Assembly (NCBI RefSeq): GCF_001904745.1 | Contig: NZ_MRCD01000003.1 | Location: 1 to 64,000, forward strand | Source of the DNA: Calothrix sp. HK-06 | GTDB taxonomy: Bacteria > Cyanobacteriota > Cyanobacteriia > Cyanobacteriales > Nostocaceae | Reading direction: 5' to 3' | DNA: 64,000 nt | Shown here: positions 1 to 64,000 of the stretch, piece by piece | How positions within the stretch are numbered: position 1 is the stretch's first letter | Layout: the number at the start of each line of letters is the position of its first letter | Position numbers and translations under genes: made by a program | Notes under the pieces: model-generated | What the model was told of the DNA's origin: nothing | The model's input: only the letters and a program-made list of their open reading frames with translations | Databases searched by the model: none

Positions 1-147
1 TATAGCGAAGTTTTTGTCAAGAAGCCCGGTTTCTAGGCCTGGTGCAAGATGTGAGGTACTCAGTGATAGTGTTTTGCCAGTTAGTTAATACTCCCTGTTG
101 GTTCGGAGCATTTTTCAAACTACCATCTAGGCGCTCTACCATTCGAT

Positions 148-399
148 GTGTGGGACCTTGAAGATACTTGGGTTTATATTACTGGGCAAAATCCACTTGC
201 TTCTGACAGACAAATTGCTCAAATTCTTGACCGTTTGCCCATGTTAGCTCAGTTTCCTGACATGGGCAAAAGCCAAGATGCGTTACTTCAAGGACTTAGG
301 AGCTTTTCAGTTAAGCCATATATTGCTTTTTACGTCAAAATTGAAGATGCCATTGAAATACTACAAATTTTGCATCAATCTAGGAATTTTGAAAGTTAG
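148..399 (+). pseudogene. RelE/ParE-family toxin, N-terminally truncated
   Basis: The 83-residue frame matches the ParE-type mRNase/gyrase-toxin fold from its first helix onward: DLEDTWVYI, then a mid helix, then FPDMGKSQD, a GLRSFSVKPYIAFY strand pair and IEILQILHQSRNF at the end. The family normally has about 10 more residues (a first strand and helix start). The reading frame is open back to base 85, but those residues do not resemble the family, and the start would be GTG at 148. No ParD-like antitoxin is visible in bases 1-147. It is either a decayed toxin or one whose start was lost by a frameshift. The partner, if any, lies outside the window. Confidence 0.6.
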
Positions 400-416
400 T
401 TTGGGAACAATGCCGT

Positions 417-2030
417 CTAAAAAGAGAATACAGTTCGCAATGTACCTGTAAAAATAGTACCGTTATCTTCTTGGTTAGCAGGATTGGTTATCACTTGTAC
501 TAACGGTGTGATTCTAATATTATCGGAAATCGGGAGATTGTAGAATGCTTCAAAGTTTGTCTGAGTTGCATTACCTACTGCATTCTCAATAAACGGTTGA
601 CCAATAGCAATACCTGCCAAAGCACCTGTTTTCAAAAGGTCTCGGAATGCAACACCTGCCATCCAGTAACTAGGTTCAATGTCACCAAAGGCAGTGTCAT
701 TGTAACTGCCGAAACCGTAACGACCAAAGACTGCAAAGGAACGTGAAATCGCTAGTTCAACGTTGGCGCCGAATACATTAAACTGACCATTCAGCACATT
801 CCCGCTAGCGTATTGAAGGCGTAACGCTGCATGTTTAGATGGAGCATATTCTAGTTCAACGACTCCTTGGTACGGGTCGCCAAACAATCCTTGGTTACTA
901 CGACCATTGGGGTAAAGAGCATAGCCCAATGGGAAAATACCGGGAACAAAAGATGAGCTAGTTTCCTTTGGTTCATTGGCAGATGCAGCTATATAAGCCG
1001 CACGTGCGGTGAATGAACCTTGACCAGGATTCCAATTAACGGCAGCACCTGCTCCTAACCCTTGAACTGGAAAAAGAATATAGTTGTTAACTAATGCTTG
1101 GGTAGAAAAATCTAAAAAGCTGAGGTTTGCATAGCTGTTTAAGTCTACGTAGTCAGTTAGGCTGATTCTTGGACCAAAGGAAAGAGTGATATCTTTAGAT
1201 GGGGAGAATGTATAGTACAAACGCGAAAGACCTAATTTTTCTATAGGTGGTTTCGCTGAGAAATCTAAGGTACTACCGAATGCTGCCTCCAAAAATCCAG
1301 CAACGTTATCATCCGCACCATTACTACCAATATCAAGTCGAATTTTCAGTAAATCAGTACCGCTAAAGCTTGTATCAAAATCTAAAGCTGCTCGATAGAT
1401 AAAAGTAGTGTTAGGATTTTCTTTGGCAATCTCCCTACCCGTCACATCAATAATCCGTTCACCACTAAAACCTCCCCCAGTCAGTGCAAAAATAACTTGA
1501 CCACTTAGTTTTGTTGTTGTAGAAAATTGGTTTGCTTCCAAAGATGCTGCACTAACTTCTAAAAAGTCTATACGACCCCGTAGCATAGTTAACTCAATTG
1601 CAAACTCTTGCTGAAGTCGTTGTAATGTAGCTAAATCATCACGCAAGAGTGTTGTTCTCTGTGCAATCAGTTCGTTGACTCGTTCAAGTGTTGTGATTAA
1701 TACTGCTGCAAATTCATAACGAGTCATTACTCGATTTCCTCGGAATCTGCTATCTGAATGACCTGCAATAACACCGTAACGTTCGATTAAGGATTGAAGC
1801 GCGCGAAATGCCCAGTCAGTTGGTTGAAGATCTTCTAATTGATTGACTGAAGTAACTTGTTCATCAATGAGAACTTTTTGCTCTTGTACATCTACATTTG
1901 CTATCTGGTAAACTGTATTAGGAGTATATGAAGATGTTTCTGCCCAAGCTGTGTTTGCAACACTAAGTGATAATAATAAACTCAAGCTATTTATTATACT
2001 AATAGACAGTAAAATATTTATTAAATTCAT
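417..2030 (-). CDS. SLH-domain OprB-type outer-membrane porin
   Basis: About 537 residues. A signal peptide ends near NTAWA. An SLH domain follows at about residues 60-113 (LEDLQPTDWAFRALQSL, then YGVIAGHSDS, then MTRYEFAAVL), then a coiled coil (about 115-165) and a long beta-rich OprB/carbohydrate-porin region ending in a terminal Phe, as expected for an outer-membrane barrel. The family anchors to pectin-like peptidoglycan polymers through SLH and passes small solutes or inorganic ions. An open frame continues upstream to 2141, but ATG at 2030 is preceded by AAGGA and begins the signal peptide, so I place the start there. It lies downstream of azoreductase on the same strand, separated by a hairpin. 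Confidence 0.9.
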   Translation of the reverse strand: MNLINILLSISIINSLSLLLSLSVANTAWAETSSYTPNTVYQIANVDVQEQKVLIDEQVTSVNQLEDLQPTDWAFRALQSLIERYGVIAGHSDSRFRGNRVMTRYEFAAVLITTLERVNELIAQRTTLLRDDLATLQRLQQEFAIELTMLRGRIDFLEVSAASLEANQFSTTTKLSGQVIFALTGGGFSGERIIDVTGREIAKENPNTTFIYRAALDFDTSFSGTDLLKIRLDIGSNGADDNVAGFLEAAFGSTLDFSAKPPIEKLGLSRLYYTFSPSKDITLSFGPRISLTDYVDLNSYANLSFLDFSTQALVNNYILFPVQGLGAGAAVNWNPGQGSFTARAAYIAASANEPKETSSSFVPGIFPLGYALYPNGRSNQGLFGDPYQGVVELEYAPSKHAALRLQYASGNVLNGQFNVFGANVELAISRSFAVFGRYGFGSYNDTAFGDIEPSYWMAGVAFRDLLKTGALAGIAIGQPFIENAVGNATQTNFEAFYNLPISDNIRITPLVQVITNPANQEDNGTIFTGTLRTVFSF

Positions 2031-2064
2031 TTTATAATCCTTATTTTTTATATTTCTAAAATTC

Positions 2065-2097
2065 AGATTCCCGACTTTTCCAAGAAGTCGGGAATCT
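2065..2097 (-). terminator. Perfect 13-bp stem hairpin after azoreductase
   Basis: AGATTCCCGACTT (2065-2077) pairs with AAGTCGGGAATCT (2085-2097) across a 7-base loop. It sits just past the azoreductase stop (2107) and before the porin start (2030), with an AT-rich stretch following on the minus strand. It is a likely terminator or an RNA-stabilising hairpin that separates the two transcripts. Confidence 0.6.
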
Positions 2098-2106
2098 AAT
2101 GGGAAT

Positions 2107-2715
2107 CTAATTTCTAGCAACAAACTCTTGAATAACATCACTAACGGCAGCTATTGACTGTTGACGATTTTCATCACCCATTGATAAATTCTCGGCATGG
2201 ATAAATGTAATATCTGTAATACCAATAAGCTCAAAAATAGCTCTCAAATACGGTTCTTGAAAATCGAGCTGACTATTTGAATACGTACCTCCGCGCGTGG
2301 TAATTACAAGTATTTTTTTATCTTTTACTAAGCCTTCATAACCATCTTGACCGACTGTAAAAGTTCTTTTAACTCTAACAATCTGGTCGATATACGCTTT
2401 GAAATTAGCGGGGATGCTGTAGTTATACATCGGAACACCGAAAACACATAAGTCAGCAGCTAAAAGTTCATCAATCAATTCATCGGATATTTTAAGCGCT
2501 GCTTCTAATTCGGGAGACAGTTCTCTAGAACGACTAAAAGCTGCTGCAATCCAAGTTTCATCAATTGGTGGAATAACATAGTGCCCTATGTCCCGGTAAG
2601 TCACAGTATCATGCTTATAAGCTTGTTTCCATGCGGTAATAAATTCTTTAGTTAATAAGCGAGAGATAGAACGCTCGCTTCTGGGACTAGAATCAATATG
2701 TAAAATATGTGTCAT
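2107..2715 (-). CDS. azoR: FMN-dependent NADH-azoreductase / quinone reductase
   Basis: 202 residues with the AzoR flavodoxin-like fold. A phosphate-binding loop near the N-terminus reads SSPRSERSISR, PMYNYSIPANFKAYID lies at about residues 95-110, and VITTRGGTY contacts the flavin at about 137-146. Members reduce azo bonds and quinones with NADH by a two-electron mechanism and are thought to protect against thiol and quinone stress; they are cytosolic dimers. The gene is 82 bases downstream of an MFS transporter and behind an AraC regulator on the same strand, so a detoxification operon under that regulator is likely. Confidence 0.88.
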   Translation of the reverse strand: MTHILHIDSSPRSERSISRLLTKEFITAWKQAYKHDTVTYRDIGHYVIPPIDETWIAAAFSRSRELSPELEAALKISDELIDELLAADLCVFGVPMYNYSIPANFKAYIDQIVRVKRTFTVGQDGYEGLVKDKKILVITTRGGTYSNSQLDFQEPYLRAIFELIGITDITFIHAENLSMGDENRQQSIAAVSDVIQEFVARN

Positions 2716-2797
2716 ATCAGTTCCTAAGATTTCATGAAAAACTCAATTGCTATTCGCAAACTATTTATTTTAGGAAAACCCTTTAGGTAGACTTTCA

Positions 2798-3940
2798 TTA
2801 GATAGAGTTACTTTTCTTTTTAAGTTGCTGGTAATGTAAAGCCAGTAAAATATTACTGATGATAAAAAGCACTCCAAAACCAAACAAGCTATTTACAATG
2901 CCTATTTTGTCAGACAAAAAACCAATAACAACAATAGGCACGCCATACCCTAGATAAGCACAAATGAAATACCCAGAAGTAATCCTTGCAGATTGCGAAG
3001 CACTAAACTTAAGGATTTCAGATAGTCCTCCTAAGTAGGTGAATCCATAACAAGCTGTTCCTGCTATCGCGACACCAAATATGACTAAACTTAAGGCGCC
3101 AGCATTTGCCCCATATGTAAAAACAATATAGCCAAAGACGAGAATCACGGCGCCGAATTGCACTGCATATCTTGCTTTCAGACGACGTGCAAATGGTTGG
3201 ACTAGAACACCACTAATTACAAAAATGAACAACATTAGACCTGACCAGTCAGGCAAACCATATTTAATTAACTTTGCTGGTAAAGTCAGACTTACAATTC
3301 CTGCCAGCGACCATGCCAAAGCAATAGCAAATCCTGGTGCAATAGTACCATTTGGAAAACTGGGTAGGCGAACTAGCGCAGTTCTTGAAATTGGTTGTTC
3401 TGGTAGTTGAGAAGCAAAACCAATGCTCAAGAATGTCAGTATAAAAACAACCCAATAGCTTAAAGGCACTAAAGTTTTTTTGTCTAACAATAAAACAGCG
3501 TTTGTAAACAAAGCACCACTAGAGAATCCTAAAGAACTAGTTAAACTTACATAAGCTGCAACTTGTGCTGAATTATTCGGGATGATTGTGGATATGTAGG
3601 CTGTTCCTGTTCCAGTAATTAAGCCAACTGCAATACCTTGCAAAACACGAGTAATAAACAGCGCGTAGATATTCGGATAGATAATCATTACGAATGTAGC
3701 AAGCATAGCTGATAATAAACTTGCCAAGATTACCTTTTTACGCCCTACACGGTCAGAAATACCACCAAATAAGATTAAAGTCGGCAATAATCCTATTACA
3801 TATGTTGCAAAAGCAACTGCTGATATTCCACTGCCAAAGCCTGCTTTTTGAGCGTATATGCTATAAAGCGGGACTTGTAAGCTAGGAGCATGAGTAACAA
3901 GAAATATTGCAGAGGCAACAATAATTACACTTCGTCTCAT
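2798..3940 (-). CDS. MFS transporter
   Basis: About 380 residues with some 12 hydrophobic segments. The loop between helices 2 and 3 carries the MFS signature GGISDRVGRKK (about residues 58-68), and a partial copy (SDKIG) lies in the second half. It belongs to the major facilitator superfamily; substrate cannot be read from sequence, though linkage to azoreductase and an AraC regulator suggests export of a toxic aromatic or quinone-like compound. The frame opens with TTG at 3946, but ATG two codons later has AGGG seven bases upstream and is preferred. Confidence 0.85.
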   Translation of the reverse strand: MRRSVIIVASAIFLVTHAPSLQVPLYSIYAQKAGFGSGISAVAFATYVIGLLPTLILFGGISDRVGRKKVILASLLSAMLATFVMIIYPNIYALFITRVLQGIAVGLITGTGTAYISTIIPNNSAQVAAYVSLTSSLGFSSGALFTNAVLLLDKKTLVPLSYWVVFILTFLSIGFASQLPEQPISRTALVRLPSFPNGTIAPGFAIALAWSLAGIVSLTLPAKLIKYGLPDWSGLMLFIFVISGVLVQPFARRLKARYAVQFGAVILVFGYIVFTYGANAGALSLVIFGVAIAGTACYGFTYLGGLSEILKFSASQSARITSGYFICAYLGYGVPIVVIGFLSDKIGIVNSLFGFGVLFIISNILLALHYQQLKKKSNSI

Positions 3941-4048
3941 TTGCAAACCCTAATTAATGATATAACTAGTAAGCTTCGGCTCTTGATTTGAGTATGCAAA
4001 ATATTCAACGTGTGTGTCTTGCAGATTCTTTGAATTTTGAGCAAATTC

Positions 4049-4945
4049 TTACTGACTTTCGATGAACTTTTTGGGACTGCTACCAAAATGGCGTCTGAAG
4101 TGGTAGCTCAAATGACTTTGATGAGTAAACCCAACTAATATAGATATTTCTGCAATACTAAGTTTTCCTTTAAGCAGCAGTTGCTTGGCACGTTCGACAC
4201 GATAGCGAATTATATATTGATGCGGCGCCAATCCAGTAGACTGCTTAAATAAACTAGAGAAATAACTTGGACTTATGTGAGCAATTGCCGCTAATTTGAA
4301 AAGCGTTAAATCTTCATCTATGTTATCGTGAATATAATCTAGCACTTGCTGCAACTTGCGTTTTGGTAAACCGTTTGTGGAAGAAGGCAGGGTACATTTT
4401 TTAGTAGAATAATTACGCAATAGGTGAGCCATCAAAGCTGTAAAGAGCGAATCTACGTACAGACGACCACCTAATTTGTTGGATTCTAATTCGGATTTAA
4501 GGGCTATTGCAATACTATGAATCAATGGGTCGGGACGACTTAAAGTTGGTAACAATTCTATATTACTGGCATCGGTCGCTTCTGCAACGTACCGCAACAG
4601 CATATTTGATTCAAAACTCAATGTAATAAACTGATGCTCTGCTTCCCAAGATGCCCGATTCCGTAAATTCGCTGGCACAACCGTAATTGCTCCCCGATTT
4701 ATGTTACTTGGTTGAGAAAATTCCTCAACTATCTCAAGCATCGGCGCCTGTAAAGTTAGATCGTGAACAATAATGCGATGTTGTTTAGAGGAATGTTCAA
4801 CCATATCGTACTGCGGTTGACGGTGGTATCGAAAATCAATATCCCAATTTGAGGCATAACTAGATAGCAATGCAGCACGCGGATAAATCATTAAATCCCC
4901 ATCTTGCTTAGTAAAATCAACCACTAAAGGATTTTTTGACATCAT
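4049..4945 (-). CDS. AraC-family transcriptional regulator
   Basis: 298 residues. The C-terminal third (about 195-296) has both AraC helix-turn-helix motifs: LTLFKLAAIAHISPSYFSSL, and ISILVGFTHQSHLSYHFRRH followed by FGSSPKKF. The N-terminal 180 residues form an effector-binding region of no recognised type. ATG at 4945 is preceded by GAGGG. It is the first gene of a same-strand run (regulator, MFS transporter, azoreductase) with gaps of about 110 and 80 bases, so it probably senses the transported or reduced compound. Confidence 0.88.
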   Translation of the reverse strand: MMSKNPLVVDFTKQDGDLMIYPRAALLSSYASNWDIDFRYHRQPQYDMVEHSSKQHRIIVHDLTLQAPMLEIVEEFSQPSNINRGAITVVPANLRNRASWEAEHQFITLSFESNMLLRYVAEATDASNIELLPTLSRPDPLIHSIAIALKSELESNKLGGRLYVDSLFTALMAHLLRNYSTKKCTLPSSTNGLPKRKLQQVLDYIHDNIDEDLTLFKLAAIAHISPSYFSSLFKQSTGLAPHQYIIRYRVERAKQLLLKGKLSIAEISILVGFTHQSHLSYHFRRHFGSSPKKFIESQ

Positions 4946-5114
4946 AATTTCTACCCTCTTTGCCTAAATAAGCCGCTCAAATTAAACATAGTCGGAATGA
5001 CTTCATTTTAATCTAATTCTAAAGTTTGCAACCGCATTTGGGTAGGAATAAGTCGATAAATCTACAAATACTTAGTGCTTCTTAATCTAATATTTATATA
5101 CTATACAAGATTAG
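4946..5114. other. AT-rich gap with no gene
   Basis: This is the AT-rich leader upstream of the AraC gene, ending at the P450 fragment. I see no ORF, hairpin or repeat. Promoters for the AraC gene would lie here, but none can be singled out. Confidence 0.5.
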
Positions 5115-5250
5115 TTAGATAGTCTGGTGCCTGCCATAACCAACAATCCTTTCTTGGTGAAATGCGGGTTGTATCATTCTGCGTTGACGTTGCCAAAATT
5201 CGCCATCGCTACTTACTAACCCATTTCCAAGAAGTCGTTTGAATATGTTT
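5115..5250 (-). pseudogene. Cytochrome P450 fragment
   Basis: Reading the minus strand from about 5249 to 5115 gives [39 protein letters not shown] and then a stop. This is the B'-C helix region of bacterial P450s (consensus LLGxGLxxSDGExWRRQRRLxQPAFHxxRI), including the WxxxR pair that contacts the haem propionate. Only about 40 residues remain: I-helix, ExxR and Cys-loop are absent. It abuts the end of the HNH reading frame, which suggests that insertion of the DUF262-HNH gene removed or displaced the rest of a resident P450 gene. Confidence 0.75.
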
Positions 5251-5506
5251 AAACATTGTTCTCAGGAAATTTTGCTCCCTTGCCTCTATTACTATCTTTG
5301 TGAGCAATTTGAAGATTACCTAGAGAATCTTCACCTCCTATACTGATAGGTTTATTATGGTCTACTTCAATATCATCACCTATGAAAATAAGTGTTCCTG
5401 AAATAGCACAGCGATTACCTTGCTCCCTAAGCATTTCAATTTTCTCTGCTTCAGAAAGTTTAATTTCTCTCTTATGTGTAGAATATTTTGCATGAAATTC
5501 TTGCAC
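5249..5506 (-). pseudogene. HNH nuclease domain, out of frame with DUF262 gene
   Basis: 85 residues forming an HNH (His-Asn-His) module: CAISG, then IEVDHNKPISIGGEDSLGNLQIAH and DSNRGKG at the end. The core His of VDHNKP, Asn of LGNLQ and His of IAHKDSNRGK are present, but the first zinc Cys pair is incomplete (CAIS instead of CxxC). The frame begins at GTG 5506 and overlaps the 3' end of the DUF262 gene by 127 bases in another frame. DUF262 proteins commonly carry an HNH at this point, so this is probably its displaced C-terminus, joined either by ribosomal frameshifting or lost by a one-base deletion at 5507-5518. Confidence 0.65.
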
Positions 5507-7857
5507 TTTTTCATAAAAGTTTCTCTATAAATTTCAGAGTTATTTCTCAAAATATGGAAAAACTTTTGTAGGTCTTTTTTTATCTCTAATCTATGATACT
5601 GAACCATCTTTATATTAAGTGGAGCTAAGAGATACCAAAGAATATAAAAGTCTTGTTTTGTACGTCTAAAAGAACGAATCTGTCTTTGAGCTTTGAAAAG
5701 TGAATTTAACTCATCTGTGAAAAACTTTTCTAATATACTTTTATCCTGGCTGACATCTCTATCTAGTAAAATCGTTTTAATTTTTTTTATAAAATACTCT
5801 ACAGCCTTGATGCCTTTTATAAAATTAGCTTTTACTTCTTCGTCTTCCGATACATTTTGCAATAATTTGGTAATATCTTGGGATGACCCAATCCTTACAC
5901 TAATACCATCATTTTTACTATAAATATACAAATATTTTTCAGAGTTATTACTCTTCATTCTTTGAAATTCCAGATATACAAGAGACATATAAAGCTCTTC
6001 ATTTTCCATCCTATCTCTATCGTTACGCCCTTTAAATATCTTCGTATAAAACCACTCTCTGTGTTTTTTTACATTATCCCTAATAGTTGCAATAATTTCT
6101 CTATCCACCCATGAATTCCACATTTCAAATGAATTTTCACGAATTGGATATGGCTTGTTATTTAATCTAACAAATAAATCAACTGGATTAAATTGTGGGT
6201 TTAAGTCTTCTCTAATTTCGACTACAAATAGCTCAAAATCTAAAATTTTATCTTGTAAGGAAGAATTCAAATCTTTATAGCTTTTATTGTTTAATTTTTC
6301 TAATATTTGTAATCCTTTTAGTGAAAAACCAGAGTTTTTAGTTGTACATTGGCTATTGTTCTCGTCCACATATTTTTCACCTATAAAGCCTAATATTGTC
6401 AATAATCTTTGTTGACCATCTATGACTTCTGAAATTCCATCATTCCGTTTATAAATAAATATTGGAGGTAAGCTAATATCTAATAGTATACTTTCAATAA
6501 TTGAAGATGCCTTAGATACACTTATAACTTCCGACCTTTGATAAGAAGGCCGCACAAGAAACATATTACGTCCCATGACTCTAGCAATATCATCAATTGA
6601 ATTACGAGATGGTTCTGGTTTTGTCACCCTCAAAGACGCAAGCTCGCCTAATTTCGTAACAGTATCATTACTCTCGCTCATTCTTAGCTTCTTCAAATCA
6701 TCTCTTACTTTCTTATCCCCATCAATATAAGCACGAAGAATAATATCAAATTCATCTTCTAGTAAGCTTGCAGTGAAAAAGAATCGCTCATAAACTTGAC
6801 TATAATAATTTGACTCTATTTCTGTATATTTTCCAATATTACTGGATATCTTATTGCACAAACGATGAATTAAGTCAGTCTCATTTAAATTAGAAATAGT
6901 GCATCCTTCTGATTCTAAAACCTGTAAGCCCCATAGTAAACATTCAAAAACTAAACGATTATGTTGTAAATGAAGCTTTATGAAAGTATCTTTTATTTCA
7001 CGAATAATAGATATTTTTTTAAGAAAATTATCAGTTAATTGATCTACATTCTCAGTCTGAGTAACAAGAAATTCATATAGCTTATCTAGAGTTTCTGTAC
7101 GATTATTTCCCCATGCATAATATTTAATAGGAAATTGATGTAAAACTAAATATCTTCTTATAAATTGTAGAATCTTGCCGACATCTGAATCTTTACTACT
7201 TTCTCTTGGAGATAAAAATATGTCGATGATAGTCTTAGAGAAATCTGTATTATTTCTTATGATTTTTTTAAAGTTTTGAAACAATGGGTCAGCATCATAA
7301 ACAGCATTATCTATCTCTGGCTTTTTCAAGGGTGTTATACCAGAATTATATCTACCAAATATTTCTTTCTTTACCTTATCTTCCAAAGATGAATTTAATT
7401 TTGGTTCGTTGACGATCTCGAATTCAATAATTCTAATTTTAGCATCTAAAAATAACTCAATAATGCCTGCTGTTTCCTGATTATTCTGTAAAGAATGATA
7501 AGTAGATTTCGCTAGTTGCTTAAGAGCAGCTAATCCATTTCTTGTAAGAGAAAAATCATTTTCCTTAAAGCGTTTTATAGTCTCAAATCTCTGCCTTCCA
7601 TCAATAACTTCTATTTTAGTACCATTGTTAAAAAATATAAGTGGTGGAATTTCTGTTCCCAATAAAATACTTTCTATAAAATATGTTGCTTTATGATCGT
7701 CCCATACATAATTTCTCTGGTAATAGGGTTTATAGTCTATCTTATGTAAGCTTCGTAAGGTGAATAGAGAGTCTATAGATTTTGAGTAAGTTTCAATCTT
7801 TAAGTGCGAAGTAAAAATTCTTTCAAAATCACTAGGAGTTAAAAATAAACTACTCAT
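5380..7857 (-). CDS. Tandem DUF262 (ParB/GmrS-like NTPase) protein
   Basis: About 825 residues. It holds two DUF262 domains, each with the QR motif: PYYQRNYVWDDHK ... EVIDGRQRFETI in the first and PSYQRSEVI ... EVIDGQQRLLTI in the second. This domain is the nucleotide-hydrolysing module of GmrSD-type type IV restriction enzymes and SspE. ATG at 7857 begins just before the first domain; an in-frame GTG at 7953 is an alternative. The last 40 residues look unnatural because the HNH continuation lies in the -1 frame. The gene is AT-rich, has no GGCGCC and holds three of the window's GATC sites, so recent acquisition is likely. Function is unknown; phage defence is a reasonable guess. Confidence 0.75.
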   Translation of the reverse strand: MSSLFLTPSDFERIFTSHLKIETYSKSIDSLFTLRSLHKIDYKPYYQRNYVWDDHKATYFIESILLGTEIPPLIFFNNGTKIEVIDGRQRFETIKRFKENDFSLTRNGLAALKQLAKSTYHSLQNNQETAGIIELFLDAKIRIIEFEIVNEPKLNSSLEDKVKKEIFGRYNSGITPLKKPEIDNAVYDADPLFQNFKKIIRNNTDFSKTIIDIFLSPRESSKDSDVGKILQFIRRYLVLHQFPIKYYAWGNNRTETLDKLYEFLVTQTENVDQLTDNFLKKISIIREIKDTFIKLHLQHNRLVFECLLWGLQVLESEGCTISNLNETDLIHRLCNKISSNIGKYTEIESNYYSQVYERFFFTASLLEDEFDIILRAYIDGDKKVRDDLKKLRMSESNDTVTKLGELASLRVTKPEPSRNSIDDIARVMGRNMFLVRPSYQRSEVISVSKASSIIESILLDISLPPIFIYKRNDGISEVIDGQQRLLTILGFIGEKYVDENNSQCTTKNSGFSLKGLQILEKLNNKSYKDLNSSLQDKILDFELFVVEIREDLNPQFNPVDLFVRLNNKPYPIRENSFEMWNSWVDREIIATIRDNVKKHREWFYTKIFKGRNDRDRMENEELYMSLVYLEFQRMKSNNSEKYLYIYSKNDGISVRIGSSQDITKLLQNVSEDEEVKANFIKGIKAVEYFIKKIKTILLDRDVSQDKSILEKFFTDELNSLFKAQRQIRSFRRTKQDFYILWYLLAPLNIKMVQYHRLEIKKDLQKFFHILRNNSEIYRETFMKKCKNFMQNILHIREKLNFLKQRKLKCLGSKVIAVLFQEHLFS

Positions 7858-7953
7858 GTTACAATTTATATATTCAGTATACTCATTTGATAATATACGA
7901 CCTGTTGAATAATTTATCAGCAGTTTAAAAAAATATACATTCAAATCTCTCAC

Positions 7954-8404
7954 ACTATTGTATTGAGAAAGATTAAAAATCTATCTTAGATAATCCAGGC
8001 AAACTAATTGTGGCTATGCAATTATGGCACCTCCCTATCAAGTGAGGTACGAGAACCTCACCCCCAATCCCCTCCCTGCTTGCGAGGAGGGAACTTTTGA
8101 TGTACCTCATGCAATTATACTAAACACGGCTAGGAAATAAACTTTGAGTTAGTGACCCGTAGGTTGGGTTCCACTGCACTTCACCCAACCTACAAAAGTA
8201 TAGTTTTTAACCTTTAAAGTATAGGAAACGCTATAATTCTTAGGATTTTCAATAAAAATCAATCTTCCCGTAGGATAGGTAGGACAGCCTGTTACGAATG
8301 AGTATAAGACAGGCGGTCTCGCCTGTCCTATGACTTAATATTTTATTTATAAACATCCTCTTAATTTTCCCAAACTCAGACTAATTCTTATTAGTTCATA
8401 AATA
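7954..8404. repeat. Intergenic stretch of palindromic repeats
   Basis: No gene. It contains a C-rich element at about 8047-8090, a hairpin of GTAGGTTGGGT (8159-8169) with ACCCAACCTAC (8183-8193), and a third element around 8275-8332 in which AGACAGGCGGTCTCGCCTGT is an imperfect palindrome. The GTAGGTTGGGT hairpin recurs at 17502, 25951 and 28491. These resemble the short dispersed intergenic palindromes common in filamentous cyanobacteria. Confidence 0.7.
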
Positions 8405-8760
8405 CTATATGCCGTGTCATGGATATTACCAATGAAGTAGCTATCATCACATCAGCCTGCCCACCAAACATTGAGTTAGCACCTAAGCTACCATCGATAT
8501 TTTCATTATTCCAGTTAAAGCATCTGCAACTTGAAGATTCGTAATGTCATTATACACATTCAAACATTTATCTCCAACTAAAGCAACTAATACTTTACCT
8601 TTTCTAGCACAAGCAACAGTCTTCCCTGTTTTTACTTGGAATTGTATAACCTCAAACAATTTGTATTTTCCTTTTTCAGGATTTATTTTACCTTTACATG
8701 ACAGTTCATGTCAGTATCATAAAGCAACTAAATCAAAGTGTACGTTTTCTGATATGGTAT
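8405..8760 (-). pseudogene. Decayed ORF of unknown family
   Basis: The minus strand reads as protein-like sequence in two frames: ENVHFDLVAL, two stops, HELSCKGKINPEKGKYK, LFEVIQFQVKTGKTVACARK, GKVLVALVGDKCLNVYND and ITNLQVADAL. After a frame change near 8500 it continues FNWNNENIDGSLGANSMFGG, QADVMIATSLVISMTRHI and a stop. Two stop codons and a frameshift mean it is inactive. I do not recognise the family. It lies 3' of the ABC exporter gene and within the GGCGCC-free stretch. Confidence 0.5.
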
Positions 8761-8761
8761 T

Positions 8762-10525
8762 TCACGCTTGTAATGCTCTAAATTGGGCGTACATACCATT
8801 AGAGTTTTGCAAAAGTTGATGATGATTACCAATTTCTACGATTTTTCCTTTTTCTAATACGACAATTCGGTCTGCTTTACGAATAGTCGAAAGTCGGTGA
8901 GCTACTACGAAGGTTGTACGATTTTTCATCAAGCGTTCAAGTGCTTGTTGAATTAATGCTTCGGTTGCAGTGTCTACTGATGCTGTCGCTTCGTCTAATA
9001 TTAATACTTTCGGATTACGAATTAATGCGCGCGCTATGGCTAGTCTTTGACGTTGACCCCCCGAAAGTTTAACGCCATTTTCACCAATAAGGGTATCTAA
9101 CTGTTGCGGTAAATTAATAATAAATTCTAATGCGTTGGCATCAATAAGGGTTTGTTCTAGTTGCTTGTCACTAACTCCTTGTAAACCGTAAAGAATATTC
9201 TCGCGCACTGTGCCTTCAAAAAGTATTGTTTCTTGGGGGACTATTGAGATAAACTGACGATAAGTTCTTAAGTCTAAGTCGCTCATGTCCTGTCCATCTA
9301 AATAAATTTTTCCTGCGGTTGGTCGTAAAAAACCAATTATGAGATTTAGTAAGGTAGACTTTCCGGCGCCGCTCGAACCGATAATAGCAATTGTCTCGTT
9401 AGTATTTACTTGAAGAGAAAGATTATCAATCGCTTTATGGTAACTATGGGGATAAGCAAAGCTAACTGCGTCGAATAAAAACTCTCCTTGTACTTGGTCA
9501 ACTATACGCTTACCTTGATTAAGTTCTATATCTGGACATTCTAATATTTCACCTAATGACCGAATTGACTCAAACCCTGTACCCATTTGCGGTAGTACTG
9601 TGAGTATTTGCACTACAGAACCAGTAAGTGTATCAAAATATCCTGCAAGTAACACTACATCACCTGCGGTAATTCCTCCGTAACCTGTATAAGCCAAATA
9701 ACCTGACGTTACAAGACACACTGCATGAAACAACCGCAATATTACCCAACTTGAGGCGCCCGTAACTGCATTAATTCCATCTAACCGCATTGCAGCTTTT
9801 TTGACTGAGATTAAATGCGAACTTGTCCGTTCCATCTCAGTTGCCTCTACTCCATGCGCGCGCGTCACAGGTACTAGCTTTATCATCTCTATTAAGTGCG
9901 CGGACATTACTTCAATTTTTCGCCGAAAATTATGGTTACGCTCAGTTATCGGCGCCTTCAATACCTGTACTAAAATTACTGCAATTGGAATTGTAATCAC
10001 AAAAAATAACAAAAACCACGGCGCCCGCATCGCAGTAACTACCACAGAAACTAAAATCGTTAATAATGCCGCAGGTACAAGCTGAAAAATATAAGTAGTA
10101 AGTATTTGAATTTCTTCTACATCTCGCAAAAGCTTAGATTGCAATACACCAGTACTGCGTTGCTTATAAAATCCAATACTGAGTTGCTGTAATTGCTGTG
10201 TCAAACTATACCGTAAATTAACTTCCATTTGGCGAGTTGCTGCGCTCATTGCCATGATATGCCAGTAATGAGTTGGTATATTTTGAAGAATAGATACAGC
10301 TAAAACGGCGCCGTTAAGCCAAAGCTCAGTTAAATCATGTTGTTGAGGTCGAGAGATAATATCAACAATATTGGCAAAAACAACAGGACGTATCCACTCT
10401 GGACTGTGTTTGATTACATAAAACAGTAGTGATAGTAAAAGCTTGTGCCAATCATGGCGATATAACAAAAGTAGCGTTTTGAATGGCGCATTACTGCGGT
10501 AAAAATTTAAGTTTAACCTAGTCAT
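8762..10525 (-). CDS. ABC exporter, fused membrane and ATPase domains
   Basis: 587 residues. The N-terminal half (about 15-320) is the six-helix type IV exporter membrane domain. The C-terminal half is the ATPase: Walker A GSSGAGKST near 385, Q-loop VPQETILF, signature LSGGQRQRLAIARAL near 490, Walker B VLILDEATAS, and H-loop VVAHRLSTI. A homodimeric inner-membrane exporter of lipid, peptide or drug is implied; the substrate cannot be told. ATG at 10525 is only 36 bases from the divergent acetyltransferase gene, so the two promoters must overlap. Confidence 0.9.
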   Translation of the reverse strand: MTRLNLNFYRSNAPFKTLLLLYRHDWHKLLLSLLFYVIKHSPEWIRPVVFANIVDIISRPQQHDLTELWLNGAVLAVSILQNIPTHYWHIMAMSAATRQMEVNLRYSLTQQLQQLSIGFYKQRSTGVLQSKLLRDVEEIQILTTYIFQLVPAALLTILVSVVVTAMRAPWFLLFFVITIPIAVILVQVLKAPITERNHNFRRKIEVMSAHLIEMIKLVPVTRAHGVEATEMERTSSHLISVKKAAMRLDGINAVTGASSWVILRLFHAVCLVTSGYLAYTGYGGITAGDVVLLAGYFDTLTGSVVQILTVLPQMGTGFESIRSLGEILECPDIELNQGKRIVDQVQGEFLFDAVSFAYPHSYHKAIDNLSLQVNTNETIAIIGSSGAGKSTLLNLIIGFLRPTAGKIYLDGQDMSDLDLRTYRQFISIVPQETILFEGTVRENILYGLQGVSDKQLEQTLIDANALEFIINLPQQLDTLIGENGVKLSGGQRQRLAIARALIRNPKVLILDEATASVDTATEALIQQALERLMKNRTTFVVAHRLSTIRKADRIVVLEKGKIVEIGNHHQLLQNSNGMYAQFRALQA

Positions 10526-10561
10526 GGAGTAGTAACAATATATTTACCCATAGGATAGCGG

Positions 10562-11104
10562 ATGCTGCCAAAATTACGTTTAGCCAAAATGGACGATATA
10601 AGTGCTTTACAAGAACTTATTCCTCGCTCTGTTCGCCAATTACAAAAAGATTATTATTCTCATGAGCTTCGAGAAGGCGCCTTGGGTTCTGTTTTTGGTG
10701 TTGATAGCCAGCTTATTAAAGATGGTACTTATTTTGTAGTAGAAAACAATACTGCTATAATTGGATGCGGTGGATGGAGTTATCGCAAATTGTTATATGG
10801 TAGTGACCAACTCCATACTATAGATGAATTTTATTTACTTGACCCAAAACTTGACGCAGCGAGGGTTCGTGCATTTTTCGTAGACCCTAACTATGTTCGC
10901 AAAGGTATTGGTACAGCTATTTTAAAAGCTTGCGAAGAAGCTATTATTGTAAATGGTTATACCCGTGCTGAGTTAGTCGCTACGTTGACAGGCGAGCCTT
11001 TATATACATCATATGGGTATATTGCTGTAGAGCGCTATGATATTGGATTAAAGAATGGGCTATTTTTGCCTGTTGTGCGAATGTTGAAAAGCTTGGACGT
11101 GTGA
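10562..11104 (+). CDS. GNAT family N-acetyltransferase
   Basis: 180 residues. The acetyl-CoA site is seen at about 102-125: VRAFFVDPNYVRKGIGTAIL, with the core RKGIGT, followed by a helix and the terminal strand GYTRAELVAT, LYTSYGYIAVE. The acceptor substrate is unknown. ATG at 10562 is preceded by AGGA. It is divergent from the ABC exporter with a 36-base gap, which suggests shared control. Confidence 0.85.
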   Translation: MLPKLRLAKMDDISALQELIPRSVRQLQKDYYSHELREGALGSVFGVDSQLIKDGTYFVVENNTAIIGCGGWSYRKLLYGSDQLHTIDEFYLLDPKLDAARVRAFFVDPNYVRKGIGTAILKACEEAIIVNGYTRAELVATLTGEPLYTSYGYIAVERYDIGLKNGLFLPVVRMLKSLDV

Positions 11105-11180
11105 GCAATTTAAACGTATAGGCGCCGAAATCTTCAAATAAATACAAAAACCTCTGTAAGATAGCTTCTTGTGAGATAGA

Positions 11181-11222
11181 CTCTTGTGGGATGGGCGGTT
11201 CGGGATGCCCGTTCCACAAGAG
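11181..11222. repeat. GGGATGCCCGTTCCACAAG-type palindromic repeat
   Basis: CTCTTGTGG (11181-11189) pairs with CCACAAGAG (11214-11222), enclosing a GGGATGGGCGGTTCGGGATG core. Related units lie at 20160-20285, 30795-30822, 31322-31352 and 53867-53888. It sits after the acetyltransferase gene and could act as its terminator. Confidence 0.65.
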
Positions 11223-11371
11223 AGATAATTTTTGTGGGTTTACTGCTTTGTTCGGAATCAAGCTTAAACATAATGAAGTAGTATATATCCCCTCGCCTCA
11301 ACTTGATATTTTAATTATTAGTGCTACTCTACTGGAGGCTATATGTAATAAAAAGCACGTATTAACTGAAT

Positions 11372-12169
11372 ATGGAATTGTTGACTATACTTTTGTCTGG
11401 GTTACTGGGTTTAATAACTCCTGTTGGACTTTTTGTTGACCGCACCGCAGAAAAGGCAATTCGTTCGCAGTTAACTTCTGGACAATTACAAGTGCGTGTG
11501 GACAATGCGCCAACGCATCAATTGCTACAAGGAAAAGTTAATCGCGTCAGAATTGCTGGACGTTCGCTACAATTAAGGCGCCAGGATTTTCGCATCGCAG
11601 CGTTGGAGTTAGAAACCGACGCAATTAAATTCAATCTTCAAAGAAGAGGAAAACAATCTTTTCTTAAGCAACCTTTGCAAGCTGGTTTTAGGGTGGTTCT
11701 TACCGAAGCCGATGTTAATAAGTTTTTACAGTCAGAAACATTCTTATCGCGCATTAGTAAACTGAACATAGCTTCTATGGGTTCAGTAAATACGGTGTCT
11801 AACCCTATATACCGTATTGCCAATCCTAGAGTAAAATTTTTAGCCAACCAGCGTGTCAATTTACAAGTAGAAATACTGGAGGAGGGTAACAATCAGCCAT
11901 TGCTGGTAAGAGTAGAAACAGGAATTACGGTAGTAGCGGGAAAAATTCAGCTAATTAATCCAGTTGCGAAAGCGAACTCAGAACAAGTCCCAGCTCGATT
12001 TTTAAATGTTATAGTAAATAACCTTAACCAACGCTTAAACTTACGTAATTTGGAAGCTGACGGTTTAATAATGCGAATTCTGAAATTTAATATGAACGCT
12101 AGTGAGTTAGAAATTGGTGCTTTTGTAAGAATTGAACCTTCTTCAAAATGGTTGAATGTCAGGTTATAA
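11372..12169 (+). CDS. DUF2993 (LmeA-like) protein
   Basis: 265 residues with a hydrophobic N-terminal segment, then the DUF2993 pattern: GRSLQLRRQDFRIAALELET (about 67-86), FRVVLTEADVNKFLQSE (about 108-124) and LEADGLIMR near the end. DUF2993 is related to LmeA, a phospholipid-binding envelope protein; a membrane-associated lipid-binding role is inferred. The GerMN gene follows after 35 bases on the same strand, so the two probably form a unit. Confidence 0.8.
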   Translation: MELLTILLSGLLGLITPVGLFVDRTAEKAIRSQLTSGQLQVRVDNAPTHQLLQGKVNRVRIAGRSLQLRRQDFRIAALELETDAIKFNLQRRGKQSFLKQPLQAGFRVVLTEADVNKFLQSETFLSRISKLNIASMGSVNTVSNPIYRIANPRVKFLANQRVNLQVEILEEGNNQPLLVRVETGITVVAGKIQLINPVAKANSEQVPARFLNVIVNNLNQRLNLRNLEADGLIMRILKFNMNASELEIGAFVRIEPSSKWLNVRL

Positions 12170-12204
12170 GTTTCTTCTTCGTGCGGTCAATAGTCATTAT
12201 ACTC

Positions 12205-12849
12205 ATGGTTCAAAGCGACAAGGAAGGTAAAAAAGTGAGAGAACAGCCAAAAAATAATCGTATCTCTTCTGGTGTAATTGCGGCAGTCTCCGCTGCGGTT
12301 GTAGCTGTCAGTTCTGGTGTAGCTTGGATAACATGGCAAGCAACAAACAATACTCAGCCTGTCAATCCTCCTAAAGAGGGAGTTCGTCAGGATAATAGTA
12401 AACTGCCAGCAACAAGAGAGCAAACTGCCGAAATCTACTTGCTTAGAGATACTGGTAAAAATTTAGAATTAGTACCAATACCTGTAAAGGTATCAGCATC
12501 TAAAGATAAACCGTCGGAATTTCTACAAGCTGCATTCAATGGTTTATTGACTGCAAAAAACGATGGAGACACAAGTAGCACCATTCCATTAGGAACAAAA
12601 GTATTAGGAGTCAAAATAGAGAACGATGCTGTTCGGGTAAATTTATCTGAGGAATTTACTAGTGGTGGTGGAAGCGCGTCGATGACAGGACGTGTGGGAC
12701 AAGTTTTGTATACTGCCACTAGCCTGAACCCCAATGCTAAAGTCTACATTGATGTAAACGGCAAGCAATTGGATGTTCTAGGTGGGGAAGGTTTGGAATT
12801 AGACCAGCCCTTGACTCGTGACAGCTTTGTTAAAAATTACCAGTTGTAA
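12205..12849 (+). CDS. GerMN-domain membrane-anchored protein
   Basis: About 214 residues. One transmembrane helix (SGVIAAVSAAVVAVSSGVAW) precedes a Pro/Asn linker and a C-terminal GerMN domain: AEIYLLRDTGKNLELVPIPV, a helix, VNLSEEFTSGGGSASMTGRV and a final beta strand pair. In Firmicutes the domain occurs in germination and cell-wall proteins; cyanobacterial roles are unknown. ATG at 12205 has no ribosome site, whereas an in-frame GTG at 12235 has AAGGAAGG seven bases upstream and may be the true start. A hairpin follows the stop. Confidence 0.8.
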   Translation: MVQSDKEGKKVREQPKNNRISSGVIAAVSAAVVAVSSGVAWITWQATNNTQPVNPPKEGVRQDNSKLPATREQTAEIYLLRDTGKNLELVPIPVKVSASKDKPSEFLQAAFNGLLTAKNDGDTSSTIPLGTKVLGVKIENDAVRVNLSEEFTSGGGSASMTGRVGQVLYTATSLNPNAKVYIDVNGKQLDVLGGEGLELDQPLTRDSFVKNYQL

Positions 12850-12855
12850 TTATGT

Positions 12856-12879
12856 AGAGACGTGACATGTCGCGTCTCT
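12856..12879 (+). terminator. AGAGACG...CGTCTCT hairpin
   Basis: AGAGACG (12856-12862) pairs with CGTCTCT (12873-12879), six bases after the GerMN stop. It belongs to a dispersed GTAGAGACG...CGTCTCTAC family also seen at 30836, 45076, 58708 and 60531. It probably doubles as a terminator. Confidence 0.55.
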
Positions 12880-12903
12880 CCATATACCTACACCCATAAT
12901 TTT

Positions 12904-13248
12904 TCACTTTGTATTTAAGACGCGAAAGTTTTTGGCTTGCTGTTCGAGTCTGGTCGCAAGACGGTCACAGACTCGGTTGCAAAGTTCAAAAATCATTTCA
13001 TCCTCTACCCGGTAGTAGGCGCAGGTGCCTTCACTACGACGGCTAAGAATTCCGGCTTGCCACATCACCTTCAGGTGTTTTGAGACATTTGCCTGAGACG
13101 TCTGTGTTGCCTCCACCAATTCTTGTACGCATTTTTCTTCATCCCGCAATAGATGCAACAATCTTAGCCGCATTGGTTCACTCAGCAAGCTGAAGTATTC
13201 CGCGACTTGTTGCACAACTTCTGGCGGTACAGGCAACATTTGTTTCAT
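12904..13248 (-). CDS. ArsR/SmtB-family regulator
   Basis: 114 residues with a winged helix: LSEPMRLRLLHLL, CVQELVEATQTSQANVSKHLKVM (recognition helix about 47-62) and the wing RRSEGTCAYYRVEDE. Cysteines are at 40 (before the recognition helix, where ArsR/CadC-type sensors hold ligands), 76, 90 and 94. The last two lie on the C-terminal dimer helix in a CNRVC pair. A metal or redox response is therefore possible but unproven. No obvious target gene is adjacent on the same strand. Confidence 0.85.
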   Translation of the reverse strand: MKQMLPVPPEVVQQVAEYFSLLSEPMRLRLLHLLRDEEKCVQELVEATQTSQANVSKHLKVMWQAGILSRRSEGTCAYYRVEDEMIFELCNRVCDRLATRLEQQAKNFRVLNTK

Positions 13249-13313
13249 CAGGTTTGACCCGCAAGACTACACTGAATTAGTGAAAATTACATCTCCGTTA
13301 TATAGATTAATAC

Positions 13314-13844
13314 CTAATCGGGATTTATTCGCACCAGAGGTTGACCATATTCTACAGGTTCGCCATTTTGTACCAGAATTTCCATCACAGAGCCAGATAT
13401 TTCGGCTTCGATTTCATTCATTAGCTTCATGGCTTCGATGATACAAACTGTATCACCTTTACGTACTCGACCACCGACTTCGATGAAAGGAGCTTCCCCA
13501 GGTGCAGACGCGCGATAAAATGTGCCTACCATTGGGGACGTGACTTCAACGAGTTTGGAATCGTTAGTACTCGGTGGATTTGTTGGGGGTGCGGTTGCAC
13601 CATCCACGCGATTAGCAACAGATTCTACCACAGGAGGTGACACTATTACCTGTGGTGTGGCGGGGTGTGAAATTATTCCTGTGTTGCCTAACCCAGTTTG
13701 ACCTATAGACAACATTTGATGAGGAGGGCTAACAGCTTTACGTACTGTTATCTCAAAGTCGTCGCTTTTAAGCGTTACTTCGGCAATATCTGTTTGTGCA
13801 ATAGTTGTTAATAATTGGCGGATTTCACTAAAGTCCAATGCCAC
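13314..13844 (-). CDS. accB: Acetyl-CoA carboxylase biotin carboxyl carrier protein
   Basis: About 176 residues. The N-terminal region [20 protein letters not shown] is typical of cyanobacterial AccB. A Pro/Thr-rich linker follows, and the C-terminal biotinyl domain carries [15 protein letters not shown] with the biotinylated Lys in EAMKLM. It carries carboxyl groups between biotin carboxylase and carboxyltransferase in fatty-acid synthesis. The frame is open upstream to 13976, but a GTG at 13844 with an upstream GAGG starts exactly at the conserved N-terminus. It lies 208 bases downstream of efp, a common cyanobacterial arrangement. Confidence 0.93.
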
Positions 13845-14052
13845 AGTTTTTATTACCTCATCTAAAATATTCTGTTTGAATGTAGAAATCGCATTTTCAA
13901 ATGGCACCATTTCCAAATATGTATCGCCTGAAAGTGAGCGAAATTGCACAGACGGTAGGGAACCGTCCGGGCACATTCGCGGCTAGACACATAAAGGAGC
14001 GTACTAGAGTTGACCTATTGTTTTAAATAGAATCTGTACTAAGGCATTTACC

Positions 14053-14610
14053 TTATTCTCTACCTAAGTACTTATCTTCGCGTGTATCAATGCGGATGCG
14101 CTCTCCTTGTGCAATAAATAAGGGAACCATTACCGTGGCGCCTGTTTCTAACTTTGCTGGTTTACTACCACCCGTAGCTGTATCACCTTTAACACCTGGG
14201 TCGGTTTCGATGACTTCGAGTACTACCGAGTTAGGAAGTTCCACATCAAGCACTTGCTCATTCCAACGCACAACATTCGCTTCCATACCTTCCTTAAGGT
14301 ACTTGACTTTATCACCAATTTGTTGTGCAGTTAATCTACCCTCTTCGTAGGTTTCCATATCCATAAACACGTACTCGTCACCTTCTTTATAGGTGTGCTG
14401 CATCGTGCTTTTTTCAAGGTTTGCCTGCGGTACGGTTTCACCAGCACGGAAGGTTCGTTCTACGGTGTTACCACTTTGAGCATTTTTGAGCTTAGTCCGT
14501 ACAAAAGCGGCGCCTTTACCTGGTTTAACGTGGAGGAACTCCACAACCCGCCATACAGACCCGTCTAGTACAATTGAGACACCAGGGCGAAAATCGTTAC
14601 TGGAAATCAT
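14053..14610 (-). CDS. efp: Translation elongation factor P
   Basis: 185 residues, full length. The first domain has [16 protein letters not shown] with Lys32 at the tip of the loop that reaches the peptidyl-transferase centre. The third domain has the family signature region [13 protein letters not shown] and GAxVxVPLFI. EF-P relieves ribosome stalling at polyproline. It heads the efp-accB unit on the minus strand. Confidence 0.96.
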
Positions 14611-14745
14611 GAAACATTCAAATTTTCAAGACAATCGGCATTTATTGTACCCCTAGGGAGGAGAAAATTGTTAATTAGTTGGCAACAACAGTGTGAGAGT
14701 GTGAGAGTGTGGGAGTGTGGGAGTGTAAGAGTAGGGGGACTATCA
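14611..14745. repeat. 8-bp tandem repeat upstream of efp
   Basis: From 14691 to 14730 five 8-base units run in tandem: GTGTGAGA twice, GTGTGGGA twice and GTGTAAGA. The tract may vary in length between strains. No protein is encoded. Confidence 0.8.
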
Positions 14746-14835
14746 TTAACTACGGCCAAAAAATACAGCAGCCAGGATAATCAAACTTAATAGCACTAAA
14801 GGCGCCCATAGGTTGGGTATGTCAGATACAGTCAT
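14746..14835 (-). CDS. Putative 29-residue single-pass membrane peptide
   Basis: An ATG at 14835 opens a 29-residue frame: MTVSDIPNLW, then the hydrophobic helix APLVLLSLIILAAVFF and a GRS tail. Size and layout resemble the tiny one-helix subunits of cyanobacterial photosynthetic complexes, but it matches none that I can name (PetN, PetL, PetG, PsbM, PsbX and Psb30 differ). No ribosome site is seen; the frame is also open further upstream. It could be a genuine small protein or chance. Confidence 0.4.
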   Translation of the reverse strand: MTVSDIPNLWAPLVLLSLIILAAVFFGRS

Positions 14836-14991
14836 AAAGTAATAATTTTTACATTCAGTCAAAAAACACCAATTTATAAAAATAATCGATGAAATGTAGT
14901 ACAGCTTGTTGCAAAAAAAAATGAGTTTATAAAGAGGCGCCGCTCCACGAGATAATTTGATTGATACACCAACGTGTGCGGAGAACACATT

Positions 14992-17505
14992 ATGATATCT
15001 CCTGATACTGCGATATGGTTACAGGAACGCACAGCTTTAGGTATTTTATCGTCTTCGGTATTAGATGCTATCGCCGAAGTAATAGAAGAACAAGTTGTAC
15101 CCAACCAAACCCAACTTGTGAAAGAAGGAACGGCGCCTTCGGCGTTGTACATTATTAAAGAAGGTCGTATAGAAACAAGCAGTACTTCTAATAATGCGGC
15201 GCCTTGTTGTGGTTTACTTCCTGGTACTGTTATTAATCTCAAAGAGTTTTTACTTCAGCAAGACAGCCAATACACAATTACTACTCTAAGTGAATGCCAT
15301 TTATGGGTAGTTCCCGCAGAGAAATTCCGCGAGATAATTAATCAACATCCAGAAATTGCCCAAGCTGGAAATATATTACTTGCAGACGAATTAGCACAAT
15401 TAGCTTCTGCTTTATCTTACGAGCAGGAACGTTCGTTAGAATTGCGTCCATACTTAGTGACTAAAGCTAAACGTGGTATAGTTGGCGCCAGTAGGTACGC
15501 AACAAAACTACGATCCCAAATTCGTGAAGCTGCAAACAACCGTAAGTCGGTGTTAGTTTTTGGTGAACCGGGTTTAGAAAAAGATAATATTGCCGCTTTG
15601 ATTCACTACGGTTCAAATTATCGTCGTGAGCCTATTATTAAAATTAATTGTGGTATTCTCCAAACTAGCGGCGCCGATTTGTTTGGCAGGTATGGTGGTA
15701 AACCTGGACTATTAGAATATTTGGGTAATGGTACTTTAGTGCTAAATAATATTCAAGAATTACCAAAAGAACTTTTTCCAAGTATAAATAATTTAATTAA
15801 GAATGGGACTTATAAACCTATTAACCGTGATGATATAGAAATCGAATCTAGAGTCAGTAATACCCGCATTATTATTGTTTCAGAAAAATCATTACCGCAA
15901 GTTGAGCGTGCAGTAGGGACAATAATAAAAGTACCACCGTTACGGATACGCAAAGCTGATATAAAAGCGCAAGTTGATTACTATATTAGTTTGTACACAA
16001 TAGCACGGGGAATTCCCAAAGCGCGTGTTACACCCGAAGCACTACGTCGGTTACAGTCATATGACTTTCCTGGCAACTTAAAAGAGTTAGAAAACTTAGT
16101 CGAACGGGCAATAGTTCAAGCAGAAGATGAAAATGAACTTACCGAAGAAATCTTTTGGTCTGCAGACACCAAGAAAAAACGTTTTCGAGTCAATCTATTA
16201 AATATATACCCGAATTTACGAAAATTCCTTCGCAGTGACTGGTACCCAGACCGAATAAACTATGGTTTTACCACTTTTGTTTTCGCGTTTATTGTCCTGA
16301 TATTATTTCTCGGTCCACAAACGCGCGATAAAAACTTCGTACTAAATTTATTCTGGTCATGGTGGTGGATGGGGTTTTTAGTTCTATTCCCCTTCCTTGG
16401 ACGTATATGGTGTGCGTTTTGCCCATTCATGATTTACGGTGAAATCACGCAAAAACTCTCACTTAAACTGTTTCCCAGACAACTTAAAAAATGGCCACGT
16501 GAAAAAGCCGAAAAATGGGGAGGTTGGTTTCTATATGGTTTATTTACTCTCATATTTCTGTGGGAAGAACTTTGGCATTTAGAAAACACCGCTTATTTAT
16601 CAGGGTGCTTACTGCTACTTATAACTGCTGGCGCCATGATTTTTTCCGCTATCTTTGAAAGAAGATTTTGGTGTCGCTATCTTTGTCCTATTGGAGGAAT
16701 GAACGGGTTATTCGCAAAACTCTCTATGACCGAACTACGCGCGCAACAAGGTATTTGTTCAGCAACTTGCACCACCTACCAATGCTATAAAGGTGGGCCG
16801 CAAAAAGGTGAAGGAATGGAAACGAACGGTTGTCCGCTATATTCTCATCCTGCCCAACTCGAAGATAACCGCGACTGCGTTTTGTGCATGACCTGTTTAA
16901 AAGCATGTCCACACCGTTCAGTTGAAGTCAACTTGCGTCCTCCAGGTGTAGAACTATGGACTTCTCACATAGCACATACATATGAAGTCGCTTTGCTATT
17001 TTTAATGTTAGGAGGAGTATATTTACACCGCTTACCCGAAATACAAACAAAACTCGGTGTAATAATTGACTTTAGTCAATTCTGGCAGCATCTAGGATTC
17101 TCACTGCTAGCTTTAATTGTGCCCGTATTAATTCCCTTTGCAGCATACGGCATAATTAAACTTCAAAAAATAATTAAAAATCGTAGATTTATCGAACTTG
17201 CCTATGGCTACCTACCATTAGTTCTAGCAGGAAACTTAGCCCATTATCTACGCTTAGGTTTAGGAGAAGGTGGACGCATATTACCTGTAGCATTTGCAAC
17301 CTTTGGATTAAACGGCGAATTTTTACCCGTTGTAGTCGCACATCCTGCGGTAATTGCCTTTTTACAAGGTTTTACATTAATATTAGGAGCCTTCTTAGCC
17401 TTTGTACTGACACAGAAAATAGGGCGCCAACCCATACGAGTATTAATTTGGCAACACCTAGCAACAGTAATTCTAACAGCAACCTTGTGGCAGATAATAG
17501 TGTAG
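14992..17505 (+). CDS. cNMP-binding / degenerate sigma54-AAA / NapH-like Fe-S fusion
   Basis: About 837 residues. Residues 10-120 form a cyclic-nucleotide-binding-like domain. Residues 160-385 resemble a sigma-54 activator AAA+ domain, but Walker A is GEPGLEKDN, the Walker B acidic pair is replaced by NN (TLVLNNIQE) and the GAFTGA loop is missing. From about 420 on it is a membrane protein with NapH/CcoG-like Cys motifs: WCAFCPF, WCRYLCPIGG, and a ferredoxin-type DCVLCMTCLKACPH near 635-648, then four or more helices. Cyanobacteria lack sigma-54, so the AAA part is probably structural or sensory. ATG at 14992 has GGAG eight bases upstream. An electron-transfer or redox-sensing role is inferred. 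Confidence 0.85.
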   Translation: MISPDTAIWLQERTALGILSSSVLDAIAEVIEEQVVPNQTQLVKEGTAPSALYIIKEGRIETSSTSNNAAPCCGLLPGTVINLKEFLLQQDSQYTITTLSECHLWVVPAEKFREIINQHPEIAQAGNILLADELAQLASALSYEQERSLELRPYLVTKAKRGIVGASRYATKLRSQIREAANNRKSVLVFGEPGLEKDNIAALIHYGSNYRREPIIKINCGILQTSGADLFGRYGGKPGLLEYLGNGTLVLNNIQELPKELFPSINNLIKNGTYKPINRDDIEIESRVSNTRIIIVSEKSLPQVERAVGTIIKVPPLRIRKADIKAQVDYYISLYTIARGIPKARVTPEALRRLQSYDFPGNLKELENLVERAIVQAEDENELTEEIFWSADTKKKRFRVNLLNIYPNLRKFLRSDWYPDRINYGFTTFVFAFIVLILFLGPQTRDKNFVLNLFWSWWWMGFLVLFPFLGRIWCAFCPFMIYGEITQKLSLKLFPRQLKKWPREKAEKWGGWFLYGLFTLIFLWEELWHLENTAYLSGCLLLLITAGAMIFSAIFERRFWCRYLCPIGGMNGLFAKLSMTELRAQQGICSATCTTYQCYKGGPQKGEGMETNGCPLYSHPAQLEDNRDCVLCMTCLKACPHRSVEVNLRPPGVELWTSHIAHTYEVALLFLMLGGVYLHRLPEIQTKLGVIIDFSQFWQHLGFSLLALIVPVLIPFAAYGIIKLQKIIKNRRFIELAYGYLPLVLAGNLAHYLRLGLGEGGRILPVAFATFGLNGEFLPVVVAHPAVIAFLQGFTLILGAFLAFVLTQKIGRQPIRVLIWQHLATVILTATLWQIIV

Positions 17506-17534
17506 GTTGGGTGGAGCGACAGCGCAACCCAACA
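17502..17534 (+). repeat. GTAGGTTGGGT hairpin repeat
   Basis: GTAGGTTGGGT (17502-17512) faces AACCCAACAT (17525-17534), overlapping the stop codon of the Fe-S fusion gene. It is one of four related hairpins in the window and may terminate this gene. Confidence 0.6.
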
Positions 17535-17869
17535 TAAATCTTATTAATATAGTAGTAGTCCGTGTCATAAGTTTTGGAGTGTAGAAAAACGAACCGCAAA
17601 GTACGCTAAGGACGCAAAGAAAGAATGGCTCTTCCGTATATTCTTCCATAACTTTTACTTGACTCCTCTATAAATGGCTAGACTATAGCAAAATGGGAAG
17701 GTAGTAAGCTAGAAAGCTATCAATCCATAATGAAAAATATCCAATGAATGCTCAACACCTTTAAATTGTAATGATACTATCATTATTTTGTCAATACTAA
17801 AATCAATACGCTTGTCATTACTGCTAGAGATTGCTAGTTTGGGAGTAAACGGCATTGATGGTGTAAATT
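17535..17869. repeat. Gap with CGCAAAG direct repeat
   Basis: At 17587-17623 is a purine-rich repeat (GAACCGCAAAGTACGC, TAAGGACGCAAAGAAAGA). A near copy lies at 56996-57030 between the two M16 peptidase genes. The rest is AT-rich with no ORF. Confidence 0.6.
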
Positions 17870-18118
17870 ATGGCAGCCAAAAAAGAGAGGATTTTTATCC
17901 AGGTTCAAATAGACCCAGCAGTGAAGAGTAAATTTGCAAGCAAGGTTGAGCAGGAGGGGAAAACAATCACGGATGTTATCTTGAATTGGATTGATGATTA
18001 CCTGAACGAAAACGAAAAAGTAGATGTTCTGGAATTGAAACACCGTGTAGACGCTTTGCAAGGTGTAGAACATCGTGTAGAAGTTCTGGAACGTTTACTT
18101 AAAGATAATATGTTATGA
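17870..18118 (+). CDS. Small RHH-like DNA-binding protein with coiled-coil tail
   Basis: 82 residues. The first 45 fit a ribbon-helix-helix fold: strand RIFIQVQI, then helices PAVKSKFASKVEQEGK and TITDVILNWIDDYLNE. Residues 48-80 form a coiled coil with two echoing segments, VDVLELKHRVDAL and VEHRVEVLERLL. Such proteins act as antitoxins, partition factors or local repressors. No toxin or parA lies next to it. The family was not recognised. Confidence 0.6.
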   Translation: MAAKKERIFIQVQIDPAVKSKFASKVEQEGKTITDVILNWIDDYLNENEKVDVLELKHRVDALQGVEHRVEVLERLLKDNML

Positions 18119-18216
18119 AAATTACATATGTGAAGACAGTAGGAACGCGAGATACGTTTTTCACAATTATTGTGTCTAAATGTTAAAAAATAATAAATTA
18201 CTAACAATTTGGCGCA

Positions 18217-19395
18217 ATGGCAAATATTCTACAACCACCGCGTTTGCGTACTAGCGAAGAAGAATCAGAACGACGTGCAACTTGGCTCGAACTGTTCTAT
18301 GATTTAGTTTTTGTAGTGGCAGTTTCACAGCTTGCTCACAATCTCAAAGAAGATATTTCAATATCAGGGTTTCTAGGGTTTGTTTTTCTGTTTATACCTG
18401 TGTGGTGGTCGTGGATAGGGACGACGATGTACGCGAATCGCTTTGATAGTGATGATATTGGGCGCCGTTTACTCGTTGGTTTACAAATGCTTACAGCCGC
18501 AGCGATGGCTGTAAATATACACCACGGTTTGACTGAAAACTCGGCGGGATTTGCAATATCTTATGCTTTGAGTAGAATTGTACTTGTAATTGAATATGTA
18601 CGCGCGGGTAGTTATATACCAGAAGCACGTCCTTTAACTACACGGTATGCTGCTGGGTTTGCGATAGCTGCTTTTATTTGGATAATTTCTGATTTTTTTG
18701 CCCCACCTTGGCGGTTTGCTGTTTGGGGTGTGGGAATAATTGTAGACTTGGTGACTCCTTTTACTGGGCGCCAGTATCAATTAAAGTTACTTCCCCATGC
18801 GTCACATTTACCCGAACGATTTGGACTGTTTACAATGATTGTTTTGGGTGAAGCAATTATCGCTGTTGTCAATGGTGTTTCCGAACAACGTTGGGATATT
18901 TACAGCACTATGGGCGCCATCTTGGCTTTGACTACTGCATTTAGTTTGTGGTGGGTTTACTTCGATAACCTTGGCGGTACTCCTATTGTAGCTGCTAAAT
19001 CGGAAGGGCGAATTCGGAAAATGTTATTGTGGCTGTACATGCATTTCCCACTAGTAATTGGTATTGCTGCTGCTGGTGTTGGTGTTGAAGAGATATTATT
19101 AAGCCAACAAACTCAAGCTTTACCAGATAAAATCCGTTACTTAATGTGCGGTTCCATTGCTTTATGCTGGTTAGCTTTAGCAATTTTGCACCGGACTGGG
19201 ATTATTCGTTACTGTAAAATGCGCGCAAAATATCGACTTGGTGGCGCCATAGCAGCAATTGCACTTTTATATTTTGGTAAAGGTTTATCACCAGTTGCCG
19301 TAATTGCTATTATTACAGCAATCTCGATTTTTCAAGTAGTCCAAGATTTAAGTGGTAGTCGCCCTACTACTCGTATTGCTGACGCTGATATTTAA
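18217..19395 (+). CDS. Low temperature requirement protein A (LtrA) family
   Basis: 392 residues with about ten hydrophobic segments. The N-terminal signature is ATWLELFYDLVFVVAVSQLA (about 22-41), and a second conserved site is ERFGLFTMIVLGEAIIAV (about 200-217). LtrA proteins were linked to growth at low temperature in Listeria; the biochemical role is unknown. It stands alone on the plus strand. Confidence 0.85.
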   Translation: MANILQPPRLRTSEEESERRATWLELFYDLVFVVAVSQLAHNLKEDISISGFLGFVFLFIPVWWSWIGTTMYANRFDSDDIGRRLLVGLQMLTAAAMAVNIHHGLTENSAGFAISYALSRIVLVIEYVRAGSYIPEARPLTTRYAAGFAIAAFIWIISDFFAPPWRFAVWGVGIIVDLVTPFTGRQYQLKLLPHASHLPERFGLFTMIVLGEAIIAVVNGVSEQRWDIYSTMGAILALTTAFSLWWVYFDNLGGTPIVAAKSEGRIRKMLLWLYMHFPLVIGIAAAGVGVEEILLSQQTQALPDKIRYLMCGSIALCWLALAILHRTGIIRYCKMRAKYRLGGAIAAIALLYFGKGLSPVAVIAIITAISIFQVVQDLSGSRPTTRIADADI

Positions 19396-19601
19396 TCCCC
19401 CCCTAACCCCCCCGCGTGGAAGGGGGGAACAAGAACTGTCTTTAGCCCGCGTTCCATTAAATTCAATTCAGGTAAAATTTGATAAACTGGGGGATTCCTT
19501 GCTGGATATATACAAACTAGTAACTTCTACCGTTTGTTACCAATCCCCAAACGGATTCTTGAGAACTTAAACTTTCATTTACATACACCAATTAATTGCG
19601 C

Positions 19602-20069
19602 TTAAAATTCACGTTTAAATTCCTTAAACCACGAACCTTGAGAATAAAGCATTCCTTTATCACCTTCTGCAATTAAAGCATACTCACTACCACTCAAGCC
19701 TAATTCTTCGCGACTACCATCAGTAAATTCAAAAGTGATATAGTAACTAGTCGATGTGCTACTATTTCCTCCTCCCGAAACATGCTGACGTTTACTTACT
19801 ACTTTTGCTTCTCGGTTAAGAATTGGCTGTTTCTTGTTATATGCAACTGTAGATATACCTTTGAAAATTGCAAAACCAAGTAAACCAAAAACTGTGGCAA
19901 ATATACCAATGACAAATATTGGGAAAATTAGAGAGAAAATTGGAAGTATATCAGAGCTAGAAGGTTGGGTTGGTTGAGTATTTACCTGAGAAAATATAAT
20001 TGTTTCTGTATTAGTTTTATCGTTGGTAACAATATACTTAGGGTTATTATGTATAAATAAGTTTGGCAT
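19602..20069 (-). CDS. DUF2500 membrane protein
   Basis: 155 residues. One transmembrane helix at about 42-70 (ILPIFSLIFPIFVIGIFATV) is followed by a DUF2500 domain: AKVVSKRQHVSGGG, SYYITFEFTDGSREELGLSG, and EYALIAEGDKGMLYSQGSWF. This is a small OB-like domain of unknown function. It stands alone and is convergent with ltrA. Confidence 0.8.
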   Translation of the reverse strand: MPNLFIHNNPKYIVTNDKTNTETIIFSQVNTQPTQPSSSDILPIFSLIFPIFVIGIFATVFGLLGFAIFKGISTVAYNKKQPILNREAKVVSKRQHVSGGGNSSTSTSYYITFEFTDGSREELGLSGSEYALIAEGDKGMLYSQGSWFKEFKREF

Positions 20070-20159
20070 ATTGTTTATTTGCTTATATTTATATGTATAT
20101 GATTATATACAATATGCGGGAACTTGATTCCGCAATAAGAATAGTATTTTTACAGATAC

Positions 20160-20285
20160 TCTTGTGGAGCGGCATCCCTGCCCGCCCTTTTACAAAATCA
20201 ACTATCAAGCTACTCTTTCAAATTAATTATCAAGCTACTTTTTTAATTAACGGGCAGGGATGCCCGTTCCACAAGAAAATTAATT
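20160..20285. repeat. Large imperfect inverted repeat, two-arm element
   Basis: CTTGTGGAGCGGCATCCCTG (from 20160) is mirrored by CAGGGATGCCCGTTCCACAAG (20255-20275). The 70-base loop contains a direct repeat of ATCAAGCTACT. A partial third unit, TTCCACAAG, follows at about 20285. The arms are the same repeat family as 11181-11222, here as a facing pair that resembles a REP doublet or small MITE. It carries no gene. Confidence 0.7.
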
Positions 20286-20405
20286 CCACAAGATAAGACA
20301 AGAGAAATTTACCCTTTTATATTAAGTGTTTGCAGTTACAGTAAGCTGATTGAGAAGCAAGTAAAAATATTAATAATCAATATTTGAGGCAGCTTCTCTA
20401 ACTTA

Positions 20406-22100
20406 ATGCTGCTGGTTATGAAACCACGTATAATTGTTTGTGGCTTAGGACGCACTGGATATAAAGTGTTTCGTTTACTCCGTCAGCAGGGTGCAATGGT
20501 GGTCGGTATTCATCAGCGCCCTATTCCTGGTGAAACGGGACATGATGTGATTATTGGTAATTTACATACTGCTGCGACGTTGAAAGCAGCGGGTATTGAA
20601 AGCGCGCACACTTTGGTGATAGCTGGCCCCGATGATGCTATTAATTTGTCGGTGACTATGCAAGCGCGCGTTTTAAATCCTAATATTCGTATTATTAATC
20701 GATTTTTTAATACTAGTTTGGGTGAACGTCTTGACCAAACTTTGCCCAACCATATGAGTATGAGTGTCGCAGGTTTGGCGGCGCCTGTATTTGCTTTTAC
20801 TGCATTAGGTAGTAAAACGGTTGGACATATCAAACTGTTTGAACAAACTTGGCCTATTCACGAAGAATATATAGATAACAAACATCCTTGGCACGGGCGC
20901 CAAATAGATGATTTGTGGGAAAATCGTTCGCGAATGCTAATTTATTATCTGCCTGTAGATGGCGATAAAGATTTAGTCTCAGCAGTTTTAGAAAGACGAC
21001 GTTTGCGCGAAGGGGACAGAATTATTGTTGGCACTAAACCAAAAGTACGCTCTACCCACAGGTCAATAATTGCTAAATTTCTCAAAATCATCACTAACAT
21101 ACAGCGCTTCCAAGAACATGCTAGCCCGCTAATTGCTATGACCGCAGCACTTGTAGCTATTGTTCTGTTTGCCACATTTATCTATACATATACCAGTACT
21201 AATGTTTCGATTATTGATGCGTTGTATTTTGCCGTGGGGATGATAACAGGCGCCGGTGGTAACGATAAAGTTGTTGAACACGCTTCTATTAGCATTAAAT
21301 TATTCACCGTAATTATGATGCTTGTAGGTGCTGGCGTAATTGGTTTACTATACGCGCTTCTCAATGACTTTGTTTTGGGTACTAGGTTTCGAGAATTCTT
21401 AGATGCGGCGCGCGTACCTCCACGTAACCACTATATAGTATGTGGACTCAGCGGTACTGGTATAAAAATTGTTCAAACTCTGCATGAAAGCGGACACGAA
21501 GTAGTTGTTATTGAACCCGACGCAAACAACCGCTTTGTTAATAATGCTCGCAGATGGGGAATACCAGTAATTAACGGTGATGCAACTTTTCCAACGATGT
21601 TGCTTGGCGCCAATTTAGAAACAGCAGCAGCACTATTAGCAGCTAGCGGTAATGATGCCACTAATCTAGAAATAGCTCTAAATGCCAAAGGTATTAAACC
21701 AACTGTACCAATAATAGTTCGCTACGCAGACCCAGACTTTGCGAGAATGGCACAACAGGTGTTTGACTTTGACGCAGTACTCAGTCCCGCAGAACTCGCG
21801 GCGCCTGCATTTGCTGCTGCTAGTTTGGGTGGACGTATACTTGGTAACGGTATTACGGGAGATAGTCTTTGGGTCGCTTTAGCAACTTCGATATCTATTA
21901 CACATCCCTTCTGCTGTCTAAAAGTTCAAGATGCTGCAATGCTAGCCGACTGTGTACCCCTGTACCTTGAAACCAATAATCAAACATTACACGGTTGGGA
22001 TTTACTCAATACAAATTTATGCCCAGGAGACATACTATACTTAACAATGCCCGCCACTAAATTACACATGCTTTGGCGCCATACCTCCCACGTAGCATAG
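20406..22100 (+). CDS. RCK-pore-RCK channel-like protein, unusual filter
   Basis: 564 residues. An N-terminal TrkA-N/RCK domain (KPRIIVCGLGRTGYKVFRLL, a Rossmann GxGxxG) and TrkA-C-like segment reach about residue 215. Two transmembrane helices (about 240-265 and 295-320) flank a pore loop. A second TrkA-N domain (IVCGLSGTGIKIV, about 343) fills the C-terminus. This is the layout of ligand-gated potassium channels doubled at both ends. The filter reads ITGAGGND (about 280-287) instead of TVGYGD, so ion selectivity may differ. Start at 20406; ATG at 20418 is equally possible. Confidence 0.8.
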   Translation: MLLVMKPRIIVCGLGRTGYKVFRLLRQQGAMVVGIHQRPIPGETGHDVIIGNLHTAATLKAAGIESAHTLVIAGPDDAINLSVTMQARVLNPNIRIINRFFNTSLGERLDQTLPNHMSMSVAGLAAPVFAFTALGSKTVGHIKLFEQTWPIHEEYIDNKHPWHGRQIDDLWENRSRMLIYYLPVDGDKDLVSAVLERRRLREGDRIIVGTKPKVRSTHRSIIAKFLKIITNIQRFQEHASPLIAMTAALVAIVLFATFIYTYTSTNVSIIDALYFAVGMITGAGGNDKVVEHASISIKLFTVIMMLVGAGVIGLLYALLNDFVLGTRFREFLDAARVPPRNHYIVCGLSGTGIKIVQTLHESGHEVVVIEPDANNRFVNNARRWGIPVINGDATFPTMLLGANLETAAALLAASGNDATNLEIALNAKGIKPTVPIIVRYADPDFARMAQQVFDFDAVLSPAELAAPAFAAASLGGRILGNGITGDSLWVALATSISITHPFCCLKVQDAAMLADCVPLYLETNNQTLHGWDLLNTNLCPGDILYLTMPATKLHMLWRHTSHVA

Positions 22101-22109
22101 GCATTCGGC

Positions 22110-22129
22110 GCCTGATATAATAATTAACG
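22110..22129. repeat. 20-bp direct repeat, copy 1
   Basis: GCCTGATATAATAATTAACG is identical here and at 23044-23063, with partial similarity continuing for about 20 further bases. It covers the stop codon of the PEP-CTERM gene. Confidence 0.75.
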
Positions 22130-22870
22130 CACGGGTTTTAATTTTCCTTTAACTGTAAAAATCATACTTAAAGTACCAAGTGCATACACTCCCAAAACTA
22201 AGCTAGGTTCGGGTACAGTTTTCAGTCTTAATTTGTTTATTGCAAACGCGCGGTTGTTTTCTGAAGTGCTAAAAACTAGTCGTGCAATATTTGCTGTATC
22301 ACTCTTAACTCCTAAAAATAAAGCTGAGTTATCCAGATTTAAAGAAGAAGTACCAGGCGCCGAGAAGCTACCTAATAAATTATTTTCACTGTCAAACGCT
22401 GAAATAAAAGCAGTGAAGTTAAATGTATCATCTACAGCTATTTGAGTTCCGACTGCTTGCACTGGTTTATTAAAGGTAATGCTTAACGGACCAGGATTAC
22501 CAACCGCAGGAAAAGTTTGTGGATTAAGACCTGTAAACAATAGAAAATCCCCTGCAGCAAAGTTTGTAGCAATTCCAGGTGGTGGTAAAGTTTGAAAAAC
22601 CAGTGGGGGTGTTACTCCTGGTACATTTGATTTAGGAATGTCTACGTTTAACTTCAAACCTCTACTAGATGTGGCGCCGAATTCATTCGGTAAAACCTTA
22701 AAGGGAAATGCAACACCTAAACTTGACCAGTCTAATTGGTCATTGTCTCCCAATATATTACTTTGAGTTACAAACGTAATACCATACGATGCTGTAACTT
22801 GTGATGTAACTGAAATGGTTGTAAGCGCTGTTGCAGCAATCGCTCTGTAACAATTTAATCTCAACTTCAT
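22124..22870 (-). CDS. PEP-CTERM sorting-signal exported protein
   Basis: 248 residues. A signal peptide (about 1-30) leads a beta-rich secreted body. The C-terminus is a PEP-CTERM signal: VPEPS, a hydrophobic helix (LVLGVYALGTLSMIF) and a basic tail KGKLKPVR. Such signals are processed by exosortase for export to the cell surface or exopolysaccharide. The body has no domain I recognise. Its gene is bracketed by a 40-base near-duplicate. Confidence 0.85.
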   Translation of the reverse strand: MKLRLNCYRAIAATALTTISVTSQVTASYGITFVTQSNILGDNDQLDWSSLGVAFPFKVLPNEFGATSSRGLKLNVDIPKSNVPGVTPPLVFQTLPPPGIATNFAAGDFLLFTGLNPQTFPAVGNPGPLSITFNKPVQAVGTQIAVDDTFNFTAFISAFDSENNLLGSFSAPGTSSLNLDNSALFLGVKSDTANIARLVFSTSENNRAFAINKLRLKTVPEPSLVLGVYALGTLSMIFTVKGKLKPVR

Positions 22871-23043
22871 TTTGTTATATCTGTGTTAAAAGTTTCGATT
22901 AAAGCAGATTAACCTCTTTTTGTCGCAGAGCATTAAGTATTACTGATTTTTTATATAAAATTTAGTGAAATTTCATACTTTATACATAAGTACTACTTAA
23001 AATTAATATTAACAAGGCGCCGTACTGCAATTTATAATTAGGT

Positions 23044-23083
23044 GCCTGATATAATAATTAACGTGAGGATTTAAATTTTCATA
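23044..23083 (-). pseudogene. Remnant tail of a second PEP-CTERM gene
   Basis: The 20-bp core repeat continues into bases that read K-F-K-S-S-R-stop on the minus strand, paralleling the K-L-K-P-V-R-stop end of the PEP-CTERM gene at 22124. It abuts the stop codon of the RDD-PDZ gene. It is probably what remains of a paralogue after a deletion or gene replacement. Confidence 0.45.
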
Positions 23084-24538
23084 TCATTTTCTTACTTGCT
23101 GCGGATTATAACAACACCCTACCGAAACACTCAAAGCCACACTCTCCCCCCCTCTATCTACATTAAAATTCAACACCGAATCAAGCCCACTAGACTGAAT
23201 AGCATTTTGCACCTGCTTAACATTGCTCACACTATTCTCATTAATACTCAATATGACATCTCCTGCTTTAACACCACTGCGTGAAGCTGTCGAATTAGTA
23301 TTTACGCTCAAAACCAAAACACCATTATCTCTAGTTACTTGGAAAGGTAAATTACTCTTTTGATTCACTTCATTTCGTTTCTCAGGTGTAAGTTCCACCA
23401 TATTAATCCCTATGGAAGGATAACCAAGAAACTTTCTTTCTACAGGAGACTCAGTTAGTGACTTATTAGCGCCACTTAGCGAGTAATTACGCAGAACAAC
23501 CGAATTATCTGGTCGTGTTGCAATTAAAAAATTATCAGGTGCGTAAGTTGGACTGGGAGTGTTAGTTTTAGCATCAATTGGGTTATTACCTACTAAAACT
23601 AATCCCTTCGCAGAAGACCAAAGCGTCATATTTTGTCGGACAGTCTGAGTTACACCGTTATCACCAGGAAACCTAACGGCCATTAAACCAGATGTACCCT
23701 GCATTGATAATAAAGCTTGATGTTGTACAACACCGTTGGCAAAGTTTAGCTCCCACACTCCATATATAGTGGTGCTTGCTGGTAGTAGTTCTCCAAAGAG
23801 TGGATTTTGCTGATTATTGTTTTCACTAAGTATATTAGGTGTTGGTGTTGGAGTATTCGTTGGCGCCGTTTGAGTGTTTGATGATATAGGAGATAGAGTA
23901 TTTGTGGAAGCTGTACCAGGTAATTGTCCAACCACAACACGACCTAAAATAATGTAACCCACAGCTAGAGCAATTAAAGATTTCCAAGGTATGTTGACTG
24001 GTTCCCCACCACCATTCACAACTACACATCGAGCAATCATATCGTGAAGCGCTTGCTTTTCTGGCGTGAAAAATCCCATAAAATAACCAACAAGAGCTAT
24101 AAAAATAGATACTAAAATTAGCAATCCGGCAAAAGCTAAATAAGCAGTATTTGCTTTGCCTGCACTAATAGTTTGTGACCTAACGGCAACAATTAGTGCA
24201 AAAATAAAAATAATTAACCACAACGATTTTGCTAAATATCTGAATGTCGCGCGAGCAAAAGATATTTTCTTTCCATCCGTATCGGTGACAATAATGGATA
24301 GTAAGCGTTTTCCAAAAGTTGCTTGCAGTGATGAACTTTCCATAACTGCAAAATATACCCAACCAATTAACGTTGCTAATACATTTGCCGCTATTCCCTT
24401 GGGTGTAGATAATTCTTCACCAATAGGTGGTTTGCCATAAGCTATAAAAAACACTACTTGTAGTAAAAGAGTATCGATTAATATAGCAACAAATCTTTTA
24501 CCGATACTGGCATAGTGAGTTGTTGATATGGTAGTCAT
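23084..24538 (-). CDS. RDD membrane protein with PDZ domain
   Basis: 484 residues. An RDD domain (about 8-175: YASIGKRFVAILIDTLLLQ, TFGKRLLSIIVTDTDGKK) with about four helices and a fifth helix near 185-205 anchors it. A Ser/Thr/Pro linker and a beta-rich region follow, and a PDZ domain (about 390-470: GVLVLSVNTNSTASRSGVKA, GDVILSINENSV) closes it. There is no protease domain. Its ATG overlaps the stop of the upstream kinase-RDD gene by four bases, so the two are translationally coupled and probably act together in the membrane. Confidence 0.85.
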   Translation of the reverse strand: MTTISTTHYASIGKRFVAILIDTLLLQVVFFIAYGKPPIGEELSTPKGIAANVLATLIGWVYFAVMESSSLQATFGKRLLSIIVTDTDGKKISFARATFRYLAKSLWLIIFIFALIVAVRSQTISAGKANTAYLAFAGLLILVSIFIALVGYFMGFFTPEKQALHDMIARCVVVNGGGEPVNIPWKSLIALAVGYIILGRVVVGQLPGTASTNTLSPISSNTQTAPTNTPTPTPNILSENNNQQNPLFGELLPASTTIYGVWELNFANGVVQHQALLSMQGTSGLMAVRFPGDNGVTQTVRQNMTLWSSAKGLVLVGNNPIDAKTNTPSPTYAPDNFLIATRPDNSVVLRNYSLSGANKSLTESPVERKFLGYPSIGINMVELTPEKRNEVNQKSNLPFQVTRDNGVLVLSVNTNSTASRSGVKAGDVILSINENSVSNVKQVQNAIQSSGLDSVLNFNVDRGGESVALSVSVGCCYNPQQVRK

Positions 24539-25836
24539 CTTGATTTCCTAATTACTAACGATTTAGAAACAATATCGTGTAAGGTTTGTTTTTTAGTCGT
24601 AAATCCAGCAATAAAAAAGCCAAATAAAAATGTTATATATGATAAAATTCTTGAGAAGTATCTTTTAGCTGATTGTTCAAAAGTAATTCTATTTCCCAAA
24701 GCATCTGTAACCGCGATACCCAAAAGCATTTTACCTACAGTTCCCTGAATTACAGAGCTTTCCATTACTGTTGCATAGACAAAACCAATAACTATATAGT
24801 AAAAAAATAATCTACCCCAAAACCCATCGCTATTTGTGGCGCCGTTTGTCATAAAGTCAAACATAAAGCTCGCAATTATCAAAATCGTTTTATCAATAAT
24901 ATCTGCGGCAAACCGCGTTGAAAAACCTGCATAGCGAATATCAGGGAGAGTCGAATTTATTACCTGTGGAGGTGGAGTTTGTCTAATACTTGATGGTAAT
25001 ACTGTTTGCGTTAGTTCACGAATTGCCTGTAAAGCTTGGGTTGCGTTTTGATAGCGTTGCGACGGATGATAAGCTGTCATAGTCGTTAAAACGCGCGCAA
25101 AATCTTCTGATACCAATACTCGCGGGCGCCAAATTACTTCAAACGTGTTGGGGTCAGTACCTAACTCATGGGGAAACACACCCGTTAATGCTTCAATTCC
25201 AATCATTCCCACCGCGTATATATCACTACACAACATTGGATGCCCACGCATCTGTTCTATTGGCATGTAACCTTGTGTACCTACAACATACGTTGTTGAT
25301 GCTACTTGCCCTTGAGTATTAAATACTTGCGTACTAATTTGTTTGACGGCGCCGAAGTCAATGAGAACTATTTGATTATTCGGCTTTTGGAGTATCAAGT
25401 TATCCGGTTTAATGTCGCGATGAACGACTCCATGCTGATGGACGAATTCAAGAACTTCTAAAATATTTTGCAGTATAAAAATAACCCTGTTCTCATCCCA
25501 TTGTTGCCCACGTATTAAATGTGCCCTGAGATTATCGCCATTAATAAACTCTTGGACTAAAAAGAATTCCTGCTGTTCTTGAAAAAACCCTAACAAGTCA
25601 GGAATACGCGGATGTCTACCAAGTGCTTCTAACATCCGAGCTTCGCGTTCAAACGCCTGCTCTACCCACTGCATGGTAGATTGATTTTGAGGTTTCAGAC
25701 GTTTAACTACACATTGCCGATTAAACTTAGATGTATCAATTGCAAGGAAAGTGTCGCCAAAACCACCACCCCCTAGTTGTGATATTACTTGGTAATGTCC
25801 CTGTAGTACTTCTCCAACTAGGTTTTGCTGTAACAT
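24535..25836 (-). CDS. Ser/Thr protein kinase with C-terminal RDD domain
   Basis: 433 residues. The kinase domain covers about 14-275: Gly loop LGGGGFGDTF, Lys in CVVKRLKP, catalytic HRDIKPDN, DFGAVKQ and GTQGYMPIEQ. From about 300 an RDD domain begins (FSTRFAADIIDKTILIIASF, VGKMLLGIAVTDALG), with three or four helices. Its RDD part echoes that of the next gene, so a duplication probably gave rise to the pair. Hanks-type kinases phosphorylate Ser/Thr of partner proteins; the RDD-PDZ neighbour is a candidate partner. Confidence 0.9.
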   Translation of the reverse strand: MLQQNLVGEVLQGHYQVISQLGGGGFGDTFLAIDTSKFNRQCVVKRLKPQNQSTMQWVEQAFEREARMLEALGRHPRIPDLLGFFQEQQEFFLVQEFINGDNLRAHLIRGQQWDENRVIFILQNILEVLEFVHQHGVVHRDIKPDNLILQKPNNQIVLIDFGAVKQISTQVFNTQGQVASTTYVVGTQGYMPIEQMRGHPMLCSDIYAVGMIGIEALTGVFPHELGTDPNTFEVIWRPRVLVSEDFARVLTTMTAYHPSQRYQNATQALQAIRELTQTVLPSSIRQTPPPQVINSTLPDIRYAGFSTRFAADIIDKTILIIASFMFDFMTNGATNSDGFWGRLFFYYIVIGFVYATVMESSVIQGTVGKMLLGIAVTDALGNRITFEQSAKRYFSRILSYITFLFGFFIAGFTTKKQTLHDIVSKSLVIRKSR

Positions 25837-25936
25837 ATTTTAATAAAAGTCTAGATTCTGAGTTTATTTTTTAAATACAACACAAATACTAATACAGAGA
25901 TAGTACCGTGTTTTTATTCAGATGATTGCTAAGTTT

Positions 25937-28174
25937 TTATAAATTCTCAATGTTGGGTTCCGTTCCTCCACCCAACCTACGTTGTTGTATCGGCAAGCTT
26001 ATAACAAACTCTGTATCTTGCCCTAAAGCAGAATGGCAACTAATTTGACCGTGATGTGCATCTGAAATAATTTTATAGCAAATCGATAAACCTAAACCTG
26101 TTCCTTGTCCCGGCGCCTTTGTTGTAAAAAATGGGTCAAATATTTTAGATATAATTTCTGATTTTATGATGGCGCCATTGTTAGAGATTCTAATTACAGC
26201 ATGTTTATTTGTAACCTGTGTTAGAATCCGAATATAAGGGTGTATAGTTTGTAACTCTACCGTACTTGTTTTAATCTTTTCTTCGATAGCATCAATTGCA
26301 TTTGCAATTATACTAATGAATACTTGGGTAATTTGACCAGGGTAGCATTCTACACTTGCCTTTAAGTTGTATTCTTTAATTATTTGAATCGATGGACGGT
26401 GTGGTTGTGCCTGGAGACGATGTTGCAAAAGCTGTATTACGCTGTCAATGCTTTCATGTATATTAATTTTTTTATACTTTGGGCTGTCTGTGCTAGAAAA
26501 AGCCTGTAACAACTTAACTATTTTACTAATACGCTCGGCGCCTTCTTGGATTGAACCAAGCAATTTAGGAAAATCTTGGCTGATATATTCTAAATCTATT
26601 GCTGCCTGTTGTTGACTAATTTCTGGAACAGGCTGAGGATAGTGTAACTGATACAATTTTACTAAGTTGAGAAGTTCTTGGGCATATTCATTCGCTGGTT
26701 GAATATTGGCATAGATAAAATTATTGGGGTTATTAATTTCGTGAGCAATACCTCCGACCATGCGACCTAACGAAGCCATTTTCTCATCTAAGATTAGTTT
26801 AACTTCTGCACGCTTAAGTTCGGTCAAAGCAACTTCGAGTTGTTGGGCTTTTTGACGTTCTTGGGTTTCACTAATTTGTAAAGCAACTTCAAGATATTTA
26901 TGTCTACTAATATCGCGCGCTACCCATAAAACTTTATTTTCTGCAATTGGAGAAATATTTGCACTAAACCATCTTTCGCTATTATCACACTGTAAACTAT
27001 AATCGAAATTGATAATTTGCTTTTTTCGTAATGCTTCGGAAACTTTTTCTAACCACAAAGGCGCCGTTTGCTGTTGATGAAAGCATTCAACCATTTCAGT
27101 AGCTAAATTAATTTTAAATTCTTCTTCATAACCGTAATAAGTTGGTAGTATTTGAACTGTTCCAACTTTGGCACCGTCAATATTCACTAACAGTATAATA
27201 TCACTCATCGCCTCAAACAATGCTCGCATTTGCTCTTCAGAAGAGCGTAACTTAGCTTCATAAAGCTTACGATGCTTAACTTCGTGCAGCAATTGCTTGT
27301 TTAATTTGTTTAATTCTGATGTCTGTTCCTCCACAATATCTTGTAATGTTTCAACTGTTTGTAAAATTTCTACATAATTAATTGCTTCCAATATTTTGGC
27401 TTGGGTAATGAGTCCAACTAAATAATTTTTTTCGTCTGTAACAATCAAATGCTGAACTTGACGTGTTTGCATAATTTTATTCGCATTCCACATCAAATCA
27501 AAAGCTTTAACACTTAGGACTGGAATCTTTATCAACTTTGAGACTTTAATTGTTAAATCCAATGTCTGATTACAAAACTCGACAATATCGTGTTCAGTAA
27601 TAATTCCAAGTGGAATTTGAGTAACTATATCCTCAACAATTACAACACAACTGACTTGTTGTTGAGCCATAATTTGCGTTAATTCCAAAATAGAAGTGTT
27701 TGCAGTTAAGCTAACTACATTAGGTGTCATCACTTCTGAAACCCGCTTTTGCCTAAGTAAATCGAGTGGTTGAATAATTTCTCGAATGCTTTGCGGGGTA
27801 ATTACTCCAATTAAATTATTTTCGTTATCTACTACAGGAAGATGGTGAATTTTGTGGTTACGAAATTTAGTCAACGCTATAAATATATCTTGTGATTCTC
27901 TTTCTGTAATCGTGACTATTTTTTGATTCATCACATTATCAATTGTAATGCTATTTAAATTAATTTGCTTTGCAGCGAGTCGAACAAAATCTCTTTCTGT
28001 AAATATTCCTATTAATTTTCTGGCTGATGCATTGCTTGCTTGATTTTGATTAACTATAAATAAATAATCACTGCGGTTATAGCTCATCAAACTCAGCGCT
28101 TCAAATACCGTAATATTTGGCGTAGCGGTGAGTACATGATGGTTAACAACCGAACGTTTTACGTAACCTACCAT
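25937..28174 (-). CDS. CBS x4 - PAS - histidine kinase
   Basis: 745 residues. Four CBS motifs in two pairs fill about 1-270 (for example IGIFTERDFVRLAAK, IGVITPQSIRE, LGIITEHDIVE, VGLITQAKILE). A coiled coil, a PAS-like domain (about 310-430) and the kinase core follow. The H-box is MVGGIAHEINNPNNF and the G-box is DPFFTTKAPGQGTGLGLSI. CBS pairs usually bind adenine nucleotides, so energy or redox status may set its activity. No response regulator is adjacent. The last codons run through a GTTGGGT...ACCCAACCTAC repeat (25951-25980). Confidence 0.9.
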   Translation of the reverse strand: MVGYVKRSVVNHHVLTATPNITVFEALSLMSYNRSDYLFIVNQNQASNASARKLIGIFTERDFVRLAAKQINLNSITIDNVMNQKIVTITERESQDIFIALTKFRNHKIHHLPVVDNENNLIGVITPQSIREIIQPLDLLRQKRVSEVMTPNVVSLTANTSILELTQIMAQQQVSCVVIVEDIVTQIPLGIITEHDIVEFCNQTLDLTIKVSKLIKIPVLSVKAFDLMWNANKIMQTRQVQHLIVTDEKNYLVGLITQAKILEAINYVEILQTVETLQDIVEEQTSELNKLNKQLLHEVKHRKLYEAKLRSSEEQMRALFEAMSDIILLVNIDGAKVGTVQILPTYYGYEEEFKINLATEMVECFHQQQTAPLWLEKVSEALRKKQIINFDYSLQCDNSERWFSANISPIAENKVLWVARDISRHKYLEVALQISETQERQKAQQLEVALTELKRAEVKLILDEKMASLGRMVGGIAHEINNPNNFIYANIQPANEYAQELLNLVKLYQLHYPQPVPEISQQQAAIDLEYISQDFPKLLGSIQEGAERISKIVKLLQAFSSTDSPKYKKINIHESIDSVIQLLQHRLQAQPHRPSIQIIKEYNLKASVECYPGQITQVFISIIANAIDAIEEKIKTSTVELQTIHPYIRILTQVTNKHAVIRISNNGAIIKSEIISKIFDPFFTTKAPGQGTGLGLSICYKIISDAHHGQISCHSALGQDTEFVISLPIQQRRLGGGTEPNIENL

Positions 28175-28528
28175 AAAGCATTTATATTAATTTAATTTGA
28201 TTTTTCAACGCACCCGAACTATTTCAAATAACTTGCGTTCTTAATGTTAATCTTATTGTTGAATATAGAGACAATTCTTATTATCAAAATCAATATTAAT
28301 GGGAAACATCACGTTTTAAATGTTTGTATAGCTTATCACAATATATAAAAATTGTGTAACCCGTTTCATAAAAAAATATAATATATCATTAATTCTTTGA
28401 AGTAGGCACCTATCTTAGGTCTCTCTTCTCTGTGCCCTCTGCGACGGGCGTGGTAATAATGTTTACCGCTAAAATGAATAATAAAATAAAGTAAGTTGGG
28501 TTACTATTCCCTTCACCCAACCTACAAG
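28175..28528. other. Gap with one hairpin repeat
   Basis: No gene. An AT-rich stretch is followed by GTAAGTTGGGT (28491-28501) facing ACCCAACCTAC (28515-28525), just past the stop of the ferredoxin-MBL gene, where it may act as terminator. Confidence 0.55.
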
Positions 28529-29410
28529 CTATAGTGTTTCCATCCAAGTTAGGCATTTTTGCATCTGAGAAAGCATTGTTTCTGCGTCTGCATGATACCT
28601 ACGACCGTGACCAGGTAAAACCCATTCAAATGTATACTCTGCTAATTTCCTCATTGATTTAATTTGTTCTGAGTACGAATACCAGCAGTAGTCACGAAAA
28701 GCTATAAGTTGATGATTTCTTTCTGACCATGCTAGGTGGTCGCCAGTAAATAGGAACTTTTTCTTGTATAGTAAGACTGTATGCCCTTTACTATGACCAG
28801 GTACAGGGATAATTAGTATATTAGGCATATCAGGCGCCAACTCTATAGGTTCTGTGCCTGTAAGCTTAATTTCCACATCCTTTGTATCGGATGTAATATC
28901 ATCACTATGAAGAATTCGCTCACACTTGAAATGTTCGGCAAACTTTTTATGGTCAGCAACATCATCACGGTGTGTTAAATACATGTAGCGAATTCCTCCC
29001 AGTTCCTCAAGTCGCTTGACTAACGGTGGAGTAAACCGAGGTGAGTCTACTAATATATTTCCCTCTGGTAACACAATCAAATAACTTGCGGCGCCGTAGG
29101 AATGTTTTGAATGATACCCACAATGGTAAACATTATCTTCTACAAGTATAGGAAAACTCTGTTGTGCCTCTTTAATATCTCGCGGTTTCTCTACAGTTCC
29201 TATCGAACCTGTAGGACAAGCTAATAAAGCCTGAAACGCCATTCTTCTTTCAACTTCATTTTCCGGTTGATGATAAACAGCCGACTGTTCACCATCTTCT
29301 ACAAATACACTAGGTGCCATCCACCTACAAGTATCGCAATCAATACAGCTAGTATCAACATAAAAATCACCACTGACATTTTGCGGGCGCCTTCCTTCCA
29401 AATGTGCCAT
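28529..29410 (-). CDS. Ferredoxin-domain / metallo-beta-lactamase-fold fusion
   Basis: 293 residues. Residues 13-75 form a single-cluster ferredoxin domain: CIDCDTCRWMAPSVF, then CPTGSIG. Residues 95-290 form an MBL fold with THRDDVADH, PGHSKGHT, FTGDHL and PGHGRR metal ligands. The fusion is known among cyanobacterial and plastid MBL proteins. A hydrolase or oxidoreductase role is possible; the canonical THxHxDH is THRDDVADH, so one metal ligand is changed. It is a soluble enzyme of unknown substrate. Confidence 0.85.
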   Translation of the reverse strand: MAHLEGRRPQNVSGDFYVDTSCIDCDTCRWMAPSVFVEDGEQSAVYHQPENEVERRMAFQALLACPTGSIGTVEKPRDIKEAQQSFPILVEDNVYHCGYHSKHSYGAASYLIVLPEGNILVDSPRFTPPLVKRLEELGGIRYMYLTHRDDVADHKKFAEHFKCERILHSDDITSDTKDVEIKLTGTEPIELAPDMPNILIIPVPGHSKGHTVLLYKKKFLFTGDHLAWSERNHQLIAFRDYCWYSYSEQIKSMRKLAEYTFEWVLPGHGRRYHADAETMLSQMQKCLTWMETL

Positions 29411-29618
29411 CTCGGTATTAAGGACTTCAGTCCTTTCTTAAAAATCCATCCTAACAAAACCAAACTCATAACGACTTTGATTTATTGCCAAAAAGAAAAA
29501 AATCTATCCAAAAGTACAGAGACAGCTACCCGTCATAGGCGAGCATTTGCAATACAGAACTATGTACGCTGAAAATGAAGTTAGCTCGTTGCTTCTTAAA
29601 GTTAAAAATTGATTAAGT

Positions 29619-30761
29619 ATGCAAATTTATCTTGACTATAGTGCTACCACTCCGACTCGAATTGAAGTCATAACACTTATTCAATCTGTTTTAGCGCAAC
29701 AGTGGGGCAATCCTTCCAGCTTACACGAATGGGGGCAGCGGGCAGCAACAGTAATAGAAACCGCGCGCTTACAAGTTGCCTCCTTAATAAATGCCACAGA
29801 ACCAGAGTCCATCGTATTTACATCAGGTGGAACAGAAGCCGATAATCTAGCAATAATGGGAGTAGCACGTTTATACAGCCAGCCTCAACACATAATAATT
29901 TCCAGCGTCGAACATTCAGCAATTACCGAACCAGCGCGCATGTTGGAACTATGGGGATGGCAAGTAACACGCTTAGGAGTTGATGCCAAAGGGCAAGTAA
30001 ACCCCGAAGATTTAAAAGCAGCAATAAAAGAAAATACCGTATTAATATCTATAGTTTACGGACAAAGCGAAGTCGGAACCGTTCAACCAATAGCCCAACT
30101 GAGTCAAATCGCGCGTGAAAAAGGCGTATTATTTCATACTGATGCAGTACAAGTTGCAGGTCGTGTACCTATTGACGTGCAAGCAATACCTATAGATTTA
30201 CTTAGCTTATCTAGTCATAAAATATATGGCGCCCAAGGAGCAGGCGCCTTATATATACGTCCAGGTGTAGAAATAGTGCCACTAGTATTAGGTGGTGGAC
30301 AAGAAACACGACTACGTTCAGGAACACAAGCAGTGGCCATGATAGCTGGGTTTGGGTTAGCAGCATCACTCGCAGCAGAAGAAATTACCAAAGAGGCGCC
30401 AAGACTAGTAAAATTGCGTGATAGCTTATTTTCACAAATATTAGATATACCTGGCTTAATGCCAACAGGAGATTTATTGCATCGTTTACCACATCACGTT
30501 AGCGTTTGTATAAAAACAGGAGATAAAGAAAAAATCAATGGAAGAAACTTAGTTAGACAAATGAACCTAGCAGGAATAGGAATTAGTGCAGGTTCAGCAT
30601 GTAGCAGCGGCAAAATTAGCCCCAGTCCCATACTTTTAGCAATGGGCTATTCAGAAAAAGCAGCTTCTTCTGGTATTAGAATGACACTAGGAAAAGACAG
30701 CACACAACAAGACGTAGATTGGACAGCAATCGTATTAAAACAAATTTTAAACAGACTCTAA
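29619..30761 (+). CDS. Cysteine desulfurase (NifS/IscS-like)
   Basis: 380 residues, full length. The PLP lysine lies in LSLSSHKIYGAQGAGAL (about 203). The reactive Cys lies in ISAGSACSSGKISPSPIL (about 328). The start YLDYSATTPTR is typical. It takes sulfur from cysteine for Fe-S clusters and thiocofactors. It is divergent from the ferredoxin-MBL gene. Which sulfur acceptor it serves cannot be told; no iscU or suf gene adjoins. Confidence 0.93.
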   Translation: MQIYLDYSATTPTRIEVITLIQSVLAQQWGNPSSLHEWGQRAATVIETARLQVASLINATEPESIVFTSGGTEADNLAIMGVARLYSQPQHIIISSVEHSAITEPARMLELWGWQVTRLGVDAKGQVNPEDLKAAIKENTVLISIVYGQSEVGTVQPIAQLSQIAREKGVLFHTDAVQVAGRVPIDVQAIPIDLLSLSSHKIYGAQGAGALYIRPGVEIVPLVLGGGQETRLRSGTQAVAMIAGFGLAASLAAEEITKEAPRLVKLRDSLFSQILDIPGLMPTGDLLHRLPHHVSVCIKTGDKEKINGRNLVRQMNLAGIGISAGSACSSGKISPSPILLAMGYSEKAASSGIRMTLGKDSTQQDVDWTAIVLKQILNRL

Positions 30762-30794
30762 AAATTAAGACAGTAAAAATTGAAACTGTAAAAA

Positions 30795-30857
30795 TTGTGG
30801 AACAGGCATCCTTGCCTGTTCATAAAATACATGTAGAGACGTTACATGTAACGTCTC
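30795..30857. repeat. Two stacked palindromic repeats
   Basis: First comes AACAGGCA/TGCCTGTT (30801-30820), a short form of the GTGGAAC...GTTCCAC family. Then follows a perfect 22-base palindrome at 30836-30857, half-site GAGACGTTACA, of the GAGACG family. Both lie just after the cysteine desulfurase gene. Confidence 0.75.
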
Positions 30858-30925
30858 CACAAAATAATTGGTACTGTACACCTTTTACGGTATTGTAGTG
30901 TTTGCTATAATATCAAAAATCGTAT

Positions 30926-31120
30926 ATGCCAACAGTAGAATAAGCCTTTGCTTGTGTGAGAGTATTCCAAATGCTTTCAAGTGGATACCAACCAGTTCAT
31001 CTTTTCAGATACGAGCCAAAAACAGGTATAATTTATATACTAGCAGGTATAACAGAAAGCACGGAAATTTTAATTCCCCCAAATGGAAAATGGAGGTTTA
31101 TTGATAATGATGAAACCTGA
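30926..31120 (+). pseudogene. DUF6888-like protein with in-frame stop
   Basis: From ATG 30926 the frame reads MPTVE, stop (TAA at 30941), AFACVRVFQMLSSGYQPVHL, FRYEPKTGIIYILAGITEST, EILIPPNGKWRFIDNDE and stop. The match to DUF6888 (xALTCxxVCQMLSxxYQPIHLFRYxxxTGxxYILAG) runs straight through the stop, which would be CAA to TAA. Translation could restart at GTG 30956 or ATG 30971, giving about 49-54 residues. It precedes a DUF6887 gene by nine bases, the usual pairing. Confidence 0.6.
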
Positions 31121-31129
31121 CTTAGTAAA

Positions 31130-31312
31130 ATGACCAGACAAGAACTTAGAGCGTATGCACTAGAGAATAGAGAAGATAATGATGTTATCGAGGTACTAAT
31201 TAAAACTGCAAATCCTAATGGCGAGTGGTATCCGTACCCTCAAACAGATGAAGATTTAGAGAAGATGCATGAAATCTTGAAAAATTATCTCAAAAAAAAG
31301 CAAGGCAACTAA
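31130..31312 (+). CDS. DUF6887-like small protein
   Basis: 60 residues: MTRQELRAYALENREDNDVI, EVLIKTANPNGEWYPYPQTD, then a helical EDLEKMHEILKNYL tail. It fits the short cyanobacterial DUF6887 family, normally found beside DUF6888. Function is unknown; the pair is reminiscent of toxin-antitoxin or addiction genes in size and layout, but that is inference. Confidence 0.65.
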   Translation: MTRQELRAYALENREDNDVIEVLIKTANPNGEWYPYPQTDEDLEKMHEILKNYLKKKQGN

Positions 31313-31365
31313 TTTTGTACATCTTGTGGAACAGGCATAGAAAGCCTGTTTCTTAACTGTTCATA

Positions 31366-32025
31366 TCATGACAATAAATCTCCAACATTAAGCCTCCCAA
31401 CTTCATTTCCCTCAATCATCACACTAACCTGTGAAGATAAATTATAATCCCGGCGCCCCATATACGTAGCTTCTTCACCCGAAACATCAGGTTGTGTATA
31501 AACTTCGATTTGTTGTTCAACCAAATTAACTATCCAATAAACAGGAATACCCGCACGCGCGTAAATACGTTTCTTATAACTTCTATCACGTTCCAGTGTC
31601 GAGTCAGCTATCTCTACAACTAAAGCCAAATCATTAGAACCGGGATGACGCTCAGTATAATCACGACTATCGCCTCGTACAATTACAACATCAGGCTCAG
31701 GTTCACTATCTATTAAAGTAACAGGTTCTTGAGCATCAACGTACCAACCAGCAGGAACGATTTCTTCCAAAGCATTAGGAACTAACTTATTCGCAACCCG
31801 ATGCGGAGGATTTTTTGGCATTTTCTGAATTATCCACCCTTCGAGTAATTCCACAGGGTCGTCTGAAGTAAGTATACCAAGCCGAATCATTTCATGATAT
31901 GCAAAAACACTAAAACGCCAAACAGGTTCAGTTGGTACTGGCGCTAAATTTTTGCTATCTGCATCAGAACGAGTAGAAATTGACACAACTTTATTTGAAG
32001 AGCGCGGTTGAAACGATTTTAACAC
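31366..32025 (-). CDS. Uma2-family (DUF820) endonuclease-like protein
   Basis: 219 residues. The restriction-endonuclease-like core shows ELLEGWIIQKMPKNPPH, EPEPDVVIVRGD, LALVVEIADSTLERDRSYKK, and YARAGIPVYWIVNL, matching the Uma2 PD-(D/E)xK pattern (D of PDVVIV, E of VVEIAD, K of KKRIYA). These genes are very numerous in filamentous cyanobacteria and are mostly of unknown function. Start is GTG at 32025. Confidence 0.88.
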   Translation of the reverse strand: MLKSFQPRSSNKVVSISTRSDADSKNLAPVPTEPVWRFSVFAYHEMIRLGILTSDDPVELLEGWIIQKMPKNPPHRVANKLVPNALEEIVPAGWYVDAQEPVTLIDSEPEPDVVIVRGDSRDYTERHPGSNDLALVVEIADSTLERDRSYKKRIYARAGIPVYWIVNLVEQQIEVYTQPDVSGEEATYMGRRDYNLSSQVSVMIEGNEVGRLNVGDLLS

Positions 32026-32119
32026 CCGGCACTATTCACAGGTCAGGCGCCTGCCTTCAAGCTATAAAATAAAAAGTTGAACGATGCCCATCTAATATAG
32101 ATATTTTATTAAAAACGAA

Positions 32120-32860
32120 ATGGCTGAATTACCAAAGACTTTAGAAGACGCTGTTATTCAAGCGCAGCAAGCAACGAGCGCTGCAATAGCCGATGGTCAG
32201 ACACGCTTGCAGGTCGAGTTAGTGTTTTCCGAACTCAAGTTTATGCCCGTAGCAGAGCAATTTATTCCGGGTTTTGAATCTTACGGTGATAAACTCAAGG
32301 TTTTGTTCGCAGATGCAGGCGCCAGTGCGCTTGCGCGTCGTGACTGGGGAAGCGTACCATATAAAATTGAAGACATTGGTACAGGTAGAGCAGCTTCGCT
32401 TGAATCTAAAATTCAGCCCGAAGATGAACTTTTCTTATTTATCGCCCCAACTACGCAAGAAGTACCCCAATTAGAACAGCTTTGTCAAATAATTGGTGAC
32501 GCGCGTCCCTTTGTAATGTTAAACCCACGTCTCGAAGATGCAGGAACCGTAGGTATTGGCTACGCTGCCCGTCAAATTCGTGAAAGATTTATCAAAACTA
32601 TCGAATCATGTTACTACCTGCGTCCAATTTTTGAAGAAGCAGCAGTGTTTCGATGCTATCCAGGAATGTGGGAAATATGGGTACAAAACAGCGGTAACTA
32701 CGAAAAAGTTGCAGAATTACCCCAAAGACCCACGGGTGAAGAACTTGATGCAATTATTGCCAAAGGACAACGCACTACTGCCAACGGCGAAACGGCGCAG
32801 AATAAAAAACCTAACATGTTTAGAGATTTACAACGGTTTTTAAAAGCGTTGAGTAGCTAG
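32120..32860 (+). CDS. DUF1995 protein
   Basis: 246 residues. It matches DUF1995 (LPA3-like in plants): PKTLEDAVIQAQQATSAAI, RLQVELVFSELKFMPVAEQF, LFADAGASALARRDWG, and a middle region DELFLFIAPTTQEVPQLEQL with NPRLEDAGTVGIGYAARQIR. In plants the relative helps photosystem I assembly; the cyanobacterial role is unknown. Confidence 0.85.
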   Translation: MAELPKTLEDAVIQAQQATSAAIADGQTRLQVELVFSELKFMPVAEQFIPGFESYGDKLKVLFADAGASALARRDWGSVPYKIEDIGTGRAASLESKIQPEDELFLFIAPTTQEVPQLEQLCQIIGDARPFVMLNPRLEDAGTVGIGYAARQIRERFIKTIESCYYLRPIFEEAAVFRCYPGMWEIWVQNSGNYEKVAELPQRPTGEELDAIIAKGQRTTANGETAQNKKPNMFRDLQRFLKALSS

Positions 32861-32863
32861 CTT

Positions 32864-32918
32864 GCAACGAATGAAAACAGATGTAACGGATAGGTTACTC
32901 ATCCGTTACATCCGTTGC
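32864..32918 (+). terminator. ATCCGTTAC-type inverted repeat
   Basis: GCAACGAATGAAAACAGATG with TAACGGAT pairs with ATCCGTTACATCCGTTGC (32901-32918). It lies four bases after the DUF1995 stop. Related units lie at 37917-37993 and 58878-58932. It is a probable terminator formed from a dispersed repeat. Confidence 0.6.
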
Positions 32919-33350
32919 CAGTTATTAATTGTAAACAAATATTAATTATTCTCTGATTAAATACTCATAGATATTTGTCTATGTGTTACATAGATTTAAT
33001 ATAATGTAATAATTACATTGTAAAAATAAATATTTGCCCGTACTACTAATATTTTCTACCGTTTTCCGACATTAAACGGGTAACAAAATACCATCAAAAT
33101 GAGAATTGTCTTTTATAAAACAATAACTACTTACGTCACATTGTATTAATTATTTATTTCAGTAAGTAATATAACTTAGGAAAACCCCTTAGTAAGCTAA
33201 CTTAACAGTGTTATTACTTATTTTGATATTTGAAAAATGAACTATCCTTTTATGTAGTACAGAGACATCTCGTTATAAAAATGTTGTAGCGAGCCAAATA
33301 TTTCACAAGGTGCAGCTTTGTATAAATTTATATACAGTAGCTATAAAAAA
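32919..33350. other. AT-rich upstream region of the GTPase-module
   Basis: Over 400 bases without a gene. It is AT-rich and must hold the promoter of the DUF4388-GTPase run, but no clear box or operator stands out. Confidence 0.4.
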
Positions 33351-34196
33351 ATGAGTATATCTAGTTCTTTCACAGATTTTTCTTTAGCTGAACTATTTCA
33401 GTTGATTGACCAAGGAAAAAAGTCAGGTTGTTTGACGGTTTGTACTTTACCTAACCTGAAAGTTATTGGCTCAAAATCGCAGCACTACTATATCTGGTTT
33501 CGACAAGGAAATGTAGTTGCAGCGACAAGTAAATTAAATGGACTTGGGTTAGTCGAAAAGATTGTGCAGCGAGGTTGGGTAAACGAACGTACATTAAAAA
33601 GACTTCGTTTGCAAGCAGCAACAGATACACCTTTAGGTTTATATCTCAAAACTTTAGAAATTTTAAACGCAGAGCAGTTAAACTTGTTGTTTGCAAGTCA
33701 GTTACAGCAAGTTAGGCAGTTATTTGAAATCCAAAAGGGTGTTTTTAAGCTCGATAGTAAAGCAATGTTACCTACGAGCGAAATGACTGGGATAAGTTTA
33801 CGCGCGACAGAAGTAGCTTTAATGGCTTTGCGAGTAATTAAAAATTGGGCAGCTTTGGCTGATGCTCTACCCAACCCGACTTCGGCAATCGAAGGAATTA
33901 CACCCGCTAAAACCCAACTCCATCTGCATCCCCTCGAATGGCAGTTATGGGAATTTGCTGATGGAAATGTTAGTTTAAACACACTTGCATCTCAACTTAA
34001 CCAACCAATTACTACTATCCAGCAAGTTGCTTTCCGATTGATGGTTGCTGGTTTAGTGGAAGAAATTCCATTATCATCGCATTCACTGAGCTTTGATGGT
34101 TATATGTCCACTTACAGTCCTCAAAAGTCTCAACCGTTAAAGGTAAGTACTTCGTTTTTACAAAATCTAGTTGGTTTTCTGAAGAGTAAGGCTTAA
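33351..34196 (+). CDS. DUF4388 (PATAN-like) protein
   Basis: About 281 residues. The N-terminal domain (about 1-110: SFTDFSLAELFQLIDQGKKS, GCLTV, YYIWFRQGNVVAAT) is DUF4388, found in PatA-type and motility regulators. The rest is helical with a winged-helix-like ending (LNTLASQLNQPITTIQQVAFRLM). ATG at 33351 starts at the conserved domain; the frame extends to a weaker TTG at 33318. It precedes the first GTPase gene by 20 bases and is likely its upstream partner. Confidence 0.75.
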   Translation: MSISSSFTDFSLAELFQLIDQGKKSGCLTVCTLPNLKVIGSKSQHYYIWFRQGNVVAATSKLNGLGLVEKIVQRGWVNERTLKRLRLQAATDTPLGLYLKTLEILNAEQLNLLFASQLQQVRQLFEIQKGVFKLDSKAMLPTSEMTGISLRATEVALMALRVIKNWAALADALPNPTSAIEGITPAKTQLHLHPLEWQLWEFADGNVSLNTLASQLNQPITTIQQVAFRLMVAGLVEEIPLSSHSLSFDGYMSTYSPQKSQPLKVSTSFLQNLVGFLKSKA

Positions 34197-34216
34197 AACT
34201 CTATAAATTCACTGTT

Positions 34217-34753
34217 ATGGAAATTCTACGGATTGTAGTCACAGGAAGTGTTGGTGCGGGAAAAACAAGTTTCATTCGCACTATTAGCGAAATAGATGTT
34301 GTTGACACCGATAAGCGTGCAACTGATGAAATGGCAGAAATTAAAGCTAACACTACTGTAGCTTTAGACTTCGGGCGCCTAACAATCAGCCCCAAACAAT
34401 CGCTTCACTTATACGGTACACCCGGACAAGCGCGGTTTGATTTTATGTGGGATATTTTAATTCAGAAAGCCCATGCTTATATTTTATTAATTGATGCCCA
34501 CCGTCCTGAACATTTTCGCCACAACCGTAAAATTCTTCAGTTTTTTAAAAAAAGAGTAGATATACCTTATTTAATTGGCATAACACATTCTGACTGTGAA
34601 GGCGCCTGGGAAGCGTCGGATATTGCCCTGAGTTTGGGAATGGTAGACGAACAACCACCCATTGTAACTGTTAACGCAACAGAAACAACATCAGTCCGAG
34701 AAAGTTTAATTAATGTTGTTGAGCTATTGGCAAATTGCTATCAACATCATTAG
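34217..34753 (+). CDS. Small Ras-like GTPase, copy 1
   Basis: 178 residues. P-loop GSVGAGKTSF (about 10-19), switch II GTPGQARF, and a G4-like THSD in IGITHSDCEG. It resembles the bacterial MglA/Rab-like GTPases associated with Roadblock proteins. It lies between DUF4388 and a Roadblock/LC7 gene, which in MglA/MglB systems acts as GTPase activator. A second paralogue lies at 36528. A polarity or signalling switch is inferred. Confidence 0.85.
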   Translation: MEILRIVVTGSVGAGKTSFIRTISEIDVVDTDKRATDEMAEIKANTTVALDFGRLTISPKQSLHLYGTPGQARFDFMWDILIQKAHAYILLIDAHRPEHFRHNRKILQFFKKRVDIPYLIGITHSDCEGAWEASDIALSLGMVDEQPPIVTVNATETTSVRESLINVVELLANCYQHH

Positions 34754-34929
34754 TACAAAAAATCATTGAAAAACAAATTGTAATATATAGCACATTCATT
34801 ATTATTTCTTAAAGTATTTTTCACCTTAATATTGTTGAGTTTTGCTCACTATATCGAGATAATACTGCTAATGTATATGTGGTGATAAAAACATCGGATT
34901 CAGCACAAAAAATCAGTACATAAACCGCT

Positions 34930-35496
34930 ATGGCTTTAGGCAGAATCCTGAAGCTACTCATGGGTGGGTTTCAGCAGTCTCCATCTTCCATTTTGCCGGA
35001 GCCGCAGAACACCGAGTCTGACATCAAATCAGACGAAGTAGAAGCAACTGTTATTCCAACTTCAGCCATTGAGTTACAATCGCTTGATTTAACAGCTATT
35101 GAATTACCAACTTCTCTAGGACAAGACATGATTAATATTTCGATGTTGCAACAAGAGTTGCAAAACTTTGTCACAGGCGCCTCAGATGTTCAAGGTGCTG
35201 CACTAGTAAGTCCAGATGGTCTTGCCTTAGCATCAGTACTTCCTGGTGGAATGGATGAAGAACGAACTGCCGCCATGTCAGCTTCAATGCTGTCGCTTGG
35301 TGAGAGAATTGGGCGTGAGCTAGCACGCGGAAACGTTGAACGTATTGTAGTTGAAGGCGAAAAAGGTTACGGTGTTTTAATTGGATGCGGTAGTGAGGCT
35401 GTATTACTAGTGCTAGCAGGCGCCGCAGTCAAACAAGGAATTTTATTTTTGGAACTCAAACGGGTGGTGGCAAGAATTGCCCCTTTGTTGGCATAA
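34930..35496 (+). CDS. Roadblock/LC7 protein, copy 1, with N-terminal extension
   Basis: 188 residues. A Glu/Ser-rich extension of about 65 residues precedes a Roadblock/LC7 domain starting at DMINISMLQQELQNF. Key segments are GAALVSPDGLALASVLP, MDEERTAAMSASMLSLGERI, and ERIVVEGEKGYGVLIGCG. It is nearly identical over about 120 residues to copy 2 at 37058. Roadblock dimers serve as GTPase-activating partners of MglA-type GTPases. The extension is absent from copy 2. Confidence 0.87.
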   Translation: MALGRILKLLMGGFQQSPSSILPEPQNTESDIKSDEVEATVIPTSAIELQSLDLTAIELPTSLGQDMINISMLQQELQNFVTGASDVQGAALVSPDGLALASVLPGGMDEERTAAMSASMLSLGERIGRELARGNVERIVVEGEKGYGVLIGCGSEAVLLVLAGAAVKQGILFLELKRVVARIAPLLA

Positions 35497-35647
35497 TTAA
35501 CAATCCTTACTCAGATGCTTGGATTACTGAGTTTAAGTGATAGTGACGCCCGCATAAAAATATTAAAGCATTATCAGAGGGAAGCATCGAATAATTTAAA
35601 GCACACAAACAATTTATTTTGATTAGTAGTCAGGAGTTTATAACATC

Positions 35648-36205
35648 ATGGCCTTAGACCCACATGTCTTTATGTCCACCCTTGAAAAGCGCGTTGGCTT
35701 AACGGATGCTGACAAAGCTTTATTAAAATCTGAGGCAGAGTGGGGTGCAAAATTAGCTCCAGAAATGGCCGGCCACTTTTATGCTTATCTTGGACGTGAC
35801 TCAGAAATGAACGACATACTTAATGGTGATGGCAACGGACGAGTCCATCGTTTACATGAAACCTTCGTTAACTGGTTCCAAGAAATGTTTACAGGTATGG
35901 ACGGATGGGGTAATGCATACGCAGACCGTCGTTGGAGAATTGGTTTAGTTCACGTCCGTCTTGGTATTGGACCCCAGCATGTCGTTCCAGCAATGGCAAC
36001 AGTTGTACACGAAGTTGGCAAACATCTCAAAGCTGATGGTAAAACCGAAGAACTCAAAGACGCGCTAGGAAGAATTTGTATGATTGATTTAGCATTTATC
36101 GAACAAGCATATGTGGAAGTCTCTTCCTCCGCAGTCCTTCAAGAAACTGGTTGGAGCGAAGGTTTGTTCAGACGCTTAATTGCTACTGGCGCCAAATCAA
36201 TGTAA
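35648..36205 (+). CDS. Single-domain protoglobin / sensor globin
   Basis: 185 residues, a globin-coupled-sensor globin without an output domain. RIGLVHVRLGIGPQHVVPAM carries the proximal haem ligand His102. The distal side has HFYAYLGR (Tyr45, Tyr47), as in HemAT-like sensors that bind oxygen through Tyr. It sits between two GTPase/Roadblock pairs, so it may feed oxygen, NO or CO status to them. A simple gas store cannot be excluded. Confidence 0.87.
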   Translation: MALDPHVFMSTLEKRVGLTDADKALLKSEAEWGAKLAPEMAGHFYAYLGRDSEMNDILNGDGNGRVHRLHETFVNWFQEMFTGMDGWGNAYADRRWRIGLVHVRLGIGPQHVVPAMATVVHEVGKHLKADGKTEELKDALGRICMIDLAFIEQAYVEVSSSAVLQETGWSEGLFRRLIATGAKSM

Positions 36206-36459
36206 TATCTACTTTCATCCCCCACAAGGGGGATATATGCAATAACTCTTTGGAAAGATGTATCACAAGATGCTAGTAAATTGTCGGAATATATATAAAT
36301 ATTTATCTATATATAAGTAAATATCTAGCAAATATAAGTAATATAAAACAAGGGTAAAGGCTTTAAAAGATAGATATTATATACACACTATATTTGTGTA
36401 AGCAGGATGTATTTGCCAATGTAGTAAATAATGCAAGCTATAAAAATTAAGGGAGTTTA
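36206..36459. other. AT-rich gap before second GTPase
   Basis: About 250 bases, AT-rich, no clear gene. A promoter for the second GTPase run is likely here because the globin gene ends well upstream. Confidence 0.4.
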
Positions 36460-36531
36460 ATGTTTTCAAGTCAATTCGCTGTGGCTAAAAGTTTACAGGC
36501 GCTAAGTTCACAGTCTAATCAAAATAGATGA
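36460..36531 (+). CDS. 23-residue leader ORF coupled to GTPase
   Basis: ATG 36460 is preceded by AAGGGAG and opens a 23-codon frame (MFSSQFAVAKSLQALSSQSN, then QNR). Its TGA overlaps the ATG of the next gene as ATGA, a layout typical of translational coupling. The peptide resembles nothing I know. It may be a leader that sets GTPase expression or a relic of a longer protein. Confidence 0.45.
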   Translation: MFSSQFAVAKSLQALSSQSNQNR

Positions 36532-37028
36532 GAATTTTACGTATTGTAGTTACGGGTAATGTAGGTGCTGGAAAAACAACCTTTATCCGCACAATTAGCG
36601 ATACCGATGTCATCGATACTGATAAAAAAGCTACTGATGAGACTGCTAAACTCAAACCAAAAACAACGGTAGCAATGGACTTTGGTACTTTAGCGCTATC
36701 TAACAAAGATTTATTGCATCTGTATGGTACACCGGGACAAGCTCGGTTTGAATTTATGCGAGATATTCTAATAGAAAATGCGACTGCTTGTGTTGTACTA
36801 GCAAATGCAACTCGCAAAGCTGACTTATTATATGCACGTGCGGTAGTTGAACTTATTGATGAGCAATTGCAAATTCCATATATAGTTGGACTGACGCATA
36901 CAGATTTGCCTTCTCAACAATTATCAGATATTTCTGCTTTAGAAGCAAAGGCACCCATAACTCTAGTCAACGTTACCGACCGAATTTCAATCAAGACGGT
37001 GCTAACCAAATTATTAGAGCAATTGTAA
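36528..37028 (+). CDS. Small Ras-like GTPase, copy 2
   Basis: 166 residues with P-loop GNVGAGKTTF, GTPGQARF and LTHTDLP. About half its residues match copy 1, chiefly the N-terminal 85. It is followed after 29 bases by a Roadblock gene and then V4R, so these three form one run. Copies 1 and 2 probably arose from duplication of a GTPase-Roadblock pair. Confidence 0.87.
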   Translation: MRILRIVVTGNVGAGKTTFIRTISDTDVIDTDKKATDETAKLKPKTTVAMDFGTLALSNKDLLHLYGTPGQARFEFMRDILIENATACVVLANATRKADLLYARAVVELIDEQLQIPYIVGLTHTDLPSQQLSDISALEAKAPITLVNVTDRISIKTVLTKLLEQL

Positions 37029-37057
37029 TAACAAATAAATCGTGTGGGAGGATAACC

Positions 37058-37426
37058 ATGATTAATACTTCAATGTTACAAGATGAAATACAAAACTTTG
37101 TTACTGGTGCATCGGATGTTCAAGGTGCAGCATTAGTAACTCCAGATGGTTTAGCACTTGCATCAGTACTACCAGGGCCAATGGATGAAGAACGCACAGC
37201 AGCAATGTCAGCGTCAATGCTTTCGCTTGGTGAACGCATTGGACGCGAACTCGCACGTGGTAGCGTTGAACGTATCGTAGTCGAAGGTGAAAAAGGTTAC
37301 GGTGTGTTAGTTGGTTGCGGTCAGGATGCCGTACTACTCGTGCTTGCTGGTGCAGGAGTCAAGCAAGGTATTTTATTTTTAGAAATCAAGCGAATTATTA
37401 GTAGATTGGCGCCATTAATTGGATAA
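37058..37426 (+). CDS. Roadblock/LC7 protein, copy 2
   Basis: 122 residues, only the Roadblock/LC7 domain (MINTSMLQDEIQNFVTGASD to the C-terminus). It matches copy 1 at most positions over its whole length. ATG 37058 has GGGAGGA upstream. It is likely the regulatory partner of the GTPase at 36528. Confidence 0.88.
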   Translation: MINTSMLQDEIQNFVTGASDVQGAALVTPDGLALASVLPGPMDEERTAAMSASMLSLGERIGRELARGSVERIVVEGEKGYGVLVGCGQDAVLLVLAGAGVKQGILFLEIKRIISRLAPLIG

Positions 37427-37450
37427 CAAATTTTTATAGGAGTCTTAACA

Positions 37451-37912
37451 ATGTTACGTCCTAATTTGGGTGATTTTAGCAGTATTGTTTGCTTTAAAGC
37501 TGCGATTGTGGGAATGGAAGATGCTTTAGGAGATAAAGCAACCGCAATTGCTCTAACAACAGCAGGTCGTAGTCGCGGTAGACAGCTTGCAAATGAACTT
37601 GGTTTAACTGGTTCAATGATGTCGCTTGATGATATCGCTTACAAACTTGGTTATGCCTTGGGTAAAAACGGTACATGTTTATGTAGCGTAGAAAAAATTG
37701 TTTCCGAAGGTGATGTCATTAAAGTCTACACCAGCGAAACTTTATGTTCAGCAGGAGAACCCCAAGGTTCTGAACGTAAATGTACATATACTCTTGGGGC
37801 TGTTTGGGGTGCCTTAGAACAAACTCTCAGCAAACGCTTACAAGGTAAACACACCGAGTCAGTGCTACGTGGTGGCACTCATGATGTATTTGAATTTACT
37901 AAATTCAAATAA
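37451..37912 (+). CDS. V4R-domain small-molecule-binding protein
   Basis: 153 residues. The C-terminal half fits the V4R (vinyl-4-reductase) domain: TCLCSVEKIVSEGDVIKVY, LCSAGEPQGSERKCTYTLGA, WGALEQTL and a HTESVLRGGTHDVFEF end. V4R domains bind hydrophobic ligands and, through Cys, metal in some cases. It follows the second Roadblock gene by 24 bases and is the last gene of the module. It may supply a ligand signal to the GTPase unit. Confidence 0.7.
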   Translation: MLRPNLGDFSSIVCFKAAIVGMEDALGDKATAIALTTAGRSRGRQLANELGLTGSMMSLDDIAYKLGYALGKNGTCLCSVEKIVSEGDVIKVYTSETLCSAGEPQGSERKCTYTLGAVWGALEQTLSKRLQGKHTESVLRGGTHDVFEFTKFK

Positions 37913-37916
37913 ACTA

Positions 37917-37993
37917 GGCAACGGATGATGAACAGATGTAACGGATGGGTAATTTTAAATAACTCATCCGTTACATCCGTTACATCCGTTGCC
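37917..37993. terminator. Long hairpin between convergent genes
   Basis: GGCAACGGATGATG and AGATGTAACGGATGGGT face ACTCATCCGTTACATCC and GTTACATCCGTTGCC. The element fills the whole 80 bases between the V4R stop and the stop of the minus-strand gene, so it serves both as terminator. It is the ATCCGTTAC repeat family. Confidence 0.7.
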
Positions 37994-38397
37994 TAAAGCA
38001 CAACAGGCGCCGTTTCCCATATTTCACCATACTCATCACGCAAAGCTTGCCAAGCTTCAACTTGTCCAGGTTCATATTCTCCTGGTTTGCCCCATTGTAA
38101 AAATAAACTCAATGCTGACTCTTGCTTCTCATCTAAAAATCTAATTGCGTAGGTTGTAAAGTTACCACGCTTCGCTTCACCTGTTTCAAACTTTACTTGC
38201 TTAATTAAGTCCATATTCAAATGAAACTCAAAACCTTCGGTGTGCATATTCGCGTATTTGCCCTTCGCCAACTCCGCATAGAATATTTTTTCGACTTTTC
38301 CGCGCGCTTCTAATACTGCGGCACTACTGGTAACAATTAAACGCAAAGTACCTAAGCTCTCACAAGCTTCCAAAAACTCTTTTAAGGGTTTAGCCAT
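37993..38397 (-). CDS. HutX/ChuX-like haem-utilisation fold protein
   Basis: 134 residues. Segments TLRLIVTSSAAVLEARGKVE, GFEFHLNMDLIKQVKFETGE, and ALSLFLQWGKPGEYEPGQVE follow the pattern of HemS/ChuX haem-carrier domains, but the match is faint. It is convergent with the globin-GTPase module, which fits haem use only loosely. It could equally be a conserved cyanobacterial protein of other function. Confidence 0.45.
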   Translation of the reverse strand: MAKPLKEFLEACESLGTLRLIVTSSAAVLEARGKVEKIFYAELAKGKYANMHTEGFEFHLNMDLIKQVKFETGEAKRGNFTTYAIRFLDEKQESALSLFLQWGKPGEYEPGQVEAWQALRDEYGEIWETAPVVL

Positions 38398-38537
38398 TTT
38401 TCAATAGTCCTTTTTATAAAACTGCCATTTCCACAATACCGGGTTTACTGGACTTATTGAAGAAATGTAAAGAAATGAATAAATCTCAATACTTACATTT
38501 GTAATAGATATGTAATACCTTAAAAGTCGGCGTAACA

Positions 38538-40025
38538 ATGGCAGATCAACTTTTAACTGATGCGAACCAAAAGCTGCACGACCGTTACATCGTAATTAGA
38601 AAAATCGCAGAAAACGGAGGCCGACGCACGCTGCTTGCGTTAGACTCTCATCATGGAAACGAAGTAGTCATTAAAATTCTGTTATTTAATGAAGAATTTC
38701 GCTGGGAAGATTTAAAATTATTTGAAAGAGAAGCAGAAACGCTTAAGCATCTGTCGCACCCAGCAATTCCTCAGTACCTTGATTATTTTGAGCTAGATAC
38801 ACCTGAAATCAAAGGATTTGCGCTAGTACAGACTTATTGCAACGCAAAATCGCTTCAAGAATATATAGACACAGGGCGAAATTTTAGCGAGTTAGAAATA
38901 ATTCAATTAAGTAAATTATTATTGGGGATATTGCATTATTTACATTCACGACACCCAGCAGTTATTCATCGCGACATCAAACCCAGTAACATCTTACTCA
39001 ATAATACTTCTGGTAATAGTGTTGGGGATGTATATTTAGTTGATTTTGGTTCTGTACAGACCAGTATTAAAGCACGTGGGACCAGGACTGTAGTTGGAAC
39101 TTATGGCTACATGCCACTTGAACAGTTTGGTGGAAGAGCTTTTCCTGGGTCTGATTTATATAGTTTGGGAATGACGTTAATTTACTTAGCTACCAGAAAA
39201 CACCCCTCTGAATTACTAGGTGATGATTTAAATATTAAATTTGAGCAAATACGAGATATCAGTGCTGAGTTAAAAGCTTGGTTGAATATTATGATACAAC
39301 CTAGTGTTAATCGTCGTTTTGACTCAACAACCGCAGCATTACAAGCTCTAGATAATTTATCTAATATACTATCAAATGATGAATATAATTTGTACTACAG
39401 AGATATTCATTCCTCAAAAATAAAAAAACCATTATCTAGCAAAATAAAAATAAAGAAAACCAGAAATAAGTTAGAAATTATATTTCCAACAAAAACAATA
39501 AAGCAAATTATTGGTAATATACTCGGTGCAATAATACCAAGTGCAATTATATTATATGTAGGATATTATGTATTGTTTTACCCCACTAAATATCTAATTG
39601 AATTTTTACTACAAATATTTATAATTAATTACATAGTCATATTTTTATGCACTTCGCTGGTTTTATTTCTAAGCTCATGTGTACTAATTAACTTATTCGG
39701 CAGAACAAAACTATTAATTGACGAAAAGCGTTTAATCATAACAACAGAGGTATTTGGCAGTCAAGCATTAGCAGGCGCCCCGCGAAGAATTATTGCTCTT
39801 AGGCATATCTGGAAGCTAGTATCCAGCGCACAAGAATATAAATTAATTAACTTAAAAAATGATATTGAAAAAATAGTAAAATCCCCAAGTTTAATTATAT
39901 GGGAAGGTACATTTAGCAATCATGATTTGAGTCAATATTTAAATCAACCTTTAACCTTACAAGAACGCGATTGGTTAGCGCAAGAAATTAGCGACTTTTT
40001 GGATATACAGATAATTCAAGAGTAA
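38538..40025 (+). CDS. Ser/Thr protein kinase with membrane tail, copy 1
   Basis: 495 residues. The kinase domain (about 10-275) has Lys in VVIKILL, HRDIKPSN, DFGSVQ and GTYGYMPLEQ. The Gly loop is weak (IAENGGRRTLLA). Two transmembrane helices lie at about 325-375, then a beta-rich tail with no known domain. It is a tandem paralogue of the next gene; the 120-base gap holds a tandem repeat. Confidence 0.87.
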   Translation: MADQLLTDANQKLHDRYIVIRKIAENGGRRTLLALDSHHGNEVVIKILLFNEEFRWEDLKLFEREAETLKHLSHPAIPQYLDYFELDTPEIKGFALVQTYCNAKSLQEYIDTGRNFSELEIIQLSKLLLGILHYLHSRHPAVIHRDIKPSNILLNNTSGNSVGDVYLVDFGSVQTSIKARGTRTVVGTYGYMPLEQFGGRAFPGSDLYSLGMTLIYLATRKHPSELLGDDLNIKFEQIRDISAELKAWLNIMIQPSVNRRFDSTTAALQALDNLSNILSNDEYNLYYRDIHSSKIKKPLSSKIKIKKTRNKLEIIFPTKTIKQIIGNILGAIIPSAIILYVGYYVLFYPTKYLIEFLLQIFIINYIVIFLCTSLVLFLSSCVLINLFGRTKLLIDEKRLIITTEVFGSQALAGAPRRIIALRHIWKLVSSAQEYKLINLKNDIEKIVKSPSLIIWEGTFSNHDLSQYLNQPLTLQERDWLAQEISDFLDIQIIQE

Positions 40026-40141
40026 GAAACCAGGTTTCTCGTGACTAAGTATAAATAATTTTGATATTAACGAACAGAAACCTGGTTTTTTTTGACTAGA
40101 TATGAATAATTTCGATATTAACAAACAGAAACCAGATTTAT
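40026..40141 (+). repeat. Tandem repeat of about 56 bp between kinase genes
   Basis: A unit beginning GAAACC(A/T)GGTTT, then TGACTA, AATAATTT, GATATTAAC and AACA, runs twice, and its start recurs a third time before the next gene. The GAAACC(A/T)GGTTTC palindrome also occurs at 47281-47298 and 47337-47350 and in a changed form near base 25. The repeat flanks the second kinase gene's start. Confidence 0.75.
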
Positions 40142-40145
40142 AAAT

Positions 40146-41726
40146 ATGACAAAACTTCCAAAAGAATTATTTAACAATCGCTACCAAATTCAAGAAGAAT
40201 TAGGACGTAACACTGGGCGCCGTACCTTTTTAGCCCAAGATTTAGAAACTAAACAACTAGTAGTAATTAAACTACTAATATTTAACGATAATTTTCGTTG
40301 GGATGATTTAAAGTTATTTGAGCGCGAAGTGGAAACACTCAAATCTTTATCACATCCAGCAATCCCTAAATATATCGAGTACTTTAGCGTTGATATACCT
40401 AGCATAAAAGGATTTGCATTTGTACAAAGTTATATAAATGCTCGACCTTTACAAGAATATTTAGACAGTGGTCGAACATTTAGTGAAAGCGAAGTTAAAC
40501 AGTTAGCAAAATCTTTATTGTTAGTATTAGATTATCTTCACTCACACCAACCACCCGTTATTCATCGAGATATTAAACCAAGTAATATTCTATTAGTTAA
40601 TCGCTCTGCCCATTATATAGGTGATGTTTACTTAGTTGATTTTGGCTCAGTGCAAACCGCAACTCCTCATGATGGAACCATGACTATAGTTGGCACTTAC
40701 GGTTATATGGCGCCGGAGCAATTTGCTAGTAAAGTATCTTATGCCTCCGATTTATATAGTTTAGGAGCAACGTTAATTCATTTAGTAACAGGTATCGAAC
40801 CAATCGATTTACCTTCATCTAATTTACAAATTGAATTTGAAGAAACTGTAAATATTAGTTCTACATTTAGAGACTGGCTTAAGTTAATGACTCATCCCAG
40901 TCTCAGCAAGCGGTTTAATTCGGTACAATCTGCTAATACAGCTTTAGAATCTGGTGAATTAACCATCAAAAAGCCACCCTTGACTAATATTACCCTTAAA
41001 AAAACAGCAGATTGTATCAATATTTGTATCCCTTATGGCTCATTTGAATCTACAAAAAAATCTTATCGACAAGTTGTTAACAATATCAAAAGAGATTATC
41101 GGCAAGCTTGGTATGGAAAAATCTTTGATATTGTTAGTCTTCGTGGTTTTTGGACATGGTTAATTTGTATTTTAATTTGTTCAGTTGTAGCAATAATATG
41201 TGTTGGACTTCCAATCATAGCATTCTTGATGGTATTGCCAGAATCGATACGCTACCTATTTATATTTTTAGCTGCTGGCTCTGTAATTATGTCCCTAACA
41301 ACTCCAAATTTATCTTTTAATATTAAAGATTTTTATAAAGCTACCATACCTGATGAGAAGATTAGATTCGACATAAAAAATTTAAGATATGTAGACGCAT
41401 TACATCTAAACATCAATCAGCAAGATGTAACATTAGCATTTACTTATCCCAGTCAAGCTCAAACAACAGAAAATTATATTATTTTTAAACAGCCTCGACA
41501 AAACATTTCTAAAATAATTTTTGAAAACAAGAGTTATAAAATAATTCAAACTGGAACCGATGAGAATGGTAAAAAGCAAACAGAACAGAAAGAAATACCA
41601 CCTCGCTTATATATACAGGTAGCTCAAAAAAGATATGGATTAAATTATAAGCTCACGGCGCCAGAACTTTACTGGTTAGCAGAAGAACTTAGCTATTTTT
41701 TAGATATACCCATCACTTGGGAGTAA
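40146..41726 (+). CDS. Ser/Thr protein kinase with membrane tail, copy 2
   Basis: 526 residues. Gly loop LGRNTGRRTFLA, Lys in VVIKLLI, HRDIKPSN, DFGSVQ, GTYGYMAPEQ. About 300-400 holds three hydrophobic segments and about 400-520 a beta-rich domain. The kinase half closely matches copy 1; the tails diverge. The two kinases probably arose by tandem duplication. Confidence 0.88.
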   Translation: MTKLPKELFNNRYQIQEELGRNTGRRTFLAQDLETKQLVVIKLLIFNDNFRWDDLKLFEREVETLKSLSHPAIPKYIEYFSVDIPSIKGFAFVQSYINARPLQEYLDSGRTFSESEVKQLAKSLLLVLDYLHSHQPPVIHRDIKPSNILLVNRSAHYIGDVYLVDFGSVQTATPHDGTMTIVGTYGYMAPEQFASKVSYASDLYSLGATLIHLVTGIEPIDLPSSNLQIEFEETVNISSTFRDWLKLMTHPSLSKRFNSVQSANTALESGELTIKKPPLTNITLKKTADCINICIPYGSFESTKKSYRQVVNNIKRDYRQAWYGKIFDIVSLRGFWTWLICILICSVVAIICVGLPIIAFLMVLPESIRYLFIFLAAGSVIMSLTTPNLSFNIKDFYKATIPDEKIRFDIKNLRYVDALHLNINQQDVTLAFTYPSQAQTTENYIIFKQPRQNISKIIFENKSYKIIQTGTDENGKKQTEQKEIPPRLYIQVAQKRYGLNYKLTAPELYWLAEELSYFLDIPITWE

Positions 41727-41865
41727 ATAATTGCCATGAGTCCCGCAGTGAAGCATCTCATAAATAATTAAGACATTGAGATTATTTCCTGCGCTCAGGA
41801 TGACATTTTTTAGTGATTCAATATATTGAGAATTTTAGATTCTGAGCGTAGCAAAGAATGACATA

Positions 41866-44800
41866 TTAGACAATTTTAGATTTTTGAGTGACAGGAATTT
41901 CGATAACAAATTCAGCACCTTGACCCGGCGCCGATTGGCAATAAATTTTACCATTGTGTTTATCAGTAACTATTTGATAGCTAATTGATAAACCTAATCC
42001 TGTACCTTTACCTACAGGTTTAGTAGTGAAAAATGGGTTAAATAGTTGATTTATAACTTCCTCACAAATTCCAAGTCCATTATCCGCAATAGAAATAGCA
42101 ACCCAATTATTATCAATGACAGTTGTTGAAATTCTAATTGTGCTTGGTTTTGCTTCGAGTTCTTCAGACGTTAGCTTTTGCTTTCGCTCTTCGAGTGCGT
42201 CGATGGCATTCACTAATATATTCATAAACACTTGATTAAGCTGACCTGGATAGCATTCGACTAGAGGTAATTTATCATAGTCTCTAATTACTTGAATATG
42301 AGGAGTATCTGATGAAGGTTTGAGACGATTTTGTACAATCATCAAAGCGCTATCAATTCCTTCATGGATGTTAACTTTTTTTACTTCTGCTTCATCTATA
42401 CGTGAAAAATTTCGCAGTGATAAAACTATTTCACGAATACGGTCAGTTCCAACTTGCATTGATTGAAATATATTTGTTATATCTTCAAACAAATATTCAA
42501 GTTCTGTGCTATCAAGATAATCTTGAATTTCAGTAACTGGTATCGGATAATGGCGCTGATATAATTTTAAACAGTGAAGTAATTGCTGTGTATATTCATT
42601 AGCATGTTGTAGGTTGCCATATATAAAGTTAATTGGATTATTAATTTCGTGTGCAACTCCTGATACTAATTGCCCTAATGAAGCCATTTTCTCTGACTGG
42701 ATGATTTGAAGTTGGGCTTTTTGTAAATCATTTAATGTTTTTGTAATTTTATCGGTTTGTTCGCGCGTCTGATTGAGCAAATTAGCTTGTCGTAAGGCAA
42801 CACTTAATTGTGCTGCAACCTGAGTGACAAATTTAAGTTCCACTTCTTCCCAATTTCGAGGACGGCTACATTGATGAATACACAAAAGCCCCCATAATCT
42901 TTCTCCTTCCATCAAAGGTACAATCATTTGAGCTTTGATTTGATACCGATTTAACATTTCGACGTGGCAGTCTTTAAACTGAGCTTGTTTAATGTCATTA
43001 ATAACTTGAACTCTACCTTTTTTATATTGAGGAGCATATTGTTCACCAAAACAATGGTCTTCAATTTTAGACCCTAACGCTGATTCAAACTTTGATAGTA
43101 CGTCTTCGGCAATAAATTCACCACTACAAAAGTTAAAGTCTAGGTCAAAGCGAAAAACACCCACTCGGTCGGCTTTTAATGAACGTCGCACTTCTTGAGC
43201 CATTGTTTTGAAAATTGTTTCTAGGTCAAGTGATTCGCGAATTTTTGCCACCACATCAAACAAAATTTGACGCTGTTCTGCTGATTGCTGTAACTCTTCT
43301 GCTCGATTTTGAGATTTAGATAATAAATCAGCGCTTTGAATTGCCACTCCTAATTGACCCGCAACTTGTGCTAAAAACTCAACTTCCACACCATCCCATT
43401 GACGCGGTGCCGAATGTTGGTAAGCTGCCAGTAGTCCCCACAAAGTCCGTCCCACAAAAATAGGCGCCAAAGCATAAGCTCGAATCTTGAATTGTTCTAA
43501 TAAATCCAAGTGACAGCGCGTATGTCCAGCGTTGTAAACATCAGCAACAGCAAAGGTTTCGTTATTACGGTACCGACCACCTTTAGTCTCTTGAAGATGT
43601 GTATCTTCCCATACCGTGTTTTTCCCAATTCCTATACCCACCCATTGTGGTTCTGCCATGCAAAACTGACTGACAAATTCACCGCTCCAATCTTCATTAA
43701 AGCGGTATACTGCCACCCGTTCCACTTTCAATAACTTACAAACTTCTTGGCAAGTAGTTTGAAGAATTAATTCAGTATCCAAAGACGAGCGAATTTTGCT
43801 GACAACTTCTGTTAATGTTCGCTGCCGAGCAACTGCGTCTTCTAAAGCATTCGCTTGTTGTTTCGATTGCTCTAAAATTTCGGCTTGTTGAATTGCTACA
43901 CCTAATTGGGCGCCAGCTTGTGCCAGAAACTCCACTTCATAAGCTGCCCATTGCCGTGTACTCGAATGCAGGTAAGCTGCTAAAAGTCCCCACAACTTTG
44001 AACCCATAAAAATAGGCGCCAACGCATAAGCACGTATCTTGAATTGCTCTAATACATCCAAATGACAACGTGTATGTCCTGCTTTATAAATATCATCGAC
44101 TGCAAAGCATTCATTATTACGGTAGCGACCACCGAAGGTTTCTTGTAGGTAAGTATCATCCCACACCATATTTTGACCCAAGCGATTTGCACTTTCCCAC
44201 TGCGGTTCAATGGTGCCAAAATTACTAATAAATTCACCACTCCAATCTGGGTTAAAGCGATAAATAGCAGCACGCTCAAGCTTGAGTAGTGTACAAACCT
44301 CCTTGCAAGTTGTATCAAAAATAAAATTTGTATCGAGCGATGAGCGAATATTTCCCACTACCTCACTTAAAGCGTGCTGTCGTGCAATAGCATGTTGTAA
44401 TTCTGTAGTTCTTTGTTGTGACTGCTCTAAAATTTTTGCTTGCTGTATTGCTATTCCCAAATGTTGTGCAGCACTAGCTAAAAATTCCACTTCGTAACTA
44501 GCCCAGTGGCGCTTATCCGAATGCTGATAAGCTGCTAATAACCCCCATAACGAAGTTCCAACAAAAATTGGCGCCAAAGCATAAGCACGCACCTGGAGCT
44601 GTTCGAGTAATTCAATATGGCAACGTGAGTGACCATAAGAGTAAATATCGGCAACCGCAAACGGTTCGTTCTTGCGATACCGTCCTCCCTTGGTTTCTTG
44701 CAAATGCGTATCTTCCCAAATTAAATTCTTTCCAAAAACATTTAAAGTATCCCAAGGTGCTTGGGCAAACCCAAAAGCATCAACAAAGCTTCCGCTCCAG

Positions 44801-45009
44801 TCCTCATGAAAACGGTAAAACGCGACTCGCTCGACTCCCAAAGCCATACAAATGTCTTGCGAAGTAGTCAAACACAAAGTTTCCAAATTTATCGAAGCCC
44901 GAATTTTATTAAGAATCTTAGTTAAAATCTTTTGGTATTGAAGTGTTCGCTCTAGCTGTTCTTGACAAGTTTGATTCTCAATATCAATTTTTATTAAATC
45001 GTTTGACAT
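41866..45009 (-). CDS. Four-GAF bilin-type histidine kinase
   Basis: 1047 residues. Four GAF domains have a Cys-His pair at 130, 315, 499 and 681 (SRCHIELLEQ, TRCHLDVLEQ, TRCHLDLLEQ, KDCHVEMLNR), spaced 182-185 residues apart. These match the bilin-attachment motif of cyanobacteriochromes. In the fourth, DHCF (Cys653) lies 28 residues upstream, the geometry of DXCF-type photoreceptors. GAF1-3 share WEDTHLQETKGGRYRNNE-like segments. The kinase core has H787 in VSGVAHEINNPINF and the G-box DPFFTTKPVGKGTGLG-like NPFFTTKPVGKGTGLG. It is probably a multi-chromophore light sensor; no response regulator adjoins. Confidence 0.88.
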   Translation of the reverse strand: MSNDLIKIDIENQTCQEQLERTLQYQKILTKILNKIRASINLETLCLTTSQDICMALGVERVAFYRFHEDWSGSFVDAFGFAQAPWDTLNVFGKNLIWEDTHLQETKGGRYRKNEPFAVADIYSYGHSRCHIELLEQLQVRAYALAPIFVGTSLWGLLAAYQHSDKRHWASYEVEFLASAAQHLGIAIQQAKILEQSQQRTTELQHAIARQHALSEVVGNIRSSLDTNFIFDTTCKEVCTLLKLERAAIYRFNPDWSGEFISNFGTIEPQWESANRLGQNMVWDDTYLQETFGGRYRNNECFAVDDIYKAGHTRCHLDVLEQFKIRAYALAPIFMGSKLWGLLAAYLHSSTRQWAAYEVEFLAQAGAQLGVAIQQAEILEQSKQQANALEDAVARQRTLTEVVSKIRSSLDTELILQTTCQEVCKLLKVERVAVYRFNEDWSGEFVSQFCMAEPQWVGIGIGKNTVWEDTHLQETKGGRYRNNETFAVADVYNAGHTRCHLDLLEQFKIRAYALAPIFVGRTLWGLLAAYQHSAPRQWDGVEVEFLAQVAGQLGVAIQSADLLSKSQNRAEELQQSAEQRQILFDVVAKIRESLDLETIFKTMAQEVRRSLKADRVGVFRFDLDFNFCSGEFIAEDVLSKFESALGSKIEDHCFGEQYAPQYKKGRVQVINDIKQAQFKDCHVEMLNRYQIKAQMIVPLMEGERLWGLLCIHQCSRPRNWEEVELKFVTQVAAQLSVALRQANLLNQTREQTDKITKTLNDLQKAQLQIIQSEKMASLGQLVSGVAHEINNPINFIYGNLQHANEYTQQLLHCLKLYQRHYPIPVTEIQDYLDSTELEYLFEDITNIFQSMQVGTDRIREIVLSLRNFSRIDEAEVKKVNIHEGIDSALMIVQNRLKPSSDTPHIQVIRDYDKLPLVECYPGQLNQVFMNILVNAIDALEERKQKLTSEELEAKPSTIRISTTVIDNNWVAISIADNGLGICEEVINQLFNPFFTTKPVGKGTGLGLSISYQIVTDKHNGKIYCQSAPGQGAEFVIEIPVTQKSKIV

Positions 45010-45075
45010 AAAAGGTAGATCACATTTAATTGTTTCCTTAGTGTTCCCTACTTTTTATGTTAAATAACACACAGG

Positions 45076-45124
45076 TAGAGACGCTTTCACGTAGTGTCCC
45101 GCTCTTAATAATCGCGTCTCTACA
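45076..45124 (-). terminator. GTAGAGACG...CGTCTCTAC hairpin
   Basis: GTAGAGACG (45076-45084) pairs with CGTCTCTAC (45116-45124) about 13 bases past the phoH stop. It is a member of the GAGACG repeat family and a likely phoH terminator. Confidence 0.55.
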
Positions 45125-45136
45125 AATGTAACAATG

Positions 45137-46090
45137 CTACTTTTCGTATTTTTCATACGCAGCAACAATTCGCTGCACTAAAGCATGGCGCACAACATCT
45201 TTTTGCGTAAATTCACTAAATGCAATTCCTTCAACGCCTTTTAAAATACGTAATGCAACAGCTAGCCCAGATTGTTGACTAGGTAACAAATCTGTCTGCG
45301 TCATGTCTCCTGTAATAACCATGCGTGAACGAAAACCCAAGCGCGTTAACACCATTTTCATTTGCGCTGGTGTTGTATTTTGAGCCTCATCTACTATTAC
45401 AAAGGCATTATTTAGAGTTCGTCCTCGCATGTAAGCAAGCGGCGCCACTTCAATAATACCCCGTTCAATCAAACCAGGTACTTTCTCAGAATCAATAAAT
45501 TCATTAATTGCATCATAAAGTGGACGCAAGTAAGGATTAACTTTTTGCTGCAAATCCCCTGGTAAAAAACCAAGCTTTTCACCTGCTTCTACTGCTGGAC
45601 GAGTTAAAATTATTTTCTCAAATTGATTGGCTAATAATGCCTGTACCGCAACAACTACCGCCAAAAATGTCTTACCAGTACCCGCAGGCCCAGTACAAAA
45701 TATTAAATCATCAGTACGCAACGCTTGAATATACTGCCGCTGACGAAACGTTTTAGCTCGAATTTCTTCACCACGACGAGTTTTTGCCACGGTATCGCGC
45801 TGTAATTCGTGCAAATCATTCTCACGGTGTGTATCAAGTGCTTGAATTGCAGCCTGTATATCTGTACTATACACATTTTTACCATGACCCCATAATTCTT
45901 CTAAAGAGTGAACTATTTGTGAGGCACGGTCAACTTGATTTTGTGTACCAGAAATTAGTAACTCTTGCCCACGCAGTGCAACACTTGCTCCTGTATGGCG
46001 CCCAATCAGTTTAAGATTTTCTTCATAGTTACCCGCAAGTGCGAGTGCGCTTTCAATACTGGGCAGTTGAATTAGAGAGGCGCCTGCCAT
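45137..46090 (-). CDS. phoH: PhoH-family ATPase
   Basis: 317 residues. An N-terminal KH-like region (about 20-90) precedes the PhoH ATPase: Walker A GPAGTGKTFLAV and Walker B FVIVDEAQNTTPAQ, with TRPAVEAGEKLGFLPGD between. PhoH proteins are linked to RNA metabolism and phosphate stress. It lies downstream of the ffh-rpsP-KH-rpsU run on the minus strand. Confidence 0.93.
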   Translation of the reverse strand: MAGASLIQLPSIESALALAGNYEENLKLIGRHTGASVALRGQELLISGTQNQVDRASQIVHSLEELWGHGKNVYSTDIQAAIQALDTHRENDLHELQRDTVAKTRRGEEIRAKTFRQRQYIQALRTDDLIFCTGPAGTGKTFLAVVVAVQALLANQFEKIILTRPAVEAGEKLGFLPGDLQQKVNPYLRPLYDAINEFIDSEKVPGLIERGIIEVAPLAYMRGRTLNNAFVIVDEAQNTTPAQMKMVLTRLGFRSRMVITGDMTQTDLLPSQQSGLAVALRILKGVEGIAFSEFTQKDVVRHALVQRIVAAYEKYEK

Positions 46091-46223
46091 AATTAATTTT
46101 AAAAATAAATCATAAAAAATTGAAAGCAGAGACGCAATTAACGCCTCTACTTACTCCAAACTAATAGAACAGATTACAAAGTGAAACGCAACGACTAGGA
46201 ATATATCTAAGAAATATATTTAG

Positions 46224-46403
46224 TTAAGAAATGCGTCCACTTTTGCGTGCGGCTTCCGCTTTGAGCTTACGGCGCAAACTGGGTTTTTCATAACGTTCTC
46301 GGCGCCGGACTTCAGATAAAATTCCAGCTTTCTGAATTTTTTTCTTAAAACGTCTTAACGCGGAGTCAATTGTTTCATTTTCACCCAAACGGATTTCAGC
46401 CAC
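46224..46403 (-). CDS. rpsU: 30S ribosomal protein S21
   Basis: 59 residues: [40 protein letters not shown], then [18 protein letters not shown]. The start is GTG at 46403 with AAGGAGG 12 bases upstream. S21 acts in initiation at the 30S platform near the anti-SD. It lies between the KH gene and phoH in the same orientation. Confidence 0.93.
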
Positions 46404-46501
46404 TTTCTGCTTTCACCTCCTTGAAGTTCAACTTAATTGAATCAAAATTTAATCAAGATTGAATTAATTAACTTTCACGGTTTTCTGGAAACTAAATTTA
46501 A

Positions 46502-46957
46502 CTAAACCTGGCGAGAGCGAGGTTTAATGAAGGGGCGCTGCCCATTAGTGCCGCTGCTACTACTGCTGCTATTGGTGCTAATAGTACGTCTATCTCTTGT
46601 ATCTCTTGAGCGAGGGGGTGCATATCGCTCTTCGTTGTCTTCATCAAAGGACATTTCGTCACGACTACCACCGCTACCAAAAATATCTAAGTAAACGGAT
46701 TGTCCAGTTAATTGGGCAAAAGACATTAGACACGTGCGAATCGCTTGAATATTGCGTCCACCTCGTCCAAATACTTTCCCTTTGTCTGCACTTGAGAAGG
46801 CGACACGAATCCAAATTCGATTACGGTTACTAGACAGTTCGCAATCGATACTCAAAGACTCAGGAGACTCTAAAAACGGTTCTATGAGATACCTGACTAA
46901 ATCAGTATAGTCAGGAGCGCTTGAATTAATTGCTACGTTATGACGCGGGTTTTGCAC
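46502..46957 (-). CDS. KH-domain RNA-binding protein (KhpA-like)
   Basis: 151 residues. One KH domain, with the [12 protein letters not shown] GxxG loop (about 60-72) and [18 protein letters not shown] at the front, and an acidic, Ser/Arg-rich tail. KhpA-type proteins bind RNA. It starts at a GTG (46957) that overlaps rpsP by 20 bases, so it is coupled to it. Confidence 0.9.
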
Positions 46958-47198
46958 TGGCCTTTTCCAAGACGTTAGCTTTCTCTAAAATGTAACGCAC
47001 AGTATCTGTAGGTTGGGCGCCTTGCTGTAAGCGCCTACGGATTCCATCTTCATCCAATTTTACTTCTTTGGTTCTGGGGTTGTAAAATCCCAATTCTTCT
47101 AATGGTCGTCCATCGCGACGGGACAAACTATTCGTGGCGACAATACGGAAAGAAGCTTCCCTCTTTTTACCGAATCGCTTCAAGCGCAATTTAATCAT
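46938..47198 (-). CDS. rpsP: 30S ribosomal protein S16
   Basis: 86 residues: [37 protein letters not shown], and [17 protein letters not shown] 47198 fits the S16 N-terminus; a longer frame to 47252 is not needed. It is followed by the KH gene and preceded by ffh. Confidence 0.96.
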
Positions 47199-47280
47199 AG
47201 CTGAGGTTTTGTCGTTTGCAGTTATTTGATACTGAAATGCTAATTTTAGCATTGGATATGGATTATTGGGTACCGAAATG

Positions 47281-47352
47281 CTAGAAACCTGGTTTCTTAT
47301 TCAAATCTTGTAATGAAAATAGCGATTTTGCGAGCGAAACCAGGTTTCTTCG
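47281..47352. repeat. Paired AGAAACC(T/A)GGTTTCT palindromes
   Basis: Two copies of GAAACC(A/T)GGTTTCT, at about 47284-47297 and 47337-47350, flank a 40-base AT-rich spacer between ffh and rpsP. The same palindrome occurs between the kinase genes at 40026-40141. It is a dispersed element that may act as a terminator after ffh. Confidence 0.7.
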
Positions 47353-47358
47353 GTTTCT

Positions 47359-48831
47359 TTAAAGCGTTCCAAAACCCTTTTTCTTTTTATCCTTTTTCTG
47401 TTTCTTTTTGCCAGCAGCAGCGCCACCATTATATCCACGCCATCCTGGTGCTGATGGACGACCACCTGCTGCATATGCGTCTGGCATACCACCACCCATA
47501 CCGCCAAACATTCCTCCAGGCATTCGAGGAAAGTTTCCTTGACCCATTTGCTGCATCATCGAGCGCATTCGCTGAAAATCACTGACTAATTTACTCACAT
47601 CAGGTTCTTTATACCCCGAACCACCCGCAACACGGCGCCGACGACTAGGAGAACTCGCAAGTAAATCTGGGTCGCGACGTTCTTGGGGGGTCATTGAATT
47701 TATCATCGCTTCGCAGCGCTTCAACTGAACTTCACCCTGTTTAAGCTGGTCGTCGCTTATTTTACCCATACCGGGAAGCATTTTCATGATTCCCCCCAGC
47801 GACCCCATATTCTTCAACAAACGTAACTGTTTGAGAAAGTCGGTAAAATCAAACTTCGCACTAAGAATTTTTTCTTGCATTTTCTCAGCGTCAGCGAGGT
47901 CAATTTCTTCCTGCGCTTTTTCCACCAGTGTTAAAACGTCACCCATTCCCAAGATTCGCGATGCCATCCGGTCAGGATAAAATGGCTGTAACGCTTCGAC
48001 TTTTTCCCCTACACCAATAAACTTAATCGGCTGTCCAGAAATTCGCCGTACCGACAACGCCGCACCACCACGACTATCACCATCCATCTTGGTTAAAATG
48101 GCGCCAGTTATTCCAATTTGTTCGTGAAAGGTACGAGTTAAAGAAGCAGCTTCTTGCCCCGTCATCGCGTCCACTACTAATAAAACTTCGTCGGGTTTGA
48201 CGGTTTCTTTAATACTGGCAAGTTCCGCCATCATATCAGCGTCAATAAACAGGCGCCCAGCAGTATCTACAATAACAGTATCAATACCTTCTGCCCTAGC
48301 TCGCTCAACACCTTGACGCGCAATTTCTACAGGGTTGCCATCGCTACCCATATCAAACACGGGCACATCAATTTGCTTACCCAAAGTTATCAACTGGTCA
48401 ATCGCGGCAGGACGATAAACGTCGGTCGCCACCATCATACAAGTACGATTGATTTTACGTAAATGCAACGCTAACTTTGCCGTGGCTGTGGTTTTACCAG
48501 TACCTTGTAACCCAGCCATTAACACTACTGTCGGAGCAGAAGAAGCCTGTGCCAAAGGAACGTTTTCTTCCCCCATGACCGCGAGCAGTTCGTCGTAAAC
48601 AATCTTAATAAACTGCTGGTCGGGCTTAACACCAGCTAGGACTTCGGCGCCTTGCGCTTTTGCCTCAACTTCGTTAATAAAGTCCTTGACAACCTGGAGG
48701 TTAACATCAGCTTCCAACAGCGCGCGGCGCACTTCCCGCAAAGCATCTTGAATATTCGATTGAGAGATTTTATCTTGACCTCGAAGTTTCTTCCAGGCTG
48801 ATTCTAAACGGTCTGATAGTGCGTCAAACAT
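47359..48831 (-). CDS. ffh: Signal recognition particle protein
   Basis: 490 residues. N domain, then G domain with GLQGTGKTTATAKLA, DVYRPAAIDQL, DTAGR and TKMDGDSRGGA, then a Met-rich M domain (FQRMRSMMQQMGQGNFPRMPG) and a Gly-rich tail. It binds SRP RNA and signal peptides. It leads the ffh-rpsP-KH-rpsU-phoH block. Confidence 0.97.
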   Translation of the reverse strand: MFDALSDRLESAWKKLRGQDKISQSNIQDALREVRRALLEADVNLQVVKDFINEVEAKAQGAEVLAGVKPDQQFIKIVYDELLAVMGEENVPLAQASSAPTVVLMAGLQGTGKTTATAKLALHLRKINRTCMMVATDVYRPAAIDQLITLGKQIDVPVFDMGSDGNPVEIARQGVERARAEGIDTVIVDTAGRLFIDADMMAELASIKETVKPDEVLLVVDAMTGQEAASLTRTFHEQIGITGAILTKMDGDSRGGAALSVRRISGQPIKFIGVGEKVEALQPFYPDRMASRILGMGDVLTLVEKAQEEIDLADAEKMQEKILSAKFDFTDFLKQLRLLKNMGSLGGIMKMLPGMGKISDDQLKQGEVQLKRCEAMINSMTPQERRDPDLLASSPSRRRRVAGGSGYKEPDVSKLVSDFQRMRSMMQQMGQGNFPRMPGGMFGGMGGGMPDAYAAGGRPSAPGWRGYNGGAAAGKKKQKKDKKKKGFGTL

Positions 48832-49148
48832 ACAAGGATTTTTACAAGTAGGCTACATACCAGCTTAATAGTTTTTGAGCCAGACTGTCATATCTCACAA
48901 CGCTCAGACCCCCTTACCAGTGATTAACCCATCCCAAACCACCAGTTCTACTCTTAACTCCCGGCATCAAAAAATTTATCAAATATTTGTAACAAATTTC
49001 CCAATCTTGTACGATTTTTATACTTTTTTGAGTATTAATAAAAATAATTGGTATGTATTTTAGCAATACAGCAAATAAGCATTTGGTAACATCTACTCTG
49101 TCAGAGACTTGAATATGGGCTGTTTTAACTCGGGGCAATTACTAAGGT
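48832..49148. other. Gap between divergent genes
   Basis: 317 bases, AT-rich. It must carry the promoters of ffh and the pentapeptide gene. I see no distinctive repeat or hairpin. Confidence 0.4.
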
Positions 49149-50234
49149 ATGGCTATCACAAATCGTAATAAAATTAACTTATATAGTGTTCGAGCATGGC
49201 TGATTATTTTATTTAAATATTGGACTGTTGCTGGTACATTTTTATTGGTAAGGCAATTGTTTACTAATAATGAACCATCAACGTCAACGATTGTCGTATG
49301 TTTAAGTTTGGGCATTATTGGAATTTGGGACAATATAAGTACGCTATTTAAGCAAAGAACAAAGCCTTTAAATGTATCCAAAGTATCCAAAAATTTTACC
49401 AACTCGCAATCTTTTAAAGACTCAGAGGCACAAAAGACAACTATTGAGAATTATTCTAATATTCAGTTAGAGATTCTTGCGAATTTAAACGATGTTCAGT
49501 TAGCGGGTGCAAATCTAAGTGAAAAATATTTAAGCGGCGCCAATCTCATAAATGCTAACCTTAAAGGCGCCAAGCTGAATTGTGCAAACCTGAGCGATGC
49601 CAATTTACAAAATGCAGACCTGAGTGATGCCATCTTAATAAAAGCCAATCTTAGTAGTATCAAACTAACTCAAGCAAATCTCAGTAATGCGAATTTAGCG
49701 AATGCGAATTTAGCGAATGCAAACTTGAATAAAGCTAATCTAGCATCTGCAATTCTAAGTGATGCCAATTTGAGTGGGGCTGATATAGTTAATTCTAATT
49801 TAAACGGTGCCAAGCTTAGTAATGCTTATTTATGGAATGCCAACTTAAGTGATACTGAATTAATTAATACTGACTTTAGTTTTGCTTACATGAACAGCAT
49901 CAAACTTAAAAACGCCAATTTGAACGGTGCTTTTTTAAATAATGCACAACTAAGCTATGCAATATTTAAAGACGCTTGTTTAGTGAATGCAAATTTTTAT
50001 AACGCGCAGTTAGAATTTGCTTCTTTAGAGAATACTAACCTTTGCGGAGCAAATTTAGAAAATGCTTGCCTTAGTGGCGCCAACTTGACTGGAGCTTGCC
50101 TTAGTGGCGCCAATGTAAAAAATACTTTCTTTGGATACAATCAAGGAATATCTGAAGAAATGAAGCTTGATTTAATCGAGCGTGGAGCTATTTTTAAGAA
50201 CCAAAGTTTCGATATTAGTAGCTATGGTGGGTAG
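49149..50234 (+). CDS. Membrane-anchored pentapeptide-repeat protein
   Basis: 361 residues. Two hydrophobic helices at about 12-32 and 42-64 anchor it. From about 112 to 330 come roughly 40 pentapeptide units of A(N/D)LxX form (ANLSEKYLSGANLINANLKG and so on), which fold as a right-handed quadrilateral beta-helix. Role unknown; some relatives mimic DNA, most do not. Its last 63 bases overlap the end of the convergent aminopeptidase gene. Confidence 0.88.
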   Translation: MAITNRNKINLYSVRAWLIILFKYWTVAGTFLLVRQLFTNNEPSTSTIVVCLSLGIIGIWDNISTLFKQRTKPLNVSKVSKNFTNSQSFKDSEAQKTTIENYSNIQLEILANLNDVQLAGANLSEKYLSGANLINANLKGAKLNCANLSDANLQNADLSDAILIKANLSSIKLTQANLSNANLANANLANANLNKANLASAILSDANLSGADIVNSNLNGAKLSNAYLWNANLSDTELINTDFSFAYMNSIKLKNANLNGAFLNNAQLSYAIFKDACLVNANFYNAQLEFASLENTNLCGANLENACLSGANLTGACLSGANVKNTFFGYNQGISEEMKLDLIERGAIFKNQSFDISSYGG

Positions 50235-51551
50235 TGCTTTTGTTAAAACTTCGGCGCCTGTATCTGTAACTAATACATCATCTTCGATGCGGATTCCTCG
50301 GACATCAGCAAACTGTTCCAAACGCTCCCAGTTAATTAAATACTGGTACTGTTTGCGTGCAGAATTTAAAATTGCTGGCACAAGGTAAAATCCTGGTTCG
50401 ATGGTTACTAACATTCCCGGACGTAGGGGACGACTTAACCTAAGATACCCCAAACCGAACCGTGCGCTTCTTTCTCTCCCTTCTTCATATCCCGCTAAAT
50501 CTCCTAAATCTTCCATATCATGCACGTCTAACCCTAGTAAATGACCTATACCATGAGGAAAAAACACTGCATGAACATCTTTTTCGACTAAATCATCAGG
50601 TTTACCCTGTAAAATTCCCAAATCTACCAACCCTTCGGCAATTGTTTTACAAGCTAAAAGGTGAATATCAGCATATTCTACACCTGGACGTATAGCAGCA
50701 ATACAAGCATCGTGGGCTGCTAGTACTAAATTATATATATCGAGTTGGGTAGAAGAAAATTTCCCAGACACAGGAAAAGTACGAGTGATATCAGCTGCCC
50801 AACCGTTTGGAGTTTCGGCGCCAACGTCAGCTAACAGTAAATCACCTGGTTGAATGGTATGATGATACTGTTCGTTATGTAAAACTTCACCATGAACAGT
50901 AACAATACTGTTGTAAGAAGTTTGGCAATTATGAGCAATAATAACCGATTCCATTGCCGCCCGAACTTCGGCTTCGGTTTTAGCGGTTTTTACTGCTGCC
51001 ATTCCCGCTTCATGTGCCTTTACACTAACAGCAGCAGCAGAACGTAATTCAGTTAAGGCGCCTTCATCATGAGTCAAGCGCAGCTTAATAACAGCTTTAG
51101 CTAATTCTAAATCAATACCTTGCGGTGGTAATTGCGGCAAAACCATCCGGTCGAATATTTGTGTTTGACTAGTCCATGTTGCAGCATCTTGAACGGCAAT
51201 AGTCGCTGCACCCTCAACTCGCAAACCTAATTCTGCCATTGGGTATGCAGCATCCGCACCAATTTTATTTGCAATTTCATCGCGCGATGGTGTAGCACCG
51301 TGCCAAAGCGCGCTGCTTGGTTTGGGGTCATCAATGAAAAGTTCCAGCTTACCTGCTTCCAGACGAATTACTGCATTCGGTAAAGGCAACCCAGCAAAGT
51401 ATAGAAAATGACTACTAGCACGGAAAGGAAAGACATTAGCAGGAAAATTGCGAGGACTGCTGTTTCCTGCCCAAAGTATTGCTGGAAAATCAATTAAGTC
51501 AGCAAGACGCTGGCGCCTATGTCTTAGAGTGTCAATTAAAGATAGAGTCAT
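50172..51551 (-). CDS. pepP: Aminopeptidase P family (Xaa-Pro aminopeptidase)
   Basis: 459 residues. N-terminal AMP_N domain (FRASSHFLYFAGLPLPNAVI) and C-terminal pita-bread fold with ligands: D in LLADVGAETPNGWAADITRT (two Asp), H in HGIGHLLGLDVHDMED, E in VTIEPGFY and E in GIRIEDDVLVT. It removes an N-terminal residue preceding proline; it binds two metal ions. It overlaps the pentapeptide gene by 63 bases. Confidence 0.92.
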   Translation of the reverse strand: MTLSLIDTLRHRRQRLADLIDFPAILWAGNSSPRNFPANVFPFRASSHFLYFAGLPLPNAVIRLEAGKLELFIDDPKPSSALWHGATPSRDEIANKIGADAAYPMAELGLRVEGAATIAVQDAATWTSQTQIFDRMVLPQLPPQGIDLELAKAVIKLRLTHDEGALTELRSAAAVSVKAHEAGMAAVKTAKTEAEVRAAMESVIIAHNCQTSYNSIVTVHGEVLHNEQYHHTIQPGDLLLADVGAETPNGWAADITRTFPVSGKFSSTQLDIYNLVLAAHDACIAAIRPGVEYADIHLLACKTIAEGLVDLGILQGKPDDLVEKDVHAVFFPHGIGHLLGLDVHDMEDLGDLAGYEEGRERSARFGLGYLRLSRPLRPGMLVTIEPGFYLVPAILNSARKQYQYLINWERLEQFADVRGIRIEDDVLVTDTGAEVLTKALPTIATNIETLVLKNSSTLD

Positions 51552-51557
51552 AATAGT

Positions 51558-51827
51558 TTAATCTTTATCTTCTTTACTACTATCCTTATCATCGTCTTTA
51601 TCATCGTCTTTATCATCGTCTTTATTATTCGCTTGATTAGATTGTTGGCTTGGCTGTTGGTTAGATTGATTATTTAACGATTGGGGTTTTTGAGGTTGAG
51701 TTGGTACTTCTGGTTTTTGAGGTTCTGGAGTACTACAACCATTAAGTAGGGTAGAAGTGACTATAAAAGCAGTAGCTGCAAAGATTTTTCCTAGCAATAC
51801 AGTTATCTTCACCTTTTTGTGGAACAT
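51558..51827 (-). CDS. Small acidic lipoprotein with DDDK repeats
   Basis: 89 residues. A lipobox (LLNGC, Cys near 31) follows a signal peptide; then a Pro/Gln/Ser-rich linker and an acidic tail with three DDDK repeats (residues about 69-80), encoded by a 12-base tandem repeat at 51594-51629. It lies six bases downstream of pepP's start on the same strand, so it may be upstream in one transcript. Function unknown. Confidence 0.75.
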   Translation of the reverse strand: MFHKKVKITVLLGKIFAATAFIVTSTLLNGCSTPEPQKPEVPTQPQKPQSLNNQSNQQPSQQSNQANNKDDDKDDDKDDDKDSSKEDKD

Positions 51828-52080
51828 TGATATTTTTCCCTTGCGTATTTAAAGAGATATTTTTTAGGGTACATCGCATTATAGTTTTTTACCACAGAGA
51901 CGCAGAGAACACAGAGAGGAGAGTAAGAGAATATTAACACCACCAAAACTTTTGGCACAGACTACTAGCTATTCAATATGTTACACAAAGCCAAATTTGT
52001 TAGTACAGCGATTACTTTACTCATTATTAATGGTTTAATAATATTACTCTAATTTAATATTGAACTAACTTAAACTCATT
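51828..52080. repeat. Gap with CAGAGA repeat
   Basis: At 51891-51925 is a purine-rich repeat (ACCACAGAGACGCAGAGAAC, then ACAGAGAGGAGAG) of a type common between cyanobacterial genes; a partial inverted copy lies near 28420. No gene. Confidence 0.55.
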
Positions 52081-52430
52081 GCCGTACCTTAAAAATAAGG
52101 GTTTCGTACCACAAAAAAGGCTCATTTCGTACCAAAAATAGTAAGGTGCGTGACGCTACCAATAACTGCGCTTCGTTTCAGAATTTTAGTGGACTTCACG
52201 CACCCTACAAACTTCGTACCGTGGTACAGTAGCAAAAAACAACGAAAAAACGTACTTTTCTGCTTTATTATGCCAAATTGGTACCAGAATTTTAGAATTT
52301 TTCTTTGTTTGTTGGTACATTTTTTGTCGTTCGTACCTTAAAAGTTGGTGCGAAACTGTAGAAAAAATGGTACGAACTCGTTTTTTCGTACCATTCGCCA
52401 TGCCATTATAAGTATGAAGCGGTACCAATG
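52081..52430. repeat. Cluster of twelve GTAC-centred motifs
   Basis: GTAC occurs at 52084, 52107, 52129, 52216, 52224, 52252, 52281, 52315, 52333, 52370, 52388 and 52422, mostly within TTCGTACC or its reverse complement. Chance predicts about one. It lies between the Rieske gene stop and the lipoprotein start. No protein is encoded. Repeated protein-binding sites or decay of a repeat element are possible. Confidence 0.75.
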
Positions 52431-52482
52431 ATTTTATGGTAGTCAATTTCCAATTTTATTTAATATAATCTTGACTAAAATA

Positions 52483-53805
52483 TTACTTGCGCGCGTGAAT
52501 ATAATCGACGAAGTAAAATTTAGGTTCTAGCCATAATTTTAGTCCTGCGTAAGCTCCTAAACCCAAAAGTGCCAAAATTATCAGCGGAATACCTAATGTG
52601 TGTCGAGGAGCATCAGGAAGCACTGCAACAATTGATACTGAAATTGCAAAGTAGGCTAAAAGAAAAATTTGTAAACGTTGGATATTTTTCAAGGCGCCTC
52701 TACAGCTACTACAATTTTGAGTATGTTGCGTATAACGATTGAGAATTTCTTGCCGATTAATATTAATACTCGTATTTTCCAATGGGTTGATTCCAACTTT
52801 TTCCCAAGGTAATTTGCCTTGACAATATTTATCAAACCAATTACGAAATTCTATAACTAAGCGGTCAGCACTGGTTGGCATTTTGTAGGCATTTTTCCAA
52901 CTTTCAGGATTCTGCTTTAGTAGATACTCTTGAGTTTGTAAAAGTACCATATCACCATCCAGAATTTGGTTGCGCTCCATAATATGGTTCCACCAGCGAG
53001 GTGTAATTTTATGCAGTGTTGGGGCAAAATTACGGGGAAATAAAGCGACAATGCGCGATTTACCAGGACTAACAGGAATACAGTAAGTTATTAACCCTAA
53101 TTGTTTGCCTTCACCAAACGGAATTGCGTATTCTAACCGACAAGGCGCCTCAAAGGTAATTGTAGTTTTAAAACCTCTTTCGACAGTCGCTTCAATTAAA
53201 TCAGGGGTACTAGTCGCAATTTTGATTGGGACAGGAAAAGCTTTGTCGCGGTTTCCCTGTACACCATGATGGGCAAAAGGAACATGACTAGGGTCTGCAA
53301 CATTTTCGATTAAAGTTTGCCAATCATATTCCAAATCGCGCACCATTGAACTCCAAAAGAAGCCCTTGCTTGTGTCAGCATAAGGTGACAATGGTAATAA
53401 TGTATTATCTGCTAGCTCTTTAGAATTTGCATCAAGCCATACCCAAAGTAAATCGGTTGCTTGACGAACTGGTAAAGAAGTTACGCAAAAATTGTCTTTA
53501 TTTTTACTAATTATATCAGTATTTTCCGCTTGAGGAATATTAGTGCAAATGCCATGCTCATTAAATTGCCAACCGTGGTAACTGCACATTAAATTCCCCG
53601 TTTTATCATCAATTCTACCTTCACTTAAAGGCGCCAGACGGTGGGGGCATTGGTCTAAAAATACCTGGTATGTATCAGATGATTTAGGTTTCCAAATTAC
53701 AAGTCGAATACCTAGAACAGTAACAGGAGTAGGGCATTTAGAGTTTAAGTCTTCGACTGGAGTTAATGGATACCAGTGCTGAAAAAAGTTAAATTCTGAT
53801 GACAT
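52483..53805 (-). CDS. Rieske oxygenase with PaO-like C-terminus
   Basis: 440 residues. Rieske [2Fe-2S] ligands: CPHRLAPLSEG (about 53-55) and CSYHGWQF (about 73-76). Mononuclear iron site: NVADPSHVPFAHHG near 165-178. Near 375 a CSSC pair precedes two transmembrane helices (about 385-430), typical of pheophorbide a oxygenase/TIC55-type proteins. It probably oxygenates a porphyrin or other cyclic substrate at the membrane. The exact substrate is not evident. Confidence 0.88.
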   Translation of the reverse strand: MSSEFNFFQHWYPLTPVEDLNSKCPTPVTVLGIRLVIWKPKSSDTYQVFLDQCPHRLAPLSEGRIDDKTGNLMCSYHGWQFNEHGICTNIPQAENTDIISKNKDNFCVTSLPVRQATDLLWVWLDANSKELADNTLLPLSPYADTSKGFFWSSMVRDLEYDWQTLIENVADPSHVPFAHHGVQGNRDKAFPVPIKIATSTPDLIEATVERGFKTTITFEAPCRLEYAIPFGEGKQLGLITYCIPVSPGKSRIVALFPRNFAPTLHKITPRWWNHIMERNQILDGDMVLLQTQEYLLKQNPESWKNAYKMPTSADRLVIEFRNWFDKYCQGKLPWEKVGINPLENTSININRQEILNRYTQHTQNCSSCRGALKNIQRLQIFLLAYFAISVSIVAVLPDAPRHTLGIPLIILALLGLGAYAGLKLWLEPKFYFVDYIHARK

Positions 53806-53866
53806 TGCTTGCTTGTTTACCTCATTTCAAGACTTCCAAATTAAAAAATATGCGCTCATTTCTTCT

Positions 53867-53888
53867 GGGATGGGCATCCTTGCCCGCC
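53867..53888. repeat. GGGCATCCTTGCCC repeat
   Basis: GGGATGGGCATCCTTGCCCG at 53867-53886 is a short palindromic unit of the GGGATGCCC family, upstream of the Rieske gene. It sits in a 260-base gap that is otherwise AT-rich. Confidence 0.6.
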
Positions 53889-54065
53889 TCGACTCTTTAA
53901 TTATAAATATTAGAAACAGTTATAAAAGTTAACACATAATTAATATATAATTCAAATTATCCAATGAAATTGTTTATATTTATCCAAATCATCAAAACAA
54001 TAAAATTGCATTCTGCTATTTAGTTGCCACAATAGTAAAAAGAGTGTTTATTTGAGCTTTATAAA

Positions 54066-54515
54066 ATGACTGTGCAAAAACAAACCAGGATGAGCCGTAT
54101 CTCGTCCTGCAATTGGTCAGTTGAAGAATTACCAGGGTTAAGCGAACAAGATAAATTACAACTACAAAACTGTGGAATACACAGTACAAAAGAACTTGTA
54201 AAAGAAGGTAAAACGCTGCAAACGAGAACAGAGCTAGCAAGTAAACTGCAAATGCATCTAACTTATATAAATAAGTGGATAGCTTTAGCTGACTTAGCAC
54301 GTGTACCAAGCATTGGAACAAAGTACTGCGGGTTACTGCTTCATGCAGGTGTTGGTTCGGTAGTACAGCTAGCACAAATACCTACACACCGTCTTCATAA
54401 ACAAATTGTGCGGTTACAGGTAGCTACCATGCAACGAAGTGATTTATGTCCTGCCGTTGATATAGTCCAACAATGGATTCAAGAAGCACAACTAGTGTTG
54501 AGTGAAAAGTGCTGA
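54066..54515 (+). CDS. DUF4332 helix-hairpin-helix protein
   Basis: 149 residues. Two HhH-like segments (LPGLSEQDKLQLQNCGIHS and LARVPSIGTKYCGLLLHAG) match DUF4332, a helix-hairpin-helix-type domain often of DNA-binding kind. No membrane segment. It is convergent with the TetR gene. Confidence 0.82.
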   Translation: MTVQKQTRMSRISSCNWSVEELPGLSEQDKLQLQNCGIHSTKELVKEGKTLQTRTELASKLQMHLTYINKWIALADLARVPSIGTKYCGLLLHAGVGSVVQLAQIPTHRLHKQIVRLQVATMQRSDLCPAVDIVQQWIQEAQLVLSEKC

Positions 54516-54534
54516 AGATTCAGCACTAAATTAT

Positions 54535-55146
54535 TTATTTTGCCAGTACACCATTTAAGAAAATGTCAGCTAAACCTTCAGCCATTGATTGCATTTCTTG
54601 AGGTGAGGCATTAGGTGATGCAATTGTTTCGTTTGAGAAGCCTGCAACTGCAAACATTCCCAGAAAGACTTTCGCAACTAAATTGGCATCCATCTTGCGA
54701 TAGATTCCTTTATCCATTGCTTCTTGAAAAAATGCTTCAGCAACACCAGTCATTTTCTCAATGACTTCTTGCTGAATTTTTTCGCGTAAGTCTGGATGAA
54801 ATTGTGCCTCCATAAAGCAAACTCGCATCATGTCAGCGTTCTTACGCATGTTCCACATTCGACGCTTCATGACTTGAGCAACAGCTTTGTAGCTACCCAT
54901 TTCGCTCAACTCAGTTAGTAAATCAGTAAGAATTTCTATCCATCCTTGGGTTGCGACTTCGACTAAAATAGCTTTTTTATTGGAAAAATGACGAAATAAG
55001 GTTCCTTCTGCAACTCCTGCGGCCTGCGCTAAGTCGCGCGTTGTGGTGCCGTCGAAACCTTGGGCAGCAAACAAACGTTGCGCTGCTTGTAAAATACGAT
55101 CACGAGTTTGTGCTTCAGAAGATGGGGGGGAATTGAAGACGCGCAT
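54535..55146 (-). CDS. TetR/AcrR-family regulator
   Basis: 203 residues. HTH at the N-terminus: RDRILQAAQRLFAAQGFDGT, TTRDLAQAAGVAEGTLFRHF, SNKKAILVEV. The remaining helical part would bind an effector. It is divergent from the M16 peptidase pair with a 204-base gap, so it may control them or itself. Confidence 0.9.
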   Translation of the reverse strand: MRVFNSPPSSEAQTRDRILQAAQRLFAAQGFDGTTTRDLAQAAGVAEGTLFRHFSNKKAILVEVATQGWIEILTDLLTELSEMGSYKAVAQVMKRRMWNMRKNADMMRVCFMEAQFHPDLREKIQQEVIEKMTGVAEAFFQEAMDKGIYRKMDANLVAKVFLGMFAVAGFSNETIASPNASPQEMQSMAEGLADIFLNGVLAK

Positions 55147-55350
55147 AGAAGTTATCGTAGTATTTTCGGAACTGGGTGTGTAGCATTATTGTCTAACGAT
55201 AAAAAGCGAAAGCCGAGAAAGCTTAATACAAGATTAAGGCTCTAGCTGTGCAAAACATGATTTTCGTAAGGAGGTTTTCATTTTTTGATGAGTAATAACG
55301 CAGTAATGCAATTGCGAATTGGTTTAATGTCTTAACATTAGAGAACAGTT

Positions 55351-56985
55351 ATGAACCGAATAAATGGCTTCCGGCTAAATGTGAGTTTTCAAAATGCGCT
55401 TGTTATTAATAGGATATTCGCAAGGATAAACCAATTATTGAAGCAGCGACAGCAGTTACTATTAATTTTTGTAACTGTCATCTTTTTTTCCTGGGGATTT
55501 TTACCCGAAATTGCTCTTGCTAAAACGGCGCCACCAGCTCAAGCAAATTCAGCTTCAATTCAGCCATATTTAGACCGGGTAGTTAAAAACCTTACCGAGT
55601 TTCGTCTCGACAACGGCTTGAAGTTTATTGTTTTGGAGCGTCATCAGGCGCCTGTAGTTTCATTTTTAACTTATGCTGATGTGGGTGGTGTTGATGAACC
55701 CAATGGACAAACTGGTGTAGCACACTTTTTAGAACACTTGGCTTTTAAAGGCACAAAGCGTATCGGTACAATCGACTATAAAGCCGAAAAACCGCTACTT
55801 GATAAATTAGAACAGCTAGACTCGCAAATCCGTGCGGCAAAAGCTGCTAAAAAAACGGATGACGTGGAAAAACTACAAGCACAGTTCAACTCTGTAGAGT
55901 CACAAGCAGTTAAACTCGTTAAGCAAAACGAATTAGGGCAAATAGTTGAACAAGCAGGTGGAGTTGGTTTAAATGCTAATACCTCTACCGAAGCAACTCG
56001 TTATTTATACAGCTTTCCTGCAAATAAATTAGAGTTGTGGATGTCGTTAGAGTCAGAAAGATTTTTAGAACCTGTACTCGGTCGCGAATTTTACAAGGAG
56101 AAACAGGTAATTTTGGAAGAACGTCGGTTAAGGGTAGAGAATTCACCTATCGGGTTGATGATAGAGAAATTCGTTGACGCTGCTTACAAAGTTCATCCTT
56201 ATCGGCGCCCTGTAATTGGTTATGACGAAGATATTCGCAATTTAACACCTGCTAATATTAGAGATTTCTTCGCAACATATTATGTGCCAAGTAATTTGAC
56301 AATAGCTGTAGTTGGTGATGTTAACCCAGCACAGGTAAAACAATTTGCACAAACTTACTTTGGACGCTACAAGTCTAGCCCTAAACCAAAGTCCAAAATA
56401 GCTGCTGAACCGAAACAAACCCAAACACGCGAAGTAACAGTCAATTTTCCTTCACAACCTTGGTATTTAGAAGGATATCACCGTCCAGCTATTACGCACC
56501 CTGACGAAGCGGTATATAACATTATTGGCAGGTTGTTAAGTGATGGACGTACTTCAAGGTTGTATAAATCTTTGGTTGAAGAGAAAAGGTTAGCGCTTGC
56601 GGCACAAGGTTTTAGCGGTTTTCCTGGCGATAAATACCCAAATTTGATGTTATTTTACGCGCTTACTGCTCCTGGACGTTCGGTTGATGAGGTTGCGACT
56701 TCGTTAAGAGCAGAAATTGAGCGTTTGAAAACTGAACTTGTAACTGAAGCTGAGTTAAAGCGGGTGAAAACTCAAGCGCGTGCTGAGTTGATAGAGGCGC
56801 TTGATTCTAATATGGGTATGGCGCAACAGTTGTTGGAGTATGAGGTCAAGACTGGTTCGTGGCGAAATTTGTTTAAACAGTTGGGACGGTTGGAAGCTGT
56901 AGGTGCTAGGGATGTGCAGAGAGTTGCGCTCCGTACTTTTACACCGCAGAACCGAACTATTGGTAAGTTGTTACCAAAAAGTTAG
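55351..56985 (+). CDS. M16 zinc peptidase, catalytic subunit
   Basis: 544 residues. A hydrophobic N-terminal segment (about 35-55) suggests export or anchoring. The inverted zinc motif HFLEH (in VAHFLEHLAFKGTKRIG) and the downstream Glu in TSTEATRYLYS are intact. It is followed by the second M16 gene after 45 bases. Such pairs form heterodimeric peptidases in which only one half is catalytic. Confidence 0.9.
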   Translation: MNRINGFRLNVSFQNALVINRIFARINQLLKQRQQLLLIFVTVIFFSWGFLPEIALAKTAPPAQANSASIQPYLDRVVKNLTEFRLDNGLKFIVLERHQAPVVSFLTYADVGGVDEPNGQTGVAHFLEHLAFKGTKRIGTIDYKAEKPLLDKLEQLDSQIRAAKAAKKTDDVEKLQAQFNSVESQAVKLVKQNELGQIVEQAGGVGLNANTSTEATRYLYSFPANKLELWMSLESERFLEPVLGREFYKEKQVILEERRLRVENSPIGLMIEKFVDAAYKVHPYRRPVIGYDEDIRNLTPANIRDFFATYYVPSNLTIAVVGDVNPAQVKQFAQTYFGRYKSSPKPKSKIAAEPKQTQTREVTVNFPSQPWYLEGYHRPAITHPDEAVYNIIGRLLSDGRTSRLYKSLVEEKRLALAAQGFSGFPGDKYPNLMLFYALTAPGRSVDEVATSLRAEIERLKTELVTEAELKRVKTQARAELIEALDSNMGMAQQLLEYEVKTGSWRNLFKQLGRLEAVGARDVQRVALRTFTPQNRTIGKLLPKS

Positions 56986-57030
56986 TAGGAAGAAAACGAA
57001 CCGTAAAGAACGCAAAGGACGCAAAGAAAG

Positions 57031-58503
57031 ATGAGGTTGAAGAAGAGTTTTGTTTATACGTTGGTTTTGACTTTTAGCTTTTTGCTTTTGACTTTTAACT
57101 ATTCTTGGGCAGCTAGTGGCGAGGCGAAGCATTATACTGATTTGCAGTTACCACCTTTGCCGGAGGTAAAGTTACCAAAGTATGAGCGGTATGTTTTAAG
57201 TAATGGCATGGTCGTTTATTTGATGGAAGACCATGAATTACCTTTGGTAAGTGGAACTGCGGCCATTAGAACTGGGGATCGGTTTGAACCAGCAGAAAAA
57301 GTTGGGTTAGCTCAATTTGTTGGCACTGTGATGCGAACAGGGGGGACGAAAGAACATACTCCTGACCAGCTTAACGAACTACTCGAAGCGCGTGCTGCTG
57401 AGGTAGAAACGGGTATTGGTGAAAGTATGGGAACTGCTAATTTTCAAAGTTTGAGCGAAGATTTAGAATCTGTGTTTGGGTTATATGCTGAGGTGTTGCG
57501 AACTCCTGTTTTTGCTCCTGAAAAGTTAGAGTTAGCAAAGACTCAAGAAAGTGGTAGTATTTCTCGTCGTAATGATAGCCCAGATGAAATTGCCCAACGC
57601 GAGTTTAAGAAGTTAGTTTACGGTAAAACTAGTCCTTACGCGCGCATTACAGAGTTTACAACCCTATCTAATATTACTCGTGATGATTTAGTAAAGTTTT
57701 ATAACTCTTACTTTTATCCTAATAATATGATTTTGGGTATAGCTGGGGATTTTGATTCACAAAAAATGAAATCGTTAATCCAAGCAAAATTTGGCGATTG
57801 GAAACCTAGTGCAACACCTATTAAACCTCAATTACCTGAAGTTAACCAAGCGAGTACTGGTGGTGTATACTTTGTTAACCAGCCACAGTTAACACAAAGT
57901 AATGTTTTAATTGGTCATTTAGGTGGACAATTTAATAGTCCTGATTATGCAGCATTAGATGTACTCAACGGAGTGTTAAATGGATTTGGTGGGCGCCTGT
58001 TTAACGAAGTGCGCTCGCGTCAAGGTTTAGCATATTCTGTATACGGATACTGGAATCCTAAATTTGACTTTCCGGGAATGTTTATTGCTGGAGGACAAAC
58101 TCGTAGTGATGCAACAGTACAATTCGTCAAAGCCATCCAAACAGAAATAAAACGCTTACAAAGCGAACCAGTGACAGCGAAAGAATTAGCATTTGCCAAA
58201 GATTCGACGCTCAACTCATTTGTATTTAACTTTCAAGACCCAGCGCAAACTCTATCGCGCTTAATTCGATACGAATACTACGGATATCCTGCCGACTTTC
58301 TATTTACTTACCGTAAACAAGTAGAAACAACAACAATTGCCGATGTCCAAAAAGTCGCACAAAAATATCTCAAACCAGATAATTTAGTCACACTTGTAGT
58401 AGGAAACCAAACAGCAATTAACCCTCCGCTTTCACAATTAGCTACCAAAGTAACACCTATTGATGTAACCGTACCTAGCCCAACAGCAACATCACAAAGT
58501 TAA
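57031..58503 (+). CDS. M16 peptidase-like, non-catalytic partner
   Basis: 490 residues with a signal peptide (about 1-28). The zinc motif is replaced: VGLAQFVGTVMRTGGTKEHT in place of HxxEH. The C-terminal half keeps the RSRQGLAYSVYGYW Arg/Tyr pair that binds substrate in the inactive subunit. It is the partner of the gene upstream. The 45-base gap contains the GAACCG...CGCAAAG repeat. Confidence 0.9.
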   Translation: MRLKKSFVYTLVLTFSFLLLTFNYSWAASGEAKHYTDLQLPPLPEVKLPKYERYVLSNGMVVYLMEDHELPLVSGTAAIRTGDRFEPAEKVGLAQFVGTVMRTGGTKEHTPDQLNELLEARAAEVETGIGESMGTANFQSLSEDLESVFGLYAEVLRTPVFAPEKLELAKTQESGSISRRNDSPDEIAQREFKKLVYGKTSPYARITEFTTLSNITRDDLVKFYNSYFYPNNMILGIAGDFDSQKMKSLIQAKFGDWKPSATPIKPQLPEVNQASTGGVYFVNQPQLTQSNVLIGHLGGQFNSPDYAALDVLNGVLNGFGGRLFNEVRSRQGLAYSVYGYWNPKFDFPGMFIAGGQTRSDATVQFVKAIQTEIKRLQSEPVTAKELAFAKDSTLNSFVFNFQDPAQTLSRLIRYEYYGYPADFLFTYRKQVETTTIADVQKVAQKYLKPDNLVTLVVGNQTAINPPLSQLATKVTPIDVTVPSPTATSQS

Positions 58504-58918
58504 CAACGGATAAAACGAATGTAACGGATAAACAGATATACTGCAAACGGCTAAAACCTCAACTGTTGTCATGAGTTGTGAACGAAGGGCGCAGTTTTCC
58601 CGCAGGGTAGCATCCCCCAACTGTCATGATACAGAAGACCGAATGGTAGGTCTGACCCCTCATTATCACGATTTGCCTGCGGCAATGAATGCGTCATTTC
58701 AGACCATGTAGAGACGCGTAATCCGAAGGATTTCTCGAAGAGATTAATCGCGTCTCTACCTACCAATTTTTGTGAAATGATGGGCGCCACCCCTGAATCG
58801 CCAGCGGTATCCTGTCATGCTGAGGAACGTTAACGCAGTTTTCCCGAAGGGTAGCATCTCAAGAATGTTATATTCATATCCGTTACATCCGTTACATCCC
58901 TTGCATCTGTTACATCCG
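58504..58918. repeat. Intergenic block of dispersed repeats
   Basis: No gene. It holds a TCATGAGTTGTGAACGAAGG element and its relative at 58816 (GCTGAGGAACGTTAACGCAG), both containing GCAGTTTTCCCG(C/A)(A/G)GGGTAGCATC, then GTAGAGACGCG/CGCGTCTCTAC (58708-58718 and 58749-58759), then tandem 10-base ATCCGTTACA units (58878-58932). The last runs into the end of the glycosyltransferase gene. Confidence 0.7.
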
Positions 58919-60019
58919 TTACATCCCTTGCAAAATATCTTCAAACCACTCAAAAAATCTGGCGCCCAAAGCGTCGAGTGAAAATTCTGTCTCAGCTTGT
59001 TTTCTACACTCATAACGGTCGATACTATCCAAACGTTTAACAGCGTCTATTAAACCTGTTACACTATCAGGTTCTACTAAAAACCCTGTTTTGCCATCTT
59101 TGACTATTTCCGCAGGGCCACCACGCGCGTAAGATATTACCGGAACGCCACATGCAAGCGCTTCAATTGCTACATTACCAAACGCTTCTACCCACCTTGG
59201 CGCCATTAATAACCCTTTACACTCACGCACAACTTGCTGCATTTTATCAGTTGATAGAAATCCTAAATACTCAATAGGCGCCTTTGGATAATCGTTTATA
59301 ATTTTTTGCCAGTATGCTTCATCTTGCATTTTACCCATTATTTTTAACGGTATATTCGTCTGCGCTGCTACTGCTACCGCATCTTCTAAACCCTTTTCAG
59401 GTGAAATTCTTCCTAAAATTGCCAGTTGTTCAAATGGTTCGGCGCAAAATTGATATAGCGATAAATCAATACCACTGCTTAAGTAATATAACGGAGGAGT
59501 TAATAAAGGAAAAGTGGCGCCTTGTGAAGGAGTGTAAAATCCAATTGTGCCAGGATATAACTTGGAAATTTGAGCAATAACTGTGTCGAGAGCATTACTA
59601 AGCGAACCCATACTCACAAAGTGAGCTATCGGTGTTTGAAAAAACGGTGTGAGGTAAAATGGCAACCAATCGTAAGCAAAATTTACAATTAAGTCATACT
59701 CGTTTTGAACTGAGCGTGCGTATTCCCACATATTCGCCAATAGCGAGTTTTCAGGCATAGTTATAGGGGTATCGCGTTCTTGAATTTGAGCAATAATCTG
59801 TAAATTGCCAGTAATTTCAACTATATTGAAAATATCCCGATTCCACAATGAACCTTCGGGAGCAACAATTTGCAGTGTATGACCTTGCTCTATAAAGTAT
59901 TTAGCAATGTTGTATAAACTTAGTTCAACACCTCCACCCAGTCCAGTTCCAAGTCCTCCGACTGGGGTTGAGACGAAAAGTAACTTTAAACGCTTGGGTG
60001 ATGGTGATATATTCTGCAT
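58919..60019 (-). CDS. Glycosyltransferase family 4
   Basis: 366 residues with GT-B fold. N-terminal part: KLLFVSTPVGGLGTGLGGGV. C-terminal part: AILGRISPEKGLEDAVAVA, MAPRWVEAFGNVAIEALACG (the EAFGNVAIEA E-rich motif), and GGPAEIVKDGKTGFLVEP. It transfers a sugar from a nucleotide donor, perhaps to cell-surface glycan; acceptor unknown. It is divergent from DUF2141. Confidence 0.9.
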   Translation of the reverse strand: MQNISPSPKRLKLLFVSTPVGGLGTGLGGGVELSLYNIAKYFIEQGHTLQIVAPEGSLWNRDIFNIVEITGNLQIIAQIQERDTPITMPENSLLANMWEYARSVQNEYDLIVNFAYDWLPFYLTPFFQTPIAHFVSMGSLSNALDTVIAQISKLYPGTIGFYTPSQGATFPLLTPPLYYLSSGIDLSLYQFCAEPFEQLAILGRISPEKGLEDAVAVAAQTNIPLKIMGKMQDEAYWQKIINDYPKAPIEYLGFLSTDKMQQVVRECKGLLMAPRWVEAFGNVAIEALACGVPVISYARGGPAEIVKDGKTGFLVEPDSVTGLIDAVKRLDSIDRYECRKQAETEFSLDALGARFFEWFEDILQGM

Positions 60020-60052
60020 GGTACTTGAAACATCAAGGTAAACTTTAATTTT

Positions 60053-60514
60053 ATGACGAAACGATTCGGAATTAACTTGGCATGGGCGCCGTTGTTAGGA
60101 TTGGTATTCTCTACAAGCGCAAAGGCTGATTTTAAAGGTAGTCTTAATGTTGAAATCGACGGTTTGAGAAATAACGCAGGTCAAGTTTGTATCACTCTTT
60201 TTGGCAGCAGCAAAGGATTTCCAGATGAGGGGAAAAAAGCTCTACAAGATAAATGCTTCAAAATTACAGAAATTCCTTTAACTATTAAATTTAACCAACT
60301 AAAAGCAGGTAGTTACGCTGTTGTTTTATTGCACGATGAAAATGGCACTAAAACGATGGAAATGGACAGCTTAGGAATGCCACGCGAAGGTTTTGGATTT
60401 TCTCAAAACCCAGAAATTACAAATAGGGCGCCGAAATTTAGCGAATCAGCATTCTTTATCGCAGGTCCTGAAACTAACATCAAAATCAATATGAAATATA
60501 TGTCAGGATTTTAA
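60053..60514 (+). CDS. DUF2141 exported protein
   Basis: 153 residues. A signal peptide (about 1-24, ending TSAKA) precedes a DUF2141 domain: GSLNVEIDGLRNNAGQVCIT, LKAGSYAVVLLHDENGTKTM, and EGFGFSQNPEI. It is a periplasmic beta-sandwich of unknown role. A GAGACG hairpin follows. Confidence 0.88.
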   Translation: MTKRFGINLAWAPLLGLVFSTSAKADFKGSLNVEIDGLRNNAGQVCITLFGSSKGFPDEGKKALQDKCFKITEIPLTIKFNQLKAGSYAVVLLHDENGTKTMEMDSLGMPREGFGFSQNPEITNRAPKFSESAFFIAGPETNIKINMKYMSGF

Positions 60515-60530
60515 TTTATTTCACAATTAC

Positions 60531-60559
60531 GTAGAGACGCGATTAAATCGCGTCTTTAC
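60531..60559 (+). terminator. GAGACGCGATT hairpin
   Basis: GTAGAGACGCGATT (60531-60544) pairs with AATCGCGTCTTTAC (60546-60559), 16 bases after the DUF2141 stop. It is the GAGACG family and probably a terminator. Confidence 0.6.
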
Positions 60560-60591
60560 CAACGAATTTATATGAAACGCTAATAATTCTG

Positions 60592-61035
60592 ATGACTATT
60601 AACTTAAGTAACCATCCAATCTGGCAAGAATTTACGGAAATACTTAATAAACTTGATTTAAATGCACTTGTTGCAAACCATCTGAAAGCTTGCAATTATA
60701 AAGTGATTGGATACCAAGATGAAAATGATTTTTATGAAGAGATTGAATTTATTACCCCAATTGAAGCAGAGTTTATCAGTGGTTCCTTAAATGTAAGCAG
60801 CGAAAAAAAAGACGAGTCTGGCTGGATAACAATTAATTTTTTGCTCAAAGCAGCTACATTAACTCAGGGTGGTAAATCACTTCATCACCAAGATGAAATA
60901 GATGAAATAGCTGAATTAACATTGATTTTTGATTCAAATATGAAATGTATCGATGAAAATTGGCTAATTTATATAGAATCTCCCTTTATTGTAGCCAAAG
61001 CTAAAAAATCTATGCAGGAATTAAGCCCAGCTTGA
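60592..61035 (+). CDS. Unrecognised protein
   Basis: 147 residues: N-terminal helices, then an alpha/beta body with acidic patches, ending in a Ser-Pro-Ala tail. No signal peptide or membrane segment. Its last 15 bases overlap the end of the convergent HicB-like gene, so the two are linked physically. I do not recognise the family. Confidence 0.6.
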   Translation: MTINLSNHPIWQEFTEILNKLDLNALVANHLKACNYKVIGYQDENDFYEEIEFITPIEAEFISGSLNVSSEKKDESGWITINFLLKAATLTQGGKSLHHQDEIDEIAELTLIFDSNMKCIDENWLIYIESPFIVAKAKKSMQELSPA

Positions 61036-61236
61036 GATTGTTATTGGTTGCGGCAGCGGTTTTTCTTGTGCTTGGTAATCTTCTATTAATAACTCTAAAA
61101 CTTCCTCGGCATTTTTAAGCGCTGAAGCATAAGTATCCCCATGAGTATGTGCATATGGGCCAAACTCAGGTAAGCTAACAATATATTTGTTATCTTCCGT
61201 TGACCACTGAATAATAATGCTATATTGCTGATTCAT
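61021..61236 (-). CDS. HicB-family antitoxin-like protein
   Basis: 71 residues: YSIIIQWSTEDNKYIVSLPE, then THGDTYASALKNAEEVLELL and PLPQP. This is the HicB partial RNase-H fold without its usual DNA-binding tail. No HicA toxin adjoins. It overlaps the upstream RelN-like gene by four bases (ATGA), so the two are co-translated. Confidence 0.78.
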   Translation of the reverse strand: MNQQYSIIIQWSTEDNKYIVSLPEFGPYAHTHGDTYASALKNAEEVLELLIEDYQAQEKPLPQPITISSWA

Positions 61237-61481
61237 TCGGCATCAATTCTACTCCATATCTCGCTGATTAGTCTAGTTTGCCCAGCTTTGAAAGGCTCAA
61301 ATCCTCTTTTTAAAGAAGCTTTAACATCCTCTATAGGCGTATCATCAGGATCATTTTCTTCTTGTTCTGTAAATAATACTATAACTCGAACTCGATTCGA
61401 GTTATATTCTGTTTGAATGGGTTCATCCAGAATTAGGTTTCCGTTCTGGTCAATACTGGCATTTACTTCAACAGCTTTCAT
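61233..61481 (-). CDS. RelN-like antitoxin
   Basis: 82 residues: MKAVEVNASIDQNGNLILDE, SNRVRVIVLFTEQEENDPDD, then a helical tail KASLKRGFEPFKAGQTRLIS. It resembles the N-terminal beta-rich domain of RelN/AbrB-like antitoxins of cyanobacteria. A RelE toxin is expected downstream, but the next gene is HicB-like. Identity is by pattern only. Confidence 0.6.
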   Translation of the reverse strand: MKAVEVNASIDQNGNLILDEPIQTEYNSNRVRVIVLFTEQEENDPDDTPIEDVKASLKRGFEPFKAGQTRLISEIWSRIDAE

Positions 61482-61532
61482 ATGGAGTAGGTGCCTCTAT
61501 TTTTCAATGTTTTAACTCGTGAAAAGTTAAAA

Positions 61533-62774
61533 TTATTCTTCGGGGGAAGTTTCTGGCGCCAGTGAGCGAATTCGATTCATTTGTGATAGTGCGTACTTTG
61601 CTGTTGCTTGTACATTCGCGTCGTTATCGTGGCTGGCGTGATATAACATTTGACTTAATTGTGTCATCATGTCGTATACGCGCGTTAAATCACGAATTGC
61701 GTTTTGTCGAACTTCTGGACTTTCATCTTGGAGTGACATTGCTAACGCGCGGTTCATTGGTTTAAGGGTACGAGTACCAATTTCAGATAAAGCTGCTAAT
61801 ATCAAGCTGCGCTGTTGCGAGTCAGCGTCTATCATTATATCTACGAGCGGTTGAATTGCGCGTGAGTCTCCTTGCTGTCCTAAATCCCAAATTGCTTTGC
61901 GTCGTTTGCTTGGGTCAGTACTACCAAGGTCTTTAACTAATTCGTCAACAATATTAACTTTGGCAAGACGAGAAGTTGTTTCTGGCGCCAGTAACTCGCT
62001 TGAAGTTAGATTTGACTCATGCAAACCGTTATATAAACCATTTTGCGGTTCTGGCTCAACTGTTGACTCAATAACTGGCTCAAAATCTTGGATAATTGTT
62101 TGTTTTTGTGGTGGTAAAGCTATTATCTTGGGTTCTTGTGGTTCGATATGGCTTAAATCTTTGTATGTTGTCACTCCTTCACCATAGTCTGTGCTTAAAA
62201 CTTCTGAGTTTATAACTTTGAAACCACCTATATCTGGTTTTGGTTGCCTAAATTTTCTTAATAAGTAAGCAATGGCGCCAGTTGTTCCTACTAACCCCAG
62301 TCCAACTAGTGCCCACCAAAATATACCTCTTCCACCATTACCATTGGCAGGCGCCTTGGTAGTTGCAGTTGGACTAGCTGTTGGTGTCGGTTGCGTTTTC
62401 TGTAAAACGGCAGCATCAAGTTTTGTACGAGTCGTGGTGCCGAAAATACCATCTGCGGTTAAATCATTGTCTGCTTGAAACCTTGATACTGCTATTCGCG
62501 TACTAACACCATAATCGCCATCTATCTCATCAGTATATAACCCTAACTGCTTGAGTTTAGTTTGCAATGCTTTAACTTCCGTACCTGAACTACCAGGTCT
62601 TAATAAACGCTGGTTACTTGTTTCAGCATTTGTGCTGCTTGTTGAATTCGTTGGTGTTGCTTGTGCTAATTTGACAGCATCAGGCAGCTTTTGACTCGAT
62701 AGGGCAATTTGACTTGTGCTAAACCCAGCAAGCAAACAGCTAGTAATCAGGATGGAAGAACCGCATAGCCTCAT
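61533..62774 (-). CDS. Peptidoglycan-binding, membrane, HEAT-repeat protein
   Basis: 413 residues. After a signal peptide comes a PG_binding_1 domain (about 60-120: LRPGSSGTEVKALQTKLKQL, DGDYGVSTRIAVSRFQ), a Pro/Thr linker, one transmembrane helix (about 150-170: FWWALVGLGLVGTTGAIAYL), a linker and HEAT repeats (about 280-400: KRRKAIWDLGQQGDSRAIQP, SPEVRQNAIRDLTRVY). This places one end on the wall and a protein-binding scaffold in the cytoplasm. A link between wall and a cytoplasmic partner is inferred. Confidence 0.85.
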   Translation of the reverse strand: MRLCGSSILITSCLLAGFSTSQIALSSQKLPDAVKLAQATPTNSTSSTNAETSNQRLLRPGSSGTEVKALQTKLKQLGLYTDEIDGDYGVSTRIAVSRFQADNDLTADGIFGTTTRTKLDAAVLQKTQPTPTASPTATTKAPANGNGGRGIFWWALVGLGLVGTTGAIAYLLRKFRQPKPDIGGFKVINSEVLSTDYGEGVTTYKDLSHIEPQEPKIIALPPQKQTIIQDFEPVIESTVEPEPQNGLYNGLHESNLTSSELLAPETTSRLAKVNIVDELVKDLGSTDPSKRRKAIWDLGQQGDSRAIQPLVDIMIDADSQQRSLILAALSEIGTRTLKPMNRALAMSLQDESPEVRQNAIRDLTRVYDMMTQLSQMLYHASHDNDANVQATAKYALSQMNRIRSLAPETSPEE

Positions 62775-62972
62775 ATCAGAAAGTTTCAGTCAGTACATGT
62801 ATTATAAATTACCGATTAATACGATAATTTCATTTGTAAGTAAATGTTAACTTTTATCTGGACAGAAAAATCTTATTGGCACCTTGAATCAAATAAATAA
62901 TCAGACTTTAGATTTTAGAACCTAGAATCGCGCGTGCGTAATCAAGATATCACCCTAACTCAGTAACTACAC
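62775..62972. other. Short gap, no gene
   Basis: About 200 bases upstream of the peptidoglycan-binding gene and downstream of the EamA gene. AT-rich; I see no repeat or ORF. Confidence 0.4.
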
Positions 62973-64000
62973 TCAAGAACGCATTGCTTCTGACTCTGTA
63001 TGCTTTACAGGCACGGTTAAAGTAGTTTGTTGTGCTGCGCTTATTTCCTTGGCAGGGATTTTTGTTTTGGTGAGCGCTAGGGTATCACGTTGGTTAATCA
63101 GGTAAATACTAATTAACGTTAAACCGACACCTGTCCATTGTATAGGGTTTAGAACTTCTCCGAGCAATAAATTACCGAAACATAAGGCAAATACTGGCGT
63201 TAGAAAAGTTAACGAGCTCAAAGACGTCAAATTACCGCTTGAAGCAAAATAGAAAAACAAAGCGTATGCTATTGCACTTCCAAAAACTGTGGCATAACTG
63301 AGCGCTATCCAATCAGAACTTACTAAGTTAGACCATTGGTGTGTTTCAATAACCGCAGAAATTACCCATAATGGCAATCCACCTATAATCATATGCCATC
63401 CAGTTGCCATTACTGGGTCTGCATGTTTTGTGACGTACCTAATTAAAACTGTTCCCACTGCCATTGATAAAGCGGCTAGCAGCATCAACCACTCTCCACT
63501 CTCAAATAGTGAGTAAGGTGATAGTAACAATGATGTCGGCTCAAAAGTAACGTTACTTGAAATTAAGCTCAGAATTAATTGCTCAGGTAAGCCTATAAAA
63601 CTAATACCCGCAACACCTAGGCTTAAGCCCAACCATCCCCACAGTCCTATGCGTTCTTTAAATAGCCATAGTGACATCAGCGCAACTGCCAAGGGTTGTG
63701 AGTCAATCATCACCGAACCTAAGCCGGCGCCTGTCCGTACTAATCCTTGAGCGAGGAATCCTTGAAACATCGCTCCATCTATCAAGGCAAATAGCGTAAT
63801 CCATAACCAGGCTTTTAAACCACTTGGTTGAGGTTTACCCATCAAGGCGCCTGCAATTAAAATCATTACACCTGCTGGTATTATTCGTACCCCAGCCATA
63901 AACATCGGCGTAGTATGGTCAATTACACCTTTCATTGCCACCATCGCCGTTCCCCAGAGGAAAAACGGCGCAATTAAAAGTATTGGAGCTAGGGGAAGGC
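62973..64000 (-). CDS. EamA/DMT-family transporter (5' end beyond window)
   Basis: At least 342 residues. Two EamA repeats with about ten helices: TPMFMAGVRIIPAGVMILIA, QGFLAQGLVRTGAGLGSVMI, and SGNLTSLSSLTFLTPVFALC with GEVLNPIQWTGVGLTLISIY. The frame stays open to base 64000 through LAPILLIAPFFLWGTAMVAM, the first helix of the family, so ATG 63944 is internal and the true start lies outside. It probably exports metabolites. Confidence 0.88.
   Translation of the reverse strand, partial: LPLAPILLIAPFFLWGTAMVAMKGVIDHTTPMFMAGVRIIPAGVMILIAGALMGKPQPSGLKAWLWITLFALIDGAMFQGFLAQGLVRTGAGLGSVMIDSQPLAVALMSLWLFKERIGLWGWLGLSLGVAGISFIGLPEQLILSLISSNVTFEPTSLLLSPYSLFESGEWLMLLAALSMAVGTVLIRYVTKHADPVMATGWHMIIGGLPLWVISAVIETHQWSNLVSSDWIALSYATVFGSAIAYALFFYFASSGNLTSLSSLTFLTPVFALCFGNLLLGEVLNPIQWTGVGLTLISIYLINQRDTLALTKTKIPAKEISAAQQTTLTVPVKHTESEAMRS

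Follow-up and report, generated by a model that had tools for sequence, protein, structure and literature searches.

The window analysed here is a 64,000-nt stretch of the genome of the filamentous cyanobacterium Calothrix sp. HK-06 (NZ_MRCD01000003.1, positions 1-64,000; assembly GCF_001904745.1). At 33351-37912 it carries eight genes in the order DUF4388, GTPase 1, Roadblock 1, globin, leader ORF, GTPase 2, Roadblock 2 and V4R-fold protein, all on the (+) strand, as are the other features given below unless stated otherwise. A sequence-only reading had described a one-strand cluster of eight genes with a duplicated GTPase-Roadblock module, a description that was confirmed; the two GTPases are 52% identical. 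The first gene (33351..34196) encodes a 281-aa DUF4388 (PATAN-type) protein (PF14332, E 4.3e-24) that ends in the tail STSFLQNLVGFLKSKA (34146..34193), a probable amphipathic basic helix. GTPase 1 (34217..34753, 178 aa) is an MglA/CvnD-like small GTPase scoring above the Ras and Roc cut-offs, its likeness to CvnD being one that we presume from motifs. Roadblock 1 (34930..35496, 188 aa; Robl_LC7, E 9.8e-18) has an N-terminal extension whose helix, MALGRILKLLMGGFQQ (34930..34977; hydrophobic moment 0.56), is a possible membrane or partner anchor; the helix is kept in relatives L031-L037 with a variable linker, and is absent from Roadblock 2 (37058..37426, 122 aa; Robl_LC7, E 4.7e-17). The globin gene (35648..36205, 185 aa) follows, and the 153-aa V4R-fold protein (37451..37912) closes the cluster.

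Just 3' of the globin gene lies a strong hairpin (36217..36234; -12.9 kcal/mol, z -3.3), which may mark an RNA end or processing site; its stem is kept in relative L031, where the loop differs. This hairpin, together with gaps of 176, 151 and 322 bp, makes the Calothrix cluster a poor fit to a single tight operon, and a promoter and terminator scan gave no excess over chance level. The leader ORF (36460..36531) overlaps the start of GTPase 2 (ATGA), perhaps for translational coupling. Four relatives were compared for it, without L034, in which GTPase 2 is broken: the ORF is whole in L031 and L032, cut to 17 residues in L035 and absent from L033, with no sign in these four of a functional peptide. 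It is thus unsupported as a conserved gene. Downstream, the convergent ChuX/HutX-like gene (37993..38397, (-) strand; PF06228, E 7e-11) is probably not in the cassette; it travels mostly with a PhoH and SRP54 syntenic block, and a part for it in the system was not supported. No kinase or DUF742 gene is found among the cassette genes of the Calothrix window; in 10 of 80 V4R loci (the best 80 of 158 relatives) the upstream genes include a histidine kinase and a LuxR-type regulator.

GTPase 2 (36528..37028, 166 aa) is a diverged second copy. Purifying selection acts on the cassette genes, and the dN of GTPase 2 is about three times that of GTPase 1 when both are measured against L035 (the L034 value was excluded, its match being the GTPase 1 paralogue). 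On the GTPase tree, which holds relatives L031-L033 and L035 rather than the Calothrix HK-06 GTPase 2, the second copies of these relatives sit on a long branch. In Calothrix PCC 7103 (L034) GTPase 2 is broken, and most relatives possess one GTPase-Roadblock pair. Single-pair cassettes are therefore the rule, and duplication, prominent in the earlier reading, was rejected as the defining trait of the system.

Globin, V4R-fold and DUF4388 proteins

The globin is a protoglobin-family single-domain protein (PF11563, E 3.9e-20) to which no output domain is fused. Its Tyr45, Thr72 and His102 align with Tyr70, Thr95 and His123 of HemAT, which we take to be functional haem-pocket residues of that protein, and family, proximal His and distal Tyr/Thr together identify it as a sensor globin; a diverged globin in L199 lacks the Thr. 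Its PDB match is 8h17 (E 6e-98), the protein Tlr1989, the Tlr prefix being that of T. elongatus BP-1.

Structure comparison revealed a V4R/Bet3 fold in the 153-aa protein, which has no Pfam V4R match at 0.1 (one of ten members matches, at E 0.045) and no relative below E 0.14 in a PDB sequence search. Against the canonical cyanobacterial V4R profile the V4R set gave E 0.43 with fragments included, controls scoring better, and E 0.0055 (probability 7%, controls at least 0.068) without 7 short rows of 20; in global mode there was no match to canonical V4R profiles. The fold assignment accordingly rests on structure, which settled the matter where profile comparison was weak. Glycine doublets (GxxxG, both in helix 2 and in the final helix), of the kind described in PMC2253512, are invariant in 13 of 13 sequences, and regular-expression patterns for them match 102 and 91 of 107. 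The canonical V4R family occurs in 50 of 285 cyanobacterial genomes. PF02830 has no match in the genome of Calothrix sp. HK-06, and the PAP operon (slr0144-0152) was rejected as the system in question, canonical V4R being absent from this genome.

Cassettes of cyanobacteria and Deinococcota alike include the DUF4388 family. The Pfam DUF4388 score is reached by the Calothrix window protein and two Thermus proteins, and only two of six Deinococcus members match at all (best E 0.17); a profile comparison linked the Deinococcus DUF4388-type proteins at E 1.7e-4 with controls at or above 0.19 (E 0.0068 with a 10-row alignment). The C-terminal tail is aligned in all 10 rows of the relatives' alignment, and tails comparable to STSFLQNLVGFLKSKA occur in Deinococcus and Thermus. 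A loose tail pattern matches 73 of 103 DUF4388 relatives and misses 30; hydrophobic moments are 0.31 in the Calothrix window, 0.43 in L018 and 0.73 in Deinococcus. Of the members first proposed, the DUF4388 protein is part of the cassette and its likeliest output, and the leader ORF is weakly kept.

Conservation in Cyanobacteria and Deinococcota

Among 292 genomes, 25 have a Roadblock match at E <= 1e-50, and in these the GTPase and DUF4388 genes are clustered in 25 of 25 and the globin in 24 of 25 (Fisher p 7e-33 for co-occurrence, kinship ignored). Left out of this test were 12 genomes whose Robl match lay between E 6e-11 and 2e-4, a pair of fused globins (G004, G041) and a globin fragment (G103); the diverged globin of G054 (E 3e-16) was counted. 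The cassette of G091 is without a globin. Starting from the V4R-fold protein, we took the best 80 of 158 relatives and dropped 26 loci with less than 4.5 kb on a side; the 54 left hold, within 6 kb, a Roadblock gene in 51, a GTPase in 48, DUF4388 in 46 and a globin in 28. No opposite-strand cassette gene is found at any of the 80 V4R loci (best 80 of 158), which show 29 gene-order patterns, truncated contigs included. On the GTPase tree the sensor labels (V4R or globin present or absent anywhere in the locus) switch at least 7-8 times, a figure to which contig ends may add, and in four loci the cassette ends in hemerythrin, a second O2-type protein.

Globin and V4R are thus retained beside the GTPase-Roadblock pair in cyanobacteria much more often than chance would give, a retention that the sequence-only reading had asked for; there the globin is core and the V4R an add-on. 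Both also occur alone: V4R lacks the pair in 5 of the 80 loci (best 80 of 158), L091 and L104 of which have full flanks, and again in L023, L026, L029 and L213, and six genomes with a clustered globin hold a lone one besides. Each should therefore be able to act without the pair.

GTPase 1 matched 14 Thermus/Deinococcus plasmid records, and 13 of them, all but CP058541.1, were examined. A DUF4388-GTPase-Roadblock-protoglobin set is present in two Thermus plasmids, with more protoglobins in a third; one Thermus locus has the globin and no annotated Roadblock. The Thermus and cyanobacterial globins are only 20-22% identical, and Pfam confirmed the annotated Thermus protoglobins in the cassettes even though tblastn of the Calothrix globin against the plasmids gave nothing at 1e-5. 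In Deinococcus, all seven full-length V4R matches follow a GTPase and a Roadblock gene, and two cassettes have neither globin nor V4R. Globin and V4R hence each recur with the pair in Deinococcota plasmids.

Likeness to known systems

MglA/MglB (Myxococcus, Thermus) and the Streptomyces conservons (CvnA-D), named at the outset as models, proved the right comparisons. As in the former, a Ras-like small GTPase is encoded beside a Roadblock protein, in Calothrix and in all 25 close-Roadblock genomes, but here with clustered globin, V4R and DUF4388 genes. The P-loop and the G3 motif GTPGQ (aligned to DTAGQ of KRas) are present in 104 of 104 GTPase relatives, and the position that is Gly here is Asp in most GTPases. 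MglA carries Thr78 there according to PMC3000849, which makes the cassette GTPase MglA-like and not MglA proper. Conservons share the Roadblock protein and a related GTPase: the cassette GTPase is 32-38% identical to the actinobacterial matches listed, and the Roadblock profile matches CvnB5 (PDB 3leq, E 4e-13). The conservon order is, however, histidine kinase-Roadblock-DUF742-GTPase (e.g. L250), and the cassette has soluble sensors and DUF4388 instead.

The earlier view that no described cyanobacterial system has this content must be qualified by two precedents. In the sections available of PMC4316618 (Wuichet and Sogaard-Andersen), MglA Group 5 includes Cyanobacteria and Deinococcus/Thermus, and Groups 1 and 5 sometimes have PATAN genes close by. 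The surroundings of Group 5 genes differ greatly, and neither globin nor V4R figures in those sections. Phyla and PATAN neighbours are alike, and the globin and V4R set the cassette apart. HGbRL of Methylacidiphilum likewise couples a globin to a Roadblock/LC7 domain, but as a single fusion whose globin is grouped with flavohaemoglobin-type globins, and neither DUF4388 nor V4R enters its description in the available portion of PMC4476040. The sensor-globin family, with haem-pocket Tyr, Thr and His, is common ground with globin-coupled sensors such as HemAT; the cassette globin, by contrast, is unfused, with a separate GTPase switch as its likely partner. The V4R domains of MopR/PoxR and TRAPPC3/Bet3 share fold and glycine doublets with the cassette protein, which differs in being free-standing, too divergent for Pfam V4R, and encoded with a GTPase switch.

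Proposed working and its alternatives

Co-conservation of globin and V4R and their recurrence in Deinococcota make the gas or small-molecule input proposed earlier a reasonable one. We consider it fairly probable that the locus is a sensor-gated small-GTPase switch, for which we infer the physical contacts, ligand, direction of control and output. A constant core of MglA/CvnD-like GTPase, Roadblock and DUF4388 (PATAN-type) protein would accept exchangeable soluble sensors, here an O2-type globin together with a V4R-fold protein that has a putative pocket for a hydrophobic or aromatic ligand. The globin, with O2 or possibly NO or CO as ligand, and the V4R protein would pass their ligand states to the Roadblock dimer by direct binding, and the sensor-bound dimer would alter how the GTPase is poised between its GTP and GDP states. 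In the GTP state the GTPase would then engage the DUF4388 protein, whose C-terminal helix may tether it to the membrane or a partner. In cyanobacteria the output is, by analogy, probably control of surface motility and type IV pili; in Thermus and Deinococcus it is probably c-di-GMP turnover. The PATAN-REC proteins of the pilus analogy have a receiver domain, which the cassette lacks.

Alternatively, globin and V4R might feed a GTPase-Roadblock pair that controls DNA binding by a winged-helix half of the DUF4388 protein, in a manner reminiscent of MopR and PoxR, whose V4R domain serves to regulate transcription. The C-terminal half in Calothrix indeed matches TrmB/HTH_47 (E 0.02-0.03, below cut-off) and five of six Deinococcus members match HTH_20 (best E 7e-4), the conservon DUF742 gene holds a comparable place, and the nearest folds of the V4R-fold protein are transcription-regulator sensor domains. 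Yet those helix-turn-helix matches with known cut-offs fall under them, and winged helices are also common as protein-binding parts, and we hold such a transcription switch to be unlikely. It is less probable still that globin and V4R serve detoxification or haem/hydrophobe metabolism and lie beside the GTPase pair purely for reasons of expression. Enzymatic activities are reported for other protoglobins in PMC4020757, lone globins exist and the ChuX/HutX-like haem gene lies near 23 of the 80 V4R loci (best 80 of 158); that gene, however, goes mostly with its wider syntenic block, none of the 10 annotated representatives of the neighbour clusters is an enzyme of haem or hydrophobe metabolism, and the gene content survives both many reorderings and the low globin identity to Thermus. 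Finally, that the V4R protein is a TRAPPC3-like GTPase partner for nucleotide exchange or assembly, and not a ligand sensor, seems very improbable. As regards exchange activity, the likeness to TRAPPC3 is one of fold only.

A broader form of the sensor-gated switch, a class of interchangeable-sensor GTPase switches across phyla that read O2 through globin, sometimes hemerythrin, and use a V4R protein to sense a hydrophobic or aromatic ligand and to act on the GTPase like the TRAPPC3-type subunits of eukaryotic Rab exchange factors, is speculative and to our minds doubtful; if true, whether a bacterial Ras-like protein holds GTP or GDP would depend directly on oxygen. The V4R/Bet3 fold of a protein encoded next to a Ras-like GTPase and its Roadblock also bears on the possible origin of TRAPP-like exchange factors. 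PDB entry 8h17 gains a gene context, and the Thermosynechococcus and Thermus cassettes offer small thermostable proteins for reconstitution. Few signals are known to act directly on bacterial Ras-like switches. The globin and GTPase-Roadblock-DUF4388 core shared by Cyanobacteria and Thermus makes gas input into such a switch concrete and open to experiment, and its recurrence suggests a little-known bacterial route that couples oxygen to a GTPase switch.

Content and order of the cassette in cyanobacteria

A close match to the Roadblock protein (E <= 1e-50) was found in 25 of the 292 cyanobacterial genomes compared, and the same cluster held a GTPase and a DUF4388 gene in all 25, a globin in 24 and a V4R gene in 10. 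Nine of these clusters (fetched loci L189-L193 and L195-L198) have the order globin-Roadblock-GTPase-DUF4388 and no V4R. On these counts the globin is part of the core of the cyanobacterial cassette and V4R is an add-on. Six more globins lie outside any cluster, each in a genome with a clustered copy elsewhere. When sensor labels (contig ends left in) are placed on a tree built from 92 GTPases, they switch at least seven to eight times across well-supported branches. The L189 globin is identical across 184 residues to PDB 8h17 (Tlr1989). The Thermosynechococcus-type cassettes at four loci, L189 (hemerythrin at 8544-8954), L193 (8569-9036), L190 and L191, have a hemerythrin gene directly after the DUF4388 gene or overlapping it; none was found in the remaining 122 of the 126 fetched loci, a set with some overlap between loci.

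Relatives of the V4R protein, which has a V4R-like fold, occur in 16 of the 292 genomes. The contig set (genome_contigs) gave 158 matches, the best 80 of which were used for locus counts, and neighbors were counted within 6 kb at the 54 of these 80 with enough flank. The sequence-only reading had proposed searching other cyanobacteria for the gene order, and the search found the content kept and the order varied, with 29 patterns in total among the best 80 of 158 loci, truncated contigs counted. With V for V4R, R for Roadblock, G for GTPase, P for DUF4388 and H for globin, these included V-R-G-P (13 loci), P-G-R-V (11), R-G-P-V-H (6), V-R-G-P-H (5), V alone (5) and the window's own P-G-R-H-G-R-V (4). 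Because the content persists through reordering, it points to joint function of the cassette genes. That reading had also tied both sensors to the GTPase-Roadblock pair. V4R indeed shares its strand with Roadblock at 51, GTPase at 48, DUF4388 at 46 and globin at 28 of the 54 flanked loci. Among the 16 V4R genomes it accompanies Roadblock in 10, stands alone in four and survives only as a broken copy in one; in the last, G245, its sole cassette companions are a globin and a DUF4388 ORF that is shortened.

Two Brasilonema loci (L069 and L071) read G-V-R-P-V-R-V, with three V4R and two Roadblock genes in a single cluster, two of the three V4R copies scoring lower. A V4R copy broken by stops lies near 14000 of contig 107 in genome G070 (L030), and no other cassette genes were found on this 18-kb contig. 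Canonical Pfam V4R proteins occur in 50 of 285 cyanobacterial genomes, usually two per genome, none of them in the window's own family, where the cassette's V4R-fold protein is commoner.

Haem pocket, second copies and neighboring genes

Aligned residues show a predicted O2-type haem pocket in the cassette globin. Tyr45, Thr72 and His102 of the window globin align with HemAT Tyr70, Thr95 and His123, and all three are kept in three aligned Thermus globins at 20-22% identity to it. Two of the 67 cyanobacterial globin ORFs encode fusions of a different type. All of the remaining 65 have the Tyr and the His, with the Thr present in 64, counts that include pattern misses read by eye. A strong hairpin with a perfect 7-bp GC-rich stem (36217-36234) lies right after the globin stop, with no T-run behind it; in L031 the stem is kept and the loop differs.

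The P-loop and GTPGQ motif are intact in 104 of 104 GTPases, and each cassette gene is under purifying selection (dN/dS ~0.07 to 0.41 against close relatives). The duplicated GTPase-Roadblock module singled out earlier recurs as a second GTPase and second Roadblock in the nearest Calothrix-group relatives (L031-L033 and L035). GTPase 2 is broken in Calothrix PCC 7103 (L034); it is also faster-evolving, with a dN of 0.131 versus 0.041 for GTPase 1 in the comparison with L035. Of four relatives compared for the leader ORF, likewise assigned to the cassette, two have it intact, one has a shortened version and one lacks it. Seven relatives share the N-terminal helix of Roadblock 1, although the linker behind the helix varies, and since Roadblock 2 lacks this helix the two proteins may act at different sites.

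A ChuX/HutX-like haem-carrier gene (37993-38397) converges on the cassette, an arrangement seen in 23 of 80 loci (L031-L110), in most cases with PhoH and SRP54 genes on its far side. Two tandem genes judged by eye to be Ser/Thr protein kinase-like lie downstream (38538-41726), and their cluster is represented in 7 of the best 80 of 158 loci. Upstream of the cassette and on its strand, L046, L048-L050, L054, L063, L067, L079, L082 and L089 have a HisKA_3 histidine kinase together with a LuxR-type response regulator, assigned by Pfam on one representative of each.

Cassettes on Deinococcus and Thermus plasmids

The plasmid collection gave seven full-length V4R matches, all from Deinococcus (53-56% identity) and all in the context hypothetical protein, GTPase, Roadblock, V4R; two further Deinococcus plasmids have this set up to the Roadblock gene, with no V4R after it. 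Most of the hypothetical protein can be aligned to its cyanobacterial DUF4388 counterpart (profile E 1.7e-4, 50% probability, with controls at 0.19 or worse and a weaker match from smaller alignments), and its C-terminal tail is basic like that of the DUF4388 protein. On four Thermus plasmids a DUF4388-GTPase pair is accompanied by protoglobins, between one and three of them: two plasmids have the window's order, DUF4388-GTPase-Roadblock-protoglobin, one has the Roadblock among three protoglobins, and one has no Roadblock annotated.

An EAL-domain gene stands directly next in three of the four Thermus plasmids (domains checked for one). Counting HD-GYP as well as EAL genes, L249, L251 and L252 (Thermus) and L222 and L225 (Deinococcus) have one or the other type after the cassette, a hint of c-di-GMP output in these plasmid cassettes.

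Relation to known systems and proposed mechanism

The claim that no cyanobacterial system with this content had been described stands in part: among the matches listed from the open-licence literature, as far as their accessible text goes, we found no separate-gene GTPase-Roadblock cassette with a globin or V4R, but two papers already report PATAN genes near MglA and MglB homologues (PMC4316618) and a globin-Roadblock fusion (PMC4476040). For this reason we class the cassette, by gene content, as a variant of the MglA/MglB-conservon kind. It is filed neither as MglA, whose G3 Thr its GTPases lack, nor as a conservon, whose kinase-DUF742 set is missing from it.

In the proposed mechanism the globin and V4R would attach to either the Roadblock dimer or the GTPase, relaying their ligand state, and the DUF4388 protein would be the effector, held by its tail. 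Three precedents in the literature support such a route: the Roadblock protein MglB acts on the GTPase MglA, the authors describing the fusion HGbRL (PMC4476040) propose that its globin relays a signal to the fused Roadblock domain, and Synechocystis PATAN-REC proteins interact with the pilus motor PilB1 (PMC9090330). PATAN-REC proteins possess a receiver domain whereas the cassette DUF4388 protein does not, and a pilus output, suggested by analogy, is the less probable part of our proposal. We consider it rather probable that the cassette is a sensor-gated small-GTPase switch, in which a GTPase-Roadblock-DUF4388 core would be served by exchangeable soluble sensors such as the globin and V4R.
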